The notes under the pieces are model-generated. The model was not told where the DNA came from. It saw only the letters and a list, made by a program, of their open reading frames with translations, and searched no databases. Shown piece by piece: positions 1-64,000 of a DNA stretch of 64,000 nucleotides (within the stretch, counting starts at the first letter, position 1; every line of letters begins with the position of its first letter). Both the position numbers and the translations under genes were made by a program. This stretch comes from Conexibacter woesei Iso977N (GTDB lineage Bacteria; Actinomycetota; Thermoleophilia; Solirubrobacterales; Solirubrobacteraceae). The DNA lies in the NCBI RefSeq assembly GCF_000424625.1, contig NZ_AUKG01000002.1, forward strand, positions 496,001-560,000, read 5' to 3'.

Positions 1-25
1 GACGCGCACCCACCCCAGTCACATC

Positions 26-42
26 AGGGGATCCCCTAGGGG
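26..42. other. Overlapping short palindromes
   Basis: The sequence AGGGGATCCCCT (26-37) is a perfect palindrome, and its right half is reused in a second one, CCCCTAGGGG (33-42). The site lies just beyond the hairpin that follows the minus-strand oxidoreductase gene. It could be part of the transcription end or a protein-binding site for whatever lies left of the window. No function can be assigned from here. Confidence 0.35.
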
Positions 43-62
43 CGCGCGTTTCCCCCTGCTGG

Positions 63-82
63 CCGCACCGCGGGCGGTGCGG
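63..82 (-). terminator. Hairpin after the molybdopterin oxidoreductase gene
   Basis: CCGCACCG (63-70) pairs perfectly with CGGTGCGG (75-82) around a 4-base loop, directly after the TAA stop of the minus-strand gene (83-85). There is no T-run, which is usual for intrinsic terminators in very GC-rich actinobacteria. The position immediately behind the stop is the main support. Confidence 0.6.
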
Positions 83-2347
83 TTACCCGGCCGCGGCGAG
101 CGGCGCGGCGTCCTGCGCGCTGGCCTGCACCGGTGCGACCGTCACCGGGATCCCGTTGAGGACCGCGGTGCCGGTGAGCGGCTCGACGGCGGCCTCGTCG
201 GTGAGGACGTTGGAGTTCACGCCCGCGTGGGCGCGGGCGACGGCCATGTCGGTCCCGTCGCGGTCGTGGCCCCAGCCGTGGGGGAGCGAGACGACGCCGG
301 GGCGGATGTCGGCGGTCACCTCGACCGGCGCGGTGACGGCGCCGACGCGCGAGGCGATCGACGCCCGGCCGCCGTCGGTCAGCCCGAGGCGGGCCGCGTC
401 GTCGGGGTGCACGTGCAGCGTGCAGCGCTCCGGCCCGCGCACGAGCAGCGGCAGGTTGTGCATCCAGGAGTTGTTGGAGCGCAGGTCGCGGCGGCCGATC
501 AGGACGATCCCGTCCGCGTTGTCGATGTGGTCGGCGAGCGCGGCGTGCAGGCGCGCGACGTCGGCGACCAGCGACGGCGGCGCCAGCTCGACCTTCCCGG
601 AGGGCGTGCGCAACACCTCGGGCATGCGCGGCTGCAGGGGACCCAAGTCAATGCCATGGGGTTGCGCTTCCAGGTCGGCGAGCGTCAGCCCGTACGGGCC
701 GGTGCGGAGCATCATGTCGATCAGGCGCGCGGTGCCGGTGCGGGGCTCCAGCTCGGCGACGCACGCCTCGACGTCGCGCCCGTGCCACGGCGAGTGCTCG
801 TCGCCGGTCTCGCGCCCGATCGCGGCCCGGACCACGAACGCGTCGATCGCCGCGATGTCGGCGTCCGGGCCCTGGCCGGTGGCGACGCCGACCAGCCGCA
901 GGACCGTCTCCCACTCGTCCGGCAGCCCCTCCGGGCGGTCCAGGACGGGCGGCGAGTAGTTGGCGTAGTTGCGCACCGCGAAGCCCTGGAAGACGAAGTC
1001 GAAGTGCGACTTCTCCAGCGGCGACGGGGCGGGGAGGATGACGTCGGCGTGGCGCGTCGTCTCGTTGACGTAGATGTCGAGCGACACCATGAAGTCGAGG
1101 TCGTCGAGCGCGGCGGCGAGACGGTCGCTGTTGGGCGTCGAGACCACCGGGTTGCCCGCGACCGTGATCAGCGCGCGCACCTGGCCCTCGCCGGGCGTGT
1201 CGATCTCCTCCGCCAGGCAGGCGACCGGCAGCTCGCCGAAGACCTCGCCGAGCCCGCGCACGCGCGACGCCCAGCGGCCGAAGCGCGCGCCGCGCCCGCG
1301 GCCCGGCTCGCCCTTGGAGTTCTGCAGGCCGGTCGAGGGCAGCGGGAACATCGCACCGCCGGCGCGGTCGAGGTTGCCGGTGACGATGTTGAGGACGTCG
1401 ATCAGCCAGGACGCGGTGGTGCCGAAGGCCTGGGTCGTCGTGCCGATCCGGCCGTAGGCGACGGCGGACGGCGCGGCGGCGAAGGCGCGGGCGACGTCGC
1501 GGATCTCGCCGGCGTCGAGGCCGCACGCGGCGGCGACCGCCTCGGGCGGGAAGTCGGCCGCGAGCGCCCGGACCTCGTCGAGGCCGTCGACATGCTCCGC
1601 GGAGAGCGCGCCGAGCGACTCCAGGCCTTCGGCGAAGATCGTGTGCAGCAGGGCCATCAACAACAGCGCGTCGGTCCCGGGCCGGATCGCGAGGTGCTGG
1701 TCGGCCTCGGCGGCGGTGCGCGAGCGGCGCGGGTCGACGACCACGATGCGGCCGCCGCGCGCCCGGATCGCGCGCAGGCGCCCGCGCGCGTCGGGCGCGG
1801 TCATCAGCGAGCCGTTGGACGCCAGCGGGTTCGCGCCGAGGCAGAGCAGGAAGTCGGTGCGGTCGAGGTCCGGGATCGCGATCGTCGTGCCGGTCCCGAA
1901 CATCAGCGCCGACGCGGCCTGCTTGGGGTACTGGTCGACGGTCGAGGCGCTGAAGATGTTCTTGGTTCCCAAGGCCTTCAACAAGACCTTCCCGTACAAC
2001 AAGAACGCGAGCGAGTGCGCGGCGGGGTTGCCGATGTAGGCGGCGATCGCGTCCTTCCCACCGCGCGCCGCGATGGCCGGGAGCTTCTCGGCGATCAGGG
2101 CGAACGCCTCGTCCCACGTGGCGGCCGCGAACGACCCGTCCGGCTGGCGGATCAGCGGCGTGCGGACGCGGTCCGGGTCGTCGTGCAGCTCCTTGATCGA
2201 GACGCCCTTGGGGCACAGGAAGCCGTGCGAGAACACGTCATCGGCGTCGCCGCGCACCTTGGTCACGGTGTGGGCGTCGTGGTCGACCTCCAGCGCCAGG
2301 CCGCAGGTCGCTTCGCAGAGGGGACAGGTCCGGAAGGCGACGGGCAT
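83..2347 (-). CDS. Molybdopterin-dependent oxidoreductase (formate dehydrogenase/nitrate reductase-like)
   Basis: This 754-residue protein belongs to the molybdopterin bis-MGD oxidoreductase family (DMSO reductase superfamily). Cys8, Cys11, Cys15 and Cys45 form the N-terminal [4Fe-4S] pattern C-x2-C-x3-C-x29-C, followed by CPKG. The central part carries typical cofactor-binding stretches (CLGANP near 170, VVDPRRSRTA near 200, GNPVVSTPN near 400). A C-terminal molydop-binding beta-barrel region starts near 630, with GWGHDRDGT near 690. No twin-arginine signal is seen, so it is probably cytoplasmic. No partner subunit or cofactor gene is adjacent, so the substrate and electron partner are unknown. 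The ATG start precedes the iron-sulfur motif by seven residues and faces the divergent HDOD-GGDEF gene across 84 bp. Confidence 0.88.
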   Translation of the reverse strand: MPVAFRTCPLCEATCGLALEVDHDAHTVTKVRGDADDVFSHGFLCPKGVSIKELHDDPDRVRTPLIRQPDGSFAAATWDEAFALIAEKLPAIAARGGKDAIAAYIGNPAAHSLAFLLYGKVLLKALGTKNIFSASTVDQYPKQAASALMFGTGTTIAIPDLDRTDFLLCLGANPLASNGSLMTAPDARGRLRAIRARGGRIVVVDPRRSRTAAEADQHLAIRPGTDALLLMALLHTIFAEGLESLGALSAEHVDGLDEVRALAADFPPEAVAAACGLDAGEIRDVARAFAAAPSAVAYGRIGTTTQAFGTTASWLIDVLNIVTGNLDRAGGAMFPLPSTGLQNSKGEPGRGRGARFGRWASRVRGLGEVFGELPVACLAEEIDTPGEGQVRALITVAGNPVVSTPNSDRLAAALDDLDFMVSLDIYVNETTRHADVILPAPSPLEKSHFDFVFQGFAVRNYANYSPPVLDRPEGLPDEWETVLRLVGVATGQGPDADIAAIDAFVVRAAIGRETGDEHSPWHGRDVEACVAELEPRTGTARLIDMMLRTGPYGLTLADLEAQPHGIDLGPLQPRMPEVLRTPSGKVELAPPSLVADVARLHAALADHIDNADGIVLIGRRDLRSNNSWMHNLPLLVRGPERCTLHVHPDDAARLGLTDGGRASIASRVGAVTAPVEVTADIRPGVVSLPHGWGHDRDGTDMAVARAHAGVNSNVLTDEAAVEPLTGTAVLNGIPVTVAPVQASAQDAAPLAAAG

Positions 2348-2431
2348 CCAGGAAAGCTACTCGCACACTCGTCCATGCACCACATCCCCACTCTCAACAC
2401 GACGCCGCCGTGACCGATGTTCCAGTGAGCC

Positions 2432-3838
2432 ATGGAGGCAAAGCACGCAACGGACTGCGCGCCCTGGAAGGACGGCATCGACCCCGAAGCCGCCCGTTCA
2501 GTGGCAGGCGCCATTGACGACCTGGCCGAGTTCCCCGTACTCGACGCCACGGTGCTCCGCGTCATCGCCCTGTGCGACGACGAGGAGGCGACCGCCGCTG
2601 ACCTGGTGGACGCCCTCGAGCAGGACGCGACGTTCGCGGCCAACCTGCTGCGCTTCGCGAACTCCGCGGCCCGCGCGCACCCGATCCGCGCGAAGACGAT
2701 CCGCCAGGCCGTGATGCTGGTGGGGCGCCGCGCGCTGCGCCGGCTGGCGCTGGAGGCGGCGACGTTCCGGTTCCTGGAGCGCTCGCGCGGCAACGGCCGC
2801 GCGTCGTGCGGGCAGCTGCATCTTCACGCGATCACGGTCGCCATCGGCGCCGCCGCGGCGGCCGAGGAGGCCAAGATCCCCGGCGACACCGTGCACCTCG
2901 CGGGCCTGTTGCACGACGTCGGCAAGCTGGTCCTGCCGGAGGTCTTCGGCGAGGACGTCTGCGATGCGCTGGCGTCCGAGTTCCCGGCGGGCGCCGAGCG
3001 CGTCCTGGCCGAGAGGGAGCGCTTCGGGATCGACCACGCCCAGTGCGGCGCGCTGCTGGCCGAGCGCTGGGGTCTGCCGGCGGAGGTCGCGTCGATCATC
3101 GCGTGGCACCACGGCGGGCCGACCGGCGTCGGGGCTCCGAACGCTGAGATCGCGTGCGTGCAGCTGAGCGACAACGTCGCGGGGATGCTGCACGGGACCG
3201 AGGCCGACCACGCGCTCCTGGAGGTCGCGATGGCGCGGCTCGACGTGACCGCGGACGTTCTTGATGTCCTTGCCGAGCAGATCGCGCAGCCCGAGCAGCG
3301 TGGCGGCGAGAACGACCGGCTCGCGCAGCGGGTCGCCGAGCTGGAGCGGCTGTCGCAGACCGACGACCTGACCGGGCTGGCGAACCGCCGGCACTGGCTG
3401 CAGACGACGCGGCTCGCGCTGATCGAGAACGGCGGCGGCGCGATCCTGATCTGCGACATCGACCACTTCAAGTCGGTCAACGAGCGCCACGGGATGGCCG
3501 CGGGCGACCTGGTGCTGGCCGAGATCGGCCGGATCCTCGGTGTCCACGGGCACGCGGGGCGGCTGGGCGGCGACGAGTTCGCGCTGCTGGTCCCTGGGAA
3601 CCTCGAGGAGGCCGTGCAGGCCGCGCAGCGGATCATGGCGCAGGTGTCTGAGGTCTTCGAGGCGGGGTCCGGGCCGAAGGTCGACCTGTCGATGGGCTGC
3701 GCCGCCGCGCCGACGCACGGCGACGAGCTGGCCGATCTGCTGGAGGCCGCGGACGTCGCGTTGCTGGACGCCAAGCGGGCGGGGCGGTCGAGGGCGATGA
3801 TCGCCGGGACCGAGCTGCGCGCGGACGCGGCGGCCTAG
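2432..3838 (+). CDS. HDOD domain-GGDEF diguanylate cyclase
   Basis: This 468-residue cytoplasmic signalling protein has an N-terminal HDOD domain (about residues 25-230) and a C-terminal GGDEF domain (about 305-460). The HDOD part keeps an HD pair in the HDVGK motif at His161-Asp162 and WHHG near 225. The GGDEF part has an intact GGDEF motif at 379-383 plus the DLTGLANRR entry motif at 312-320, so cyclic-di-GMP synthesis is likely. The RxxD inhibitory site normally five residues before GGDEF is absent, which suggests no product feedback. No transmembrane segment or receiver domain is seen, so the input is unknown. It is transcribed away from the oxidoreductase gene. Its stop overlaps the stop of the convergent SnoaL-like gene. 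Confidence 0.9.
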   Translation: MEAKHATDCAPWKDGIDPEAARSVAGAIDDLAEFPVLDATVLRVIALCDDEEATAADLVDALEQDATFAANLLRFANSAARAHPIRAKTIRQAVMLVGRRALRRLALEAATFRFLERSRGNGRASCGQLHLHAITVAIGAAAAAEEAKIPGDTVHLAGLLHDVGKLVLPEVFGEDVCDALASEFPAGAERVLAERERFGIDHAQCGALLAERWGLPAEVASIIAWHHGGPTGVGAPNAEIACVQLSDNVAGMLHGTEADHALLEVAMARLDVTADVLDVLAEQIAQPEQRGGENDRLAQRVAELERLSQTDDLTGLANRRHWLQTTRLALIENGGGAILICDIDHFKSVNERHGMAAGDLVLAEIGRILGVHGHAGRLGGDEFALLVPGNLEEAVQAAQRIMAQVSEVFEAGSGPKVDLSMGCAAAPTHGDELADLLEAADVALLDAKRAGRSRAMIAGTELRADAAA

Positions 3839-4257
3839 GCCTGGGCCGCCGCGGGCGCTTCTTCGAAGAGCGACACCATCACGGTGGTGTCCATGTACTC
3901 GCGGACGGCTGAGATGCGGCCGTCGCGGATCTCGAAGATCGCGATGTAGTCGTTCTTGTAGGGGTTGCCGTCGAGGCGCGTGGCCTCGACGGTCCACTCC
4001 AGGATCGCCGCGTCGTCGGTGGTGGTGATCGAGTTGGTGGTGAACTCGATGGTGTCCGGCCGGAAGCGCGCCATGACGGCGGGGAGGAACTCGTCCAGGA
4101 TCGCGTCGGGGCCGTGCCAGGTGCGGCTGACGGGCAGGTCGCCGGGGAGCCACCAGGTCGCGTCGGGGGCGAACGTGGCGTGCAGGGTCGGCAGGTCGCC
4201 GGTCCGGAGGGCGTTCATGTAGGTGTCGATGAGCGTGCGGGTGGGGGTCATGGCCAT
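3835..4257 (-). CDS. SnoaL-like / NTF2-fold protein
   Basis: This small protein of about 140 residues looks like the SnoaL/ketosteroid-isomerase-like (NTF2-fold) family. It starts with a helix around LIDTYMNALRTGDL, continues with FAPDATWWLPGDLPVSRTWHG, and has later beta strands ending in FEIRDGRISAVREYMDT, a very typical SnoaL C-terminus. Members range from isomerases and cyclases to proteins of unknown function, so no substrate can be named. Two ATGs, at 4257 and 4251, are both reachable from AAGG-type ribosome-binding sequences just upstream, so the true start is uncertain by two codons. It is divergent from the LysR regulator with 77 bp between them, the usual arrangement of a LysR gene and its target. 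Confidence 0.75.
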   Translation of the reverse strand: MAMTPTRTLIDTYMNALRTGDLPTLHATFAPDATWWLPGDLPVSRTWHGPDAILDEFLPAVMARFRPDTIEFTTNSITTTDDAAILEWTVEATRLDGNPYKNDYIAIFEIRDGRISAVREYMDTTVMVSLFEEAPAAAQA

Positions 4258-4334
4258 CACCTTGCCTTGCGCGCACGCTCGCCGCCAACAGCGTTTCGCT
4301 CTGGCGCCGTACCGATCCGGCATACCCTTGTGGC

Positions 4335-5234
4335 GTGCTCGACCGGCGCCTCCTGTACTTCCTGGCCGTGGCCCGCGAGGGGTCGTTCAGCCGTGCGGCC
4401 GGCGTGCTGCACGTCGCCCAGCCGGCGGTGTCGCGCCAGGTCGCGGCGCTGGAGGCGGAGGTCGGCGTGCGGTTGCTGGAGCGCTCGGCGGGCGGCGTGA
4501 CGCCGACCGAGGCGGGCGCGCGGCTGCTGGAGCGCGGGACCGCGCTGGAGCATGAGGCGGCCGCGTTGCACGACGAACTGCGGGCGTTCGGGCTCGGGGT
4601 GCGGGGGAGCGTCGCGCTGGGGTACTCGACGTCGCTGGGGTACGGGACGGCGCCGCTGCTGATCGAGGCGCTGCGGCGGCGGCTGCCGGGGGTGGAGGTC
4701 GTCCCGCGGCTGCTGGCGACGCCGGCGCTGGGGGCGGCGGTGCGGGCGGGTGAGTTGGACCTGGCGCTGGTCCGGGCGGCGGGGCTGGTCGAGGGGGTCG
4801 ACGCGGTCGTGCTGCGGCGGGAGCGGCTGGGGGTGTTGGTGCGTTCCGGGGATCCGGTGGCCGATGATGATGTCGTCGAGTTGTCGTCCTTGGCCGATCG
4901 CGCGATCTCGTTGCACGACCGCGACGCGAACCCGGGGCACTACGACCTGGTCGTCGGCGCGTGCCGGGCGGCGGGCTTCGAGCCGCGGCTGCAGCCGGTC
5001 GAGACGCCGTTCGATCCGGCCTATGGGGCCTTGGTCGGCGGCGGGGCGGTGTCGCTGGTGGGGGAGAGCGCGCAGACCGGGACGCCCGCGGGGCTCGTGT
5101 GGCGGCCGCTGGCGGAGGTGGTCCGGGTGCCGATCTCGCTGCTGCGCCGCGCCGGTTCGGACAGCGCGCTGCTCGATCGCGCGGTGTCCGCGCTGCAGGA
5201 CGAGGCGCTCGCGCAGGGCTGGGCGACGGCGTGA
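4335..5234 (+). CDS. LysR-family transcriptional regulator
   Basis: This 299-residue regulator has an N-terminal winged helix-turn-helix (residues 1-60; VAREGSFSRAAGVLHVAQPA, then SRQVAALEAEVG) followed by the LysR effector-binding domain. The GTG start at 4335 gives the classic beginning, LDRRLLYFLAVAREGSF. The divergent SnoaL-like gene across a 77-bp gap is its most likely target. The effector is unknown. Its TGA stop overlaps the GTG start of the next small gene (GTGA), which suggests co-translation. Confidence 0.9.
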   Translation: MLDRRLLYFLAVAREGSFSRAAGVLHVAQPAVSRQVAALEAEVGVRLLERSAGGVTPTEAGARLLERGTALEHEAAALHDELRAFGLGVRGSVALGYSTSLGYGTAPLLIEALRRRLPGVEVVPRLLATPALGAAVRAGELDLALVRAAGLVEGVDAVVLRRERLGVLVRSGDPVADDDVVELSSLADRAISLHDRDANPGHYDLVVGACRAAGFEPRLQPVETPFDPAYGALVGGGAVSLVGESAQTGTPAGLVWRPLAEVVRVPISLLRRAGSDSALLDRAVSALQDEALAQGWATA

Positions 5235-5521
5235 GCGGCCCGCGCCGGCTGGTCGACGCGCGCTGGTACGAGCTGCGCCCGTCGCACTCCGGCCGGCCGC
5301 GGACCTACGCGTGCCCGTTCTGCCCGCGCAAGCTGCCGGCGTTCAACGAGCACGTCCTGATCCGGCCCGAGGGCAGCGGCGAGAACCGCCGCCACGCGCA
5401 CATCGCCTGCGTCCGGAAGGCCCGCGCGGCCGGCCGGCTGCCGTCGCGCGAGGAGTGGCTGGCGACCCAGCCCCGGAGGCGCGGCTTCTTCGCACGGCTC
5501 TTCCGCCGTGGGGCAAGATGA
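5231..5521 (+). CDS. Small putative zinc-binding protein
   Basis: This 96-residue basic protein is not one I recognise by name. It has CPFC at Cys28-Cys31, His41, His55/His57 and Cys60 (HAHIACVRKA), which looks like a treble-clef or zinc-ribbon metal site, and a basic C-terminal tail (PRRRGFFARLFRRGAR). The GTG start overlaps the LysR stop by four bases, and the stop overlaps the start of the following gene by four bases (ATGA). It therefore sits in a three-gene run with the LysR regulator. A nucleic-acid-binding role is possible but is only an inference from charge and the metal motif. Confidence 0.65.
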   Translation: MSGPRRLVDARWYELRPSHSGRPRTYACPFCPRKLPAFNEHVLIRPEGSGENRRHAHIACVRKARAAGRLPSREEWLATQPRRRGFFARLFRRGAR

Positions 5522-6174
5522 TGTCCATGACGCCAGCCGACGAGCCCCTCGTCTCCACCCGCCGCTCGCTCCACGCGCTGGCGGTCCACGTGATCAGCCC
5601 GCTGCGGGTGCAGGCGACCGGCAACGAGATCGCCCTGCAGGTCCGACCCGAGGGCTTCGGCACCCCCGACCTCCCCGACGGCAGCTGGATCGCCACCCGC
5701 GGCCCCCAGCTCGTCCGGGTGGACCCCTCCGGCGACGAGCACTCCATCGCCATCACGTCGTTGCGCGCAGCCGCCCACTTCGTCGGCCTCGCCGAACCCG
5801 CAGCCTCCGCGCTCTCGGACGAGACCCTGGAGATCCACGCCGGCGCGACGCTCCGCCTCGCCGACGTCTGGGCGACCGGCGAGGAAGCCCTCCGCGCCTT
5901 CGACGCCAACGCACCCATCCACCTATGGCCCGAGCACTTCGACATCGCGATCGAAGCGGGCAACGCGACCTACGGCATATCTCCCGGCGACGACGACCAC
6001 ACCGAGCCCTACGCCTACGTGTCTCCCTGGACCCCACCCGCCAAGACGGGCCCCTCCACCTTCTGGAACGCCACCTCCTTCACCGGCGCCGAGCGGCCCG
6101 TCACCGACGCCGACGACGACGGCGAGATCCCCGCCTTCTTCCGCGCGGCGCGAGACCTCCTCACGGCGCGCTGA
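5518..6174 (+). CDS. Conserved hypothetical protein with WPEHFD motif
   Basis: This 218-residue soluble protein is of unknown function. The C-terminal half has IHLWPEHFDIAIEAG, then YGISPGDDDHTEPYAYVSPW, a pattern I associate with uncharacterised actinobacterial proteins. The regularly spaced Trp, His, Asp and Glu residues could form a metal or ligand site. Possible starts are ATG 5518, 5521 and 5527. The first overlaps the upstream stop. No clear Shine-Dalgarno sequence separates them. Its 3' end overlaps the convergent, frameshifted membrane-protein gene by about 14 bp. Confidence 0.65.
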   Translation: MMSMTPADEPLVSTRRSLHALAVHVISPLRVQATGNEIALQVRPEGFGTPDLPDGSWIATRGPQLVRVDPSGDEHSIAITSLRAAAHFVGLAEPAASALSDETLEIHAGATLRLADVWATGEEALRAFDANAPIHLWPEHFDIAIEAGNATYGISPGDDDHTEPYAYVSPWTPPAKTGPSTFWNATSFTGAERPVTDADDDGEIPAFFRAARDLLTAR

Positions 6175-7682
6175 TACACGCCGCCAGCCGCCGATACGCC
6201 GCCGCCGTCTTCTTCCCGGCGACGACGATGCGCGAGCGCTCAGCGATGAGCAGCCCGCGTGACGAGGGGGCGAAGTGACCGCGGTCGGTCGTCCCGCCGA
6301 TGACCTTGGCCTGCCTCTCCTCGCAGGCGCCGCGACGCCAGGACCGCGCCCTCAGCAGGTCGTTGTCGCCGTCCCACCAGAGCAGGTCCGCCGCGTACGA
6401 GGCGCGGCGTGGTCAGCGGCTGCCGACCGGAGGCCAGCGTCGCCGTCCGGCCGCCCGCGACGACGCGCAGCCGGTCGAGCGGGCCTCGGTCCTCGACCCA
6501 TATGACTCGATCGCCGGACGTGTCGAGCTCCGCTGCCCCGGTCTGTGTCGTCGGGACACGACGCCATCGATCGCCCACCCTGCGCAGCCACACGCCGCGA
6601 TCGCGCGGGGCGCAGCGCGCGCCGCTCAGCACAACCGCGACGACCTGCGTGCTCTCCGACGGCCACGCGGGCGAGCAGCCGCGCTTGCGCGGCACCGCGA
6701 TCGTCGTCGAGGTACCGTGCGCGATGGGCCGTTCGCGGACGACACAGCCCCGCGCGGCGCACGACCGGTAGATGACGACGAGCCGGCCGTTTGGGTCGCG
6801 GCCGAGGTCCGGCTCCAGCCGGTGCGGACTCTCGAGGAGCACGCGCTCGGCGCCGCCCGTGCTCACCATCAGCGCCCACGGTCCGTGTGGATGCGCGCGC
6901 TCGGACCACGCGAGCGTGGTCCCGGCGGCATCGACGTCCTCGACCTGCTCGGTGTCGGCGAGGACAGCCGCCGGGTCGTCCTGGCCACGGCACCGGTCCG
7001 GCACCTGGCCGAAGCTGACGAATCCGGCCTCTCCGGCGTACTGCGCCTCTTGGAGGTGGAGCGAGCTGCCGTGCTCGACGTCGTACATGACGAGCTGCCC
7101 GTTCGCGTGGCCGAGGTAGAGCACGCAGCCCGGGTCGAAGCCGTGGCCCGCCGGCAGGCGCGTGAAGTGGAACGGCATCGCCCAGATGTCGAGGACTTGG
7201 AGTCCCCACGCGAGGGTGCCCGAGCTGATCTTGCCCGCCCTGACCTGATCGGCGCCGTAGGACGCGCCGCCCCAGATGATGCCGAGCGTGATGACGCCGA
7301 GGCCGACGGCGTTCAACACCGCGCCCGCGGGCCGCCAGATGGCGAACCGGGCCATGCCGTGTTCGGCTGCCAAGGCCAAGGACAACAGGAGCGAGAGCGG
7401 CACGAAGATCAGAGCGATGATCACCGTCGCGATGGCCGTGTCCTCGATCAGGCGCGGACGGCTGAGACCGACGTCGGCCAGGTCGATGTAGAGCGACCCG
7501 TACATGTGCTGCTCGGCCGCTGCGAGGGTGAAGTACGTCAGCGCGGCTAGGACCGATGCGATCGCGAGGAACAGCCCGGTGTGGTCTTTGGCGAACCGCC
7601 AGTACGGCCGCCAAGCGTCGCGCGTGAGCATCGTCTCAGCGCGCCAGAAGCCTTTGAACCTCGCCCAGTTGTGCCCCAGCAT
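6161..7682 (-). pseudogene. Membrane protein with beta-propeller-like ectodomain, frameshifted
   Basis: The N-terminal part has three hydrophobic segments (about residues 30-55, 75-100, 115-140). A long exported region follows with repeated propeller-like strands such as TTLAWSERA, NGRLVVIYRSC and GDRVIWVED, reminiscent of TolB/WD-like repeats common in Solirubrobacterales. The main frame runs into unlikely Arg-rich sequence and ends at 6240. Shifting by one base at the CC near 6401-6402 restores a natural sequence (SYAADLLWWDGDND, later FAPSSRGLLIAERSR) that runs to a stop at 6161-6163. An intact gene would encode about 506 residues. A sequencing error, a real inactivating insertion and programmed frameshifting are all possible. 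The start may be ATG 7682 or ATG 7631; neither has a strong ribosome-binding site. Confidence 0.7.
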
Positions 7683-7723
7683 CGAGATGAAGAGACATGA
7701 CGCTGCAGTTTGTGACCTTCGAG

Positions 7724-9355
7724 CTAGTTGTCGTCCTCGGCGAGGAGGTGCTGGGTCAGGACGATGGATTCGGAGAGGGTCTTGTAGCCGGTGTGGTCGA
7801 AGGCGATGGTGAGGATGTTGTCTTCGATGTGTTGGATGGTGCCGGGGCCGAAGGTGGGGTGGTGGATGCGGGTGCCGATGGTGTAAGGGCCGGCGTCCGC
7901 GGGTGGGATGCCGTGGCCGGCGTTGCAGTTGTCGCAGTTGTTGCATGGCGGCTCGAAGGGCTCGCCGAAGTAGGACAACAAGAAGGCTCGGCGGCAGGTG
8001 TAGTGCTCGGCGTAGCCGCGGACCATCTCTACGCGCGAGCGGTCGAGGTGTTCGTGGTCGACTTCGGAGGCGGCGGCTGAGGCGATCCCGGTCGCGAGGT
8101 CCGCGGAGGGGATGGAGGTGACGAGGCCGGTGTCGCTCACGTCGATCAGCCCGGCGTCCTGCAACCGATGCAGGACGGTCGCGGTGCGACTCCGTGAGAA
8201 GTCGAGGTTGTCGCGCAACACCGCTGCGTCAACCGGCGACGTCGCCGCGATCACACGGGCGGTGCGCTCCAGCGTCGCGGTGTCGAGCTTGCCGGAGGCG
8301 AAGAAGCGGCGGCGGCCGAGGTCCTCGGGGCGGTAGTACAACCGCGCGACGCTCGGTGCGCCGTCGCGCCCCGCTCGGCCGAGCTCCTGGAAGTAGGCGT
8401 CGAGCGACTCGCTCACGTCGAGGTGGAAGACGAACCGCACGTTCGGCTTGTCGACGCCCATCCCGAAGGCGATCGTGGCGACCATGACGTCGGTCTCGCC
8501 GCCCGCGCTCATGAACGACTCCTGCGCGGCATCGCGCGCCTTCGCGCTCATCCCGCCGTGGTACGCGGTCGCCCGCACGCCGTGCGCGCGCAGCGCGGCG
8601 GCCAGCGCCTCGGCCCCCTTCTGCGTCGCCACGTAGACGATCCCCGGCAACGGCGCCGCCACGACGTCCGCCACCAGCCTGCGCTCCTTGTCGTCGGCCT
8701 CGTGGAAGCGCTCGACCCCGAGCCAGATGTTGGGGCGGTCGAAGCCCTTCACGATGATCTCGGGGTCCCTCATCCGCAGGACCGAGACGATCTCGTCGCG
8801 CACCGGACCCGCGGCGGTCGCCGTCAGCGCCAGGATCGGCGGGCGGCCCAGGGCCTCTGCGGCCGCGCCGAGCTCCAGGTACTCCGGCCGAAAGTCGTGC
8901 CCCCACTGCGACACGCAGTGCGCCTCGTCGACCACGAAGAGCGACGGCCTCACGGCGCGCAGCCGCTCCAGCGTGTCGCGGTTCGAGAGCTGCTCCGGCG
9001 CGAGCAGCACGAACTCCAGCGAGCCGTCGGCCAACCCCGCGAAGACCGCCTCGCGCGCCGCATGCGACAGCGTCGAGTTCAGCTCCGCCGCCGCCCCGCC
9101 CTCCGCCTGCGCCACCTGGTCGCGCTGCAGCGCGATCAGCGGCGACACCACCACCGTCGGCCCCGCCCGGAAGTACCCGGCCAGCTGGTAGATCGCCGAC
9201 TTCCCGCTCCCGGTCGCCATCACGACCAGCGCGTCGCGCCCGTCCAGCGCTGCCTCGACGCCCTCCAGCTGCCCCGGCCGCAGGTGCTCGTGGTGCAGCT
9301 CGCGCTCCGCCGCAGCCTCGATCTCGTCCTCGCTGGGGTGCTCGTTCCCGACCAC
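7724..9355 (-). CDS. RecQ-family ATP-dependent DNA helicase
   Basis: This 543-residue superfamily 2 DNA helicase has Walker A ATGSGKS (Lys52), DEAH (143-146) followed by [16 protein letters not shown] (178-180) and motif [12 protein letters not shown] (323-332). A winged-helix-like stretch (about 365-415) comes next. The RecQ zinc site follows, at Cys454, Cys471, Cys474 and Cys477 (CNNCDNC). The HRDC domain of long RecQ proteins is absent. The last 50 residues ([19 protein letters not shown] and on to TLSESIVL) instead resemble the Tudor-like tail of UvrD/PcrA helicases. A role in recombination or repair is expected. The start is GTG 9355, 31 bp from the divergent uvrC, so the two repair genes share one promoter region. 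Confidence 0.92.
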
Positions 9356-9386
9356 GCTTCACCCGACCCTATCCTCCAAACGCAGC

Positions 9387-11279
9387 ATGGCCTCGGTCCC
9401 GCAATCAGAAGGACGCAAGAGCCGCCTCGCCGACCAGCGCAAGCAGCTGCCTGACGGCCCCGGCGTCTACCTCTTCCACGATGACAAGGGCAAGGTCATC
9501 TACGTGGGCAAGGCGATCTCGATCAAGAAGCGGATCGCCAGCCACTTCGCCAACCCGGTCACGCGCGGCGCCGTGCAGATGACCGAGGTGATCGACACCA
9601 TCGACTTCATCCTCGTCGAGTCCGAGACCGAGGCCCTGCTCGTCGAGCAGAACTTCATCAAGCAGTACCAGCCGCGCTTCAACATCCGGCTGCGCGACGA
9701 CAAGTCCTACCCGTACATCGCGATCTCGATGGACGAGCCGTTCCCGCGCGTCTACTTCACCCGCGAGCGCCACCGCAGGACGCGTCTGTACTTCGGGCCC
9801 TACTCCTCCGCCAGGCGCACGCGCTCCACGCTGGAGACGCTCGGCAAGGTCTTCCAGTACCGCTCCTGCAGCGGCGCCGAGCCCGGCCGCCGCTCCGGCT
9901 CGCCGTGCCTCGACTTCTACATCAAGCGCTGCGGCGCACCGTGCGTCGACTACGGCGTCACGCGCGAGCAGTACATGGAGTCGATCGACGGCGTCCGCGC
10001 GTTCCTGTCGGGCCGCTACCGCGAGATCGAGCACGACCTCGAGGCGCGGATGAAGGACGCCGCCGCCAAGCAGGAGTTCGAGCAGGCGGCACTGGAGCGC
10101 AACCGCCTCGCCGCCGTCCGCAGCCTCCTCCAGCGCCAGCGCGTGGCCAACGACGCGCACGGCACGGCCGACGTCGTGGCGGTCGCCGCCGACGGCACCG
10201 ACGCCAACGCCCAGGTCTTCCAGCTGCGCGACGGCGTGCTCAGCGACCGCCAGTCGTTCTACCTGGACAACATCCAGGAGGGCGGGGTCGGCGAGGTCGC
10301 CCAGGAGTTCTTGTTGCAGTACTACGGCGAAGCGACCGTGATCCCGCCGCAGATCATCGTCCAATCCGAGGTCGAGGACCTCGGCCCGCTGGGCGAGCTG
10401 CTGACCGAGCGCCGCGGCGCGAACGTCGAGGTCCGCGCGGCCGAGCGCGGCGACAAGGCGCGCCTGCTCGACCTCGCCGAGCGCAACGCGAGGCTCGCGC
10501 TCGACCAGGAGCGCCTGAAGGCCGAGCGCTCGCGCCAGCAGCGCGTCGAGGCGCTCGACGACCTCCAGGCCGACCTCCAGCTCGCCGCGCTCCCGATCCG
10601 GATCGAGTGCTTCGACATCTCCAACCTGATGGGGACGCACACGGTCGCGTCGATGGTCGTCTTCGAGGGTGGCGCGCCGAAGAAGGCCGACTACCGGCGC
10701 TTCACGATCCGCGGTGGGGAGGAGGGCGTCCCGGACGACTTCGCCTCCATGAACGAGGTGCTCGGGCGGCGGCTGGCCCAGTGGGAGTCCCAGCAGGACC
10801 TGTCCCCGCACGACCCGAGGCGCAACGAGTCGTTCGCGACGCTCCCGAACCTGATCGTCATCGACGGCGGCAAGGGGCAGCTCTCGGCGGGGCTCGCGGC
10901 GTTGCAGGGGTTCCTGGACCGCGGCGTCGCGGTCGTGTCGCTCGCCAAGCGCATCGAGGAGGTCTTCATGCCGGGCCGCGCCGAGCCGATCGTGTTGCCC
11001 CACGACACGCCCGCGCTGCAGCTCCTGCAGCGCGTCCGCGACGAGGCGCACCGCTTCGCGATCACCCACCACCGCACGCGGCGCGACAGGGCGATGACCG
11101 TGTCGATCCTCGACGACCTGCCCGGGATCGGCGAGGTGCGCAAACGCACGTTGTTGAATCACTTCGGCTCGCCCGACGCGGTCCTGGAGGCGACGCGCGA
11201 GCAGCTGGAAGCCGTCCTGCCGGGTAAGACGGCGCGCGAGTTGTACACGTTCCTGCACCGGACCCGGACGGGGCGCTGA
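9387..11279 (+). CDS. uvrC: UvrABC system protein C (excinuclease subunit)
   Basis: UvrC makes the two incisions around bulky DNA lesions after UvrA/UvrB recognition. The 630-residue protein has the full layout: GIY-YIG nuclease (about 20-100, with GVYLF and VIYVGKA), a UVR coiled segment that binds UvrB (about 210-245, KQEFEQAALERNRL), an RNase H-like second nuclease domain (from about 405, IRIECFDISN, and LIVIDGGKGQL), and tandem helix-hairpin-helix motifs at the end (LDDLPGIGEVRKRTLLNHFGS). The ATG at 9387 gives the usual length. It is divergent from the RecQ-type helicase and four bases upstream of the arginase-family gene, with which it probably shares a transcript. Confidence 0.96.
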   Translation: MASVPQSEGRKSRLADQRKQLPDGPGVYLFHDDKGKVIYVGKAISIKKRIASHFANPVTRGAVQMTEVIDTIDFILVESETEALLVEQNFIKQYQPRFNIRLRDDKSYPYIAISMDEPFPRVYFTRERHRRTRLYFGPYSSARRTRSTLETLGKVFQYRSCSGAEPGRRSGSPCLDFYIKRCGAPCVDYGVTREQYMESIDGVRAFLSGRYREIEHDLEARMKDAAAKQEFEQAALERNRLAAVRSLLQRQRVANDAHGTADVVAVAADGTDANAQVFQLRDGVLSDRQSFYLDNIQEGGVGEVAQEFLLQYYGEATVIPPQIIVQSEVEDLGPLGELLTERRGANVEVRAAERGDKARLLDLAERNARLALDQERLKAERSRQQRVEALDDLQADLQLAALPIRIECFDISNLMGTHTVASMVVFEGGAPKKADYRRFTIRGGEEGVPDDFASMNEVLGRRLAQWESQQDLSPHDPRRNESFATLPNLIVIDGGKGQLSAGLAALQGFLDRGVAVVSLAKRIEEVFMPGRAEPIVLPHDTPALQLLQRVRDEAHRFAITHHRTRRDRAMTVSILDDLPGIGEVRKRTLLNHFGSPDAVLEATREQLEAVLPGKTARELYTFLHRTRTGR

Positions 11280-11283
11280 CGCG

Positions 11284-12201
11284 ATGGCTCCCGAGCGGAT
11301 CGCGGTGATCGGCGCGCCCTCGTCCGCGGGCGCCTACGCGCCCGGCCAGGAGCGCGCGCCGCGCGCGCTGCGCGACGCCGGGTTGTTGGAGGCGTTGGTC
11401 AACGCCGGCTGGGAGGAGGTCGACGACGCGGGCGACGTCGAGGGCTTCCGCTGGGCGCCGGACGGCGACGACCCGGCGGCCGCGAACGTCGCGGACGCCG
11501 CGGCGGTGGCCGGGCGCGTGGCGGGCGAGGTCCGGCGCGTCCTGGACGACGGCGCGCGGCGCGCGCTGGTCCTGGGCGGCGACTGCACGGTCGGCGTCGG
11601 CGCGGTGGCGGGTGTCGCGCACCGCGGGCGGGTCGGGTTGGTGTACTTGGACCTGCACGCCGACATGAACGTCCCGGACGCGACCGAGGACGGCACGCTG
11701 GACTGGATGGGCGTCGCGCACCTGCTCGCGCTCGACGGCACGCGGAGCGAGCTGCGCGATGTCGGCCTTCGCACGCCGCTGCTGCAAGGCAAGGACCTTG
11801 TGCTGGTCGGCTTCGACCCCGACTACGCGACGGCGTTCGAGCTGGCGGCGATCGCCGAGCAGGACGTGACGGTCGTGACCGTCGCCGACCTCGCGGCCGA
11901 CCCGAAGGGCGCGGCGCGCCGCGCGCTGGCGGCGCTGGCCGACTGCGACGTGCTGAGCGTCCACCTCGACGTCGACCTGGTGGACTTCCTCGAGCTGCCG
12001 CTGTCGGAGAACACCGAGCGCGACGGCGGCGTGACGTTGCAGACCGCGCTGGCCGCGCTGCACGTCCTGGCCGCGCACGACCGCACCGCGACCGTCACGC
12101 TGACCGAGCTCAACCCGGACCACGGCGCGGCGGACGGCTCGACGCTGGCGCCCTTCGTCGCCGGCGTGGCGGCCGCCCTCGCGCCGAAGAACTGCCGCTA
12201 G
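11284..12201 (+). CDS. Arginase/agmatinase-family ureohydrolase-like protein
   Basis: This 305-residue protein has the binuclear-manganese ureohydrolase fold. Five of the six usual metal ligands are present: Asp123, His125 and Asp127 in DLHADMN, and Asp229 and Asp231 in HLDVDLVDF. The first ligand motif, normally GGDH, reads GGDC here (Cys101). Family members hydrolyse guanidino groups of arginine, agmatine, guanidinobutyrate and similar compounds. The substrate here is open, and the Cys substitution may mean altered metal binding or a different reaction. It starts four bases after uvrC and ends two bases from a convergent lipoprotein gene. No arginine-metabolism gene is next to it. Confidence 0.82.
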   Translation: MAPERIAVIGAPSSAGAYAPGQERAPRALRDAGLLEALVNAGWEEVDDAGDVEGFRWAPDGDDPAAANVADAAAVAGRVAGEVRRVLDDGARRALVLGGDCTVGVGAVAGVAHRGRVGLVYLDLHADMNVPDATEDGTLDWMGVAHLLALDGTRSELRDVGLRTPLLQGKDLVLVGFDPDYATAFELAAIAEQDVTVVTVADLAADPKGAARRALAALADCDVLSVHLDVDLVDFLELPLSENTERDGGVTLQTALAALHVLAAHDRTATVTLTELNPDHGAADGSTLAPFVAGVAAALAPKNCR

Positions 12202-12202
12202 C

Positions 12203-12847
12203 TCAGGTCGTCCCGTTGGTGGTGGTGTTGCCCGGCGCGGTGCCGGACGCCTGAGGCCGCTGCGGCAGCTTGGACTGGCAGGACTTCAGCGCGGCCTGGA
12301 CCTTGGGGTCGGACTGCTTGAGGTTGCGCAGGGCGTTGAAGCCGTCGGAGACCCTGACGTCCAGGCCCGCGTCCCTGAGGCAGGTCAGGTAGGCGGTGAA
12401 GGCCCTGATGTTCTGGCGCGGCGCGCCGTTGCCGTTGCCGCCGCGGAAGTTGCCCTGCGGGCGGTACTTCGCGCAGGCCCTCATGGCCTTCTGGGTCTTC
12501 GGGTCGGCGCTCTGGCCGCCGAAGCCGCCGGGCCCGCCGCCGTAGCCGCCGCCCTGCGGGGGCTGACCGTTCGGCGGCGCGGTCGTCGAACCGCCGTCGG
12601 TGTTCGGCGGCGCCGCGTTGGAGCCGCCGGGCCGGTTGCCGCGGTTGGGCAGCGTCACGCCGTTGTCCTTCAGGCACTGCTGGAACTTCTGGAAGTCCGC
12701 GTTGCGCGTGCCGCTCTGGCCGTTCGCGGTCGTGCTCGTCCCGGAGGACCCGGACGAGCTGTTGTCGGATGACGAGCCGCACGCGGCGAGCGCGAGCGAA
12801 GCGCCGGCGACGGCGAAGACGGACAGGGGCGTGGCGAGGCGGAGCAT
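12203..12847 (-). CDS. Lipoprotein with repeated CxxxxGV-type motifs
   Basis: From ATG 12847 this 214-residue protein begins MLRLATPLSVFAVAGASLAL and then has the lipobox LAAC, so it is a predicted lipoprotein. A longer frame upstream exists but would bury the signal peptide. A Ser-rich linker leads to FQQCLKDNGVTLP, a Gly/Pro/Asn-rich middle, MRACAKYRPQ, and YLTCLRDAGLDV. These C-L/M-x-x-x-G repeats recur in actinobacterial lipoproteins that sit beside MacAB-type exporters. Here the divergent neighbour 143 bp away is exactly such an adaptor gene. It is likely an extracytoplasmic accessory of that system, but its biochemical role is unknown. Confidence 0.72.
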   Translation of the reverse strand: MLRLATPLSVFAVAGASLALAACGSSSDNSSSGSSGTSTTANGQSGTRNADFQKFQQCLKDNGVTLPNRGNRPGGSNAAPPNTDGGSTTAPPNGQPPQGGGYGGGPGGFGGQSADPKTQKAMRACAKYRPQGNFRGGNGNGAPRQNIRAFTAYLTCLRDAGLDVRVSDGFNALRNLKQSDPKVQAALKSCQSKLPQRPQASGTAPGNTTTNGTT

Positions 12848-12990
12848 GGCGAGCAGTGAGCCGCAAGAACCGAAACGCCGTCCAAGCGGGGGCGAAGAAG
12901 TCCGTAAGTCGGCGCGGCGCGCGGGTTCTTCGACTCCTCTCACACTTCACTTAGAGGCTGCTCACGGGTCGGACCCATGCTGGTCGTCGT

Positions 12991-14612
12991 ATGCCACGGC
13001 TGTCCCGACGTCAACTGACCCCGCTCAACCTCGGCATGGGAGCGCTCGCGGTCGGCGGCGTGATCGCCGCGGTGATCATCGTCGGGCCCGAGTCGAGCAC
13101 CGGGACCACCTCCGCGCAGCGCGTCGTGACGGTCTCGAAGGGCGTCGTGCAGTCGACGGTCTCCGGCTCCGGCAACCTCTCGCCGGCCAACACCATCAAC
13201 ATGAGCTTCGGCGCGTCCGGCAAGGTCACCAAGGTGTACGTGAAGGCCGGTCAGCACGTCGAGGAGGGCGAGCTGCTGGCGCGGATCGACCCGTCGTCGG
13301 CCGAGGTCGACCTCGCCGAGGCCAAGGCGACGCTCGCCTCCGCCCAGGACACGCTCGACAACATCGAGTCGGGGACGACGACGACTTCGACCGCTTCAAC
13401 CGGTTCGACCGCCTCGACAACAACGACAACTTCCTCGTCGTCGGCCACCGCGACGACGGCGTCAGTGAGGGCGACGACCGCGGCCGCCAAGGCGACCTCG
13501 TCGGCGCCCGCGACGACCGGCGCTCCGGCGACGACCTCGGCGCCGTCGAGCACCACCACGCCGGCGCAGACGGCGCCGACGACCACGACGCCGGCGCAGA
13601 GCGGCTCGGGCGCGAGGAGCGGCGGCGGCGTGGCCTCCGGAGCGAGCGGCGGCTCCGGCAGCAGCGGCGGGTCGGGCAGCTCCGGCGGCTCGGGGTCGTC
13701 GAGCGGCGGCTCCAGCTCCGGCGGCTCCGCGCAGTCCGAGGAATCCGCCGCCGCGGCCGTCAAGAGCGCGCAGCTCGCGGTCGCGAACGCCGAGGACGCG
13801 CTCACCGCCACCGCGCTGCGCGCGCCCGCCGCGGCGACCGTCGCCGCGGTCAACGGCGCCGTCGGCGACCAGGTCTCCGCGGGCTCGTCCGGGTCGTCCT
13901 CCTCCGCGTCGACCGGCTCGTCGTCCTCGGGCGCGAGCGGCGGCGCAGGCGCGGCGACCGGCGCGTCCTCCAGCTCCTCCTCGTCCTCCTCCTCCGGCTT
14001 CATCACGCTGACCCAGCTGAGCCGGATGCACCTCGAGGTCTCGCTCTCCGAGTCGGACATCAACTCCGTCAAGGTCGGCCAGCAGGCGACCGTGACCGTC
14101 AACGCCGCCTCCGGCGAGGAGGTCGCGGGCAAGGTCATCGACATCGGCGTGCTGTCGTCGTCGTCCTCGTCGGGGACCGCGAGCGCGGTCAGCTACCCGG
14201 TGACGATCGCGCTGACCCAGACGACCAGGGGCCTGCGCGCCGGGATGAGCGCCACCGCGGAGATCGTGACCGCGCAGGCCTCCGGCGTGGTCGTGCCCTC
14301 GGGCGCTCTGCAGGGCTCCAGCGTGACCGTCGTCAGGAACGGCAGGAAGACCACGCAGCGGGTCGAGACCGGCGTCGCCGGCGACTCGGCGACGCAGGTC
14401 ATCTCCGGGCTGAACGCGGGCGACCAGGTCGTCGTGACCAGCGCCAGCGCGGCCGCGGGCGCCAGCGCGACCGGCAGCTCGTCCTCGACGTCGAGCAGGA
14501 CCGGGACGCGCTCCGGGTTCGGCGGCGGGACCGGCGCGGCCGGCGGCTTCGGCGGCGGCGGCTTCACGGGCGGCGGCGGCCCGCCGACCGGCGGCGGCTT
14601 CGGGGGCGGGCG

Positions 14613-14616
<4 letters not shown>
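12991..14616 (+). CDS. MacA/HlyD-type efflux adaptor with low-complexity insert
   Basis: This 541-residue membrane fusion protein has an N-terminal signal/anchor (about 14-32), a biotinyl-lipoyl-like half (KVTKVYVKAGQHVEEGELLARI, of which the central VKAGQHVEEGE is most typical) and a start of the coiled-coil hairpin (AEAKATLASAQDTLDN). About 120 residues rich in Thr, Ser, Ala and Gly (about 130-250) separate the two hairpin arms, and a second Ser/Gly run follows near 295-330. The beta-barrel and membrane-proximal domains come after (SGALQG, then GLNAGDQVVV). The tail is Gly-rich. It is the first gene of a tightly overlapping export operon with the ATPase and permease downstream. The long disordered insert replacing hairpin sequence is unusual for Gram-negative MacA. 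Confidence 0.85.
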
Positions 14617-15340
<724 letters not shown>

Positions 15341-15344
<4 letters not shown>

Positions 15345-16567
15345 CGCTCGCCGAGACGCTGCGGATCGCGCTCGGCGGGATCGTGGCCAACAAGCTGCGC
15401 TCGGGGCTGACGATCCTCGGCATGACGATCGGCGTCGCGTCGGTGATCGTGCTGGTCGCGGTCGGCAACGGCTCCAAGCAGCAGGTCCAGGCGAGCGTCC
15501 GGGCGCTGGGCAGCAACGTGCTGCTCGTGCAGTCCCAGGGCGCGCGCGGCGGCCCCGGGCTCTTCGGCGGCGGCGGTGCGACGGTCTCGCTGACCCAGGC
15601 GGACGCCACCGCGCTGCAGGACCCGTTCAACGCGCCGGACGTCAAGAGCGCCTCGCCGGTCGTCACGGCGTCGTCCACGACGCTGGTCGCGGGGTCGCTG
15701 TCGTACTCGTCGTCGGTGACCGGGACGACGCCGTCCTACACCGCCGCGCGCAACTACGACATCGCCAGCGGTGAGATGTTCACAACGGCCGACGTCAAGA
15801 AGCACAACCGCGTCGTCGTGCTCGGCCCGACGGTCGTGGAGAACCTGTTCAACGGCGTCAACCCGGTCGGGCAGACGGTCAAGATGGGCGGCTCGTCGTT
15901 CACGGTCGTCGGCGTGACCAAGGCCAAGGGGTCGAACGGCACGACCGACCAGGACGACGTCGTGTTCGCGCCGCTGACCGCGGTCCAGGACGGGCTGTCG
16001 GGCTACGGCTCGATCAACCAGATCGTCGTGCAGGCCAAGAACGAGAGGTCGCTCAACGCCGCGCAGGCCGAGGTGACGTCGATCCTCGACACGCGCCACG
16101 ACATCGACGCGTCCGACACCTCGACGTCGTCGTTCCAGGTCATCAACCAGGGCTCGATCCTGGAGACGTCGAACGAGACGACCTCGGTGTTCACGACGCT
16201 GCTCGGCGCGGTGGCCGCGATCTCGCTGCTCGTCGGCGGCATCGGTGTGATGAACATCATGTTGGTGTCGGTCACCGAGCGGACGCGCGAGATCGGCATC
16301 CGCAAGGCGATCGGCGCGCGGCGGGCCGACATCCTCTGGCAGTTCCTGGCCGAAGCGGTCCTGGTGTCGATGCTCGGCGGGATCACGGGCGTCGTCGTCG
16401 GGCTGGTCGGCTCGAAGTTCCAGATCGCCGGCGTCCAGCCCGTCATCGCCCTCTACTCGATCCCCCTGTCCTTCGGCGCGGCCGTCCTGGCCGGGCTCTT
16501 CTTCGGCACCTACCCGGCGGGCCGCGCAGCGCGCCTGCGTCCCATCGACGCCCTCAGATTCGAATGA
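15341..16567 (+). CDS. MacB-type ABC transporter permease
   Basis: This 408-residue permease has an N-terminal helix (about 20-42), a MacB-PCD-like periplasmic domain (about 45-280, e.g. GTTPSYTAARNYDIASGE) and an FtsX domain with three C-terminal helices. It contains the family hallmark GGIGVMNIMLVSVTERTREI (about 300-319), then GIRKAIGARR. It is coupled by 4-bp overlaps to the ATPase upstream and a small membrane protein downstream. In this family the substrate varies (antibiotics, peptides, lipoproteins), so none is assigned. Confidence 0.93.
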
Positions 16568-17280
16568 GCGATCACGATCAGATGACCCAGCAGCACGAGT
16601 ACGACAACCCCGAGCTCGACTGGTACGAGGACGAGGAGACGCCGGAGCAGGACGCGGTCCCGCGGCGGCCGAAGAGGAGGCTCGTCACGCCCGTGACCGG
16701 CGCGCTGGCGGCGATCGTCCTGGTGGCCGGCGGGTTCATCGGCGGCGTGCAGGTGCAGAAGCACCAGGGCGGGTCGTCGAACGGCGCCGCCGGCGGGGGC
16801 GCGGCGCGCGGGAACTTCGCGGCGCGGTTCGGCGGCGGGACGGGTGCGGCAGGCGCTGCGGGCGGCGCGACGCAGGGCGGCGGCGCGGGGGCGAGCGGCT
16901 CCGGCGCGTCGAGCGCCACGACCGGCACGGTCGCCAACGTCAAGGGCTCGACGATCTACCTGACGACGTCCGACGGCACGACGATCAAGATCAAGACGAA
17001 CGACAACTCGAGGGTCACGCGCAACGCGTCGTCCAGCGCCTCCAACATCCACCCGGGCGACACGCTCGTGGTGCAGGGGGCGAAGGCGTCGAGCGGGACC
17101 GTCACCGCGTCGTCGATCACCGCGACCGCCAGGGGCGTCTCGGCGTTCGGCGGGCTGGCGGCGCTCGGAGGCGCCGGCGGTGGCGCGCCGGGTTCCGGGG
17201 CGTCGGGCACGTCGTCGTCCGGGTCCTCCACCTCCGGCGGCGCGCAGATCCCGCAGGGCTTCGCCCCTCCGGCTGGGTGA
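16564..17280 (+). CDS. Membrane-anchored DUF5666-like protein of the MacAB operon
   Basis: This 238-residue protein has an acidic cytoplasmic start, one transmembrane segment (about 40-60, VTGALAAIVLVAGGFIGGVQ), a Gly/Ala-rich linker, and a small extracytoplasmic beta domain (TTGTVANVKGSTIYLTTSDG at about 119-138, then HPGDTLVVQG) like the DUF5666 OB-type fold. A low-complexity Gly/Ser tail follows. The start overlaps the permease stop (ATGA), so it belongs to the export operon and probably works outside the membrane with the adaptor. Its precise role is unknown. Confidence 0.7.
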   Translation: MSDHDQMTQQHEYDNPELDWYEDEETPEQDAVPRRPKRRLVTPVTGALAAIVLVAGGFIGGVQVQKHQGGSSNGAAGGGAARGNFAARFGGGTGAAGAAGGATQGGGAGASGSGASSATTGTVANVKGSTIYLTTSDGTTIKIKTNDNSRVTRNASSSASNIHPGDTLVVQGAKASSGTVTASSITATARGVSAFGGLAALGGAGGGAPGSGASGTSSSGSSTSGGAQIPQGFAPPAG

Positions 17281-17323
17281 GCCGGGGCGACCAGACGGCG
17301 TAGTTCGGCCCGCGCCCGTCACA

Positions 17324-18952
17324 ATGTGGGCAGTGCCGAACATCGCCGTCACCGGTCACCGCAACCCGGACACCGACTCGATCGCCGCCGCGATCGGGTA
17401 CGCCGAGCTGCGGGGCCGCCAGGATCCCGACAACACGTACATCCCGGTCCGGCTGGGGGACGTCAACAGCCAGACCCGCTGGGTGCTGGAGCAGGCGGCC
17501 GCCGCCGAGCCGATGTTCCTGCCGCACATCATGTTGCGCGTCCGCGACGTGATGGCGCAGGACTTCTACGCGGCGGGCGTCGACGACCCGATCCGCGAGG
17601 TCGGCCTGACGATGGCGGCCGAGAAGCTCGACGTGGTCCCGATCGTGGACCACGACGGCAGGCTGGTCGGCGTGATGACCGAGCGCGCGCTGGCACGGCG
17701 GTACATCCGCGAGACGCGTGAGGCGTCGTCGCTGGTCGACACGCCGACGCGGGTGAGCGCCATCGCCGCCGCGGTGTCCGGGTCCCAGGTCGTCGGTGAC
17801 GACATCACGGTCGCCGGGCGCGTGTGGGTGTTCGCGATGGCGACCGACTTCCCGGAGTCCGGGATCGGCGCGGGCGACGTCGTGGTGCTCGGCAACCGCG
17901 AGGACGCGCAGCTGAAGATGATCGAGCGCGAGGTCGCGCTGCTCGTGGTGTCCAACGGGCTGGCGCCGAGCGACGACGTGCTGCGCGCGGCGCGCGAGGC
18001 GGGGACGGCCGTGGTCGTCTCGGAGCTCGACTCCTACGTCTGCGGCCGTCTCACGACGCTGGCGGCGCCGTGCAGCGCGCTGATGGACACCGATCCGGTG
18101 ACGGTCCGGGGCAACGACCTCCTGGAAGACGTCACGGACATGATCAAGGACGTGTCCTACCGCGCGGCGGTGGCCGTCGACCGTTCCGGGCACCCGATCG
18201 GGCTCGTGACGCGCACCGACCTGGTGAACCCGACGCCGCGCGACGTGCTCCTGGTCGACCACGCCGAGCAGGGCCAGAGCGTGCCGGGGATCGAGCAGGC
18301 GCACATCGTCGAGATCCTCGACCACCATCACATCGGCTCGATCGAGACGCGCGTGCCGGTGAGGGCGACGTTCGACCCGGTCGGCTCGACCTCGACGCTG
18401 GTGATCGAGCGCTTCCTGCAGGCGGGGGAGGAGCCGACGAGGCCGACCGCGACCGTCCTGCTGGGCGCGATCCTCAGCGACACCGTGATCCTGAACTCGC
18501 CCACGACGACCGACCGCGACCACGCGGCGGTCCGGTGGCTGGAGAGGTTCCTCGACCTGGACGCCGCCGAGTGGGGGCGAGAGATGTTCGAGAGCGGCAG
18601 CGATGCCGCCGACGCTTCCGCCGAGTCGCTGCTGGGGCGTGACTCCAAGGAGTACGAGACCTCCGAGGGACCGATGTGCATCGCCCAGGTCGAGACCGCC
18701 GGGAAGGTCCTGGTCGACCGGCTCGGCGAGCTGCGCGAAGCGCTGCAGGCCCAGCACGACAAGAACGGCCACGTGCTGAGCGCGCTGATGGTCACCGACA
18801 TCCTGGAGAAGCACACGCAGCTCCTGATCGCCGGCGACATCGCGACCGCCGAGCGCGCGTTCGGGACGTCCGCGGAGGACGGGATCCTCGACCTGCCGGG
18901 CGTGATGTCGCGCAAGAAGCAGGTCGCACCGCCCCTGCTGGGCGCGTTCTAG
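17324..18952 (+). CDS. Family II (DHH) manganese-dependent inorganic pyrophosphatase with CBS domains
   Basis: This protein of about 542 residues matches the long CBS-containing family II pyrophosphatases that split pyrophosphate to phosphate. The catalytic DHH part begins GHRNPDTDSI (metal ligands His12, Asp16, Asp18), and later LLVDHAE and ILDHHHIG supply further ligands. The DHHA2 domain ends with SRKKQVAPPL, the phosphate-binding signature. Between them lie two CBS domains (about 70-125 and 245-300) and a DRTGG-like region, which in known relatives bind adenine nucleotides and regulate activity. The start may be ATG 17324 or GTG 17333. It lies 43 bp after the export operon and is probably separate from it. 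Confidence 0.93.
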   Translation: MWAVPNIAVTGHRNPDTDSIAAAIGYAELRGRQDPDNTYIPVRLGDVNSQTRWVLEQAAAAEPMFLPHIMLRVRDVMAQDFYAAGVDDPIREVGLTMAAEKLDVVPIVDHDGRLVGVMTERALARRYIRETREASSLVDTPTRVSAIAAAVSGSQVVGDDITVAGRVWVFAMATDFPESGIGAGDVVVLGNREDAQLKMIEREVALLVVSNGLAPSDDVLRAAREAGTAVVVSELDSYVCGRLTTLAAPCSALMDTDPVTVRGNDLLEDVTDMIKDVSYRAAVAVDRSGHPIGLVTRTDLVNPTPRDVLLVDHAEQGQSVPGIEQAHIVEILDHHHIGSIETRVPVRATFDPVGSTSTLVIERFLQAGEEPTRPTATVLLGAILSDTVILNSPTTTDRDHAAVRWLERFLDLDAAEWGREMFESGSDAADASAESLLGRDSKEYETSEGPMCIAQVETAGKVLVDRLGELREALQAQHDKNGHVLSALMVTDILEKHTQLLIAGDIATAERAFGTSAEDGILDLPGVMSRKKQVAPPLLGAF

Positions 18953-18982
18953 GCGCGCCGCCGCGGGGTGGCGCGGCGGTAA

Positions 18983-19018
18983 GCGTGGGGCGACACGCGG
19001 AAGTTGGCCGCCCCACGC
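18983..19018. terminator. Hairpin between convergent genes
   Basis: GCGTGGGGCG (18983-18992) and CGCCCCACGC (19009-19018) form a perfect 10-bp stem with a 16-base loop. It sits between the ends of the pyrophosphatase gene and the minus-strand ArsR-like gene, so it can serve both directions. Confidence 0.6.
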
Positions 19019-19056
19019 GGTAACCGCTGGCCGCGCTCGTGCGCGGCAAGCTTCGT

Positions 19057-19503
19057 CTAGGCGGCCCGCCTGGTGGAGGCGGCCGCGATCTCGCGGACCT
19101 CGGGGCCGACGCGGGCGAGGATCGCGCGCAGGTCCGCGCGCGCCGGCTCGTCGAGGGACACCGGGACGGGATAGCCGCCGTCGGGCGCAGGCACGGTCAG
19201 CGCCCCACAGATGCTCAGGAGGTTCCCTACCGGGTCGACGAGCGGCGCGTCGTCGCGGACGAGCGCGTAGAGATGCTCGACGGCGCCGCGGACGCGGCCC
19301 TCATCCGCCAGCTCGATCACGCCGGCCGCCGCCAGCGTCCGGACGTGGTACGCCACCGATCCCAGCGTCCCGCCGGTGATCCGGCTGATCTGCGTCGGGC
19401 TGATCGGCTTGCCGTAGCTGCGCATCACATCGACGACCTGATCGCGCACCGGGTGCGGTCTCAGCGTCGCCAACCGCTTCTGCTTCTCTCGCTTCGTGGC
19501 CAT
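19057..19503 (-). CDS. ArsR-like helix-turn-helix transcriptional regulator
   Basis: This 148-residue DNA-binding protein has a winged helix near the N-terminus: HPVRDQVVDVMRSYGKPISP, then TQISRITGGTLGSVAYHVRT, then LAAAGVIELADEGRVRGAVE. This is the ArsR/HTH_20 type that recognises an operator as a dimer. No Cys metal site is present, so it is unlikely to be a metal sensor. The C-terminal half is of unknown function. The start is ATG 19503. Repeats in the 98 bp before its start (19511-19576) may be its own operator. Confidence 0.82.
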   Translation of the reverse strand: MATKREKQKRLATLRPHPVRDQVVDVMRSYGKPISPTQISRITGGTLGSVAYHVRTLAAAGVIELADEGRVRGAVEHLYALVRDDAPLVDPVGNLLSICGALTVPAPDGGYPVPVSLDEPARADLRAILARVGPEVREIAAASTRRAA

Positions 19504-19510
19504 GCATCAC

Positions 19511-19576
19511 GAACGTACGCGTTCAGCACAACACGGAAAAGTCGCAGCGGGACTATTCTCAGGTGGGACTACTCTG
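19511..19576. promoter_or_regulatory. Repeats upstream of the ArsR-like gene
   Basis: The gap between the ArsR-like gene and the DUF2600 gene is visibly less GC-rich than its surroundings. It holds an inverted repeat GAACG-N4-CGTTC (19511-19524) close to the ArsR start. It also holds a 12-base direct repeat, GGGACTATTCTC (19549-19560) and GGGACTACTCTG (19565-19576), with a 16-bp period. These are plausible regulator-binding sites. A promoter for the ArsR-like gene must lie here, but no convincing -10/-35 pair was identified. Confidence 0.4.
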
Positions 19577-19601
19577 CGTCGTCAAGCACTTCTCAGTCGT
19601 G

Positions 19602-20669
19602 CTACGCGCCATGCTGACGCACGCCGGCACGCCATGCGGCCAGCACCGGGACCAGCAGGCGGGTGAGGGAGCCACCGGCGCGGACGAGCCGCCGGACCTC
19701 CTGCGGGTCGTGGGCGCGCGCGCCGTCGGTGGTCAGGTACATGGCGAACATCGAGCAGATGATCACGAGGTGGCGGTCGGCGTCCGGCAGCTGGGCGGCG
19801 CGCCGCAGCGTGAGCGCCATCAGCTCGCCGAGCCGCGCCACGGCCTCCGTGCGCGCGCCGTAGTAGTTGAGGTAGTTGTGATGACCGCCGGCGCGGTCCT
19901 CGTCCTCGTCGATGTAGTTGTCCAACAACGAGCTGAGCGTCGCGACCATGGTGTAGGCCTCGACCGTGGCGACGAGGTCGCCGCGCGTGGCGCCCGGCCG
20001 CGCCGAGGCGGCCAGCAGCGCGATCACCGTCAGCATCGAGCTGGCCCCGGCGCTCGACTCGAACCACCTGAGGTCGGGGTCGCGGGCCAGCTCGGCGACC
20101 GCGTGCGCGTGCAGCAACGCCGGCCGGTCCTGCGGGCGCGTCGTGTTCTCGAGGTCGAGCGAGCGCGCCCGCCGCACCTCCAGGACGACGAGGTCGAGCG
20201 CCTCCGCGTAGCGCGGCAGCCCGGCCCAGCCGGCGTGGCAGGTCGCCACCAGCGCGCGCAGGAGCTCGGCGTCGGCGTAGCTGCGCGGTGCGCGGCCGAG
20301 GTCGACGACCTCCGGGAAGCTCGTCATGTCCGGACCGCTGCACGGCAGGCCCGCGCCGACGCGCTCGCCGGTCTGGTCATGGTGGTTGGCGAGGATCTGG
20401 AACGCGACGAGCGCGCGCAGGAGCCGGGCGTCGCGCACGTCGCCGAGCGTCCAGAACAGCGCCGCGCCGTCGAGCAGCGGGCGCTTGGCCTCCAGCGTCG
20501 CGCGCATCTCGGCGCGCGCCGCCGGATCCGGGAGCGCGTCGGCGCGCGCCACCCACGTACGGTGCTCCGCACGCACCAGCCGCAACCCCTCCGTCAACTC
20601 CCAGGCCGCCGCGCGACCGAGCGCGCGGAGGCGTCCGGCGGTCACCGCCGCCGGGTCCATCGCCTGCAT
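19602..20669 (-). CDS. DUF2600 / tetraprenyl-beta-curcumene synthase-like protein
   Basis: This 355-residue, largely helical protein resembles the DUF2600 (YtpB) family, which includes large-terpene (C35) synthases. Family-like stretches are LTEGLRLVRAEHRTWVARAD, the ALFWTL segment, ALVAFQILANHHDQTGER, RWFESSAGASSMLTVIALLA and an acidic motif SLLDNYIDEDEDRAGGHHNY (about 247-266). The latter is in the place of the Asp-rich metal/diphosphate site. ATG 20669 has AGGAGG eight bases upstream. The gene is last in a minus-strand run with an FtsX permease, two ABC ATPases and a PadR regulator. Terpenoid formation is an inference from family resemblance; the acidic motif differs from textbook DDxxD. 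Confidence 0.75.
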   Translation of the reverse strand: MQAMDPAAVTAGRLRALGRAAAWELTEGLRLVRAEHRTWVARADALPDPAARAEMRATLEAKRPLLDGAALFWTLGDVRDARLLRALVAFQILANHHDQTGERVGAGLPCSGPDMTSFPEVVDLGRAPRSYADAELLRALVATCHAGWAGLPRYAEALDLVVLEVRRARSLDLENTTRPQDRPALLHAHAVAELARDPDLRWFESSAGASSMLTVIALLAASARPGATRGDLVATVEAYTMVATLSSLLDNYIDEDEDRAGGHHNYLNYYGARTEAVARLGELMALTLRRAAQLPDADRHLVIICSMFAMYLTTDGARAHDPQEVRRLVRAGGSLTRLLVPVLAAWRAGVRQHGA

Positions 20670-20704
20670 CACCACGACCTCCTGAAGCGTCCGACAGCCT
20701 CCGG

Positions 20705-23281
20705 CTACTCGCGCGCCGAAGGCAGAGACCGGGCCACGAGGTAGCCCGGGAGCACCACGGCGAGCGTCGATGCCGCGAGCACGGTGCCCACGGCGATCCC
20801 CGCGACGTCGAAGCGCAGCCCATGCACGACCGGGAACCCGGTCACCGCGGCCACGCCCTGCGTGCAGAGCACCTGGCCGAGCAGCCCGAAGAGGGCGCCG
20901 AAGAGCACGCCGACGCCGAACAGCGTCGCGCTCTCGATCAGCAGCGCGCGCCACACGAGGCCGGTGGTCAGCCCGAGGAACTTCTGGCCGCCGACGATCG
21001 GCCGGTGCTGCCAGAGCATGCCGATCATCGCGGCGCTCATCGCCAGCACGGCGGCCAGGAGCGTCAGCGTCGCGATCTCGCTGAGGCGCGCGAGGCCCTT
21101 CTCGGCGACCTCGCTCTGGCGCGCCGAGCGCTGCGCCGCGGTCTCGACGAGCAGGCCCGAGCGCTTGCCGAGCGCGGCGGCGACCGAGCCCCGGACCTCG
21201 TCCGGCGAGTGGCCCGGCGCGGCCTGCACCTGGTAGGCCGCGACGGTCGCGGGGCCGGGCCAGGCGCGCCGGAAGTCGCCGGCGCCGATGACGATCGCGC
21301 CGGAGGACCAGCCGAGGTTCGTCGTGAGCGCCGCGACGCGCAGCGCCACCGGATGGGGGCTGGGCAGCGTGAAGCGGTCGCCGATCCCGACGCCGAGGCG
21401 GTCCGCGAGACCCTTGGAGACGAACGCCCAGCCACCGCTTGCGACCTGGGCGTTCGCGCGTGCGGCGTTGCCGTCCAGCACCTGGGTGCTCGTCACCTGC
21501 GGCGGCGCGCCGGCCGCGGCGCCGACCAGCCAGGCGCGCTCGTCGGCGACGTCGAGCAGCGCCGCCGGCTGCTGCGCGACGCCCGCGACGCCGGGCGCCG
21601 TCTCGATCCGCCGCAGGTCGCGCGGCGCGAACGACGTCGTGCCGATCGAGCTGCCGGCACCCGCCGCGGTGACCCACACGTCGGCGGGGGCGTTGAGCTG
21701 CTGGGAGAGCTGGTCGAGACCGCCCTGCAGGTTCGCGCGCGCGCCCTGGAGCGACATCGCGCCGAAGACGGCGATCGCCCCGGTCGTCGCGATCGCCAGC
21801 GCGCGTGGCCGCCAGCGCTTGGCGCCGAGCTGGTGCAGCGCCAGCTCCAGCGCCGCCGAGGAGTGCGAGCTGCGGCGGTTGAGCCGGCGCAGCCCGTCGA
21901 TCGCGAAGCCGAGGGCGAGCGGCAGCAGCCCCGCGACCGCGCCGGCGAGCAGCACGAGCCCGACGACGACGGCGCTCGGCGCGACGACGGTGATGACGAT
22001 CGCGGCGACCAGCGCGGCGAGGCCCAGCGCCCAGGTCGGGATCGGGCGCCGCGTGCCGCGCGTCCCGGTCGGTGCGCGCGTCGTGCGCCGCGGCGCGACG
22101 GCCTCGGCGACCAGCCCGCGGACCGGTCCGAGCACGCCGACGATCGCGGCGAGGATCCCGCCCACGACGGCGATCGTGATGCTCTGCCACGACACGATCC
22201 GGACGTCGCCCATCGCGAACGCGCCCGACAGGAAGCCGACGTCGGACCTGAACCCGTGGCGCGAGACCAGCTCGCCCACCGTCAGCCCCGCGGCCACGCC
22301 GAGCACGCCGATCGTCGTCGCCTCGACCATCAGCGTCGTGACGGTCGCCGACGGCGGGAAGCCCTGGCGGCGCTGCTGCGTGACGAGCTTGCCGCGGTCC
22401 GACGCCGTGACGAGCAGCGCGCAGATCGCGAACAGCCAGCCGACCAGCGCGCTGAGCGCGCTGAACACCGCGGAGGCCTCGGTCGTCGGCTTGGTCGCGT
22501 GGTCGAACAGCTCGGTCTCGTAGGAGGACGCGCGCACGTCGGCGCCGCCGACGTGGAGCGCGCTCAGCTCCCTCCGTACCTGGCCGATCTTGCCCGGCTC
22601 GGCCTCCACGAGGATCCGCGACACGTTGTGGCCGACGCCCGCGAGCCGCTGCAGGTAGTGCAGCGGCACGAGGACGACCGACGTCTTGACCAGCTCGCCG
22701 AGCTGGCGCTCGCCCGCGACCGCCGAGGGCACGACCAGCCGGCGCCCGTCGACCTCCAGGCTCGCGTCGTCGCCGAACAGCAGGCCGATCCTCTGGGCGA
22801 CGAGCGCCGGGACGATCACGGTCTCCTGCCTCGCCGCGTCGCCGCTGCTGAAGCCGCGCAGGAGCGAGCCACGGAGCCTGACGATCCGCGGATCGGCGCC
22901 GTTGAACGTCACGTCGGCCTGGCCCTGCTGGCCGATGAGGTTGCCGGGGACCTGGAGGATCGGCGCCGCGCGCTTGACGCCCGGCAGCGCGACGACCTTG
23001 TTGTAGGTGTCCTCCGGGATCGTGGTCCCGCCGCGCGCGAGCACCTGCAGCTGGCCGGCGCCGACGATGCCCGCGTTGAGGCGCTTGACCGGTCCGGACA
23101 GGGAGGTCGAGGCGACCTGCGTGGCGTACAACAACGCGACGCCGGCCGCGATGCCGAGGACCGCGAGCAGGTCCTGGATCCAGCGACGGCGGCGCAGGCG
23201 ACGGCGGTAGAGGGCGAGCGCGGCGGAGACGCGCAGCCGGCCCGGGGGGACCGGCTCGAAGCCCCAGGAGCTCAGACCCAC
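20705..23281 (-). CDS. Large FtsX-family ABC transporter permease
   Basis: This 858-residue membrane protein has the two-FtsX-domain layout of large lipoprotein/lipid exporters. It has an N-terminal helix (about 38-58), a long extracytoplasmic domain, a group of four helices (about 280-460), a second extracytoplasmic domain (about 490-735), and three closing helices (about 745-850). The start is GTG 23281 and overlaps the end of the ATPase gene by 10 bp. The DUF2600 gene follows after 35 bp. It is presumably driven by one or both adjacent ATPases. The exported or extracted substrate is unknown. Confidence 0.88.
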   Translation of the reverse strand: MGLSSWGFEPVPPGRLRVSAALALYRRRLRRRRWIQDLLAVLGIAAGVALLYATQVASTSLSGPVKRLNAGIVGAGQLQVLARGGTTIPEDTYNKVVALPGVKRAAPILQVPGNLIGQQGQADVTFNGADPRIVRLRGSLLRGFSSGDAARQETVIVPALVAQRIGLLFGDDASLEVDGRRLVVPSAVAGERQLGELVKTSVVLVPLHYLQRLAGVGHNVSRILVEAEPGKIGQVRRELSALHVGGADVRASSYETELFDHATKPTTEASAVFSALSALVGWLFAICALLVTASDRGKLVTQQRRQGFPPSATVTTLMVEATTIGVLGVAAGLTVGELVSRHGFRSDVGFLSGAFAMGDVRIVSWQSITIAVVGGILAAIVGVLGPVRGLVAEAVAPRRTTRAPTGTRGTRRPIPTWALGLAALVAAIVITVVAPSAVVVGLVLLAGAVAGLLPLALGFAIDGLRRLNRRSSHSSAALELALHQLGAKRWRPRALAIATTGAIAVFGAMSLQGARANLQGGLDQLSQQLNAPADVWVTAAGAGSSIGTTSFAPRDLRRIETAPGVAGVAQQPAALLDVADERAWLVGAAAGAPPQVTSTQVLDGNAARANAQVASGGWAFVSKGLADRLGVGIGDRFTLPSPHPVALRVAALTTNLGWSSGAIVIGAGDFRRAWPGPATVAAYQVQAAPGHSPDEVRGSVAAALGKRSGLLVETAAQRSARQSEVAEKGLARLSEIATLTLLAAVLAMSAAMIGMLWQHRPIVGGQKFLGLTTGLVWRALLIESATLFGVGVLFGALFGLLGQVLCTQGVAAVTGFPVVHGLRFDVAGIAVGTVLAASTLAVVLPGYLVARSLPSARE

Positions 23282-23985
23282 GGATGGTCCCCGCTGAGCG
23301 ACTCGACGTCGTGCAGGTGGCCGTCCTCCAAGGCGTACACCTTGTCCGCGAAGGCCGCGGCGCGCTCGTCGTGGGTCACCAGCAGCGTGGCCATCCCGCG
23401 CTCGTGGGTCTGCGCGCGCAGCAACGAGAGGACCTCGTGGCTGAGCTTGCTGTTGAGGCTGCCGGTCGGCTCGTCGGCCAGCAGCACCTTGGGGTCCAGC
23501 GACAGCGCCTGTGCGATCGTCACGCGCTGGCGCTCGCCGGCCGACAGCGTGTCGGCGCGGTGGTTGAGGCGGTGGCCGAGGCCCAGCTCGTGCAGCAGCG
23601 GGGTGACCTTCCGGAAGCCTTCACGCACCGACTTGGTGGCGACGAGGTGCTTGATCGCGGCGTTCTCCAGGACCGTGGCGCCCTCGTCCAGGCCCGCCTC
23701 CTGGTGGACCCAGCCGAGCGTGTACATGCGGTACCTGGCCGCGTCCTTGGCCGACAGCCGGGTCACGTCGACGCCCGCGACGAGCACCTCGCCGGAGTCG
23801 AGCGGCTCGATCCCGGCGGCGATGCGCAGCAGCGTGCTCTTCCCGGAGCCGGACGGGCCGTAGAGCGCGACCAGCTCGCCGGCCGCGATCATCAGCGACA
23901 GCCCGTCGACGGCGCGCACGGGCTCCCCGCCGCTGGCGTAGTGCTTCCGCACCTCGCGGAACTCGAGCAACGGTGTGTCTGCCAT
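23272..23985 (-). CDS. ABC transporter ATP-binding protein (LolD-like)
   Basis: This 237-residue ATPase has all catalytic elements: Walker A GPSGSGKST (43-51), Gln95, signature LSAGERQR (147-154), DEP with Asp171-Glu172, and His205. The signature reads LSAGE instead of LSGGQ, which is tolerated in the family. It overlaps the permease gene by 10 bp and is therefore the obvious motor for it. It is followed upstream by a second, degenerate ATPase gene seven bases away. Confidence 0.92.
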   Translation of the reverse strand: MADTPLLEFREVRKHYASGGEPVRAVDGLSLMIAAGELVALYGPSGSGKSTLLRIAAGIEPLDSGEVLVAGVDVTRLSAKDAARYRMYTLGWVHQEAGLDEGATVLENAAIKHLVATKSVREGFRKVTPLLHELGLGHRLNHRADTLSAGERQRVTIAQALSLDPKVLLADEPTGSLNSKLSHEVLSLLRAQTHERGMATLLVTHDERAAAFADKVYALEDGHLHDVESLSGDHPWV

Positions 23986-23992
23986 CGCGCGC

Positions 23993-24697
23993 TCAGCCGT
24001 CCGCGCGCAGCGGGATGACGGTGCCGCCCGGGCGGACCGAGGGTCCGTCGAGCCTGCCGTCGCGCAGCGACCAGATCCGGTCCAGGCCCCTCAGTTCGAC
24101 CAGCTCGGCGGCCGTGACGAGGACGGCGACGCCGGTCCCGGCGATCGACGACAGCAGCTGCATGACCTCGTCGCGCTCGACCGCGCCGAGCCCGGCCAGC
24201 GGGTCGTCGGCGATCAGGACGCGCGGGCCGCGGACGATCGCCTGGGCGAGCGAGGCGAGCATCCGCTCACCGTCGCTGAGCACGTCCCAGGGCTCGCCGC
24301 CGATCTCGTGGGCGCCGGTGCGCTCCAGCGCGCGGCGGGCGAGCGTCAGCGCTTCCTTGTACGAGTGGCTGAGCAGCAGCGACGACGCGATCCAGTCCTC
24401 GACCGGCATCTCGTCCAGCTCGGGCCCGCGCCGGTTGGCGAGGCCGACCTGCGCGTGCAGGATGCCGCCGCGGGCGGAGTTGAGCGGCTGGCCGTCGAGG
24501 AGCACGTTCCCGCGGTCCGGGGTCAGGATGCCCGCGGCGACAGCGGTCAGCGTCGACTTGCCCGCGCCGCGCCTGCCCCAGACGCCGGCGATCTCGCCGG
24601 GCATGAGCGCGAGGTCGACGTCGTGGAGCACCATCGTGGAGCGGCGGCCGCGGAGGTAGCAGAGGCTGACGTTCTCGAGGGTCAGCACGGCGGGCAT
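23993..24697 (-). CDS. Degenerate ABC ATP-binding protein
   Basis: This 234-residue ABC ATPase keeps Walker A GRRGAGKST (41-49) and a signature LSDGE (140-144) but departs at catalytic positions. Walker B ends in Asp164-Asp165, so Asp replaces the catalytic Glu. The H-loop His is replaced (VLVTAAEL, Ala196). No Q-loop Gln is seen near residue 88. It likely binds ATP but hydrolyses it poorly, and may form an asymmetric dimer with the intact ATPase encoded next to it. It starts at ATG 24697, three bases after the PadR gene stop. Confidence 0.85.
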   Translation of the reverse strand: MPAVLTLENVSLCYLRGRRSTMVLHDVDLALMPGEIAGVWGRRGAGKSTLTAVAAGILTPDRGNVLLDGQPLNSARGGILHAQVGLANRRGPELDEMPVEDWIASSLLLSHSYKEALTLARRALERTGAHEIGGEPWDVLSDGERMLASLAQAIVRGPRVLIADDPLAGLGAVERDEVMQLLSSIAGTGVAVLVTAAELVELRGLDRIWSLRDGRLDGPSVRPGGTVIPLRADG

Positions 24698-24700
24698 GTG

Positions 24701-25270
24701 TCAGGCGTCCCTGCTCAACGCGTGGAGCTCCTCGAGCTCGGCGCGCAGGTCGCCGAGCACGGTCGCCTGCGCGGCGACGTCGGCGGCCTGGTACTTCGCG
24801 ACGAGCGTGCGGAGGACCGTCCTCCACGGCGCGTCGCGGCGCGCCATCGCCAGCGGCTCGGGCGTGACGCTCCACTCCTGGAAGCGCGTGACGCTGAGCT
24901 GCTCCAGGTCGGCGGCGAAGGCGATCAGGATCGGCAGGTCGGCCGGGCGCGCGACGCTCACGCGCACGCAGAGGTCGTCGAAGCTGCGCGGGGGCGTGCG
25001 CGCGTGGCGGTCCAGCTCGGCGAGGCCCGCCGTGGTGGCCGCGAAGATCGTCCGGTCGGGATGGCGCGACGCGGGGGAGTCGGCAGCCGGCGCGTGCGGC
25101 GCGATCAGCCCGTCGGCGTTGAGGCGCTCCAGGTGGCGGTACACCGTCGAGCGGCCCGGGCGCAGCTGGTCCGGGACCGGCCAGCGCTCGATCTCGGAGT
25201 ACAGGGCGTATCCGTGCGCGGGCTCGCGGGCCACGAGGCCCAGGACGGCGTGTCGTGTCGATTCTGCCAA
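24701..25270 (-). CDS. PadR-family transcriptional regulator
   Basis: This 189-residue regulator has the PadR winged helix at the N-terminus (RHAVLGLVAREPAHGYALYS, then EIERW, GRSTVYRHLERLNADGLI) and a helical C-terminal Vir-like dimerisation region. The TTG start at 25270 has GAGGA five bases upstream, which supports the choice. It is the first gene of the run ending with DUF2600, and PadR proteins commonly repress adjacent ABC exporter genes. The divergent AT-rich region before it is the likely operator. The inducer is unknown. Confidence 0.87.
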   Translation of the reverse strand: MAESTRHAVLGLVAREPAHGYALYSEIERWPVPDQLRPGRSTVYRHLERLNADGLIAPHAPAADSPASRHPDRTIFAATTAGLAELDRHARTPPRSFDDLCVRVSVARPADLPILIAFAADLEQLSVTRFQEWSVTPEPLAMARRDAPWRTVLRTLVAKYQAADVAAQATVLGDLRAELEELHALSRDA

Positions 25271-25365
25271 GGGGATCCTCGTTCGGAAACGCGAATATAT
25301 CTGGCGCGGTCAAGCGATATCCAGTGCTGTGTTCAAATTGCGATCCAGCTGGTACGTTCGTGTTT
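25271..25365. promoter_or_regulatory. AT-rich divergent promoter region
   Basis: This 95-bp gap between the PadR operon and a secreted-protein gene is the most AT-rich short stretch nearby (CGAATATATC, GCGATATCC, GTTCAAATTG). ATATC (25297-25301) and GATAT (25316-25320) form an inverted pair around a 14-base spacer, and PadR operators are commonly AT-containing inverted repeats. Both promoters and the PadR site are expected here. Exact elements are not assigned. Confidence 0.45.
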
Positions 25366-25803
25366 GTGATTGCTGCAGCTCGCTCTACCTTCTTGCTCGT
25401 GATCGCCCTGCTCGTAGGGGGATCGACCGCGTTGGCCGCTCAACCGGTCAAAGAGCACGTCGATCTCAAAGTCGTAAGCAGGACCGCGGGCGGGACCAGG
25501 TTCGTCCACAACGGCACGGCGACGGGCACGTTCGCCGGCTCGGTGAGGTCGAGGATCACGCTCGCGCACTCGGTCGTGATGACGGGCGTCGTGACGATCA
25601 GGGCCAGGGGCGGGACGGTCACGATGAAGGTCAACGGCCGCGCGCGGTCGCTGTCGATGCGCACCAAGTTCAACGGCACCGCGACGATCACGGGCGGCAC
25701 CGGGAAGTACGCACACGCCAAGGGTTCGGGCCAGTTCACGGGCGTCGTGAACCGCAGCACGTGGCACGCGACGATCGACGCAACGGGCTCGTTCACGTCT
25801 TGA
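25366..25803 (+). CDS. Small secreted beta-rich protein
   Basis: This protein of about 145 residues has a signal peptide (IAAARSTFLLVIALLVGG, cleavage near ALAA-QP). A mature domain of beta strands contains GTATGTFAGS and ITGGTGKYAHAKGSGQFTG; the GGTGKYA-A-G pattern resembles allene-oxide-cyclase-like barrel proteins of bacteria. GTG at 25366 or 25360 are the only credible starts and neither has a clear ribosome-binding site. Its stop overlaps the TTG start of the next gene. It is divergent from the PadR-ABC operon. Function unknown. Confidence 0.6.
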   Translation: MIAAARSTFLLVIALLVGGSTALAAQPVKEHVDLKVVSRTAGGTRFVHNGTATGTFAGSVRSRITLAHSVVMTGVVTIRARGGTVTMKVNGRARSLSMRTKFNGTATITGGTGKYAHAKGSGQFTGVVNRSTWHATIDATGSFTS

Positions 25804-26576
25804 GGCGCGGCCTGCCCGCGCTCGCCGCCGCGCTCGCGCTGGCGGCGCCGGGCGGCGCGGCGGCGGCCCAGAAGGCGCTGACGTTCCACGCCGCGTTCGG
25901 CCCGGGCGCGCGCCTGGGCGCGTCAACGGCGATCGTCTTCAGCGGTGACATCGCGGACCGCAGGATTCCCGTGATCGAGTTGCGGCTGCTCACGCCGGCC
26001 GGAGTCGACCTCGCCTCCAGCGGGCTCGGCGTCGCGTCCTGCACGCGCCCGAGGAGCGACATCCTCTCCGTGGTGGTCCCGGCGGCCGACGACAGCAGGC
26101 CCTGCCCGGTGAACTCGCTGATGGGCCTCGGCTCCGCGGTCGCCTCGCTGGACATGGAGCCGAGGATCGACGGCACGGCGACGCTCGACGTCTACGCGGG
26201 CGGCTCGGTGGAGGACAAGCCGGGACTCGTGATCGTGGCCAACACCTACAACCCGGTTCGCTTCCACCTCTTCTACCAGGGTTACCTGTACATCCCGCCG
26301 CCCGGCTACGGCGTCGGCGTCGCGATCCTGCTCCCGCAGGCACCGCAGCCGCCCTTCGGAGCGGCGCTGATGCTGTCGCACGTGCGCGCCGCGATCGGCG
26401 GGTCGGGCATCACCTACACCAAGACCAGGCACGGCCACCGCGAGACGTACCACCCGCGCGGGGTCACGCTCCCGGAGCAGTGCCCCCGAAGCGGGTTCCG
26501 CTTCCGCCTCATCGCCCGCTTCGCCGACGGTGCCCGGCGGCAGGCGGATGCCGTGGTCGCCTGCCCGAAGCGCTAA
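25800..26576 (+). CDS. Secreted protein of unknown function
   Basis: This 258-residue protein starts with TTG 25800, overlapping the previous stop (TTGA). The N-terminus RRGLPALAAALALAAPGGAA is a signal peptide. The mature part is beta-rich (LRLLTPAGVDLASSGLGVAS, VVVPAADDSRPCPVNS) with three or four Cys, and includes VANTYNPVRFHLFYQGYLYI. The arrangement recalls secreted proteins of Solirubrobacterales without a named domain. It is coupled to the smaller secreted protein, so both probably act outside the cell. The gene abuts the convergent DUF2127 gene. Confidence 0.65.
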   Translation: MRRGLPALAAALALAAPGGAAAAQKALTFHAAFGPGARLGASTAIVFSGDIADRRIPVIELRLLTPAGVDLASSGLGVASCTRPRSDILSVVVPAADDSRPCPVNSLMGLGSAVASLDMEPRIDGTATLDVYAGGSVEDKPGLVIVANTYNPVRFHLFYQGYLYIPPPGYGVGVAILLPQAPQPPFGAALMLSHVRAAIGGSGITYTKTRHGHRETYHPRGVTLPEQCPRSGFRFRLIARFADGARRQADAVVACPKR

Positions 26577-27407
26577 CTAGGGCGTCGAGGCTTCGAGGGC
26601 CGGCCAGCCGACGTCTTGCTCTTTGAGGGCTTCGTCGGCGGCGGCGCCGCCGCGGAGGCCGAAGAGGCGTTTGGCGTAGAGGAGGTACACGACGACCGCC
26701 AGGTTGATGAGGAAGGCGAGGACCTTGAAGGGGGTCGCGTGCTCGCTCAGCTCGTAGACCTCGACGGGCAGCAGGGACGCCGTCACGATCAGCGTGAGGT
26801 ACTCGGCCCAGCGCTTGCCGTACCAGAGGCCGATGGCCTCGACGCCCTCGACCAGCGCGTAGACGGAGGCGATCGCCGCGAAGAGGTGGAGCCTCGACGA
26901 GCGCAGCGAGAAGAGCTCGTCGAGCCTGTGCGTGATGCCGTTCCGCGCGCCCGCCCCGCCGTTGGCCGACTCGCCCGTGATGTCCCCCGTCACGCGCAGC
27001 ACCGTGTCCCGGAGGTCGGCGCGGTTCGCGCTGAACAGCAGGATCGCGAGCGCCAGCAGCGCGAGCCCGATGAAGTGGGCGGCGCGGTTGACCGCGATCA
27101 GCCGCAGGACGATCTTGTCGCGCAGCGGCCGCCCCCGCAGCGGCAGCTCGATCTCGTCCCGCCCGGGCGGGACGTCGCGAGCGGGATCGGCAGGCAAAGC
27201 AAGGGGCAGCCAACTGTCACAGCGCAGGCACCGGTGCCAGCGCGTCCCGCCCTCGTCGCGCGCGATCACGGGATCGTCGACGCGGGCGGCGTCCAGCGCC
27301 ACCAGCTCGTGCCCGGCCAACCCGCACACCAGCAGCTCCCAGTGGAAGCGCGGCACGAACCGGCGTGGCTTCTGCGCCCGCACCCCGGGCACTGCTCGTT
27401 GGCTCAC
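26577..27407 (-). CDS. DUF2127 family membrane protein
   Basis: This 276-residue protein has a soluble N-terminal part with a possible metal site (HRCLRCDSW near 80) and a membrane domain with four helices (about 115-135, 170-190, 205-225, 233-250). The membrane part reads AAHFIGLALLALAILLFSAN, VYALVEGVEAIGLWYGKRWA and AFLINLAVVVYLLYAKRLF, a strong DUF2127 pattern. Function is unknown for the family. The start is GTG 27407, and its 5' end is divergent from rapZ, so the two share a 35-bp promoter gap. Confidence 0.8.
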   Translation of the reverse strand: MSQRAVPGVRAQKPRRFVPRFHWELLVCGLAGHELVALDAARVDDPVIARDEGGTRWHRCLRCDSWLPLALPADPARDVPPGRDEIELPLRGRPLRDKIVLRLIAVNRAAHFIGLALLALAILLFSANRADLRDTVLRVTGDITGESANGGAGARNGITHRLDELFSLRSSRLHLFAAIASVYALVEGVEAIGLWYGKRWAEYLTLIVTASLLPVEVYELSEHATPFKVLAFLINLAVVVYLLYAKRLFGLRGGAAADEALKEQDVGWPALEASTP

Positions 27408-27442
27408 CGTTCGACAACCTACCCGCCGCGCCAGCCGTCACA

Positions 27443-28363
27443 ATGCACTTCATGGCCGTCGAAAGCACGCCTGCGCCGTCCTCGACGGACTCGCGGCTCG
27501 AAGATCTCGTCGTGATCTCCGGGTTCTCGGGCGCCGGCAAGTCCACCGCGATGGCCGTCTTCGAGGACGCCGGCTACTTCTGCGTGGACAACCTCCCGCC
27601 GGAGATGATCCGCAACCTCGTCGAGCTGTTCACGCACGAGGGGTCGAAGGTCGAGCGCGCGGCGGTCGTCTCCGACGTCCGCGGCGGCGAGTTCTTCACC
27701 CCGCTGGAGGGCGTGATCGACGAGCTCCACGCCCGCGAGCTGCCCGCCCGCGTCCTGTTCCTGGACGCCGACGACGTCGCGCTGATGGACCGCTACAAGG
27801 AGACCCGCCGCCGCCACCCGCTGGCGCCCGAGGGCTCGATCGCCTCCGGCATCGCGGCCGAGCGCGCGATGCTCGGCCCGATCAAGGACCGCGCGGACTT
27901 CGTCATCGACTCGACCGGCCTCAAGGCCTCCCACCTCCGCCGCCGCATCGCCGACGAGCTGCTGCCCCGCAACCGCCGCGGCCGCCTCGCGCTGACCTTC
28001 CAGTCCTTCGGCTTCAAGCACGGCCCGCCGCGCGACGCCGACCTCGTCTTCGACGTCCGCTTCCTGCCCAACCCGCACTACGTCCCGGACCTCAAGCCCA
28101 AGACCGGCCTGGACCCCGAGGTCGTCGCCTACGTCGGGCGCGAGGGCAAGCTCGCCGAGTTCTACGCCCTGCTCGAGCCGCTCCTGGACTTCCTCATCCC
28201 GCAGTACGAGGAGGAGGGCAAGGCCCACCTGAGCATCGCGATCGGCTGCACCGGCGGCCGCCACCGCTCGGTCGCGATCACCGAGCACCTCGGCCACCGC
28301 ATCACGCAGCGCGACGACGTCGTCGTCGAGATCGAGCACCGCGACATCGGCCGCAGGCCCTAG
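27443..28363 (+). CDS. rapZ: RapZ/YvcJ-family nucleotide-binding protein
   Basis: This 306-residue P-loop protein has Walker A GFSGAGKST near the N-terminus, GYFCVDNLP, the ESTGLKxxxLR-like region (DSTGLKASHLRRRI) and the C-terminal GCTGGRHRSV motif of the RapZ family. In E. coli RapZ is an adaptor for RNase E-mediated small-RNA decay. In Gram-positives (YvcJ) it is a GTP/ATP-binding protein with a less clear role. ATG 27443 or 27452 may start translation. In many actinobacteria this gene lies between uvrC and yvcK-whiA-gap. Here it is followed by a glyoxalase-like gene and then gap. Confidence 0.93.
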   Translation: MHFMAVESTPAPSSTDSRLEDLVVISGFSGAGKSTAMAVFEDAGYFCVDNLPPEMIRNLVELFTHEGSKVERAAVVSDVRGGEFFTPLEGVIDELHARELPARVLFLDADDVALMDRYKETRRRHPLAPEGSIASGIAAERAMLGPIKDRADFVIDSTGLKASHLRRRIADELLPRNRRGRLALTFQSFGFKHGPPRDADLVFDVRFLPNPHYVPDLKPKTGLDPEVVAYVGREGKLAEFYALLEPLLDFLIPQYEEEGKAHLSIAIGCTGGRHRSVAITEHLGHRITQRDDVVVEIEHRDIGRRP

Positions 28364-28371
28364 CGCGCGCG

Positions 28372-28737
28372 ATGATCGACCACGTCGGCTTCGAGGTCTC
28401 CGACCTCGCCACCTCGGCGCGCTTCTACGACGCGCTCTTCTCCCGCCTCGGCATCCGCCGCGTCCACAGCTCCGACGCCGCGATCGCCTACGGCTCCCAC
28501 GAGCCCCGCTTCTGGATCGTCCAGCGCGGCCGCACGCCCGCCCCCGGCTACGGCCACGTCGCGATCCAGGCCGCCGGCCGCGCGGCGGTGGACGCGGCCT
28601 ACGCCTCGGCCCTAGAGTCAGGGGGACGGGACGACGGCCCACCCGGACTGCGCCCCCAGTACGGCCCGCGGTACTACGCCGCGTACCTGCTGGACCCCGA
28701 CGGCCTGCGGGTCGAGGTCGTCGCGGGCGGGCATTGA
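28372..28737 (+). CDS. Glyoxalase/VOC superfamily protein
   Basis: This 121-residue protein begins MIDHVGFEVSDLATSARFYD, the textbook VOC (glyoxalase/bleomycin-resistance) opening, with His4. The second half ends YYAAYLLDPDGLRVEVVAGG, giving a C-terminal Glu ligand. It starts eight bases after the rapZ stop and may be co-transcribed with it. The substrate is unknown. It is followed by the glycolytic genes, so detoxification of a glycolytic by-product is possible but unproved. Confidence 0.85.
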   Translation: MIDHVGFEVSDLATSARFYDALFSRLGIRRVHSSDAAIAYGSHEPRFWIVQRGRTPAPGYGHVAIQAAGRAAVDAAYASALESGGRDDGPPGLRPQYGPRYYAAYLLDPDGLRVEVVAGGH

Positions 28738-28755
28738 CCCAGGGTGGACCGGTAG

Positions 28756-30955
<2,200 letters not shown>

Positions 30956-30959
<4 letters not shown>

Positions 30960-31717
30960 GCAGTCGCAAGCCGCTGATCGCGGGCAACTGGAAGATGCAC
31001 GGCACGATCGCCGAGACCGAGGAGCGCATCGCCCAGATGCTGCCCCGGATCGCGACGTCCGAGCACGTCGACCACGCGATCTGCGTGCCGTTCACCGCGC
31101 TGCAGGCCGCCGTCGACTCGGCGCGCGGCTCGCTGCTGAACGTCTACGCGCAGAACATGCACGAGGGCGAGAACGGCGCGTTCACCGGCGAGATCTCGGC
31201 GGGCATGCTCACCGAGATCGACGTCCAGGGCGTGCTGCTCGGTCACTCCGAGCGCCGCAGCCTGTTCGGCGAGACCGACAAGGCGCTGAAGCTCAAGGTC
31301 CCGGCCGCGCTCAACGCGGGCCTGCAGGTGATCCTCTGCGTCGGCGAGACCGAGGACGAGCGCGAGAACGGCGACACCGAGCGCCGCCTGCGCCACCAGG
31401 TCCAGGAGGGGCTGGAGAAGGTCCCGGCCGAGCGCCTCGGCGAGCTCGTCATCGCCTACGAGCCGGTCTGGGCGATCGGCACCGGCAGGGTCGCGACGCC
31501 CGAGCAGGCCCAGGACGCGCTGGCGTTCGTCCGCGCGCTGGTCGCCGACCGCGACAAGGCGGCGGCCGAGCAGGTCCGCGTCCTCTACGGCGGCTCGATG
31601 AAGCCCGACAACGCGGCCGAGCTGCTCGCGCTCCCGGACTGCGACGGCGGCCTGATCGGCGGCGCGTCGCTGGACGTGGACCAGATCATCGCGATCGTCG
31701 ACGCCTGCACACGCTGA
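30956..31717 (+). CDS. tpiA: Triosephosphate isomerase
   Basis: This 253-residue TIM-barrel enzyme interconverts dihydroxyacetone phosphate and glyceraldehyde 3-phosphate. It has GNWKMHG (Asn/Lys of the active site), GHSERR with the catalytic His, AYEPVWAIGTG with the catalytic Glu, and YGGSMKPDN, GGLIGGASLD for phosphate binding. The start overlaps the pgk stop and gpmI follows after four bases. Confidence 0.97.
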
Positions 31718-31721
31718 GCTG

Positions 31722-33218
<1,497 letters not shown>

Positions 33219-33261
33219 CTGACGCTCAGAAATCCTGCGTCGCATTACACTGCGCCGCGGG

Positions 33262-35934
<2,673 letters not shown>

Positions 35935-35944
35935 AACTGGCGCC

Positions 35945-36346
35945 ATGCTTTTCGGTCAGGAGCACATCGAGCGCTACGAGGCCACCGACGGCCAGGAGGG
36001 TCACGACTGGGAGGGGACGCAGACGCTCGTCCTCACCACGACCGGCGCGAAGTCCGGCGCCGAGCGCAAGTCCGCGCTGATCTACGGCGAGCACGACGGC
36101 GACTACCTCGTCGTCGCCTCCAAGGGCGGCGCTCCGGAGCCGCCGTCCTGGTACGTCAACCTCAAGAAGGACCCGGACGTCAGGATCCAGGTCTGGGGCG
36201 ACAAGCTCGACGTCACCGCGCGCGACGCGACCGACGCCGAGAAGGCCGAGCTGTGGTCGATCATGACCGGCCACTGGCCCGCCTACGACGAGTACCAGAC
36301 CAAGACCGACCGGCCGATCCCGGTCGTCGTCCTGGAGCCCAAGTAG
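35945..36346 (+). CDS. F420-dependent nitroreductase-family (DUF385/DDN-type) protein
   Basis: This 133-residue protein matches the actinobacterial deazaflavin (F420) binding family with a split-barrel fold: [50 protein letters not shown] and later [12 protein letters not shown]. Members reduce quinones or nitro compounds with F420H2. ATG 35945 gives the standard length. A longer upstream start within the kinase gene would add unrelated residues. It is possibly co-transcribed with the kinase, and the MarR gene follows. The substrate is unknown. Confidence 0.88.
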
Positions 36347-36407
36347 CCCGAACTACGCAGGCGGGCTGCACGGACTGGCGGAGTGCCGTTGTTCGTGCAA
36401 CCATGCT

Positions 36408-36926
36408 GTGGCCGTGTCCACCACCACGACGACTCTCCCGGCCGCAGCCGGTGGCGCCCTGGACGATCGCGAGCTGCGCGCCTGGCGCGGGCTCCTCCGG
36501 GTCCACGCCACGCTGTCCAAGGCCCTCGACAACCAGCTCGACCGCGAGCACGACCTGCCGCTCACGTCGTACGAGGTGCTGAAGTACCTCGCCGACGCCG
36601 AGGAGCAGAAGATGCGCATGTGCGACCTCGCGTCGTCGGTCATCCTGAGCCGCTCGGGCCTGACCCGGCTGGTCGACCGCCTCGAGCGCGACGGGCTGCT
36701 CGTCCGCGAGTCCTGCGCGTCCGACGCGCGCGGCGCGTTCGCGAAGCTGACGCCCGCGGGCTACGAGAAGCTCAACGCGGCGCGCGAGACCCATCTCGCG
36801 AACGTCCGGGCGCTGTTCCTCGACAAGCTGTCCCCCGAGGAGCAGGACGTCCTCGGCGACATCTGGGCGCGCGTGCTCCCGGGTGCGGTCGGTGCCGCGG
36901 GCGCCGACGACGACTGCGGCTGTTAG
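36408..36926 (+). CDS. MarR-family transcriptional regulator
   Basis: This 172-residue regulator has the MarR winged helix: LTSYEVLKYLADAEEQKMRM, then CDLASSVILSRSGLTRLVDR, LERDGLLVRESCASDARGAF. Flanking helices are for dimerisation. GTG 36408 or GTG 36414 may be the start. It ends with a short Cys-containing tail (DDDCGC). Adjacent genes are not obviously its targets. The 61-bp gap upstream probably holds its own promoter. Confidence 0.88.
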   Translation: MAVSTTTTTLPAAAGGALDDRELRAWRGLLRVHATLSKALDNQLDREHDLPLTSYEVLKYLADAEEQKMRMCDLASSVILSRSGLTRLVDRLERDGLLVRESCASDARGAFAKLTPAGYEKLNAARETHLANVRALFLDKLSPEEQDVLGDIWARVLPGAVGAAGADDDCGC

Positions 36927-36978
36927 CGGCACGTAGCCGCCCACATCCGGGGCGCTCACCGCTTTAGAGTGGCGGCGG

Positions 36979-37710
36979 ATGGCTGCCGGTCCGCTCTCGC
37001 CCTGGAGGCTGCTCGTCGCAGTGTGCGCCGGGCTGCTGGTCGTCGTCGCGATCGGGCTGGGCGTCTGGTCGCTGGCCTCGTCGGAGGAGCGGTCGGTGTC
37101 GTACTCGGTCCGGGGCGCGCTGGCCGGCGTGTCGGTGGACGTGGGCGCCGGTGACGTCGAGGTCGTCGGCGGCGGGCGCGCGCCCGCGGTCGCCGTCAGC
37201 CACGTCGACCGCTTCGGGTTCGGGCACGGGCCGTCGGTGTCGCGGTCGGTGGTCGACGGGACCTTCAGGGTCGTGTCGCGCTGCCCCGACACGATCCTGC
37301 ACGGCTGCTCGGTGCGCTACCGGCTGATCGTGCCCGACAACGTCCCGGTCGCGATCACCACGACCTCGGGGTCGGTGCAGCTGCACGACTACCGCGGCTC
37401 GGCGCGGATCGAGACGCGCGGCGGGAACGTCGACGTCGAGGGCTTCTGCGGGTTCTCGCTGGAGGCGCGCTCCAGCGGCGGCGGGAACGTCACCGCCGCC
37501 GCGTCCTGCCCGCCGCAGCAGCTGATGCTGCGCGCGACGACCGGCGCGATCAGCGCGCGCGTGCCGGGCGGGCGCTACCGGGTCGACGCCTCGACCTCGT
37601 CGGGCGCGCCGCGGATCAACGGCCTGACCGCCGACGCGGGCGCCCCGTTCGCGATCCAGGCGCTGAGCGTGTCCGGCAAGGTCACGCTGCTCGGCGGGAG
37701 CGCGTCGTGA
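36979..37710 (+). CDS. DUF4097-like membrane-anchored beta-helical protein
   Basis: This 243-residue protein has one N-terminal transmembrane segment (about 11-33, VAVCAGLLVVVAIGLGVWSL). The extracytoplasmic part is built of short repeated strands (VSVDVGAGDVEVVGG, VPVAITTTSGSVQL, ARIETRGGNVDVEG, TGAISARVPGG), typical of DUF4097-type beta-helix proteins. It contains four to five Cys (RCPDTILHGCS, EGFCGF, SCPP) that could form disulfides outside. Its stop overlaps the GTG start of a histidine kinase (GTGA), so it is probably the extracellular partner of that sensor system. Biochemical role unknown. Confidence 0.75.
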   Translation: MAAGPLSPWRLLVAVCAGLLVVVAIGLGVWSLASSEERSVSYSVRGALAGVSVDVGAGDVEVVGGGRAPAVAVSHVDRFGFGHGPSVSRSVVDGTFRVVSRCPDTILHGCSVRYRLIVPDNVPVAITTTSGSVQLHDYRGSARIETRGGNVDVEGFCGFSLEARSSGGGNVTAAASCPPQQLMLRATTGAISARVPGGRYRVDASTSSGAPRINGLTADAGAPFAIQALSVSGKVTLLGGSAS

Positions 37711-39287
37711 GCGCGGTCGCCGCGCGCCGCGCCGACCGCGCCGGCGGCACCGGGCTGCGGGAGCGCTGGGGGCGCGCGGTCAGGACCGCCGGCTTCGTCG
37801 GCGCGTCGATCGTCACGTCGGTCCTGGGGTTGTTGTCCGTGTCGCTCGTCGCGGTCGGCGCGCTGCTGAGCCTGCTCGGCGGCCTCGGCCTGCCCGTCCT
37901 GCAGGTTGGGGTGGAAGCCTGCCGCCGCGTGGTCCAGCTGGAGCGCCGCGCGGCCAACCGCTTCGTCGACGCGCACATCCCGCCGGTCCCGATGGCGGTC
38001 CGCCACACGCAGGGCAGCCTTTGGCGGCGCTCGCGGGACACGCTGCGCGACGCCGCGCTGAGGCGGATGGTCCTGCGGCTGCTGCTGGCGCCGCTCGTGA
38101 CGCTGGCCGGCTGCCTCGCCGCGTTCGCGCCGGTCGTCCTGGCCGCGTGGCTCGGCAAGCTCTGCGCCGAGGCGCTGTTCGGGCTCGGCGACGCCGACTA
38201 CGTCGGGCCGCTGAGCTTCGGCGTCGGGGCGGGGCTGCTGTTGTTGGTGTTGACGGTCGCGGCGGTCGTCGTCGCGGTCGGCCTGCTCGACATGCTCTAC
38301 GCGCCCTACAGCGCGCTGGCGCGCAGGATCATGCTGCCGCGCGCGGTCGTCGGCGCGCCGGTCCGGGAGCTGCTGGCCGAGTCGCTCGGCGACCACTCGG
38401 TGGCGATCGCCTACTGGCTGCCCGACCGCGCGATGTTCGTGGACGAGACGGGCAGGCGCGTCGAGCTGCCGCACCCGGCGTCGGGCCGGACGTGGACGAC
38501 CGTCGAGCGCGAGGGCCGGCCGGTCGCGGCGATCGTGCACGACGCCGCGCTGGACACGTCGAGCGAGCTGGTCCAGGCCGCGGCGAGCGCGGCGGAGCTG
38601 GCGATCGACAACGAGCGGCTGAAGGCCGACCTGCGCGCGCGGCTGGAGGAGCTGCGCGTCTCGCGCCTGCGGATCGTCGAGGCGACCGACGCGGCGCGGC
38701 GGCGGATCGAGCGCGACCTGCACGACGGCGCGCAGCAGCAGCTCGTCGCGCTCGCGCTGGAGCTGCGCCTGCTGCGCGCGAAGCTGGGCGGCGACGAGGA
38801 GCTCGTCGGCGTGGTCGACGGGCTCAGCCAGCGGCTGGCGAGCGCGCTGGCCGAGCTGCGCGAGCTGGCCCGCGGGATCCACCCGTCGATCCTCAGCGAC
38901 CAGGGCCTGGCGCCCGCGATCGACGCGCTCGCCGACCGCGCGCCGGTCGAGGTCCGGGCGGCGGTCGAGGTCGAGGAGCGCTACGCCGAGCCGATCGAGG
39001 CGGCCGCCTACTTCGTCGTCGCCGAGGCGCTGACGAACGTCGCCAAGTACGCGAAGGCGTCGGGCGCCGACGTCAACGTCAGGATCGCCGGCGGCGAGAT
39101 CGTCGTGCACGTCTCCGACGACGGGATCGGCGGCGTGGACATGGCCGCCGGTTCCGGCCTGCGCGGCCTGCGGGACCGGCTCGCCGCGGTCGACGGGACC
39201 CTGGAGATCGCCAGCCCGCCGGGGCGCGGCACGCGCGTGCGCGCCCGCATCCCGGTCGCCGACGACCCGATGGAGGACGAGACGTGA
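37707..39287 (+). CDS. Sensor histidine kinase (HisKA_3/NarL type)
   Basis: This 526-residue membrane kinase has a large N-terminal sensor membrane domain with several helices (about 25-60, 120-145, 165-195), then a GAF-like cytoplasmic region. The HisKA_3 segment has RRRIERDLHDGAQQQLVALA with phospho-acceptor His339, and an HATPase domain contains DDGIGG and GSGLRGLRDRL. Such kinases normally pair with a LuxR-type response regulator, but none is encoded next to it. It is flanked by overlapping genes for a DUF4097-like protein (upstream) and a sugar-binding lipoprotein (downstream), which suggests one sensory unit. Confidence 0.9.
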   Translation: MSAVAARRADRAGGTGLRERWGRAVRTAGFVGASIVTSVLGLLSVSLVAVGALLSLLGGLGLPVLQVGVEACRRVVQLERRAANRFVDAHIPPVPMAVRHTQGSLWRRSRDTLRDAALRRMVLRLLLAPLVTLAGCLAAFAPVVLAAWLGKLCAEALFGLGDADYVGPLSFGVGAGLLLLVLTVAAVVVAVGLLDMLYAPYSALARRIMLPRAVVGAPVRELLAESLGDHSVAIAYWLPDRAMFVDETGRRVELPHPASGRTWTTVEREGRPVAAIVHDAALDTSSELVQAAASAAELAIDNERLKADLRARLEELRVSRLRIVEATDAARRRIERDLHDGAQQQLVALALELRLLRAKLGGDEELVGVVDGLSQRLASALAELRELARGIHPSILSDQGLAPAIDALADRAPVEVRAAVEVEERYAEPIEAAAYFVVAEALTNVAKYAKASGADVNVRIAGGEIVVHVSDDGIGGVDMAAGSGLRGLRDRLAAVDGTLEIASPPGRGTRVRARIPVADDPMEDET

Positions 39288-40306
39288 GACGGTGGGCGTT
39301 GTTGATGATGTTGGTTGCGGCGCTCGCGGCGGGCTGCGGGTCGAAGACCGTCGTCACCGAGGGCCCGGTGACGGTCGCCGGCAGCGGCGCGACGGTCCCG
39401 GGCGGGGCGGAGGCGGGCTCGCCCGACATGCCCGGCGGCGCGCGGGCGGTCCGGATCGCGGTCGTCACGCACGGCCAGGCGGCGAGCCCGTTCTGGGCGA
39501 TCGTGCGCAACGGCGTCGACGCGGCCGGGCGCCAGGTGGGCGCGGTGATCTCCTACAGGGCGCCGGACGTCTACAGCCTGGAGCATATGGAGCGCCTGAT
39601 CGATCAGGCTGTTGCGACCAGGCCCGACGGCCTCGTCGTCTCGCTCCCCGAGCCGGGGCTCGCGCCCGCGATCAAGCGCGCGGTCAGGGCCGGGATCCCG
39701 ACCGTCACCATCAACTCGGGCAGCGACATGTACAAGCAGCTGGGCGTCCTGGCCCACGTCGGCCAGCCGGAGGGCGACGCCGGGTTCAAGGCCGGCCGGC
39801 GCCTCGCCGCGCTCGGCGCCCGTCGCCCGTTGTGCATCAACCTGGCGATCGACAACCAGGGGTTGGACGAGCGCTGCCGCGGCCTGGCCCGCGCGATGCG
39901 CGCGGCGGGCGGCAGGTCGACGGTCGTCCGGATCGACGACCAGGACCCGGGCGCGCCGCAGGCGATCGCCACCGCCGTCAGGAAGGAGCACGCCGACGCC
40001 GTGCTGGCGATGAACTCGACGTCCGGCGTCGCCGCCGCCAAGGCGCTGCCGCGGTCCTCCAGGGTCACCGTCGCGACCTTCGACCTCGGCCCGGACGTCC
40101 TCAGGGCGGTCAAGGCCGGCCGGATCGCCTTCGCCGTCGACCAGCAGGCCTACCTCCAGGGCTACCTCCCGGTCGTCCTGCTCACCGAACGCGCCCGCTA
40201 CGGCCTCTTCCCGGCCCAAGGCGACGTGATCCCAACCGGCCCGAACTTCGTGACGCCGGCCAACGCCGCGAAGGCGATCGCGCTGTCAGCTCGCTCTATC
40301 CGCTGA
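39284..40306 (+). CDS. Sugar-binding periplasmic-type lipoprotein (Peripla_BP_4)
   Basis: This 340-residue protein has a lipoprotein signal (RRWALLMMLVAALAAGC) from GTG 39284, which overlaps the kinase stop. The mature part follows the ribose-type substrate-binding fold (RIAVVTHGQAASPFWAIVRN, GVDAAGRQVGAVISYRAPDV, LVVSLPEPGLAPAIKRA, IPTVTINSG, LAINSTS-like LAMNSTSGVAA, AFAVDQQAYLQGYL). No ABC permease or ATPase gene is nearby, so it probably delivers ligand information to the coupled histidine kinase instead of feeding a transporter. The ligand is unknown. Its 3' end overlaps the convergent NAD kinase gene by 21 bp. Confidence 0.85.
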   Translation: MRRWALLMMLVAALAAGCGSKTVVTEGPVTVAGSGATVPGGAEAGSPDMPGGARAVRIAVVTHGQAASPFWAIVRNGVDAAGRQVGAVISYRAPDVYSLEHMERLIDQAVATRPDGLVVSLPEPGLAPAIKRAVRAGIPTVTINSGSDMYKQLGVLAHVGQPEGDAGFKAGRRLAALGARRPLCINLAIDNQGLDERCRGLARAMRAAGGRSTVVRIDDQDPGAPQAIATAVRKEHADAVLAMNSTSGVAAAKALPRSSRVTVATFDLGPDVLRAVKAGRIAFAVDQQAYLQGYLPVVLLTERARYGLFPAQGDVIPTGPNFVTPANAAKAIALSARSIR

Positions 40307-41203
40307 CGCGGCGGCCTCGATCTCGTGCGCAGCCTCGGCGCGCGCGTCCCGCGCGAGGACGCGGGGGCTGTCGGTGATGATCGCTCGGCGGCGGAGGCCG
40401 GCGAGGGCGGACTCGGCGCCGTCGAAGCGGACGAGGGTCGCGAACGACGGGCACCAGGTCGTGGTGATCGAGTGGGGGTCGAAGTCCTTGATGTGGCCGT
40501 CGAACTCGATCCGCGCGCCCGCGTAGCCGCCGTCGACCGCGAGCCGCACGCACGAGTTCGCGCCGACGACGAGCGGCGGCGTCGAGCCGCCGTGCGCGGC
40601 GACGGGCGTCACGACGATCGCCTCGGTCCCGGCGGCGAGGATCGGCCCGCCCGCGGCCATCGTGTAGGCGCTGCTGCCCAGCGGCGTCGCCAGGATCACG
40701 CCGTCGCCCGCGAAGCGGACGTAGAGGTCGTCGTCTACGTAGACGTCGACCGTCACCTGGTTGGCGCCCTTGCGCACGACGACGAGGTCGTTGATCGCGA
40801 TGTGCGGGTCGTTGCCGTCGACTCCTACACCTACTCCGGGCAGGTCGCGGCGGGACCAGTCGCCGGCGACCATCCGGTCCAGCGCGTCGTAGAGGTCGTC
40901 CGCGTGGGTCGCGGTCAGCGCGCCGAGCGACCCGCAGGCCACGCCCAGGACCGGCTTGCCGACGGCCGCCGCCGCGTGCAGCGCGGCCAGCGTCGTGCCG
41001 TCGCCGCCGAGCGCGGCGATCACGTCGCAGTCCGCGGGGTCGCCGGGCGGCGCGACCTCGCGCTCCTGGCCGTGGGCCGGGACCTGGACCAGCTCGGCGT
41101 CGTGCGCCACGGCCCAGCGCCTCAGCTCGTCGAGCGCGCCGACCAGCGGCCGGCTCGGATGGACGACCAGCCCGATGCGCCGGATCGGCCCGCTGTCGAA
41201 CAT
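40286..41203 (-). CDS. nadK: NAD kinase
   Basis: This 305-residue enzyme makes NADP from NAD using ATP or polyphosphate. It has the family hallmarks IAALGGDGTTLAALHAAA, GSLGALTA in place of GNLGFL, VRFAGDGVILATPLGSSAYT (NE/D-rich ligand binding followed by TPTGSTAY-like), and AGGPILAAG. The C-terminal part is the beta-sandwich typical of NadK. The start is ATG 41203. It overlaps the binding-protein gene at the 3' end and is three bases downstream of the aldo/keto reductase gene, with which it is likely co-transcribed. Confidence 0.9.
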   Translation of the reverse strand: MFDSGPIRRIGLVVHPSRPLVGALDELRRWAVAHDAELVQVPAHGQEREVAPPGDPADCDVIAALGGDGTTLAALHAAAAVGKPVLGVACGSLGALTATHADDLYDALDRMVAGDWSRRDLPGVGVGVDGNDPHIAINDLVVVRKGANQVTVDVYVDDDLYVRFAGDGVILATPLGSSAYTMAAGGPILAAGTEAIVVTPVAAHGGSTPPLVVGANSCVRLAVDGGYAGARIEFDGHIKDFDPHSITTTWCPSFATLVRFDGAESALAGLRRRAIITDSPRVLARDARAEAAHEIEAAASADRAS

Positions 41204-41206
41204 GAG

Positions 41207-42157
41207 CTAGGCGGCGTCCGCGGTGGCCGACGACAGCTGCGCGAGCTCGGTGTCGGTCAGCGACAGCGCGTTGACCGGCAGCAGGTCGGCGAGCTGGTCG
41301 ACCGTGCGCGCCGAGGCGATGGGGGAGGCGACGTGCGGCTGCGCGGCCAGCCACGCCAGCGCGACCGTGGCGATCGAGACCCCGCGGGTGTTCGCGATCG
41401 CCTCGGCCGCCTCCAGCGCCGCGACGGCGTCCGGCCGCTCCAGGTACTTCGCGGCGCTCCCCGCGCGCGGCGAGTCGACCGCGTCGCCGCCCGGGCGGTA
41501 CTTGCCGGTCAGGAAGCCCATCGCCAGCCCGTAATACGGGACGACCGCGATGTCGTGCTCGGCGACGACCGGCGCGAGCGTCGCCTCGTAGTCGTCACGG
41601 TCGACGAGGTTGTAGTGCGGCTGCAGCGCGACGTACTTCGGCAGGCCCTTGCGGTCGCTCAGCGCCAGCGCCTCGGCGAGCCGGGCGGCGCTGTAGTTCG
41701 AGGCGCCGATCGCCCGGACCTTGCCGGCGTCGATCAGCTCGCCGAAGGCCGACAGCGTCTCCTCCAGATCGGTCTCCGGATCGTCGTAGTGCGCCCAGTA
41801 GAGGTCGATGCGGTCGGTCTGCAGGCGCGCCAGCGACGCCTCGGCGCCGGCCAGGATCGCGTCGCGCCCGAGGCCCTTGTTCGGCGCGAGCTGCGAGACC
41901 TTCGTGGCCACGACCAGATCGTCGCGCCTGGCGGCGTTCCTGGCCAGCCACGACCCGATGATCGCCTCCGAGTCGCCGCCGTCATTGCCGGGCACCCAGG
42001 CGGAATACACGTCGGCGGTGTCGAAGAAGTTCCCGCCACCCCCGACGTAGGCGTCGAGGACATCGTGGGACGCGGCCTCGTCGGCCGTCCACCCGAAGAC
42101 GTTGGTGCCGAGGCAGAGGGTGCTGACGTCGAGTCCGCTGGTTCCGAGCTGGGGCAT
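41207..42157 (-). CDS. Aldo/keto reductase
   Basis: This 316-residue TIM-barrel NADPH-dependent oxidoreductase begins MPQLGTSGLDVSTLCLGTNV. It has FFDTADVYS with the catalytic Asp and Tyr, ATKVSQ with the Lys, and DLYWAHYDDP with the active-site His. NADPH-binding residues occur in IGASNYSAARLAEAL and the C-terminal part (SARTVDQLADLLP). Substrates of such enzymes are broad, and none is assigned. It reads away from the Hsp20 gene; a clean inverted repeat lies in their shared 99-bp promoter region. Confidence 0.92.
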   Translation of the reverse strand: MPQLGTSGLDVSTLCLGTNVFGWTADEAASHDVLDAYVGGGGNFFDTADVYSAWVPGNDGGDSEAIIGSWLARNAARRDDLVVATKVSQLAPNKGLGRDAILAGAEASLARLQTDRIDLYWAHYDDPETDLEETLSAFGELIDAGKVRAIGASNYSAARLAEALALSDRKGLPKYVALQPHYNLVDRDDYEATLAPVVAEHDIAVVPYYGLAMGFLTGKYRPGGDAVDSPRAGSAAKYLERPDAVAALEAAEAIANTRGVSIATVALAWLAAQPHVASPIASARTVDQLADLLPVNALSLTDTELAQLSSATADAA

Positions 42158-42178
42158 GAGCTGACGCTACCGAAATGC

Positions 42179-42216
42179 AGATCTCATATGAACGGACTGA
42201 GATCTTCTGCTAAAAT
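42179..42216. promoter_or_regulatory. Inverted-repeat operator and extended -10 upstream of hsp20
   Basis: AGATCTCA (42179-42186) and TGAGATCT (42198-42205) form a perfect 8-bp inverted repeat around 11 bases. It is followed by TGCTAAAAT, an extended -10 box (TAAAAT at 42211-42216). The repeat covers the place of the -35 element, so a bound repressor would block the promoter. The Hsp20 gene follows with AGGAG (42246-42250) six bases before ATG 42257. The repeat differs from CIRCE and from the published HspR HAIR consensus. The same site may serve the divergent aldo/keto reductase. Confidence 0.6.
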
Positions 42217-42256
42217 TCATACCAGCTAAGAACCTTCCCACCCTGAGGAGAACACC

Positions 42257-42697
42257 ATGGCCCTGATCCGTTGGGAGCCCTTCGGCGGCGCGACGGCCAC
42301 CGCGCCCGCCACCAGCAACCGCCGCCGCTTCGTGCCGGCCATCGACGTCGCCGAGCGCGACGACGCCTACGTCATCCACGCCGACCTCCCGGGTCTTGAC
42401 CGGGACGACGTCGACCTCTCGCTCGAGGGCCGCGTCCTGACGCTCTCCGGCTCGCGCACGCACGAGTCCGAGACGACGAAGGACGGCTGGGTCCGCGTCG
42501 AGCGCTCCAGCGGCTCGTTCCGCCGCGCGTTCACGCTGCCCGAGGGCGTCGAGGGCGACAAGATCGCCGCGACGTTCGACAAGGGCGTGCTCGAGGTCGT
42601 CGTCCCCAAGCCCGCCTCGCGCCAGCCGCACAAGGTCCAGATCACCGTCGGCACCGACATCGAGGACACCGCCGCCGAGCAGGCCGCGACCTCGTAA
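42257..42697 (+). CDS. Small heat shock protein (Hsp20/alpha-crystallin family)
   Basis: This 146-residue chaperone has the alpha-crystallin domain (about 32-130): AIDVAERDDAYVIHADLPGL, DRDDVDLSLEGRVLTLSG, GSFRRAFTLPEGVEGDKIAA, and the GVLEVVVPK motif. A short N-terminal arm (WEPFGG) and a C-terminal tail flank it. It binds unfolding proteins without ATP. The promoter has a clear inverted repeat and extended -10, consistent with heat or stress control. Confidence 0.95.
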   Translation: MALIRWEPFGGATATAPATSNRRRFVPAIDVAERDDAYVIHADLPGLDRDDVDLSLEGRVLTLSGSRTHESETTKDGWVRVERSSGSFRRAFTLPEGVEGDKIAATFDKGVLEVVVPKPASRQPHKVQITVGTDIEDTAAEQAATS

Positions 42698-42751
42698 CCA
42701 CCTCAGGTCATGGGGAGCGGGACCATCGGCGCCCGCTAGGTTGGGGCGCCG

Positions 42752-43951
42752 ATGGCTTCCGCGCAATCACCCCTCGACATCCTCGCCCGCGACCCCGGCT
42801 CGCTCGCCCGCGCCGGGGTCCTGCGCACCGCCCACGGCGAGGTCCGCACGCCCGCGTTCGTCCCGCTGGCCACCAAGGCCACCGTCAAGGGCCTGACGCC
42901 CAACGAGGTCCGCGACCTCGGCTACGACATGGTCCTGGGCAACACCTATCACCTGTTCCTGGAGCCCGGGCACGAGCGCATCGCCGGCCTCGGCGGCCTC
43001 CACGACTTCATGCGCTGGGAGCACCCGATCATCACGGACTCCGGCGGCTTCCAGGTCTTCTCGATGGGCCACGGGACCGTCGCCGACGAGATCAAGGGCC
43101 GCGCCGCGCACGGCGGCGCCCGCCACGGCAAGACGCTCGGGATCACCGAGGAGGGCGTCCGCTTCCGCTCGCACATCGACGGCTCCGAGAAGTTCCTGGC
43201 GCCCGAGACGAGCATGGAGATCCAGGCCAAGCTCGGCTCCGACATCGCGCTCGTCTTCGACGAGTGCACGCCGTTCAACGTCTCCAAGGACTACACGGCG
43301 CGCTCGACCGAGCGCACCCACCGCTGGCTTGAGCGCTGCCTGGACTGGCACGAGGCCAACGGCCCCGAGGGCCAGCTCGTCTACGGGATCGTCCAGGGCG
43401 GCGTCTACGAGGACCTGCGCAAGGAGTCGGCGGAGACGATCGGGGCCAGCAGAGTCGACGGGATCGCGATCGGCGGCTCGCTCGGCGCCGACAAGCCGCA
43501 GATGTACGAGGTGGTGGAGATGGCGACGAGCGTCCTGCCCGAGGCCCCGCCGCGCCACCTGCTCGGCATCGGCGACATCGACGACCTCGTCCGCGGCGTC
43601 GAGCTGGGCATCGACACCTTCGACTGCGCGATGCCGACGCGCCTCGGCCGCCACGGCGTCGCGCTGGTCCCGGAGCCCGACAAGCGCTGGCGCGTCGACC
43701 TCACCGCCGGTCGCTTCAAGGACTCCGACGAGCCGATCTACGAGGGCTGCCCCTGCCCGACGTGCTCCTACGGCTACACCCGCGGCTACCTGCGCTACCT
43801 GGTCAACAACCGCGAGCTGACCGGCCTGCGCCTGCTCGTCGTCCACAACCTCGCGTTCGTCCGCCGCACGATGACCAGACTGCGCGACGCGATCATCCAA
43901 GGCCGTCTCGCCAAGGAGGCCGCCGCGCTCCGTGGCGGGCTCGCTCCGTAG
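42752..43951 (+). CDS. tgt: Queuine tRNA-ribosyltransferase (tRNA-guanine transglycosylase)
   Basis: This 399-residue TIM-barrel enzyme exchanges guanine-34 of tRNAs with GUN anticodons for a queuosine precursor. It has TPAFVPLATKATVKGLTP, IITDSGGFQVFSMG with a catalytic Asp, LVFDECTPFNVSKDY, GIVQGGVYEDLR, and the zinc site CPCPTCSYGYTRGYLRYL with a later His (VVHNL). The start is ATG 42752, 54 bp after hsp20. Other queuosine genes are not in the window. Confidence 0.96.
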   Translation: MASAQSPLDILARDPGSLARAGVLRTAHGEVRTPAFVPLATKATVKGLTPNEVRDLGYDMVLGNTYHLFLEPGHERIAGLGGLHDFMRWEHPIITDSGGFQVFSMGHGTVADEIKGRAAHGGARHGKTLGITEEGVRFRSHIDGSEKFLAPETSMEIQAKLGSDIALVFDECTPFNVSKDYTARSTERTHRWLERCLDWHEANGPEGQLVYGIVQGGVYEDLRKESAETIGASRVDGIAIGGSLGADKPQMYEVVEMATSVLPEAPPRHLLGIGDIDDLVRGVELGIDTFDCAMPTRLGRHGVALVPEPDKRWRVDLTAGRFKDSDEPIYEGCPCPTCSYGYTRGYLRYLVNNRELTGLRLLVVHNLAFVRRTMTRLRDAIIQGRLAKEAAALRGGLAP

Positions 43952-44023
43952 CGGGGCGATCGGCGGAGTGCGGGCCGCGATCAGAGGTGGCATCGCGCCC
44001 TAGCGAGTGACAGCATCGAGGGC

Positions 44024-45376
44024 GTGACCGCCGCCGTCGCGCACTCGATCCTCGCCGTCCTCGCGCCCGGCGAGCAGCAGCACCTCGACAGCGCGCGCCA
44101 GATGCAGGCGCTGTCGTTCGCCGTCCACATCCCGCTGGTCTGCTTCGGGACCGCGTTCCCGGCGCTCGTGCTGTTCACGGAGTGGCTCAGCCACCGCACC
44201 GGCGACCCCGAGCTGCGGCGGCTGGCCAAGCGCTGGAGCCGGATCATGGTCGCGCTGTTCGCGATCGGCGTCATCACCGGGACGATCCTGAGCTTCGAGA
44301 TGGGCCTGCTCTGGCCGTCGTTCACCGCGACGTTCGGCAGCGTCTTCGGCCTCGGCTTCGCGATCGAGGGCTTCTCGTTCTTCGTCGAGGCGATCTTCCT
44401 CGGCATCTACGTCTACGGCTGGGACCGCCTGTCGCCGCGCGCGCACATGTGGTCGCTGGTCCCGGTCGTCCTGACCGGCTTCACCGGCTCGTTCATGGTG
44501 ATCGCCGTCAACGCCTGGATGAACCACCCGAGCGGCTTCCGGCTCGTCGCAGGCAGGGCGGTCGACGTCCACCCGTGGCACGCGCTGTTCGACAACGTGT
44601 ACTTCTGGCACGAGCTCGTCCACATGTACATCGCGGGCTACATCGTCACCGGCTTCGTGCTCGCCGCCTGCTACGGCTTCGCGTGGATGCGCGGGGACCG
44701 CACGCGCTACACGCACGCCGCGCTGGCGATCCCACTGACCGTCGCCGCGCTCGCCGCGCCGGTCCAGATCCTGGTCGGCGACTGGGCGGCGCGCGACGTC
44801 GCCAGGTACCAGCCGGTCAAGCTCGCCGCGCTCGAGGGGCTGGGGGCGACGCAGAGGGGCGCGCCCGTCCACGTCCTCGGCTGGTTCGACAGCGACCGCG
44901 ACGACGTCCGCTACGGCGTGAAGGTCCCCAGGGCCCTGTCGTTCCTGGCCTTCCACGACTTCAACGCGAAGGTCCAGGGCCTGGACGCGGTCCCGGCCGC
45001 CGACCGCCCGCCGGTCAACGTCGTGCGCTATGCGTTCCAGACGATGGTCGGGATCGGGACGCTGCTCGCGTTCCTCGGGCTCTTCTACCTGTTCGTGCGG
45101 CTGCGGTGGAGGCGCCTGCCGGAGACCGTGTGGTTCTACCGAGCGCTCGTGCTCGCCGGACCGCTCAGCGTCGTTGCGCTGATCGCGGGCTGGGTGACGA
45201 CCGAGGTCGGCCGCCAGCCGTGGGTCGTCTACGGCTTCATGCGCACCGAGCAGGCCGTCACCGGCGCGGGCCCGATCCCGTGGGGCTACGCGGCGCTCGT
45301 CATCGTGTACGTCGGCGTCGGCGCCGCGGTCGTCTGGATCCTGCGCCGCCTCGCCAACTCGGAGGTGACGGCATGA
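44024..45376 (+). CDS. cydA: Cytochrome bd ubiquinol oxidase subunit I
   Basis: This 450-residue integral membrane subunit carries the three hemes of bd oxidase, which reduces oxygen with quinol electrons at high affinity. It has the expected RQMQALSFAVHIPLVCFG (axial His), the GRQPWVVYGFMRTEQAV motif near the C-terminus and about nine helices. It opens from GTG 44024 and is coupled to cydB through ATGA. The Q-loop is of the short type, as usual in actinobacteria. No cydCD genes follow. Confidence 0.95.
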   Translation: MTAAVAHSILAVLAPGEQQHLDSARQMQALSFAVHIPLVCFGTAFPALVLFTEWLSHRTGDPELRRLAKRWSRIMVALFAIGVITGTILSFEMGLLWPSFTATFGSVFGLGFAIEGFSFFVEAIFLGIYVYGWDRLSPRAHMWSLVPVVLTGFTGSFMVIAVNAWMNHPSGFRLVAGRAVDVHPWHALFDNVYFWHELVHMYIAGYIVTGFVLAACYGFAWMRGDRTRYTHAALAIPLTVAALAAPVQILVGDWAARDVARYQPVKLAALEGLGATQRGAPVHVLGWFDSDRDDVRYGVKVPRALSFLAFHDFNAKVQGLDAVPAADRPPVNVVRYAFQTMVGIGTLLAFLGLFYLFVRLRWRRLPETVWFYRALVLAGPLSVVALIAGWVTTEVGRQPWVVYGFMRTEQAVTGAGPIPWGYAALVIVYVGVGAAVVWILRRLANSEVTA

Positions 45377-46614
45377 CGCTCCAGGACGTCCCGATCCTCT
45401 TCATCCTCGCGGGCCTCGTCGCCTACGTGGTGCTCGCGGGCCCGGACTTCGGCGCCGCGATCTGGCAGGTGACCGCCAGGCACGACGACGACGGCGAGCA
45501 CCTGCGCGACCTCGCCCACGACGCGATGGCGCCGGTCTGGGAGGCCAACCACGTGTGGTTGATCTTCGTCCTGACCGTGATGTGGACGAGCTACCCGACC
45601 GCGTTCGGCTCGATCGCGTCCACGCTCTGCGTCGCGCTGTTCATCGCGGGCCTCGGGATCGTCGTCCGGGGCGCGGCCTACGCGCTGCGCTCGGGCGCGC
45701 GGTCGCTGCACGAGCAGGCCCGGATCGACACGGCGTCGGCGATCTCCTCGGTCCTGACCCCGTTCGCGCTGGCCGCCGCGATCGGCGGCGTCGCGTCCGG
45801 CCGCGTGCCGGTCGGCAACGCGCACGGCGACCTGTTGACCTCGTGGCTGAACCCGACGTCGATCGTCACCGGCGCGATCGCGGTGGCGACCGCCGCCTAC
45901 CTCGCGGCCGTGTACCTGTGCGCGGACGCGACCGGCCTCGGGCGCGCCGAGCTGGCGGAGGCGTTCCGGCGCCGTGCGCTCGGCGCGGGCGTCCTGGCGG
46001 GCGCGCTGGCCGCCGCCGGCCTCGTCGTCATCCACCACGACGCGCACCGGATCTACCACGGGCTCACGCAGGGCGACGGCCTCCCGGCCCTGATCGTCTC
46101 GGCGCTCGCGGGCGCCGGCACGCTCGCGCTCGTCGTCCGGCGCCGCTACGAGCCCGCGCGCTACAGCGCGGCGCTGGCGGTCGCGGCGATCGTCGTCGGC
46201 TGGGCGCTGGCGCAGAAGCCGGTCCTGCTGCCGGGCCTGACGATCCACCAGGCCGCGGCGCCGCACGACACGCTCGTCGCGGTGACGATCGCGGTGATCG
46301 CCGGCGGGCTGATCGTGTTCCCGTCGCTGGCGCTGCTGTTCCGGCTGACGCTCGTCGGGACGCTGCGCCACGGCTACGGCGACCACGAGACCGCGTCCGC
46401 GCCGGACGCCCCGCCGCCCGCCCGCGCGCTGGTCGCCGCGACCACGCAGGGCCTGCTCGGCCGCGCCGCGCTCGCCTGCCTGGTCGCGGGCTTCGGCTTC
46501 CTGACCGTCCTGAACCCCGGCTGGGCGCACGTCGTCGGCGTGCTCGCGCTGGTCGGCTTCGTCGTGCTCGGGTTCGTCGCCGTGCTGCCGCGGGACCTGC
46601 TCGGCGACACCTGA
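45373..46614 (+). CDS. cydB: Cytochrome bd ubiquinol oxidase subunit II
   Basis: This 413-residue membrane subunit has LVAYVVLAGPDFGAAIWQVT near the start, where the Asp of the proton/metal region lies, and WEANHVWLIFVLTVMWTSYP, a CydB hallmark. About nine helices are predicted. It is somewhat longer than typical CydB, with a hydrophilic loop around 330-350 (HGYGDHETASAPDAPP). It overlaps the cydA stop by four bases and forms the oxidase complex with it. Confidence 0.94.
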   Translation: MTLQDVPILFILAGLVAYVVLAGPDFGAAIWQVTARHDDDGEHLRDLAHDAMAPVWEANHVWLIFVLTVMWTSYPTAFGSIASTLCVALFIAGLGIVVRGAAYALRSGARSLHEQARIDTASAISSVLTPFALAAAIGGVASGRVPVGNAHGDLLTSWLNPTSIVTGAIAVATAAYLAAVYLCADATGLGRAELAEAFRRRALGAGVLAGALAAAGLVVIHHDAHRIYHGLTQGDGLPALIVSALAGAGTLALVVRRRYEPARYSAALAVAAIVVGWALAQKPVLLPGLTIHQAAAPHDTLVAVTIAVIAGGLIVFPSLALLFRLTLVGTLRHGYGDHETASAPDAPPPARALVAATTQGLLGRAALACLVAGFGFLTVLNPGWAHVVGVLALVGFVVLGFVAVLPRDLLGDT

Positions 46615-46680
46615 CTCCGCGTCCAGAACCGCTCAACGCACCTCAAGAACGGGTGCTGGGAGGCCGAGCAAGCTGGTGAG

Positions 46681-47157
46681 ATGAACCGGATCGCCACCGT
46701 CCTCGCCATCACCGCTGTCAGCGCCGCCGCGTTGCCCGTGCCGCTGGCCGGCGCGAAGACCGACGCGGGCGGCTTCGTCCAGAAGGTCAACGGGATCTGC
46801 GGCACCGCGGTCACCCAGATCGACAACCTCTCGACCGGCGGCGCCGACGCCTCGACGGCCAAGACGCTGCGCGCCTGGGACAAGATCGCGGATCGCACCG
46901 CGGGTCGCCTGGACAAGGTCAAGGCCCCGGGCTACGCGGCCAAGCGCTACAAGTCGATGCTCGCCGCGATGCACACGGCGCGCTCGTCCTCCGCGACGGT
47001 CATCCCGCAGGCCAGGGCCGGTCACACCAAGGCCGTCGAGCACGCGCTCTACACGGCGGCGAAGAGCATCCAGAAGTTCTCCGACATCGCCGTCGACCTC
47101 AACGTCGGCAACTGCGCGTCGCTGACGGGCCCCGGCTACAGCGACACCACGGGCTGA
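46681..47157 (+). CDS. Small secreted helical protein
   Basis: This 158-residue protein has a signal peptide (RIATVLAITAVSAAALPVPL, cleavage near AGA-KT). The mature part is helical with Cys in GICGTA (near 40) and GNCAS (near 146) that can pair outside the cell. The pattern resembles secreted actinobacterial proteins whose mature part begins with a VNAICG-like sequence and has a late Cys. Function unknown. It stands alone between cydB and a convergent kinase gene. Confidence 0.65.
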   Translation: MNRIATVLAITAVSAAALPVPLAGAKTDAGGFVQKVNGICGTAVTQIDNLSTGGADASTAKTLRAWDKIADRTAGRLDKVKAPGYAAKRYKSMLAAMHTARSSSATVIPQARAGHTKAVEHALYTAAKSIQKFSDIAVDLNVGNCASLTGPGYSDTTG

Positions 47158-47159
47158 GC

Positions 47160-47185
47160 CCGCGCGGTCCGGACGCCACGCGCGG
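47160..47185. terminator. Hairpin between convergent genes
   Basis: CCGCGCG (47160-47166) and CGCGCGG (47179-47185) make a perfect 7-bp stem with a 12-base loop, filling nearly all of the gap between the secreted protein gene and the minus-strand kinase. It is likely a bidirectional transcription end. Confidence 0.5.
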
Positions 47186-48442
47186 CTAGCGCGTGTTGTC
47201 CTGGATCAGCTGCTTGAGGTCGCTGATCACCTGGTCGGCGTCGTCGTGGACGACCTGGCGCAGGTGGACCGAGTTGTCCTTCTGCGACGTCGCGACGTAG
47301 GCGGCGGCGCCGACGGCGGCCAGGACCGCGATCAGCAGCACGAACGTCACGAAGCGCCGGAACGCGCCGCGCTTCCTCCTGCCCTGGCGCTGTTGCGCCG
47401 CGGCCTGCTGGGCGGCGGCGCTGCGCTCGGCGCGCGCACGCGGTGACTCGCGCCCCGCGGCGGGGGCGGCGACCGGCGGCGCGGCGCGGCGGGGCGCGCG
47501 CGGCTCGCGCGGGACGACCAGCGGCGCGGTTCCGGGCTCTCCGGCGAAGACCGTCGTGGCGTCGTCGTCCCAGCCGCCGACGACCTGCGTGGCGTCCTCG
47601 TCGGGACCGATGCCGCGGGCGCCGTCCAGGACCGCGGTGCGCATCGTGTCCGCGCTGCCGCCGTAGCGCTGCTTGGGGTTCAGCGCCAGCGCGCGCTCGA
47701 CCGCGACGCTCAGCGCGCCCGGGATCGCGGGGTCGAGCTGGTGCAGCGACCGCGGGACCTCGCGCTGCTGCTTGAGCGCCAGCTCGGTCAGCGACTGCGC
47801 CTCGTAGGGCAGGCGGCCCGACAGCAGCTGGTAGGCGACGACGCCGAGCCCGTAGAGGTCGGCGGCCGGCCCGGCCTCCTCGCCCGCCGCCTGCTCGGGC
47901 GCGAGGTAGGCCGCGGTGCCCAGGACCGAGCCGACCTGGGTGATCGACGACTCGTCGGAGGCGATCTTGGCGATCCCGAAGTCGGCGAGCTTGATCGTCC
48001 CGTCGGCCTCGCTCAGCAGCAGGTTGCCGGGCTTGACGTCGCGATGCACGAGCCCGTTGCGGTGCGCGTACTCCAGCCCGCGGCAGGCCTGGGCGATCCA
48101 GTCGACGGCCTCGTCGACCGGCAGCCGCCCGCGGTCCTTGAGGATCTGCGCGCCGGACGGGCCGACGATCCGCTCCATCACGATGTAGTGGCGGCCGGTC
48201 TGGTCGTCGAGCCCGAAGTCGTAGACCTGGACGATGTTGGGGTGGACCATCCGCGCGGCGGCCATCGCCTCGCGGCGGAAGCGCGCGACGAACTGCTGGT
48301 CGTCGGCGAGGTGCTCGGCCAGGAGCTTGACCGCGACGTAGCGCTCCAGGCGCGTGTCGAAGGCGACCACGACCGTGGACATGCCCCCGAGGCCGAGGCG
48401 CTCGCCCAGCTCGTAGCGGCCGGCGATCGTGCCGCCGCTCAT
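47186..48442 (-). CDS. PknB-like transmembrane serine/threonine protein kinase
   Basis: This 418-residue Hanks-type kinase has the complete catalytic core: glycine loop LGLGGMS (15-21), Lys39, HRDVKPGN with Asp135, ADFG with Asp154, and APEQ. The activation segment reads SITQVGSVLGTAAYLAPEQ. A variable linker with Ala/Gln/Arg runs leads to one transmembrane helix (about 368-390). A short exterior tail of about 30 residues follows, with no PASTA repeats. The ATG start at 48442 overlaps the stop of the Thr-rich lipoprotein gene (ATGA). It is likely to sense something outside through its small tail or its lipoprotein neighbour. Confidence 0.93.
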   Translation of the reverse strand: MSGGTIAGRYELGERLGLGGMSTVVVAFDTRLERYVAVKLLAEHLADDQQFVARFRREAMAAARMVHPNIVQVYDFGLDDQTGRHYIVMERIVGPSGAQILKDRGRLPVDEAVDWIAQACRGLEYAHRNGLVHRDVKPGNLLLSEADGTIKLADFGIAKIASDESSITQVGSVLGTAAYLAPEQAAGEEAGPAADLYGLGVVAYQLLSGRLPYEAQSLTELALKQQREVPRSLHQLDPAIPGALSVAVERALALNPKQRYGGSADTMRTAVLDGARGIGPDEDATQVVGGWDDDATTVFAGEPGTAPLVVPREPRAPRRAAPPVAAPAAGRESPRARAERSAAAQQAAAQQRQGRRKRGAFRRFVTFVLLIAVLAAVGAAAYVATSQKDNSVHLRQVVHDDADQVISDLKQLIQDNTR

Positions 48443-49032
48443 CCCGTGCCCCCGTCGCCGGTGCCGCCGTTGCCGCCCGAGATGCCGTCGCCGCTGCTCG
48501 TGCCGCCCGGCGTCGTGTCCGACGGCCCCTCGGTCCCGCCGCCGGTGTCCGGCGGCGTGCCGGTCGTCGGCTCCGTCGGGGTCGTGGGCGTGGGCGTCGT
48601 CGGCGTCGTGGTGGTCGGCGTCGTCGTCGTGGGCGTCGTGTCGGTCTCGGTCGGCGTGGTGTCGGTCGGCGTCGTGTCGGTCTGCGTCTGGTCCTGCTGC
48701 TCGGCGGCGAGCCGGGCGGCGACGTTCCTGCACGTCGTCAACGCGTTCTTCCTCAGTGAGGTGACGCCGTCGTTGATCCGCCTGCGCAGGCGCGAGTCGA
48801 CCGGCTTGGTCAGCGACGTCGCGTCGTCGTGGAAGGTGTCGACCTTCGCGGCGAGGCCGTCGCACTTCCCGGCCGCGATCTGCTCCTGCAGCGCGTCGAG
48901 CTGCGAGGTGAGGTCCTGCGCGCGCTGGCTGGGGATCAGGTTCGAGCGGTCGCCGCCGCAGCCGGACGCCACGAGGGCGGCCAGCGCGAGCACGCAGACG
49001 AGCGCGAGGAGGTGGTGGAGGCGGCGTTCCAC
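48439..49032 (-). CDS. Thr/Pro-rich lipoprotein
   Basis: From GTG 49032 the 197-residue protein has a lipoprotein signal (RRLHHLLALVCVLALAALVA, then SGC). A helical middle follows (SQLDALQEQIAAGKCDGLAA and TSLRKNALTTCRNVAARLAA) with two Cys that can pair. The C-terminal third is Thr/Pro-rich with TPT-type repeats (TDTTPTDTTPTETDTTPT) and a Gly-rich end. It overlaps the kinase start and begins two bases after the phosphoesterase stop, so the three form one operon. The extended tail probably spans or lines the cell wall. Confidence 0.72.
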   Translation of the reverse strand: MERRLHHLLALVCVLALAALVASGCGGDRSNLIPSQRAQDLTSQLDALQEQIAAGKCDGLAAKVDTFHDDATSLTKPVDSRLRRRINDGVTSLRKNALTTCRNVAARLAAEQQDQTQTDTTPTDTTPTETDTTPTTTTPTTTTPTTPTPTTPTEPTTGTPPDTGGGTEGPSDTTPGGTSSGDGISGGNGGTGDGGTG

Positions 49033-49034
49033 GC

Positions 49035-49766
49035 CTATTGACCGTACCCAAGCCGCTCGGCCAGCGAGGCAGGTAGCCGGGCGTTGCGGATCGCGGCCTG
49101 GGCGCCGGAGATGTCGTACTCGGTGCGCCGCCACTGCGCGCGCTCCAGCTCGGTGTCGAGCAGCAGCCACGCGGCGCGCGGGTCGTTGTCGCGCGGCTGG
49201 CCGACCGATCCGGGGTTCAGGATCCACTCGCCGGCGCTGAGGTCGACGGCGTCGCCGCCGCGGCGCGGCTCGCCGGTCGCGGGGTCGCCCTCGGGCCGGA
49301 CGAACGACAGCGCGACGTGCGAGTGGCCGACGAAGCCGATCCGCTGCTCCATCTGGTCGAAGCACAGCTCGGCCAGCAGCGAGGACAGGACGTACTCCCA
49401 GACCGGGTCGCGCGGCGAACCGTGGAACAGGCCGACGCCGCGCGCCTCGCCCGACGGCGCCAGCGAGCGCAGCCAGGCGGCGTGGTCGGGATGCAGGACC
49501 TCCTGGGTCCAGCGCGCCGCGATCGCCGCGCCGCGCGAGAACTCCTCCAGCGACAGCTCGCCGGTCACCGCGAGGTCGTGGTTGCCGCACAGCACGGCGT
49601 CCGCGTTCTCGCGGATCCGCGCGCAGCAGTCGTTGGGGTCGGCGCCGTAGCCGACGATGTCGCCCAGGCACCAGATCTCGTGCACGTCCTCGCGCTCCAC
49701 GTCGGCTAGGACCGCGTCGAGGGCGTGAAGGTTGCCGTGGATGTCGGAGAGGACGGCGATGCGCAT
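49035..49766 (-). CDS. Calcineurin-like metallophosphoesterase
   Basis: This 243-residue phosphoesterase has a two-metal site pattern: SDIHGN (7-12), CLGDIVGYG (near 33), GNHD (near 60) and GHSH (near 148). The YfcE/YvnB-type superfamily acts on phosphodiesters or phosphoproteins. The start is ATG 49766. It is the first gene of an operon with a lipoprotein and a serine/threonine kinase. A phosphatase for proteins modified by that kinase is possible but not shown. Confidence 0.88.
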   Translation of the reverse strand: MRIAVLSDIHGNLHALDAVLADVEREDVHEIWCLGDIVGYGADPNDCCARIRENADAVLCGNHDLAVTGELSLEEFSRGAAIAARWTQEVLHPDHAAWLRSLAPSGEARGVGLFHGSPRDPVWEYVLSSLLAELCFDQMEQRIGFVGHSHVALSFVRPEGDPATGEPRRGGDAVDLSAGEWILNPGSVGQPRDNDPRAAWLLLDTELERAQWRRTEYDISGAQAAIRNARLPASLAERLGYGQ

Positions 49767-49873
49767 GGAAATGGACCCGCCCGCCCAGCCCGTCGGCGCC
49801 GAAGACCCAGCGGGTCAGGCTATCGCGAGCGGCCCCGCGCCAGCGCAGGCCGCCGTGCGAGGATCCCCTGCAG

Positions 49874-50284
49874 ATGAAGATCGTCGTGCTCGCCGTGGGC
49901 CGCATCAAGCCTCCGTACGCGGACGACGTCCAGCACTACCGCAAGCTGCTGGGCGGTCAGGCGCGCGTCGAGGTCGTCGAGGTGCGCGACGACGAGCAGG
50001 TCGCCAAGCGGATCCCGGAGCGGGCGTACGTCTCGCTGCTGGATTCCCGGGGCGACATGATGGACTCGGTCGCGTTCTCGCGCTGGATGGAGCAGCGGCG
50101 GATGGAGGGGCGCGACGTGTGGTTCGTGATCGGCGGGGCGTTCGGCGGGGTCGAGCTGGAGCGCGTCGACCACAGGCTCTCGTTCGGCCCGATGACGCTG
50201 CCCCACCAGCTGGCGCGCGTCGTGCTGCTCGAGCAGGTCTACCGCGCGCACAAGATCCTCGCCAACGAGCCGTACCACTACTAG
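49874..50284 (+). CDS. rlmH: 23S rRNA (pseudouridine1915-N3)-methyltransferase RlmH
   Basis: This 136-residue SPOUT methyltransferase modifies pseudouridine 1915 in the 23S rRNA. It has FVIGGAFGG for S-adenosylmethionine and the knotted C-terminus LSFGPMTLPHQLARVVLLEQ, then VYRAHKILANEPYHY, nearly invariant in RlmH. It is about 20 residues shorter than the E. coli protein, with a compact N-terminal half. A 107-bp gap separates it from the divergent phosphoesterase gene. The channel-like gene follows 12 bp later. Confidence 0.95.
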   Translation: MKIVVLAVGRIKPPYADDVQHYRKLLGGQARVEVVEVRDDEQVAKRIPERAYVSLLDSRGDMMDSVAFSRWMEQRRMEGRDVWFVIGGAFGGVELERVDHRLSFGPMTLPHQLARVVLLEQVYRAHKILANEPYHY

Positions 50285-50296
50285 GTTCTCGGGACC

Positions 50297-51316
50297 ATGC
50301 GCCAGGTCGACCGTGAGCTCCGGATCTTCGTCGCCCGGCTGCTGCGCCTGGGCCTGGCGATCGTCGCGCTGCTGGCGGCCGGGACGATCGCGCTGGTCAT
50401 CACCGACGGGCTGAACGCGTGGACCGCGTTCCTGCACACGCTCGACATCGTCGCGACCACCGGCGCCTACCCGGCGTCGAGCGACACGGGGTCCGAGATC
50501 GTCCGGGTCGTCCTGACCGTGCTCGGCGTCGGGACGTTGTTCTACGGGTTGGTCTCGGTCACCGAGCTGCTGGTCGCCGGCCACGTGGCGCAGCTGCTGA
50601 CCGCGCGTAGGATGCAGAAGATGATCGATGCGACCAGCGACCACTACATCATCTGTGGGTACGGTCGCGTGGGGCGCCAGGTCGCGCGGGACCTGCGCGG
50701 CGCGGGTGCGCGCTACGTCGTCATCGACGCCGACCCGGCCAACCGCGAGGACGCGCGCGGCGTCGGCGTGCGCTTCATCGAGGCCGAGCCGTCCGACGAC
50801 CGCGCGCTGATCCAGGCGGGCATCGAGCGTGCGCGAGCGGTGATCGCCTGCGTCGACTCCGATGCCGAGAACGTGTTCATCACGCTGACCGCTCGCGAGC
50901 TGTCGCCGGACATCGCGATCGTCGCGCGCGCCGCGCAGGAGGACAGCGAGCGCAAGCTGGTCCGCGCGGGCGCGACGCGGGTGATCTCCCCCTACAAGTC
51001 GAGCGGGGCCGAGATGGCGCGGATCGCGCTGCACCCGCAGGTCTCCGGCGTGCGCGACGTCGACGCCGAGTACCGCTTCGAGGAGATCACGGTGGTCGAG
51101 GGCTGCGAGGGCGCGGGGCAGACCGTGGGCGACATCCGGGGTGGCGCGTTCATCGTCGGGCTGCGCAGGCTCGGCAGGGGATTCGAGCCCCAGCCGGCAC
51201 CGGAGACCGTCCTGGGGGTCGGGGACGTCATCATGGCGATGGGAACCCCGAACACGATGGACCGACTCGAGACCTTGTTCGCAACTACGCACACATACAG
51301 AGGAGCGTCGCTGTGA
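50297..51316 (+). CDS. TrkA/RCK-domain channel-like protein with non-canonical filter
   Basis: This 339-residue protein has the two-helix pore plus RCK (TrkA-N, TrkA-C) layout of MthK-type potassium channels. Helices lie near 17-37 and 66-95. The pore loop reads DIVATTGAYPASSD (50-63), where TVGYGD is expected, so selectivity may differ. TrkA-N has the dinucleotide motif GYGRVG (121-126), and a TrkA-C domain closes the protein. It lies between rlmH and argS, and its stop overlaps the argS GTG start. Ion specificity is unproved. Confidence 0.85.
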   Translation: MRQVDRELRIFVARLLRLGLAIVALLAAGTIALVITDGLNAWTAFLHTLDIVATTGAYPASSDTGSEIVRVVLTVLGVGTLFYGLVSVTELLVAGHVAQLLTARRMQKMIDATSDHYIICGYGRVGRQVARDLRGAGARYVVIDADPANREDARGVGVRFIEAEPSDDRALIQAGIERARAVIACVDSDAENVFITLTARELSPDIAIVARAAQEDSERKLVRAGATRVISPYKSSGAEMARIALHPQVSGVRDVDAEYRFEEITVVEGCEGAGQTVGDIRGGAFIVGLRRLGRGFEPQPAPETVLGVGDVIMAMGTPNTMDRLETLFATTHTYRGASL

Positions 51317-52965
51317 GCGCCTCCTCGTCCCCTGTCGAGGCGCTGCACGCCGCGGTCGAGGCCGCTGCCGCGCAGACCGCCGGCGGCGAGGCGCCGAAGG
51401 CGCGGCCGACGCTGGAGCGCCCGCGCCAGGCCGACCACGGCGACTACGCCACCAACGCGGCGCTGCTGCTGGCCAAGCCGATGAAGGCCGCCCCGCGCGA
51501 TGTCGCGGCGCGGCTGGCGGACACGCTGACCGAGGAGCTCGGCGCGTCGCTGGACCGCGTCGAGATCGCGGGTCCGGGGTTCCTGAACCTGTTCCTGAGC
51601 GACACGTGGTACCTGGATGCTCTGGGCCACGTGATCTCCGCCGGCCCCGACTACGGCGCGGGCGGGGCGGCGCCGTACGAGAAGGTCAACGTCGAGTTCG
51701 TCTCGGCCAACCCGACCGGGCCGCTGCACGTCGGCCACGCGCGCAACGCCGCCTACGGCGACGGGCTGGCGCGGCTGTTCTCGTTCGTCGGGCACGACGT
51801 GACGCGCGAGTTCTACATCAACGACTTCGGGTCGCAGGTGGCGAACTTCGGGCGTTCTGTCCAGGCGCGGGCGCACGGGGAGGAGGTGCCGGAGGACGGC
51901 TACGTCGGCGAGTACGTGGCCGCGCTGGCGCTGGAGCTCGACGACGCGGCGACGCGGCCGGTGGAAGAGGTGGGCCTCGAGGCGGTCGCGCTGATGGTCT
52001 CGCGCGCGAAGGCCTCCTTGCACGCGTTCGGCGTCGAGTTCGACGTGTGGTTCAGCGAGAAGTCGCTGCACGAGCGCGACGCCGAGGGCGTCTCGGGCGT
52101 CACGCACGGCTTCGACGTGCTGGCCGAGCAGGGGCACTCGTACTCCGACGACGGCGCGCTGTGGCTGAGGACGACCGACTTCGGCGACGACAAGGACCGC
52201 GTGATCGAGCGGTCGACCGGCGAGCACACGTACTTCGCGTCGGACATCGCCTACGCGCAGAACAAGCGCGAGCGTGGTTACGACCGCATGGTGTACGTGT
52301 TGGGCGCCGACCACCACGGCTACATCGGGCGGATGCGCGCCGCGTTCTCCGCCTTGGGCGGGGATCCGGATCGCTTGGATCTTCTGATCATGCAGTTCGT
52401 CCACCTCGTCCGGAAGGGCGAGAGGGTCTCGATGTCCAAGCGCGCGGGCGAGTTCGTGACGCTCGACGACCTGGTCGAGGAGATCGGCGTCGACGCCGCG
52501 CGCTGGTTCCTGCTGAACCGCTCGCACGACACGACGATCGAGGTCGACCTGGAGCTCGCGACAAGCGAGACCTCCGAGAACCCCGTGTACTACGTGCAGT
52601 ACGCGCACGCGCGGATCGCGGCGGTGCTGCGCAAGGCGGGCGACGAGCGCGTCGCCGACGCGCTGGCCGAGGGCTTCCCGGCCTCCGGGTTGAGGTTGCA
52701 CGCGAGCGAGCGCGCCCTGATCGCGAAGCTGCTGGCATGGCCGGCCGAGACGGTCGAAGCCGCCGACCGCCGCGCCGTCCACCGCATCGCCTCCTACGCG
52801 CTGGAGCTCTCCCAGGCCTTCTCGGCCTTCTATCGCGACTGCCAGGTCGTCGGCTCCGAGCCCTACGAGCTCGAGTCCTTCCGCATCGCCCTCAGCGTCG
52901 CCACCCAACGCACCATCTTCCGCGCGCTCGATCTCCTCGGCGTGAGCGCGCCGGGCGAGATGTAG
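51313..52965 (+). CDS. argS: Arginyl-tRNA synthetase
   Basis: This 550-residue class I synthetase charges tRNA-Arg. It has the HIGH motif as SANPTGPLHVGHARN, an N-terminal additional domain for tRNA, GADHHGYIGRM, and the KMSKS-equivalent RVSMSKRAGEFVTLDDLVEE. A C-terminal all-helical anticodon-binding domain ends the protein (LSQAFSAFYRDCQV). The start is GTG 51313, overlapping the channel gene (GTGA). A strong hairpin follows immediately. Confidence 0.96.
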   Translation: MSASSSPVEALHAAVEAAAAQTAGGEAPKARPTLERPRQADHGDYATNAALLLAKPMKAAPRDVAARLADTLTEELGASLDRVEIAGPGFLNLFLSDTWYLDALGHVISAGPDYGAGGAAPYEKVNVEFVSANPTGPLHVGHARNAAYGDGLARLFSFVGHDVTREFYINDFGSQVANFGRSVQARAHGEEVPEDGYVGEYVAALALELDDAATRPVEEVGLEAVALMVSRAKASLHAFGVEFDVWFSEKSLHERDAEGVSGVTHGFDVLAEQGHSYSDDGALWLRTTDFGDDKDRVIERSTGEHTYFASDIAYAQNKRERGYDRMVYVLGADHHGYIGRMRAAFSALGGDPDRLDLLIMQFVHLVRKGERVSMSKRAGEFVTLDDLVEEIGVDAARWFLLNRSHDTTIEVDLELATSETSENPVYYVQYAHARIAAVLRKAGDERVADALAEGFPASGLRLHASERALIAKLLAWPAETVEAADRRAVHRIASYALELSQAFSAFYRDCQVVGSEPYELESFRIALSVATQRTIFRALDLLGVSAPGEM

Positions 52966-52966
52966 C

Positions 52967-52989
52967 CCTCGATACACGCGGTATCGAGG
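52967..52989 (+). terminator. Hairpin after argS
   Basis: CCTCGATAC (52967-52975) and GTATCGAGG (52981-52989) form a perfect 9-bp stem with a 5-base loop just after the argS stop. There is no T-run. The same sequence begins the first unit of the 137-bp tandem repeat, so the hairpin may belong to that repeat instead of being only a terminator. Confidence 0.55.
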
Positions 52990-53246
52990 CGCAGCGGCAG
53001 CGCGACCGATCGTGTCCGCGGCCGCACGTCCGCCGCTGCGGGCGTCGGCGGTACCGAGCGTCGTCGGGCGCAACACCTCAGGCGTTTGCCGGTCTCCACC
53101 GCCGTTCGGTACACGCGGTATCGAGGCGCAGTGGCGGCGCGACCGGTCGTTTCCGCGGCCGCACGCCCGCCGCTGCGGGCGTTGGCGGTACCGAGCGTCG
53201 TCGGTCGCAACACCTCCGACGTTTGCCAGTCTCCGCCGGCGCTCGG
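52973..53246. repeat. 137-bp tandem duplication (two units)
   Basis: Unit 1 (52973-53109) and unit 2 (53110-53246) align without gaps with about a dozen base differences over 137 bp. Each begins TACACGCGGTATCGAGG and contains GGCGGTACCGAGCGTCGTCG, GCGCAACACC-type sequence and a GC-rich stem (CGCAGCGGC with GCCGCTGCG in unit 1). The period is not a multiple of three, and no start-to-stop reading frame covers it sensibly, so it is noncoding. The remaining gap (to 53334) holds nothing I recognise. It fills most of the 369-bp space between argS and the convergent ccdA-type gene. Confidence 0.8.
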
Positions 53247-53334
53247 AACTCCAGGGCCTCCTCGGCACGATTGCGCCGACCAAGATGTAGCGGTCGCTCG
53301 CCGCGCCGCCCTCGCGGTCGCCGGCCGGGCGGCG

Positions 53335-54090
53335 TTACAAGTTGTACAAGAAGTCCAGGCCCAGTCCGCTCAGCGCGTGCTGGGCCCTGCTGTTGAGCGT
53401 GGTCAGCTCGCCGGAGAGGATCAGCAGGCCCATGATCACGAGGATCGCGCCGGAGATCGCCGTGACCCAGACGTGGCGGTCGCGCAGCCACCTGAAGGCG
53501 CCGGTGGCGCGGTCGAAGGCGAGCGCGGTCGCCAGGAACGGGACCGCGAGGCCCGCGGAGTAGCAGGCGAGCAGCAGGCCGCCCTTGCCGACGGTGTCGG
53601 AGGTCGACGCCGCCGCGAGGATGGACGCCAGCGTCGGCCCGACGCACGGCGTCCAGGCGACGGCGAACGCGAGCCCCGCGATGACCGGGCCGCCCGCGCC
53701 GGCGCGTTGGATCAGCGCCTCCGGGCGCCACTCGCGGTTGAAGCGCGGGATGAAGAGCGTGCAGACGAAGAAGACGCCGAGGAAGACGATCAGCCAGCCG
53801 GCGATCTTGTTCAGCGTCTCCTGGTGGTCGTGGAGCGTCGAGCCGATCCCGGTCGCGCTCATGCCCAGCGCGACGAACATGGTGGTGAACGACAGGCAGA
53901 AGATGATCGCCGGGCCGAGGATCTTGCCGAGCGGGCGATCCTCGCCGCGGATCTCCTCGAGGCTCACGCCGGAGATCGCGGACAGGTAGCCCGGGACGAG
54001 CGGCAGGACGCAGGGCGAGATGAACGACACGAAGCCGACCGCGAACGCCGCGAAGACGGTGGTGTCGACCTGGTTGGTGGCAGCGAGCAA
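53335..54090 (-). CDS. ccdA: Cytochrome c biogenesis protein CcdA
   Basis: This 251-residue membrane protein transfers reducing power across the membrane to thioredoxin-like proteins outside. It has six helices and the paired Cys of the family: SFISPCVLPLVPGYLSAI and AWTPCVGPTLASI. The start is TTG 54090, giving LAATNQVDTTVFAAFAVGF. It is downstream of ccmH and tlpA-like genes on the same strand. The set works in heme/cytochrome c maturation. Confidence 0.92.
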   Translation of the reverse strand: MLAATNQVDTTVFAAFAVGFVSFISPCVLPLVPGYLSAISGVSLEEIRGEDRPLGKILGPAIIFCLSFTTMFVALGMSATGIGSTLHDHQETLNKIAGWLIVFLGVFFVCTLFIPRFNREWRPEALIQRAGAGGPVIAGLAFAVAWTPCVGPTLASILAAASTSDTVGKGGLLLACYSAGLAVPFLATALAFDRATGAFRWLRDRHVWVTAISGAILVIMGLLILSGELTTLNSRAQHALSGLGLDFLYNL

Positions 54091-54102
54091 GGGCGGGGCG
54101 GG

Positions 54103-54579
54103 CTAGAGCTTGTAGTTGGCGAGGTCTGCGTCGAGGCGCTGGGCGTCCTCGTCGGAGAGTCGCGGCCCGTCGTCGGTCTGTGACCCCGCGCGGTCGCGCT
54201 TCTTCCACCTCGGGAGGAAGATCGCGCCGGCGATCAGCGCGATCAGCACGATCGCGATCGGGATCAGGTAGGCCGCGAGGCCGAAGCCGGACTTCTTCGG
54301 GGTCGCCAGGACGTTGCGGCCGTAGAAGACGACGAGGCGGTCCTCGATCTGCTTCTTGGTCAGGCCCTGGGCGATCATCGAGTTGATCGTGCGGCGCTCG
54401 GCGTCGGCCTGCGGGGACTCGGCGATCGCCAGCGGGACGCCGCAGGAGACGCACATGACGTCGGCTTCGACGGCGTTGAGGGAGGTCTTGGGCTGGGCGG
54501 CTCCGGCCGCGGTCACCGCGACGGCGAGCGCAGCGGCGGCGAGCGCGACCAGCAGCACGACGCGACGCACGGCGCTCAC
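54103..54579 (-). CDS. CcmH-like cytochrome c maturation protein
   Basis: From GTG 54579 this 158-residue protein has a signal peptide (RRVVLLVALAAAALAVAVT), then the CcmH redox motif CVSCG (normally LRCxxC), and helix ADAERRTINSMIAQGLTKKQ, followed by VVFYGRNVLATPKK. A transmembrane helix (about 105-128) and a charged tail follow. It presumably keeps apocytochrome Cys pairs reduced before heme attachment. The start overlaps the tlpA-like stop (GTGA). Confidence 0.87.
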   Translation of the reverse strand: MSAVRRVVLLVALAAAALAVAVTAAGAAQPKTSLNAVEADVMCVSCGVPLAIAESPQADAERRTINSMIAQGLTKKQIEDRLVVFYGRNVLATPKKSGFGLAAYLIPIAIVLIALIAGAIFLPRWKKRDRAGSQTDDGPRLSDEDAQRLDADLANYKL

Positions 54580-55172
54580 GCCTTCTCGGCCTCGGCGATC
54601 GCGCCGTCGAGCCACGACTGCTTCACGGCTCCGCGCGAGATCGCGACGATCTTGCCGTTCTTGTCGATCACGAACGTCTCCGGGAGCGCGCGCGTGCCGT
54701 ACTTCTGCGCCAGTTCCGTGCCGACATCGCGCAGCGACGGGTACGCGACCTTGAACTCGCGTTCGAACTTCGCGGAGTCCTCGGGCGCGTCGTTGTAGGT
54801 GGCGCCGAGAACGGTGCCCGCATGCGTGGAGGTCAGCGACCTCTGCGCCTTCTCCATGATCGGCGCCTCACCCCGGCACGGCTCACACCAGGACGCCCAG
54901 AAGTTCAGGACGACGACCTGGCCCCTGTAGTCCGCAAGCGACTTCTGCCCCGCGCCGTTCAGAACCGGCCGCTCCATGTTGTAACCGGGCGCGCTCGGGT
55001 GCTTGCCCTGCTTGACGGCGTCGTCGAGCGTCGTGTTCTGCCCGCCGTGCACCACGCCATAGACCAGCAGGGCGACGAGCGCTGTGGCAACGACCACGAC
55101 GACGATCGGGACCACGGGCTTCTTCCGCTTCTCGCTCGCAGTCTCTGGCGCAGCGGTCTCAGGCACGCGCAC
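54576..55172 (-). CDS. TlpA/ResA-type membrane-anchored thioredoxin
   Basis: This 198-residue protein has an N-terminal membrane anchor (about 20-42), then a thioredoxin fold with the active site NFWASWCEPCRGEAP and the cis-Pro region ALPETFVID. It is expected to reduce disulfides outside the membrane for cytochrome c maturation. GTG 55172 is the start. It is the first gene of the tlpA-ccmH-ccdA run, and the tRNA-Gly gene lies divergently upstream. Confidence 0.92.
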   Translation of the reverse strand: MRVPETAAPETASEKRKKPVVPIVVVVVATALVALLVYGVVHGGQNTTLDDAVKQGKHPSAPGYNMERPVLNGAGQKSLADYRGQVVVLNFWASWCEPCRGEAPIMEKAQRSLTSTHAGTVLGATYNDAPEDSAKFEREFKVAYPSLRDVGTELAQKYGTRALPETFVIDKNGKIVAISRGAVKQSWLDGAIAEAEKA

Positions 55173-55235
55173 AGGGTATTGCGCGCCTCCGTTGCGTTGC
55201 CGTTACGCCCCCTCCGCTATCCTGCCCCAACCCGT

Positions 55236-55308
55236 GCGGGTGTAGCTCAGTTGGTAGAGCGTCGGCTTCCCAAGCCGAAGGTCGCGGGTTCGACCCCCGT
55301 CGCCCGCT
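55236..55308 (+). tRNA. tRNA-Gly (anticodon CCC)
   Basis: The sequence folds as a cloverleaf: acceptor GCGGGTG/CGCCCGC, D stem GCTC/GAGC, anticodon stem TCGGC/GCCGA with loop TTCCCAA, and T stem GCGGG/CCCGT with loop TTCGACC. Positions 34-36 are CCC, reading the codon GGG (glycine). The 3' CCA is not encoded. A strong GC-rich hairpin follows 13 bases later as its terminator. Confidence 0.97.
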
Positions 55309-55321
55309 TCAGGTTTTCCAT

Positions 55322-55348
55322 GAAGGCCCCGGTCCCGCCGGGGCCTTC
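55322..55348 (+). terminator. Intrinsic terminator after tRNA-Gly
   Basis: GAAGGCCCCGG (55322-55332) and CCGGGGCCTTC (55338-55348) form a perfect 11-bp stem with a 5-base loop 13 bp after the tRNA. A short GTCGTT follows. Size and placement fit a terminator. Confidence 0.8.
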
Positions 55349-55418
55349 GTCGTTCCGGCAGGGCCGGAAGACTCCGCCGTTGTTGCTCGGCGCGCGGCCG
55401 GCTTGTTACAAGGGCTGC

Positions 55419-55850
55419 ATGCTCCAGCTGATCTACCGCAGCCACAGCCTCATCAGCTCCGGCCAACGGCGCACCGGGCTCGGTGAGATCTTCGCGACGG
55501 CACGGCTCAACAACCGCCGCCTGGACGTCACGGGGGCGCTCATGATCTCCGACGGCGCGTTCGTGCAGGTCCTCGAGGGCGACGACGGCGTGGTCCGGGA
55601 GCTCTACGCGACGATCAGCGGCGATCCTCGGCACCAGAACGTGACGCTGCTCGACGAGCGCCCGATCGACGATCGTGCGTTCGGCCGCTGGGCGATGGCT
55701 CAGGTCGGCGCCGACGGCAGCGCCGACATCCGGTTGATGAGCAACACGGCCAAGGGCGTCATCGTCAGCGTCCGGGGCGACGAGCCGCCGGCGACGGCCG
55801 AGCAGGAGACGGTCCTGGCGTTCATGCGGGAGTCCCTGGCGCTTGTCTGA
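55419..55850 (+). CDS. BLUF-domain blue-light sensor
   Basis: This 143-residue protein is a stand-alone BLUF (FAD-binding) domain with a short tail. It has MLQLIYRSHS with the flavin-contact Tyr6, TARLNNRRLDVTGALM with Asn31/Asn32, AFVQVLEGDD with Gln50, and GRWAMAQVG with Trp91 and Met93. These equal Tyr21, Gln63, Trp104 and Met106 of AppA in kind and spacing. No effector domain is fused, so it must act through a partner. No obvious partner is adjacent. The ATG at 55419 is the only start that keeps the domain intact. Confidence 0.92.
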   Translation: MLQLIYRSHSLISSGQRRTGLGEIFATARLNNRRLDVTGALMISDGAFVQVLEGDDGVVRELYATISGDPRHQNVTLLDERPIDDRAFGRWAMAQVGADGSADIRLMSNTAKGVIVSVRGDEPPATAEQETVLAFMRESLALV

Positions 55851-55877
55851 CCGCGACCGCGGGAGCAGAATGCGACC

Positions 55878-56372
55878 ATGACGACCAAGGCGGACTTCAC
55901 CGACGAGGAGTGGGCTCGCCTCGAGCGGGCACCATTCGTGGCGGGCATGGCCATCTCGCTGGCGGACCCCGGCGGCCCGATCGAGGCGTTCAAGGAGACG
56001 GCGGCGACGCTGCGAACCGTGCTCGGCGACGCCAAGGACGGCGGCCGCGGCGAGCTGGTGACGGCGATCGCACGCGACGTCGAAGCCGGCGCGCGCGAGC
56101 ACCACAACCCGCTGTCGGGGTTCAAGCCGGCCAAGGGAGCGACGGCGGGCGTCGAGATCCTCGACGAGCTCCGCGCGGTCAACGAGCTGCTCACCGCGAA
56201 GGCCAGCCCCGAGGACGCCGCAGCCGTGCGCGCGTGGCTGCTGGCCGCCGCCACCGCAGCCGCCAACGCGGCGAAGGAAGGCGGCTTCATGGGCTTTCAC
56301 GCGCAGCGCGTGAGTGAGGGCGAGCAGCAGATGCTCGACCGCCTCGCTGACGCTCTCAACGCGCCCGGTTAG
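55878..56372 (+). CDS. Conserved hypothetical protein
   Basis: This 164-residue soluble protein begins FTDEEWARLERAPFVAGMAI and is helical throughout, ending with AKEGGFMGFHAQRVSEGEQQ. The EEW...L..AP..AGMAIS opening and the GGFLGFGG-like end are features of a small bacterial family without known function. It follows the BLUF gene by 27 bp and may be co-transcribed, which makes it the only candidate partner nearby. Nothing in the sequence gives its activity. Confidence 0.65.
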   Translation: MTTKADFTDEEWARLERAPFVAGMAISLADPGGPIEAFKETAATLRTVLGDAKDGGRGELVTAIARDVEAGAREHHNPLSGFKPAKGATAGVEILDELRAVNELLTAKASPEDAAAVRAWLLAAATAAANAAKEGGFMGFHAQRVSEGEQQMLDRLADALNAPG

Positions 56373-56680
56373 CTGTTCTGACTACGAGACGGCGGGACTT
56401 GTTGCGCAGACCGAGTACTGTCTACCGGGTCGGACAGCGACGGCGACCGCAGGGCTGAGACTTTCAGCAGATGAACGTCCCCCGAGCACACCAGCCTGAT
56501 CTTCCGATGGCCGAGGTCTACCAATAGGTAGGCCTCCGCCTCATTAAGGGCCGTGTTCGCGACGGTACGAGGCCCGGCGAGGTGGAACGGCGTGTCGCCG
56601 CCGTCAGGCGATCGGCCTGGGCAGGCCGACTGCGTGGAACGGCGGCTCGGTCTCCGTCGGCGTGGCCATCCACGCATCAT
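56369..56680 (-). pseudogene. Possible gene remnant in lower-GC intergenic region
   Basis: The 380-bp gap 56373-56752 is less GC-rich than its neighbours and has no standard gene. On the minus strand a 103-codon frame reads sensibly in its second half (HLAGPRTVANTALNEAEAYL, then LVDLGHRKIRLVCSGDVHLL), while its first half is Arg-rich. In another minus frame a short stretch (GVPTVAIGGGEEHDAWMATP and on) ends at 56604. The two together look like a decayed or frameshifted gene. I do not recognise the family. A functional small gene cannot be excluded. Confidence 0.35.
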
Positions 56681-56752
56681 GCTCCTCGCCGCCGCCGATC
56701 GCAACGGTCGGGACCCCGCGGAACCTTGACACGGATGATCTGTTTGAGTGCC

Positions 56753-58345
56753 ATGAGGATCGTGAAGCGGGTCGTGGTCACCGCCGTGCTGCTGGGCGCA
56801 GCGCTGCCCGGAAGCGCCGTCGCCGGCGACGGGTACGCCGGCTTCGGCGACCCCACCGCGGTCGCGACCACGAGCGCCCGCGGCGTGCTCGCCGCCGCAC
56901 CGCTGCCCGGCGGCCACGCGCTGGTCCTCGCCGCGACGACCGGCGGCCAGCATGTCGAGGCCTTCGACACCGGCGACCCCAAGCACGCGCATCAGCTCGC
57001 AGCCGGATGGGGCGGGACCGTCGTCACCTGGCCCGACGGGCGTCGGCTGGCGGTCGTGACCGCCGCCGACGGGATCCAGACCGTCGCCGCGGGCCCGGAC
57101 GGCGCCTGGGGCGCGCCGGTCGCGCTCGGCAACCTCCGCGCCGGCGTCAGCCAGGTGCGCGCCGTCGCGCTCGCCGACGGCCGCGCCGCGATCGCCTTCA
57201 CGACCGGCACGCAGGGCGCGCCGACCTCGCACCTCTTCGCGGTCGCGACCGACGCCGCCGGGACGCCCGCAGCGGCGCCCGTCGACTACGGCGCGGTCAG
57301 CGGCTTCCGCCTCGCCGCCGCGCCCGACGGGACCGCGGCCGTCGCCTTCCAGCGCGCGCCCGCACCAGGCGCGCCCGCCACGACCGCGAGCGTCGCGACC
57401 CTCCCGCACGGCGCGGCCGCGTTCGGCGCCCCGGTGTCCGTCCCCGGCTCCGGCCCCGCGGGCGTCCCGCCGATCGCGGTCGCGGCCGACGGCTCGGCCG
57501 TCCTGGTCGCCGTCAGCGACACCCGGATCGCGCGCGTCGCTCCCGACGGCAGCGCGTTGCCGGACCTGCCGCCGCTGGCCGGGACCGAGCACCATCCCGG
57601 ACCGGTCGCGCTCGACGTCGCCGCCGACGGCACCGTCGTGCTGGACGCGGCCAACCCGCTCGACGGCTGGACGCTCGGCGGGCTGCGGCCCGACGGCACC
57701 ACGCTGCCCGTGGTGTCCGGCCCCGCCGGGAGCCCGGAGCTCGAGGGCGACGTAGGCGTGCACGCCTGGCCGGGCGGCGCATCGATCGCGCTCGTCCGCG
57801 GCTGGGTCGGCGACAGCAGCTCGCCGTACTTGGGCGTCGTCGTGCGCGACGCGTCGGGTGCCACCGCCGGGACCGTGCTGGCGACCGGGCCGGAACTCGC
57901 CGGGTTCCCCGGCACCGCGGCCGGAGCGTTCGACGCCTACACCATCTCCGGCGGGACGCTGTGGCGGATCGCCCGGCCCGGAACGCCGAGCCGCCACGCA
58001 GCGACGCTCACCACCTACCCCGGCCAGATCCGGGCGACGCAGCGCGTCGTCGGCTTCCACGTCTCCGCGAACCAGGCCGGCACCGCGACGGTCACCGCCC
58101 GGATCCGCCGCGGCGCCCACGGCGCGTGGCACACGGTCAAGCCGACGAACGGGACCGCGACGCTGGTTCCGTTCACCGACGCCTACATGACGTTCCCGCT
58201 CTCCGGGTCCGGGTCGGTCTGCACGGGCGACGTCGCATGGACGGTCGTCGCGACCGCGCGGTTCACCAACCGCGTGGGGGTGAGGGCGTCGAGCACGACG
58301 ACGTACCGCCGCAGCTGCCAGCGGCGGCACGCCCCCGCGCGCTGA
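56753..58345 (+). CDS. Large secreted protein with propeller-like repeats
   Basis: This 530-residue protein has a signal peptide (RIVKRVVVTAVLLGAALPGS, cleavage near AVA-GD). Many short beta-strand units follow, each centred on a PDG or ADG turn (ADGRAAIAFTTG, APDGTAAVAFQR, AADGSAVLVAVSD, AADGTVVLDAA), giving about six to eight blades of a likely beta-propeller. The C-terminal part (from about 420) is another beta domain with two Cys (SVCTGD and RSCQRR). Such proteins abound in Solirubrobacterales; the function is unknown. Its 3' end faces a convergent secreted hydrolase-like gene five bases away. Confidence 0.7.
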   Translation: MRIVKRVVVTAVLLGAALPGSAVAGDGYAGFGDPTAVATTSARGVLAAAPLPGGHALVLAATTGGQHVEAFDTGDPKHAHQLAAGWGGTVVTWPDGRRLAVVTAADGIQTVAAGPDGAWGAPVALGNLRAGVSQVRAVALADGRAAIAFTTGTQGAPTSHLFAVATDAAGTPAAAPVDYGAVSGFRLAAAPDGTAAVAFQRAPAPGAPATTASVATLPHGAAAFGAPVSVPGSGPAGVPPIAVAADGSAVLVAVSDTRIARVAPDGSALPDLPPLAGTEHHPGPVALDVAADGTVVLDAANPLDGWTLGGLRPDGTTLPVVSGPAGSPELEGDVGVHAWPGGASIALVRGWVGDSSSPYLGVVVRDASGATAGTVLATGPELAGFPGTAAGAFDAYTISGGTLWRIARPGTPSRHAATLTTYPGQIRATQRVVGFHVSANQAGTATVTARIRRGAHGAWHTVKPTNGTATLVPFTDAYMTFPLSGSGSVCTGDVAWTVVATARFTNRVGVRASSTTTYRRSCQRRHAPAR

Positions 58346-58349
58346 AGTC

Positions 58350-60842
58350 CTACAACTGCAGGTGGCACAGAGCCGCCAGCGCCGCGGTCACCGCGGAGTC
58401 GCCCTGCGACGCCAGCGGCTGGCCGGTGACCGGCGTGCCCGCCGCCTCCTGCGCCGCCTGCGTGTCGGACGCCTCGAAGGCCGGGTGCGCGTTCTGGGTC
58501 GCGGTCGCCCTCGCCAACCGGGACATCGCGGCGGCCAGCGCCTCCGGATCCTTCAACAAGGACCTGGACGCCGTCGCCACGGCCGACACCGTCCCGCCCT
58601 TCAACATGTAGGCCGAGCCGTTCTTGTAGTACACGCCGCCGCCCGCGCTCTCCGCACCACGCGTCGCGGCGCTCGCCGCCGCGCCCACGGACACGCCGCC
58701 GGCGCTCCGTCCGGACGCGTTGGACCCGGCCAGCTCGACGGTGCCACCAGGCGACAGCTCCGCCACGTCCGCGCGCCCGTCGTTCCCGTCACCCGACGCG
58801 CACCAGGACCACGCCCGGTCGCGCTGCTGCGGCTGGCCCGCGGACCTCAGCAGCGAGGTCCAGGACGCCCCGACCCTGATCGCAGACCCGCGGTCGCACG
58901 CCGACGGCCTCACCCCGTCGGTCCGCTCCCACATCTCCAGGTACGCCTCCGCGCCGTTCCACATGTCCTTGACCAACGGCGCGCCGCCGGTCTTCGCCAG
59001 ATCCGCGAACCAGTCCGCGTACTGCCCGTAGGACGCGACCCCGTCCGTGTTGTAGTCGAAGACACGCGACCCGGTCCTCTGCCGATCGAACGTCACCTTG
59101 CCGTCCATCGACCTGAACGGGTACGTGATCCCACCGTCCGCGCTCGCGCCCGGCTGCTCGCTCAGCCCGCCGAGGTCCGCGCCATACCCCCAGCCCAGCG
59201 CGTACGGCGTCGCCTTCGGCCGGTACTCCTGCCACTGCTTGACGTACGCCGACGCCTCCGAGTGCCCGGGGAACGCCATCCCGCCGAGCCTCCAGATCCG
59301 CGGCCAGTTGCCCGGATCCATCCAGCCGTGGGGCGAGATCACGCCGCTGTAGCCCCGCTGCTCCAACAACGACAACGTGGCAGCGACGCCCGACTGCGAC
59401 ATGTGGTCCGGGTTGACGATCATGTGCCTGTCCATCATCCGCTCGACCACGTGGGCACCCAGATCGGTCAGCCCGCGCGTGTTGCAGTTCGGCGCCGGCG
59501 GCGCCACCGGGGCAACACCACCAGGAAGTCCCGAAGACGACAACAACGAACCCACGACCCCCGTCACCGACGGCGCGGGGGAGTAGATGTCGTTGTCGTG
59601 CAGCGCCCCAGTGCACGTCTGAGCGCTCCAGAACGATCCGGAGCTCGCGAAGTTCGCGGCGTTGATCAGCACGCCCACCGGCCCGCTGTCGAACCGCACG
59701 CCGACCAGCGGGTTGTCGAACTTGTTCAACAACAGCATCGACCGCACGCCCAACGAGTAGAGCTCGTCCAACCCCGCATCGACCTTGGCCGTGTCGCACG
59801 TCGAGCGCCCGTCGGTCCCCGCGCAGTCGAACGGCTCGGACACCTCGACCTCCAGCAGCACCGCCATCCTGCCCTGGTTGATCACGCGCCGCGCGTCCTC
59901 CGGATCGGTGACGATCTGGAAGAACCCGCGCCCCGGCCCACCGCTCTGGGCGTCGACGTAGTCCTGCAGCTGGTGGATCGCCTGCAGCGACCGCCGGACC
60001 GTGCCCATCTCGTCGCAGTTGGTGTCGCGGTTGGTCTGCAGCAGGCAGAGGATCCGGTTCTCGTTCGGGCTCATGACCATCATCCGCAGCCCGGCCATCC
60101 ACGCCCGCTGGACCCACTTCCAATAGGTCCCCTCGTAGGTCAGGTTGGTCGGCTTCCACGACGCCAGCGTCGGATAGCCCGCCGTGTCGTGCGGCTGCAG
60201 CGGGTTGTCGTAGTTGAGGAAGTTCTGGATCGGCGCCGCGAGCCCCTGCGGCCCCTCGATCGACGAGCAGTCGGGCAAGGCATAGGGGATGCCGTACGCG
60301 TCCCACGGCCTGCCGCAGTGGAAGCGCCCGCCGAGGAACTGGTAGGTCATCCAGTGCATGTGACCCTCGAGCAGCCCGCCCACCGACCCGTACGACGTCG
60401 AGCCCCTCGACGGCGTCCCGGACGCGTCCAGCTCGGCCTCCGGGTAGTCGGCGCAGCCGCTGACGGCGCGGAACCGCACGTCGCGCAGCGTCTCGGCCGC
60501 ATCGCCCGCGACCGGCGCCATCGTGAACGCGCCGTGCCCGGACTCCGCGACCTCCCAGTCGGCCCACTCGCTCGGCGCGCCGTCGGCGCTGACCGTCCCG
60601 TCCGGATGCGCCGCGACGAACCTGCGGTCCGCCGTGTAGAGCAGGTACTTGCCCAGCGCCGTCGCCTGCATCCGGACCCGGTCGGCGCCCGGCACCGCCT
60701 TCCCGCCCGCGGTCACCGCGTAGCACCCGTTCACGAGCGAGTACCGCGATTGCGCGGTCTGCGCCCCCGCTGCGCCCGCCAGAACGCACCACATCAGGGC
60801 CACCACCGCAGCCGTCGTCACGTACACCGGACCTCTCCCCAT
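58350..60842 (-). CDS. Large secreted metal-dependent hydrolase-like protein
   Basis: From ATG 60842 this 830-residue protein has a signal peptide (VTTAAVVALMWCVLAGAAGA). A small beta domain (about 30-130, YSLVNGCYAVTAGGKAVPGA) precedes a long barrel-like region opening GLLEGHMHWMTYQFLGG, whose His-x-His (161, 163) suggests an amidohydrolase-type metal site. Later VVERMMDRHMIVNPDHMSQS and YSGVISPHGWMDP may supply further ligands. A helical, Ala/Gly/Ser-rich extension (about 650-830) ends it. Some upstream TTG starts exist but would precede the signal. It is extracellular or cell-wall associated. The substrate is not predictable. Confidence 0.7.
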   Translation of the reverse strand: MGRGPVYVTTAAVVALMWCVLAGAAGAQTAQSRYSLVNGCYAVTAGGKAVPGADRVRMQATALGKYLLYTADRRFVAAHPDGTVSADGAPSEWADWEVAESGHGAFTMAPVAGDAAETLRDVRFRAVSGCADYPEAELDASGTPSRGSTSYGSVGGLLEGHMHWMTYQFLGGRFHCGRPWDAYGIPYALPDCSSIEGPQGLAAPIQNFLNYDNPLQPHDTAGYPTLASWKPTNLTYEGTYWKWVQRAWMAGLRMMVMSPNENRILCLLQTNRDTNCDEMGTVRRSLQAIHQLQDYVDAQSGGPGRGFFQIVTDPEDARRVINQGRMAVLLEVEVSEPFDCAGTDGRSTCDTAKVDAGLDELYSLGVRSMLLLNKFDNPLVGVRFDSGPVGVLINAANFASSGSFWSAQTCTGALHDNDIYSPAPSVTGVVGSLLSSSGLPGGVAPVAPPAPNCNTRGLTDLGAHVVERMMDRHMIVNPDHMSQSGVAATLSLLEQRGYSGVISPHGWMDPGNWPRIWRLGGMAFPGHSEASAYVKQWQEYRPKATPYALGWGYGADLGGLSEQPGASADGGITYPFRSMDGKVTFDRQRTGSRVFDYNTDGVASYGQYADWFADLAKTGGAPLVKDMWNGAEAYLEMWERTDGVRPSACDRGSAIRVGASWTSLLRSAGQPQQRDRAWSWCASGDGNDGRADVAELSPGGTVELAGSNASGRSAGGVSVGAAASAATRGAESAGGGVYYKNGSAYMLKGGTVSAVATASRSLLKDPEALAAAMSRLARATATQNAHPAFEASDTQAAQEAAGTPVTGQPLASQGDSAVTAALAALCHLQL

Positions 60843-60901
60843 GGGGTGAGGAACGCACGCGGGTCCCAATACTTGCGCCAACTCGGCTAGCGTCGCCAGG
60901 C

Positions 60902-61297
60902 ATGGCGAACCTGATGCCCAGCCTCCTCTTCGTCGGCGCCCAGGCGGGCCGCGCCGAGGAGGCGATGAACCTCTACGTCGCGCTCTTCCCGGACTCGGAA
61001 GTCACCAACGTCCGCCGCGCGCCCGACGACACGATCCTCCACGCCCACGCCCGGATCGCCGGCCGCGACGTCACCTTCCAGGATTCCGCGCACCCCGGCC
61101 ACGCCTTCACGTTCACGCCCGCGATCTCCCTGACCGTCGAGCTCCAGGACACCAACACCCTCGACGCCGCCTTCGCACAGCTCCTCGCCGACGGCGGCAC
61201 GACCCTCATGCCCCTCGACGCCTACGACTTCGCCGAGCGCTTCGGCTGGGTCCAGGATCGCTTCGGCGTCAGCTGGCAGCTGATCCTCGCGCCCTGA
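60902..61297 (+). CDS. PhnB-like VOC superfamily protein
   Basis: This 131-residue protein has the PhnB/3-dmu-9_3-mt-type VOC fold: PSLLFVGAQAGRAEEAMNLY, ALFPDSEV, and the end RFGWVQDRFGVSWQLILAP, which is highly typical. PhnB-like proteins are glyoxalase-fold relatives whose reaction is usually unknown. The start ATG 60902 lies 59 bp from the divergent hydrolase-like gene. Its end overlaps the convergent GRAM-like gene. Confidence 0.87.
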   Translation: MANLMPSLLFVGAQAGRAEEAMNLYVALFPDSEVTNVRRAPDDTILHAHARIAGRDVTFQDSAHPGHAFTFTPAISLTVELQDTNTLDAAFAQLLADGGTTLMPLDAYDFAERFGWVQDRFGVSWQLILAP

Positions 61298-61595
61298 GCG
61301 CCTGGATCTCCTCGGCCACGCGGTCGACGTGGTTGACGATGAAGTACTGGTCCTCTCCGTCGCTCGACAGCACGAGCTGGCGGCGCAGCCCGGCGAGGAA
61401 GAGGTGCGACAGCGGGCGCCTCGGGGCGACCGAGACCGTCACGCCGTCGAGCGCAGCCGACCACGACCTGCCCGCGAGGGCGCGGTCGACCGCGTGGGCG
61501 CGGAAGCTCACCGTGTCGCCCTCGACCTTCAGTCGCCCGCCGACCGCGCGCGCGGTCGAGGTGATGTAGTTGGCCCGCCAGGACGTGTCGCTCAT
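61269..61595 (-). CDS. GRAM/PH-like small protein
   Basis: From ATG 61595 this 108-residue protein shows a GRAM-like pattern: ANYITSTARAVGGRLKVEGD, TVSFRAHAVDRALAGRSWSA, then a VTVSVAPRRPLSHLF strand and a final helix. In bacteria such domains are of unknown ligand. The longer frame to 61661 adds Arg/Trp-rich sequence without typical features. It overlaps the VOC gene end by 29 bp and is divergent from the MarR gene. Confidence 0.6.
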   Translation of the reverse strand: MSDTSWRANYITSTARAVGGRLKVEGDTVSFRAHAVDRALAGRSWSAALDGVTVSVAPRRPLSHLFLAGLRRQLVLSSDGEDQYFIVNHVDRVAEEIQALRARGSAAS

Positions 61596-61648
61596 GACGC
61601 GGCAACGTACCCAGGACCACCCGTCGTAACGACTTGGGACCGCCGGGA

Positions 61649-61670
61649 CGTGCTTAGGCACGCTATGTAT
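61649..61670. promoter_or_regulatory. Possible MarR operator and -10 region
   Basis: CGTGC-N4-GCACG (61649-61662) is an inverted repeat immediately followed by CTATGTATAT, a rare AT-rich stretch that may be the -10 box of the MarR-MFS operon. A regulator bound here would cover the promoter, which fits MarR autoregulation. Evidence is position and symmetry only. Confidence 0.4.
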
Positions 61671-61675
61671 ATGGG

Positions 61676-62113
61676 GTGACCTCTCCCCTGATGAAAGCCC
61701 CCGACGCGGTCCTCGCGGCCGGGCTCGAGGAGCGGGTCAGCCGCCTGTGGTGGCTGATCTCCCGCGATGCGCCGACCGTCCTGAGCCGCTCCGCCGCCGC
61801 CACGCTCGCCCGCCTGCGCGAGGACGGGCCGCAGCGGATCTCCGCGCTCGCCCACGCGGAATCGGTCGCGCAGCCGTCGATGACCCAGCTCGTCCAGCGC
61901 CTGGAGCGCGACGCCTACGTGACGCGCCACCCGGACCCGGTCGACGCGCGCGCCACGCTGATCGAGATCACCGCCGCCGGCCGCCACGCGCTGGAGGCCC
62001 GCGCGGGCGTCCGCGCCGAGGCCCTGGCCGCCCGGCTCGGCGCGCTCAGCGCCCGCGAGCGCGTCGCGATCGCCAAGGCCCTGCCCGCCCTCGACACCCT
62101 CCTGGCCGCCTGA
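61676..62113 (+). CDS. MarR-family transcriptional regulator
   Basis: This 145-residue (from GTG 61676; 140 from ATG 61691) winged-helix regulator reads SRLWWLISRDAPTVLSRSAA, RISALAHAESVAQPSMTQLV, QRLERDAYVTRHPDPVDARA, matching MarR domains with a wing ending TLIEITAAGRHAL. Its stop shares a base with the start of the MFS transporter (TGATG), so it most likely represses the exporter and itself until a drug-like ligand binds. Confidence 0.9.
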   Translation: MTSPLMKAPDAVLAAGLEERVSRLWWLISRDAPTVLSRSAAATLARLREDGPQRISALAHAESVAQPSMTQLVQRLERDAYVTRHPDPVDARATLIEITAAGRHALEARAGVRAEALAARLGALSARERVAIAKALPALDTLLAA

Positions 62114-63324
62114 TGGACCGCCTCCGTCACCAGCCGGCCGCCGTCTGGGCGGTCCTCCTGGCCTGCGTCGTCGCCTTCATGGGCATCGGCCTCGTCGACC
62201 CGATCCTCCCGATCATCGCCAAGGGCCTGCACGCCTCGCCCTCGCAGGTCGAGCTGCTGTTCACCTCGTACTTCGCGATCATCGGCGTCGCCAACCTGCT
62301 CGCGGGCTTCACCGCCTCGCGCATCGGCGCCAAGAACACCATGTTGGTCGGCCTGATCCTCGTGGTCGTGTGCTCCGCGGCGGCGGGCGCATCCTCCAGC
62401 GTCGGGACCGTCGTCGCCTTCCGCGCCGGCTGGGGCCTCGGCATCGCGCTGTTCATCTCCACGTCGATGACCACGATCGTCGGCCAGGCCCGCGGCGGCG
62501 TCTCCGTCGCGGTGATCCTGTTCGAGTCCGCGCTCGGCGTCGGCATCGCGTCCGGTCCGCTGGTCGGCGGCCTGCTCGGCGGGATCGGCTGGCGGATCCC
62601 GTTCTTCGGCGTCGCCGTGCTGATGTCGATCTCGTTCATCGCGATCTTCTCCGGCGTCCCGAAGACCGCGCCCGCGCCCCGGGCGGAGCGCATCAGCCTC
62701 GTCGCGCCCCTGAAGGCGCTGACGGAACACCGCCTGCTCGTCGGCTCGGTCGTCGCGTTGCTCTACAACTTCGGGTTCTTCATGTTGTTGGCCTACACGC
62801 CGCTGCCGCTGGACCTCGGCGTCCACGAGCTCGGCGCCGTGTTCTTCGCCTGGGGCGTCCTCGTGGCGCTCGGTGCGATCTTCGGCGCGCCCGCGCTGGC
62901 CCAGCGCTTCCCGCGGATCCCGCTGCTGGCCGCGACGTTCGTCCTGCTGGCGATTGACCTGCTGGTCATCGGCCTGGCGATCCACGACAAGACCATCATG
63001 GTGGTCGCGATCATCGCGTCCGGCCTCGTGCTCGGCGTCGCCAACGCGACGTTGTCCAACATGTTGCTCGGCCTCTCGACGACCGACACCTCGATCGCCG
63101 CGTCGGGCACGAACTTCGTGCGCTTCGCGGGCGGCGCGATCGCGCCGTTCCTGGCCGGCAAGCTCAGCGAGCACGTCAACGCCGCCTCGCCGCTCTACGT
63201 CGGCTCCGCCGCGGTGGCGGTCGGCTTCGTCGTGATGCTGTTCGGCCGCGGCCTCCTGGAGAGCGAGGACGAGGCGGAGACCCGCCGCGCCCGCAAGCGC
63301 TCCAGGGTCCTCGAAGCGGCGTAG
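62113..63324 (+). CDS. Major facilitator superfamily (drug efflux-type) transporter
   Basis: This 403-residue membrane protein has twelve predicted helices and MFS marks: FMGIGLVDPILPIIAKGLHA, FASRIGAKN-like TASRIGAKNTML in loop 2-3, and GVASGPLVGG-like GIASGPLVGGLLGG in helix 5, the antiporter signature region. The C-terminal tail is charged (ESEDEAETRRARKRS). Drug/proton antiport is the usual role of such genes coupled to MarR, though the substrate is unknown. A strong terminator follows. Confidence 0.93.
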   Translation: MDRLRHQPAAVWAVLLACVVAFMGIGLVDPILPIIAKGLHASPSQVELLFTSYFAIIGVANLLAGFTASRIGAKNTMLVGLILVVVCSAAAGASSSVGTVVAFRAGWGLGIALFISTSMTTIVGQARGGVSVAVILFESALGVGIASGPLVGGLLGGIGWRIPFFGVAVLMSISFIAIFSGVPKTAPAPRAERISLVAPLKALTEHRLLVGSVVALLYNFGFFMLLAYTPLPLDLGVHELGAVFFAWGVLVALGAIFGAPALAQRFPRIPLLAATFVLLAIDLLVIGLAIHDKTIMVVAIIASGLVLGVANATLSNMLLGLSTTDTSIAASGTNFVRFAGGAIAPFLAGKLSEHVNAASPLYVGSAAVAVGFVVMLFGRGLLESEDEAETRRARKRSRVLEAA

Positions 63325-63351
63325 GCCCAAGCAACGACCCCAAGAACGGCC

Positions 63352-63384
63352 GAGGCCCCGGCGCTTGCTCAGCGCCGGGGCCTC
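63352..63384 (+). terminator. Strong terminator after the MFS gene
   Basis: GAGGCCCCGGCGC (63352-63364) and GCGCCGGGGCCTC (63372-63384) form a perfect 13-bp stem with a 7-base loop, 28 bp after the transporter stop. It can end transcription from both sides, since a minus-strand gene ends at 63415. Confidence 0.8.
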
Positions 63385-63414
63385 ATGGTCAGCCGTTGTC
63401 CTACATCCTGCGGT

Positions 63415-64000
63415 CTAGCGGCAGGCGGTGCGCTTCACCCACTGCTTGCGCGGCAGGCGCGGCAGCGCGCCGGAGCGCTTCGCCGTCGCGCTCAGCGCGC
63501 CGCGGTTGCGGGCGCCGACCGCCAGGTCCTCGCGGACCCCGGCGACCGACACGCGCACGGCCTCGCCGTTGCGAATCGGGAGCGCGATCGCCGAGCACCT
63601 GCCCGAGATCATCTTCCCGTACTGGCGGCCGTTGCCGGTCCTGACCGACACGCTGTACTGGTCGGCGTCGCCCTTGCGGTTCCACGCGGCCACGACCCAC
63701 TGGGAGAAGCGGACCATGCGGAAGTGCGACGGGGTCGCCGGCAGCTGCTGCTTGGGCGTCGCGAACGTCGCGACGACCCTCTGCGACAGCGGCAGGCCGT
63801 CACGCTCGACCACGGCGATGATCTGGCGCTTGCCACCCGGGCCCGACGACGGACGGAAGTCCACCGTCTTGCACAGGACCGTGCGACCGTCCGGCGACGC
63901 CTTCGCGCCCGGGCAGGTCTTGCCGGAGACGCCGTCGACCAGCGTGCGCTGCACGCCGTTGCCCTTCTCCACGAAGGAGAGCTTGGCGCCGGCCGGCAGC
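63415..64000 (-). CDS. Secreted or surface protein of unknown function (5' end beyond window)
   Basis: The minus-strand frame is open from the window edge to its stop at 63415, giving at least 195 residues of the C-terminal part. Features are KTCPGAKASPDGRTVLCKTV (two Cys), QIIAVVERDGLPLSQRVVAT, WVVAAWNRKGDADQYSVSVR, and a final basic RKQWVKRTACR. The strand-rich, Cys-containing sequence looks extracellular, similar to the propeller proteins of this genome. The true start is outside the window; a GTG at 63972 exists inside but the frame continues upstream without a stop. Function unknown. Confidence 0.55.
   Translation of the reverse strand, partial: LPAGAKLSFVEKGNGVQRTLVDGVSGKTCPGAKASPDGRTVLCKTVDFRPSSGPGGKRQIIAVVERDGLPLSQRVVATFATPKQQLPATPSHFRMVRFSQWVVAAWNRKGDADQYSVSVRTGNGRQYGKMISGRCSAIALPIRNGEAVRVSVAGVREDLAVGARNRGALSATAKRSGALPRLPRKQWVKRTACR

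What the first reader, a model, noticed from the sequence alone, without database searches (positions are those of the whole stretch)
19602..25270. PadR - two ABC ATPases - giant FtsX permease - DUF2600 terpene-synthase-like operon
Five minus-strand genes are packed with gaps of 3, 7, -10 and 35 bp: a PadR regulator, a degenerate and an intact ABC ATPase, an 858-residue double-FtsX permease, and a DUF2600 (YtpB/tetraprenyl-beta-curcumene synthase-like) protein. DUF2600 proteins act on long prenyl diphosphates, and large FtsX permeases move lipids or lipoproteins. The combination suggests a regulated make-and-export route for a membrane terpenoid, or a membrane-stress module. I know of no described system with this gene set. 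The joint role is inference.
Basis: partly seen in the sequence, partly recalled or inferred. Interest (0 to 1): 0.65.

Follow-up and report, generated by a model that had tools for sequence, protein, structure and literature searches.

The report
Terpene-enzyme and lipid-transporter gene cassette
A soil actinobacterium carries a regulated gene set that pairs a terpene-synthase-like enzyme with a membrane transporter of a lipid-handling type, and relatives carry up to ten diverged versions of it, which suggests a so far undescribed way of making and moving terpene-like lipids.

Summary
The five-gene operon is real and at the stated coordinates. It is one copy of a conserved, multicopy cassette: of 60 DUF2600 genes in 16 genomes of the window's taxonomic family, 59 lie within 2.3 kb of a permease of the same clade, 49 of them adjacent on the same strand. 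DUF2600 and permease divergence correlate (Mantel r 0.74).

The DUF2600 model has the class IB terpene synthase fold (TM 0.8, Z 36). The permease model is closest to E. [quoted passage not shown] ABC1 is degenerate across the family, ABC2 intact.

The isoprenoid link goes beyond DUF2600. All 7 additional cis-prenyltransferases in 17 genomes lie by a cassette; in one genome without DUF2600 they stand in its place. In another taxonomic family, 2 of 4 such permeases are followed by trans-polyprenyl synthases. Two secreted proteins often accompany the cassette.

Best reading: a prenyl-lipid synthesis-and-extraction module. Activity, product and transport direction are untested, and the window's enzyme has an altered first metal motif (NxxD, not DxxD).

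The parts
24701..25270 (-). PadR-family transcriptional regulator (189 aa), first gene of the operon
   Evidence: Pfam PadR 2.4e-08; a PadR gene lies with the transporter genes in 46 of 59 permease-linked DUF2600 loci, some of the rest being cut at locus ends
23993..24697 (-). ABC ATPase 1, degenerate (Asp at Walker B Glu, no H-loop His)
   Evidence: Pfam ABC_tran 9.3e-21; H-loop His absent in 52 of 52 family members
23272..23985 (-). ABC ATPase 2, intact catalytic motifs
   Evidence: Pfam ABC_tran 6.5e-31; Walker A Lys, Walker B Glu and H-loop His in 56 of 56 family members
20705..23281 (-). YbbP-like type VII ABC permease (858 aa); about ten membrane helices and two extracytoplasmic domains read from the model
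   Evidence: Pfam MacB_PCD/FtsX; AF2 model pLDDT 79.5, pTM 0.74; top fold match E. coli YbbP 9ge6/9ge7
19602..20669 (-). DUF2600 protein with class IB terpene synthase fold (355 aa)
   Evidence: Pfam DUF2600 3.9e-45; PDB 5yo8 E=2.3e-16; AF2 model pLDDT 88.3, TM about 0.8 and Z about 36 to 6loo and 5yo8
25399..25803 (+). likely accessory: small secreted-looking protein A (N-terminal hydrophobic stretch, by eye), divergent from PadR; exact start uncertain
   Evidence: homologues at 13 loci including the window; closely packed and co-directional with DUF2600 in L099, L108 and L114; Pfam AOC_like only E=0.031, below its cut-off
25761..26576 (+). likely accessory: secreted-looking protein B (271 aa), no known family
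   Evidence: 14 of 27 homologues found in 17 genomes lie within 10 kb of a cassette, 0.53 expected; no match in Pfam (weak chance-level rows only) or PDB sequences
19057..19503 (-). possible accessory: HTH regulator 98 bp downstream of DUF2600
   Evidence: Pfam HTH_20 5.6e-06, 26.7 bits against cut-off 27; downstream of DUF2600 at both cassettes of this genome and at G030's cassette

Best explanation
The operon is one copy of a modular cassette for isoprenoid lipids. Proposed order: (1) housekeeping or cassette-borne prenyl transferases supply a polyprenyl diphosphate; (2) the cytoplasmic class-IB-fold DUF2600 enzyme ionises and cyclises or otherwise converts it into a hydrophobic terpenoid in the membrane; (3) the YbbP-like permease, driven by an unequal ATPase pair (degenerate ABC1 plus catalytic ABC2), extracts that lipid on the outer side of the membrane by the type VII mechanotransmission cycle, possibly handing it to the secreted proteins A/B; (4) PadR senses the lipid or a related ligand and controls the operon. 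Shown here: the conserved linkage, the predicted folds, the ATPase asymmetry and the repeated pairing of this permease clade with prenyl-diphosphate enzymes. Inferred: catalytic activity, product, direction of transport, the role of A/B, and PadR's ligand and targets.
For: 59 of 60 DUF2600 genes in 16 genomes lie within 2.3 kb of a clade permease; 49 adjacent on the same strand, median gap 42 bp. In the same sample of 101 family genomes, 16 have both DUF2600 and the permease (E<=1e-20), none has DUF2600 alone once the spurious G097 hit is dropped, G050 has the permease alone, and G071 has a marginal permease hit, 1.5e-14; G050 and G071 have no DUF2600 even at E 1 by profile. Of 8 family genomes without DUF2600 picked as controls, 0 have the permease at 1e-20. 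DUF2600 and permease distances correlate: r=0.74 over 45 complete cassettes, 0 of 2000 permutations as high, and 0.72 among 85 within-genome pairs. Class IB terpene synthase fold. D98, E102, E204, D254 and D258 kept in 59 of 59 full-length family members. Each of 17 genomes has one cis-prenyltransferase away from cassettes (presumed housekeeping); all 7 additional copies lie within 5.5 kb of a cassette, 6 of them within 206 bp; three of these are G050's, beside the permease. Following that lead into another taxonomic family, 2 of 4 clade permeases (both in G215) are followed at 21 and 55 bp by polyprenyl synthetases. In total 64 of 79 clade permease places have a prenyl-diphosphate enzyme within 2.5 kb. 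P450 genes directly follow DUF2600 at L042 and L045, both in genome G098. YbbP is the top fold match for the permease, and YbbAP-TesA is proposed to extract hydrophobic compounds for a lipid enzyme (PMC12646458; abstract, sections 7 and 16 and passages seen).
Against: Motif 1 of the window enzyme is NHHDQTGE against the published DYLDNLxD, so activity may be lost or altered. 15 of 79 clade permease places have no prenyl enzyme within 2.5 kb, including 2 of the 4 in the second taxonomic family. Trans-prenyl synthases are not enriched near cassettes in the 17 genomes (1 of 36 within 10 kb, expected 0.71). DUF2600 outside the taxonomic family lacks the transporter at the 4 loci examined, so the enzyme does not need it everywhere. 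BceAB is close behind YbbP in the permease fold comparison (Z 19.1 against 22.0, both with rmsd above 10). YbbAP's partner TesA is periplasmic while DUF2600 shows no signal peptide by eye, so docking as in YbbAP-TesA is unlikely. Type VII transporters typically do not move substrates across the membrane (PMC12646458), so 'export' needs a separate flip step. No operator was found by an inverted-repeat search. No expression or product data.
Confidence: 0.58

Rival explanations
1. Envelope-stress or antibiotic-resistance module: the transporter frees or shields prenyl-pyrophosphate intermediates of the cell-wall cycle (as BceAB appears to do), and the enzyme adjusts prenyl-diphosphate pools by consuming or supplying them.
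For: In B. subtilis the ytpB mutant's bacitracin sensitivity is due to heptaprenyl-PP accumulation (PMC8144471 passages); cis-prenyltransferases beside the permease would fit undecaprenyl-PP supply; BceAB ranks second by Z among the permease's fold matches; PadR regulators often control drug-responsive transporters (recalled).
Against: The permease model has two large extracytoplasmic domains like YbbP, whereas BceAB lacks the first (PMC12646458). Up to 10 diverged copies per genome and P450 neighbours at two loci look more like product diversification. [quoted passage not shown]
Confidence: 0.17
2. In the window's genus the DUF2600 protein has become a non-catalytic prenyl-lipid binder or sensor that gates the transporter or PadR, while most relatives stay enzymes.
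For: The first motif Asp is Asn in all three copies from the window's genus (window, L033, L034) and in L036, L087, L099 and L108; L095 has Glu.
Against: D98, E102, D250, D254, E257 and D258 are all present in the window protein, and the fold is predicted with high confidence; Asn for Asp in a metal motif need not abolish activity (recalled from other terpene synthases).
Confidence: 0.12
3. The permease acts on the enzyme's prenyl-diphosphate substrate or on a lipid intermediate (presenting or recycling it) rather than exporting the finished product.
For: Type VII transporters typically extract or present molecules rather than translocate them (PMC12646458); cassettes with only a cis-prenyltransferase in G050 imply that an uncyclised prenyl lipid can be the cargo.
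Against: The enzymes are expected in the cytoplasm, on the opposite side from the permease's extracytoplasmic domains; the secreted partners point outwards.
Confidence: 0.12
4. The genes only travel together as a mobile cassette and share no pathway.
For: Multiple diverged copies per genome; patchy presence, e.g. absent from same-genus G008 and G045.
Against: Correlated divergence, close spacing with linkage kept through changes of order and orientation, and replacement by other prenyl enzymes.
Confidence: 0.03

Closest known systems
Class IB (large) terpene synthases: BalTS (PDB 5YO8, 6LOO) and B. subtilis YtpB
   Same: Pfam DUF2600 (the Pfam profile also rings in B. subtilis); same fold over nearly the whole chain (TM about 0.8, Z about 36); acidic positions of the second motif kept
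   Different: Motif 1 is NxxDxxxE here (DxxDxxxE in most cassette relatives) instead of DxxDxxxD; 21-22% identity in the fold alignments; encoded with a transporter and PadR. B. subtilis ytpB is in a ytpAB operon with a lysophospholipase gene (PMC11708026, PMC8144471 passages)
E. coli YbbAP-TesA (type VII ABC transporter plus lipid hydrolase; PMC12646458)
   Same: Closest solved fold for the permease; duplicated permease with two extracytoplasmic domains and about ten helices; lipid enzyme encoded beside it
   Different: Two unlike ATPases, one degenerate, instead of two YbbA; the enzyme is prenyl-diphosphate-related and without signal peptide by eye, not a periplasmic hydrolase; PadR gene; many paralogues per genome
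BceAB(-S) peptide-antibiotic resistance transporters
   Same: Type VII fold with ten helices, second-best fold match (Z 19.1), prenyl-pyrophosphate connection
   Different: [quoted passage not shown] enzyme gene in the operon; PadR rather than a two-component sensor in the operon
LolCDE / MacAB
   Same: Related extracytoplasmic domains; lipid-modified cargo for LolCDE
   Different: Four helices per permease is typical there (PMC12646458); here one duplicated chain

Membership tests
DUF2600 (Pfam PF10776) | Whole-length profile match above the gathering score | tested here: met
   154.6 bits against cut-off 25, profile 3-328 of 328
Class IB terpene synthase | Alpha-helical class IB fold | tested here: met
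   AF2 model pLDDT 88.3 from 16 sequences; Foldseek TM 0.79-0.83 to 6loo/5yo8; VIA Z 36.2, 329 aligned, rmsd 2.4 (6loo), next other entry Z 18.7
Class IB terpene synthase | Motif DYLDNLxD (PMC7839719) | tested here: not met
   Window has NHHDQTGE at 95-102; in the cassette family the first position is Asp in 51 of 59, the fourth Asp in 59 of 59, the eighth Glu in 59 of 59
Class IB terpene synthase | Motif DY(F,L,W)IDxxED (PMC7839719) | tested here: inconclusive
   Window has DNYIDEDED at 250-258: the four acidic positions and Ile fit, the second and third letters do not
Class IB terpene synthase | Conversion of a polyprenyl diphosphate to a terpene | not testable with these tools
   Needs an enzyme assay
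Type VII ABC transporter, YbbP kind | Single duplicated permease with two large extracytoplasmic domains and about ten membrane helices | tested here: met
   Top matches YbbP 9ge6 (Foldseek E 7.6e-23, TM 0.58/0.61) and 9ge7 (Z 22.0, 702 aligned, rmsd 10.4); helix layout read from the model. Model confidence is moderate (pLDDT 79.5)
YbbAP-TesA | Two copies of one ATPase and a TesA hydrolase partner | tested here: not met
   Two different ATPases, one lacking the H-loop His in 52 of 52; the linked enzymes are DUF2600, cis- or trans-prenyl synthases
BceAB | No first extracytoplasmic domain | tested here: not met
   The model has two such domains, residues about 75-250 and 530-715
PadR regulator | PadR winged-helix domain above the gathering score | tested here: met
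   34.3 bits against cut-off 27

The most novel reading that the evidence does not exclude
A new kind of prenyl-lipid export module in Solirubrobacterales: one YbbP-like transporter chassis with an unequal ATPase pair, coupled to interchangeable prenyl-diphosphate enzymes (class IB cyclase, cis-prenyltransferase, trans-polyprenyl synthase) and secreted acceptor proteins, radiated into up to ten parallel cassettes per genome that place different terpenoid lipids on or outside the cell surface.
Probability: 0.42. Interest if true: 0.85.

Novelty: new variant of a known kind. Interest (0 to 1): 0.68.

Why it matters
How bacteria handle very hydrophobic terpenoids at the membrane is poorly understood, and the natural cargo of YbbP-type transporters is not settled (PMC12646458). 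This system offers a defined enzyme-transporter pair with many natural variants, so cargo, coupling and specificity can be tested directly. It also points to a set of class-IB-fold proteins (60 genes in 16 genomes) as candidates for new large terpenoids, with natural swaps to cis- and trans-prenyl synthases that act as controls for the cargo hypothesis.

Tried and rejected
Anti-phage defence: PADLOC gave only ATPase-domain similarities for the two ABC proteins and nothing for the other four proteins scanned; rejected. Chance neighbourhood: rejected. Inverted repeats that could be a PadR operator, in window 25235-25420 and L034 15100-15260: none found at these settings. A significant family for secreted proteins A and B: none; the resemblance of A to AOC_like (0.031, 1 of 13 members) and Dirigent (best 0.029, 2 of 13) is not significant and kept as a hint only. 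Enrichment of trans-prenyl synthases near cassettes in the 17 genomes: not found (1 of 36). Permeases without a prenyl enzyme within 2.5 kb: 15 of 79 (their loci include L135-L142, L146, L149, L150 and parts of L052 and L102), not explained. G212 and G215 were not searched by profile for cis-prenyltransferases genome-wide, and one search scored only three candidates per genome, so more permeases may exist there. The G097 DUF2600 hit (E 3.5e-4) did not align to the motifs (L019) and was dropped, so 17 of 101 became 16. G285, a fifth genome outside the family with a DUF2600 match, was not examined; L116-L118 have a short flank on one side.

Literature, all in the held open-access library: DUF2600 (1 paper, on EC-number/Pfam mapping); tetraprenyl-beta-curcumene synthase, large-terpene synthases or YtpB (21 papers); a broad class IB/genome-mining search that was too unspecific; class IB terpene (2); YbbA, YbbP, TesA (10); Conexibacter with terpene (18, 12 listed); terpene synthase with FtsX, ABC transporter and operon (0); sesquarterpene (44, 12 listed); Solirubrobacter with terpene synthase (5); YbbP with prenyltransferase and operon (0). 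By titles and abstract starts, none of the listed papers describes this gene set; subscription journals and preprints were not searched.

Limits: binomial p-values ignore relatedness of copies and use rounded genome sizes, so they are indicative only. The gene caller is a home-made codon-score caller; it missed lower-GC genes in L148, which were read. One search's output was cut; clusters with a member within two genes were relisted. Signal peptides and the absence of one were judged by eye.

Full report
Observation. Pfam supports each gene. Against PDB sequences the DUF2600 protein matches only the class IB terpene synthase 5yo8/6loo/6lop (E 2.3e-16).

The cassette is conserved. The window's own genome holds a second DUF2600 gene with the same neighbours. 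In a sample of 101 genomes of the same taxonomic family, 17 matched the window DUF2600; one (G097, E 3.5e-4) does not align to the motifs and was dropped. The remaining 16 genomes hold 60 genes, up to 10 per genome. Stretches around all of them were fetched (the window for its own copy). 59 of 60 lie within 2.3 kb of a permease of the window's clade; 51 are adjacent and 49 adjacent on the same strand, with a median gap of 42 bp. Among the 59, ABC2 was found in 56, ABC1 in 52 and PadR in 46, some misses being cut at locus ends. The exception is a fragment (G083:C80, L096). Order varies: the usual order is PadR-ABC1-ABC2-permease-DUF2600, but DUF2600 may be divergent or convergent, and L087, L099 and L108 have DUF2600-ABC2-permease without ABC1 or PadR. 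Distances between copies correlate for DUF2600 and permease (r 0.74 over 45 complete cassettes, 0 of 2000 permutations as high; 0.72 over 85 within-genome pairs); the nearest neighbour is the same in 19 of 45, about 1 expected.

Co-occurrence. In the same 101 genomes the permease clade (E<=1e-20) is in the 16 DUF2600 genomes and in G050; G071 has a marginal hit at 1.5e-14. G050 and G071 have no DUF2600 by profile at E 1. Of 8 further DUF2600-free family genomes picked as controls, none has the permease at 1e-20.

Distribution. DUF2600 was found in 15 of 299 genomes of the class and in 1 of 396 of the phylum sample, the window's own. The 14 named loci come from MAGs labelled Solirubrobacteraceae, Solirubrobacterales or Actinomycetota, from Conexibacter sp. 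CPCC 205762 (two loci) and from one MAG labelled Sorangium sp., probably misbinned; all 14 have the permease beside DUF2600, though most are the same contigs as loci already counted. Outside the window's taxonomic family, the 4 DUF2600 loci examined (L115-L118; a fifth genome was not examined) show no clade permease in the stretch fetched. The linkage is therefore lineage-specific.

The enzyme. The AF2 model (pLDDT 88.3, pTM 0.88) matches class IB terpene synthases 6loo and 5yo8 over nearly the full chain (TM about 0.8; Z 36.2 and 35.9 with 329 residues aligned, next entry 18.7). Published class IB motifs are DYLDNLxD and DY(F,L,W)IDxxED (PMC7839719, passages seen). In the cassette family D98, E102, E204, D254 and D258 are present in 59 of 59 full-length proteins; the first position of motif 1 is Asp in 51, Asn in 7 and Glu in 1; position 250 is Asp in 55 and Glu in 4. 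The window protein has N95, so it fails the strict first motif. I therefore call it a DUF2600 protein with class IB fold and do not claim a proven class IB terpene synthase.

The transporter. The permease model (pLDDT 79.5) is closest to E. coli YbbP (9ge6: Foldseek E 7.6e-23, TM 0.58/0.61; 9ge7: Z 22.0, rmsd 10.4, 702 aligned); BceAB follows at Z 19.1. [quoted passage not shown] abstract, sections 7 and 16 and passages seen). Unlike YbbAP, the ATPases here are two different proteins. ABC1 lacks the H-loop His in 52 of 52, has Asp or Ala at the catalytic Glu in 25 of 52 and Arg for the Walker A Lys in 16 of 52; ABC2 keeps all three in 56 of 56. This fits an unequal nucleotide-binding pair on a pseudosymmetric permease (inference).

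The isoprenoid link beyond DUF2600. In 17 genomes (the 16 plus G050) the PF01255 profile finds 24 cis-prenyltransferases: one away from any cassette in each genome (17, presumed housekeeping) and 7 more. All 7 lie within 5.5 kb of a cassette, 6 within 206 bp. G050 has five clade permease places (two on one small contig, one partial) and no DUF2600; three of them have a cis-prenyltransferase beside the permease. I then looked at the clade permeases of another family of the order, f4, expecting prenyl enzymes. 2 of 4 had them: in G215 one permease is followed 21 bp downstream by a polyprenyl synthetase and then by an FAD-dependent oxidoreductase-like protein with a C-terminal polyprenyl-synthetase-like stretch (26.8 bits, just under its cut-off of 27), and a second permease is followed at 55 bp by a 659-residue polyprenyl synthetase. 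The third G215 permease and the G212 one have no such partner. Overall 64 of 79 clade permease places, fragments included, have a prenyl-diphosphate enzyme within 2.5 kb: 56 DUF2600 alone, 3 DUF2600 plus cis-prenyltransferase, 3 cis-prenyltransferase alone, 2 trans-polyprenyl synthase; 15 have none. P450 genes directly follow DUF2600 at L042 and L045, both from G098. Against this, ordinary trans-prenyl synthases in the 17 genomes are not near cassettes (1 of 36 within 10 kb, 0.71 expected).

Secreted companions. Two secreted-looking proteins divergent from PadR in the window recur near cassettes (13 loci each within eight genes). For B, 14 of 27 copies found in the 17 genomes lie within 10 kb of a cassette against 0.53 expected; 13 do not. 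In L099, L108 and L114 the pair is co-directional and closely packed with DUF2600. Neither has a known family; A has a non-significant resemblance to the allene oxide cyclase/dirigent barrel.

Mechanism. The simplest account is a module in which a prenyl-diphosphate enzyme makes a hydrophobic isoprenoid and a YbbP-like transporter extracts it on the outer face, under PadR control. Activity, product, direction and the role of the secreted proteins are inference. The main rival is an envelope-stress or antibiotic-resistance role around prenyl pyrophosphates: the bacitracin sensitivity of B. subtilis ytpB mutants is due to heptaprenyl diphosphate accumulation (PMC8144471 passages), although BceAB activity was unaffected by that accumulation (PMC7038271 passages). 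In B. subtilis the YtpB product makes spore surfaces hydrophobic when exposed (PMC11708026 passages), a precedent for a surface role of such lipids.

Novelty. The parts are known families; the combination was not found in the searches of the held literature, which lacks most subscription journals and all preprints. I rate it a new variant of the 'type VII transporter plus lipid enzyme' kind, with an unusual paralogous radiation and swappable prenyl enzymes.

Noticed in passing
window 19057-19503 and L033 9338-9793: The HTH genes downstream of the two cassettes in this genome are 89% identical although the linked DUF2600 proteins are only 39% identical; recent gene conversion or duplication of the regulator alone is possible.
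   Followed up: partly
window 17324-18952 (+): A DHH/DHHA2 protein with CBS and DRTGG domains, the layout of regulated family II inorganic pyrophosphatases (recalled), lies near the operon's 3' end; a terpene synthase releases pyrophosphate, but the pairing is probably coincidence. It did not appear among the recurrent neighbour clusters.
   Followed up: partly
window 15341-16567 (+): A separate MacB/FtsX permease of 408 aa, followed by a glycine-rich protein.
   Followed up: no
window 26577-27407 (-): DUF2127 predicted membrane protein with an N-terminal extension.
   Followed up: no
L052, L094, L095, L097, L119: Extra ABC1-type ATPase genes, four of the five with a PadR gene, sit just beyond DUF2600 with no permease of their own beside them.
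   Followed up: no
L148 2475-4622 (-): A 715-aa FAD-dependent oxidoreductase-like protein (weak, sub-threshold geranylgeranyl reductase match) with a C-terminal polyprenyl-synthetase-like stretch, in an apparent operon with a clade permease and a polyprenyl synthetase.
   Followed up: partly
L123: A cassette on a contig from a MAG labelled Sorangium sp.; probably binning contamination from a Solirubrobacterales genome.
   Followed up: no
G067:C219:6549-9068 and G098:C7:9827-12388: Two permease matches each contain one in-frame stop, either sequencing errors or decaying copies; fragments also occur at G083:C38 (permease) and G083:C80 (DUF2600).
   Followed up: no
L087, L099, L108: The cassette architecture without ABC1 and PadR coincides with Asn at the first position of DUF2600 motif 1 in all three copies, as in the window's genus.
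   Followed up: no
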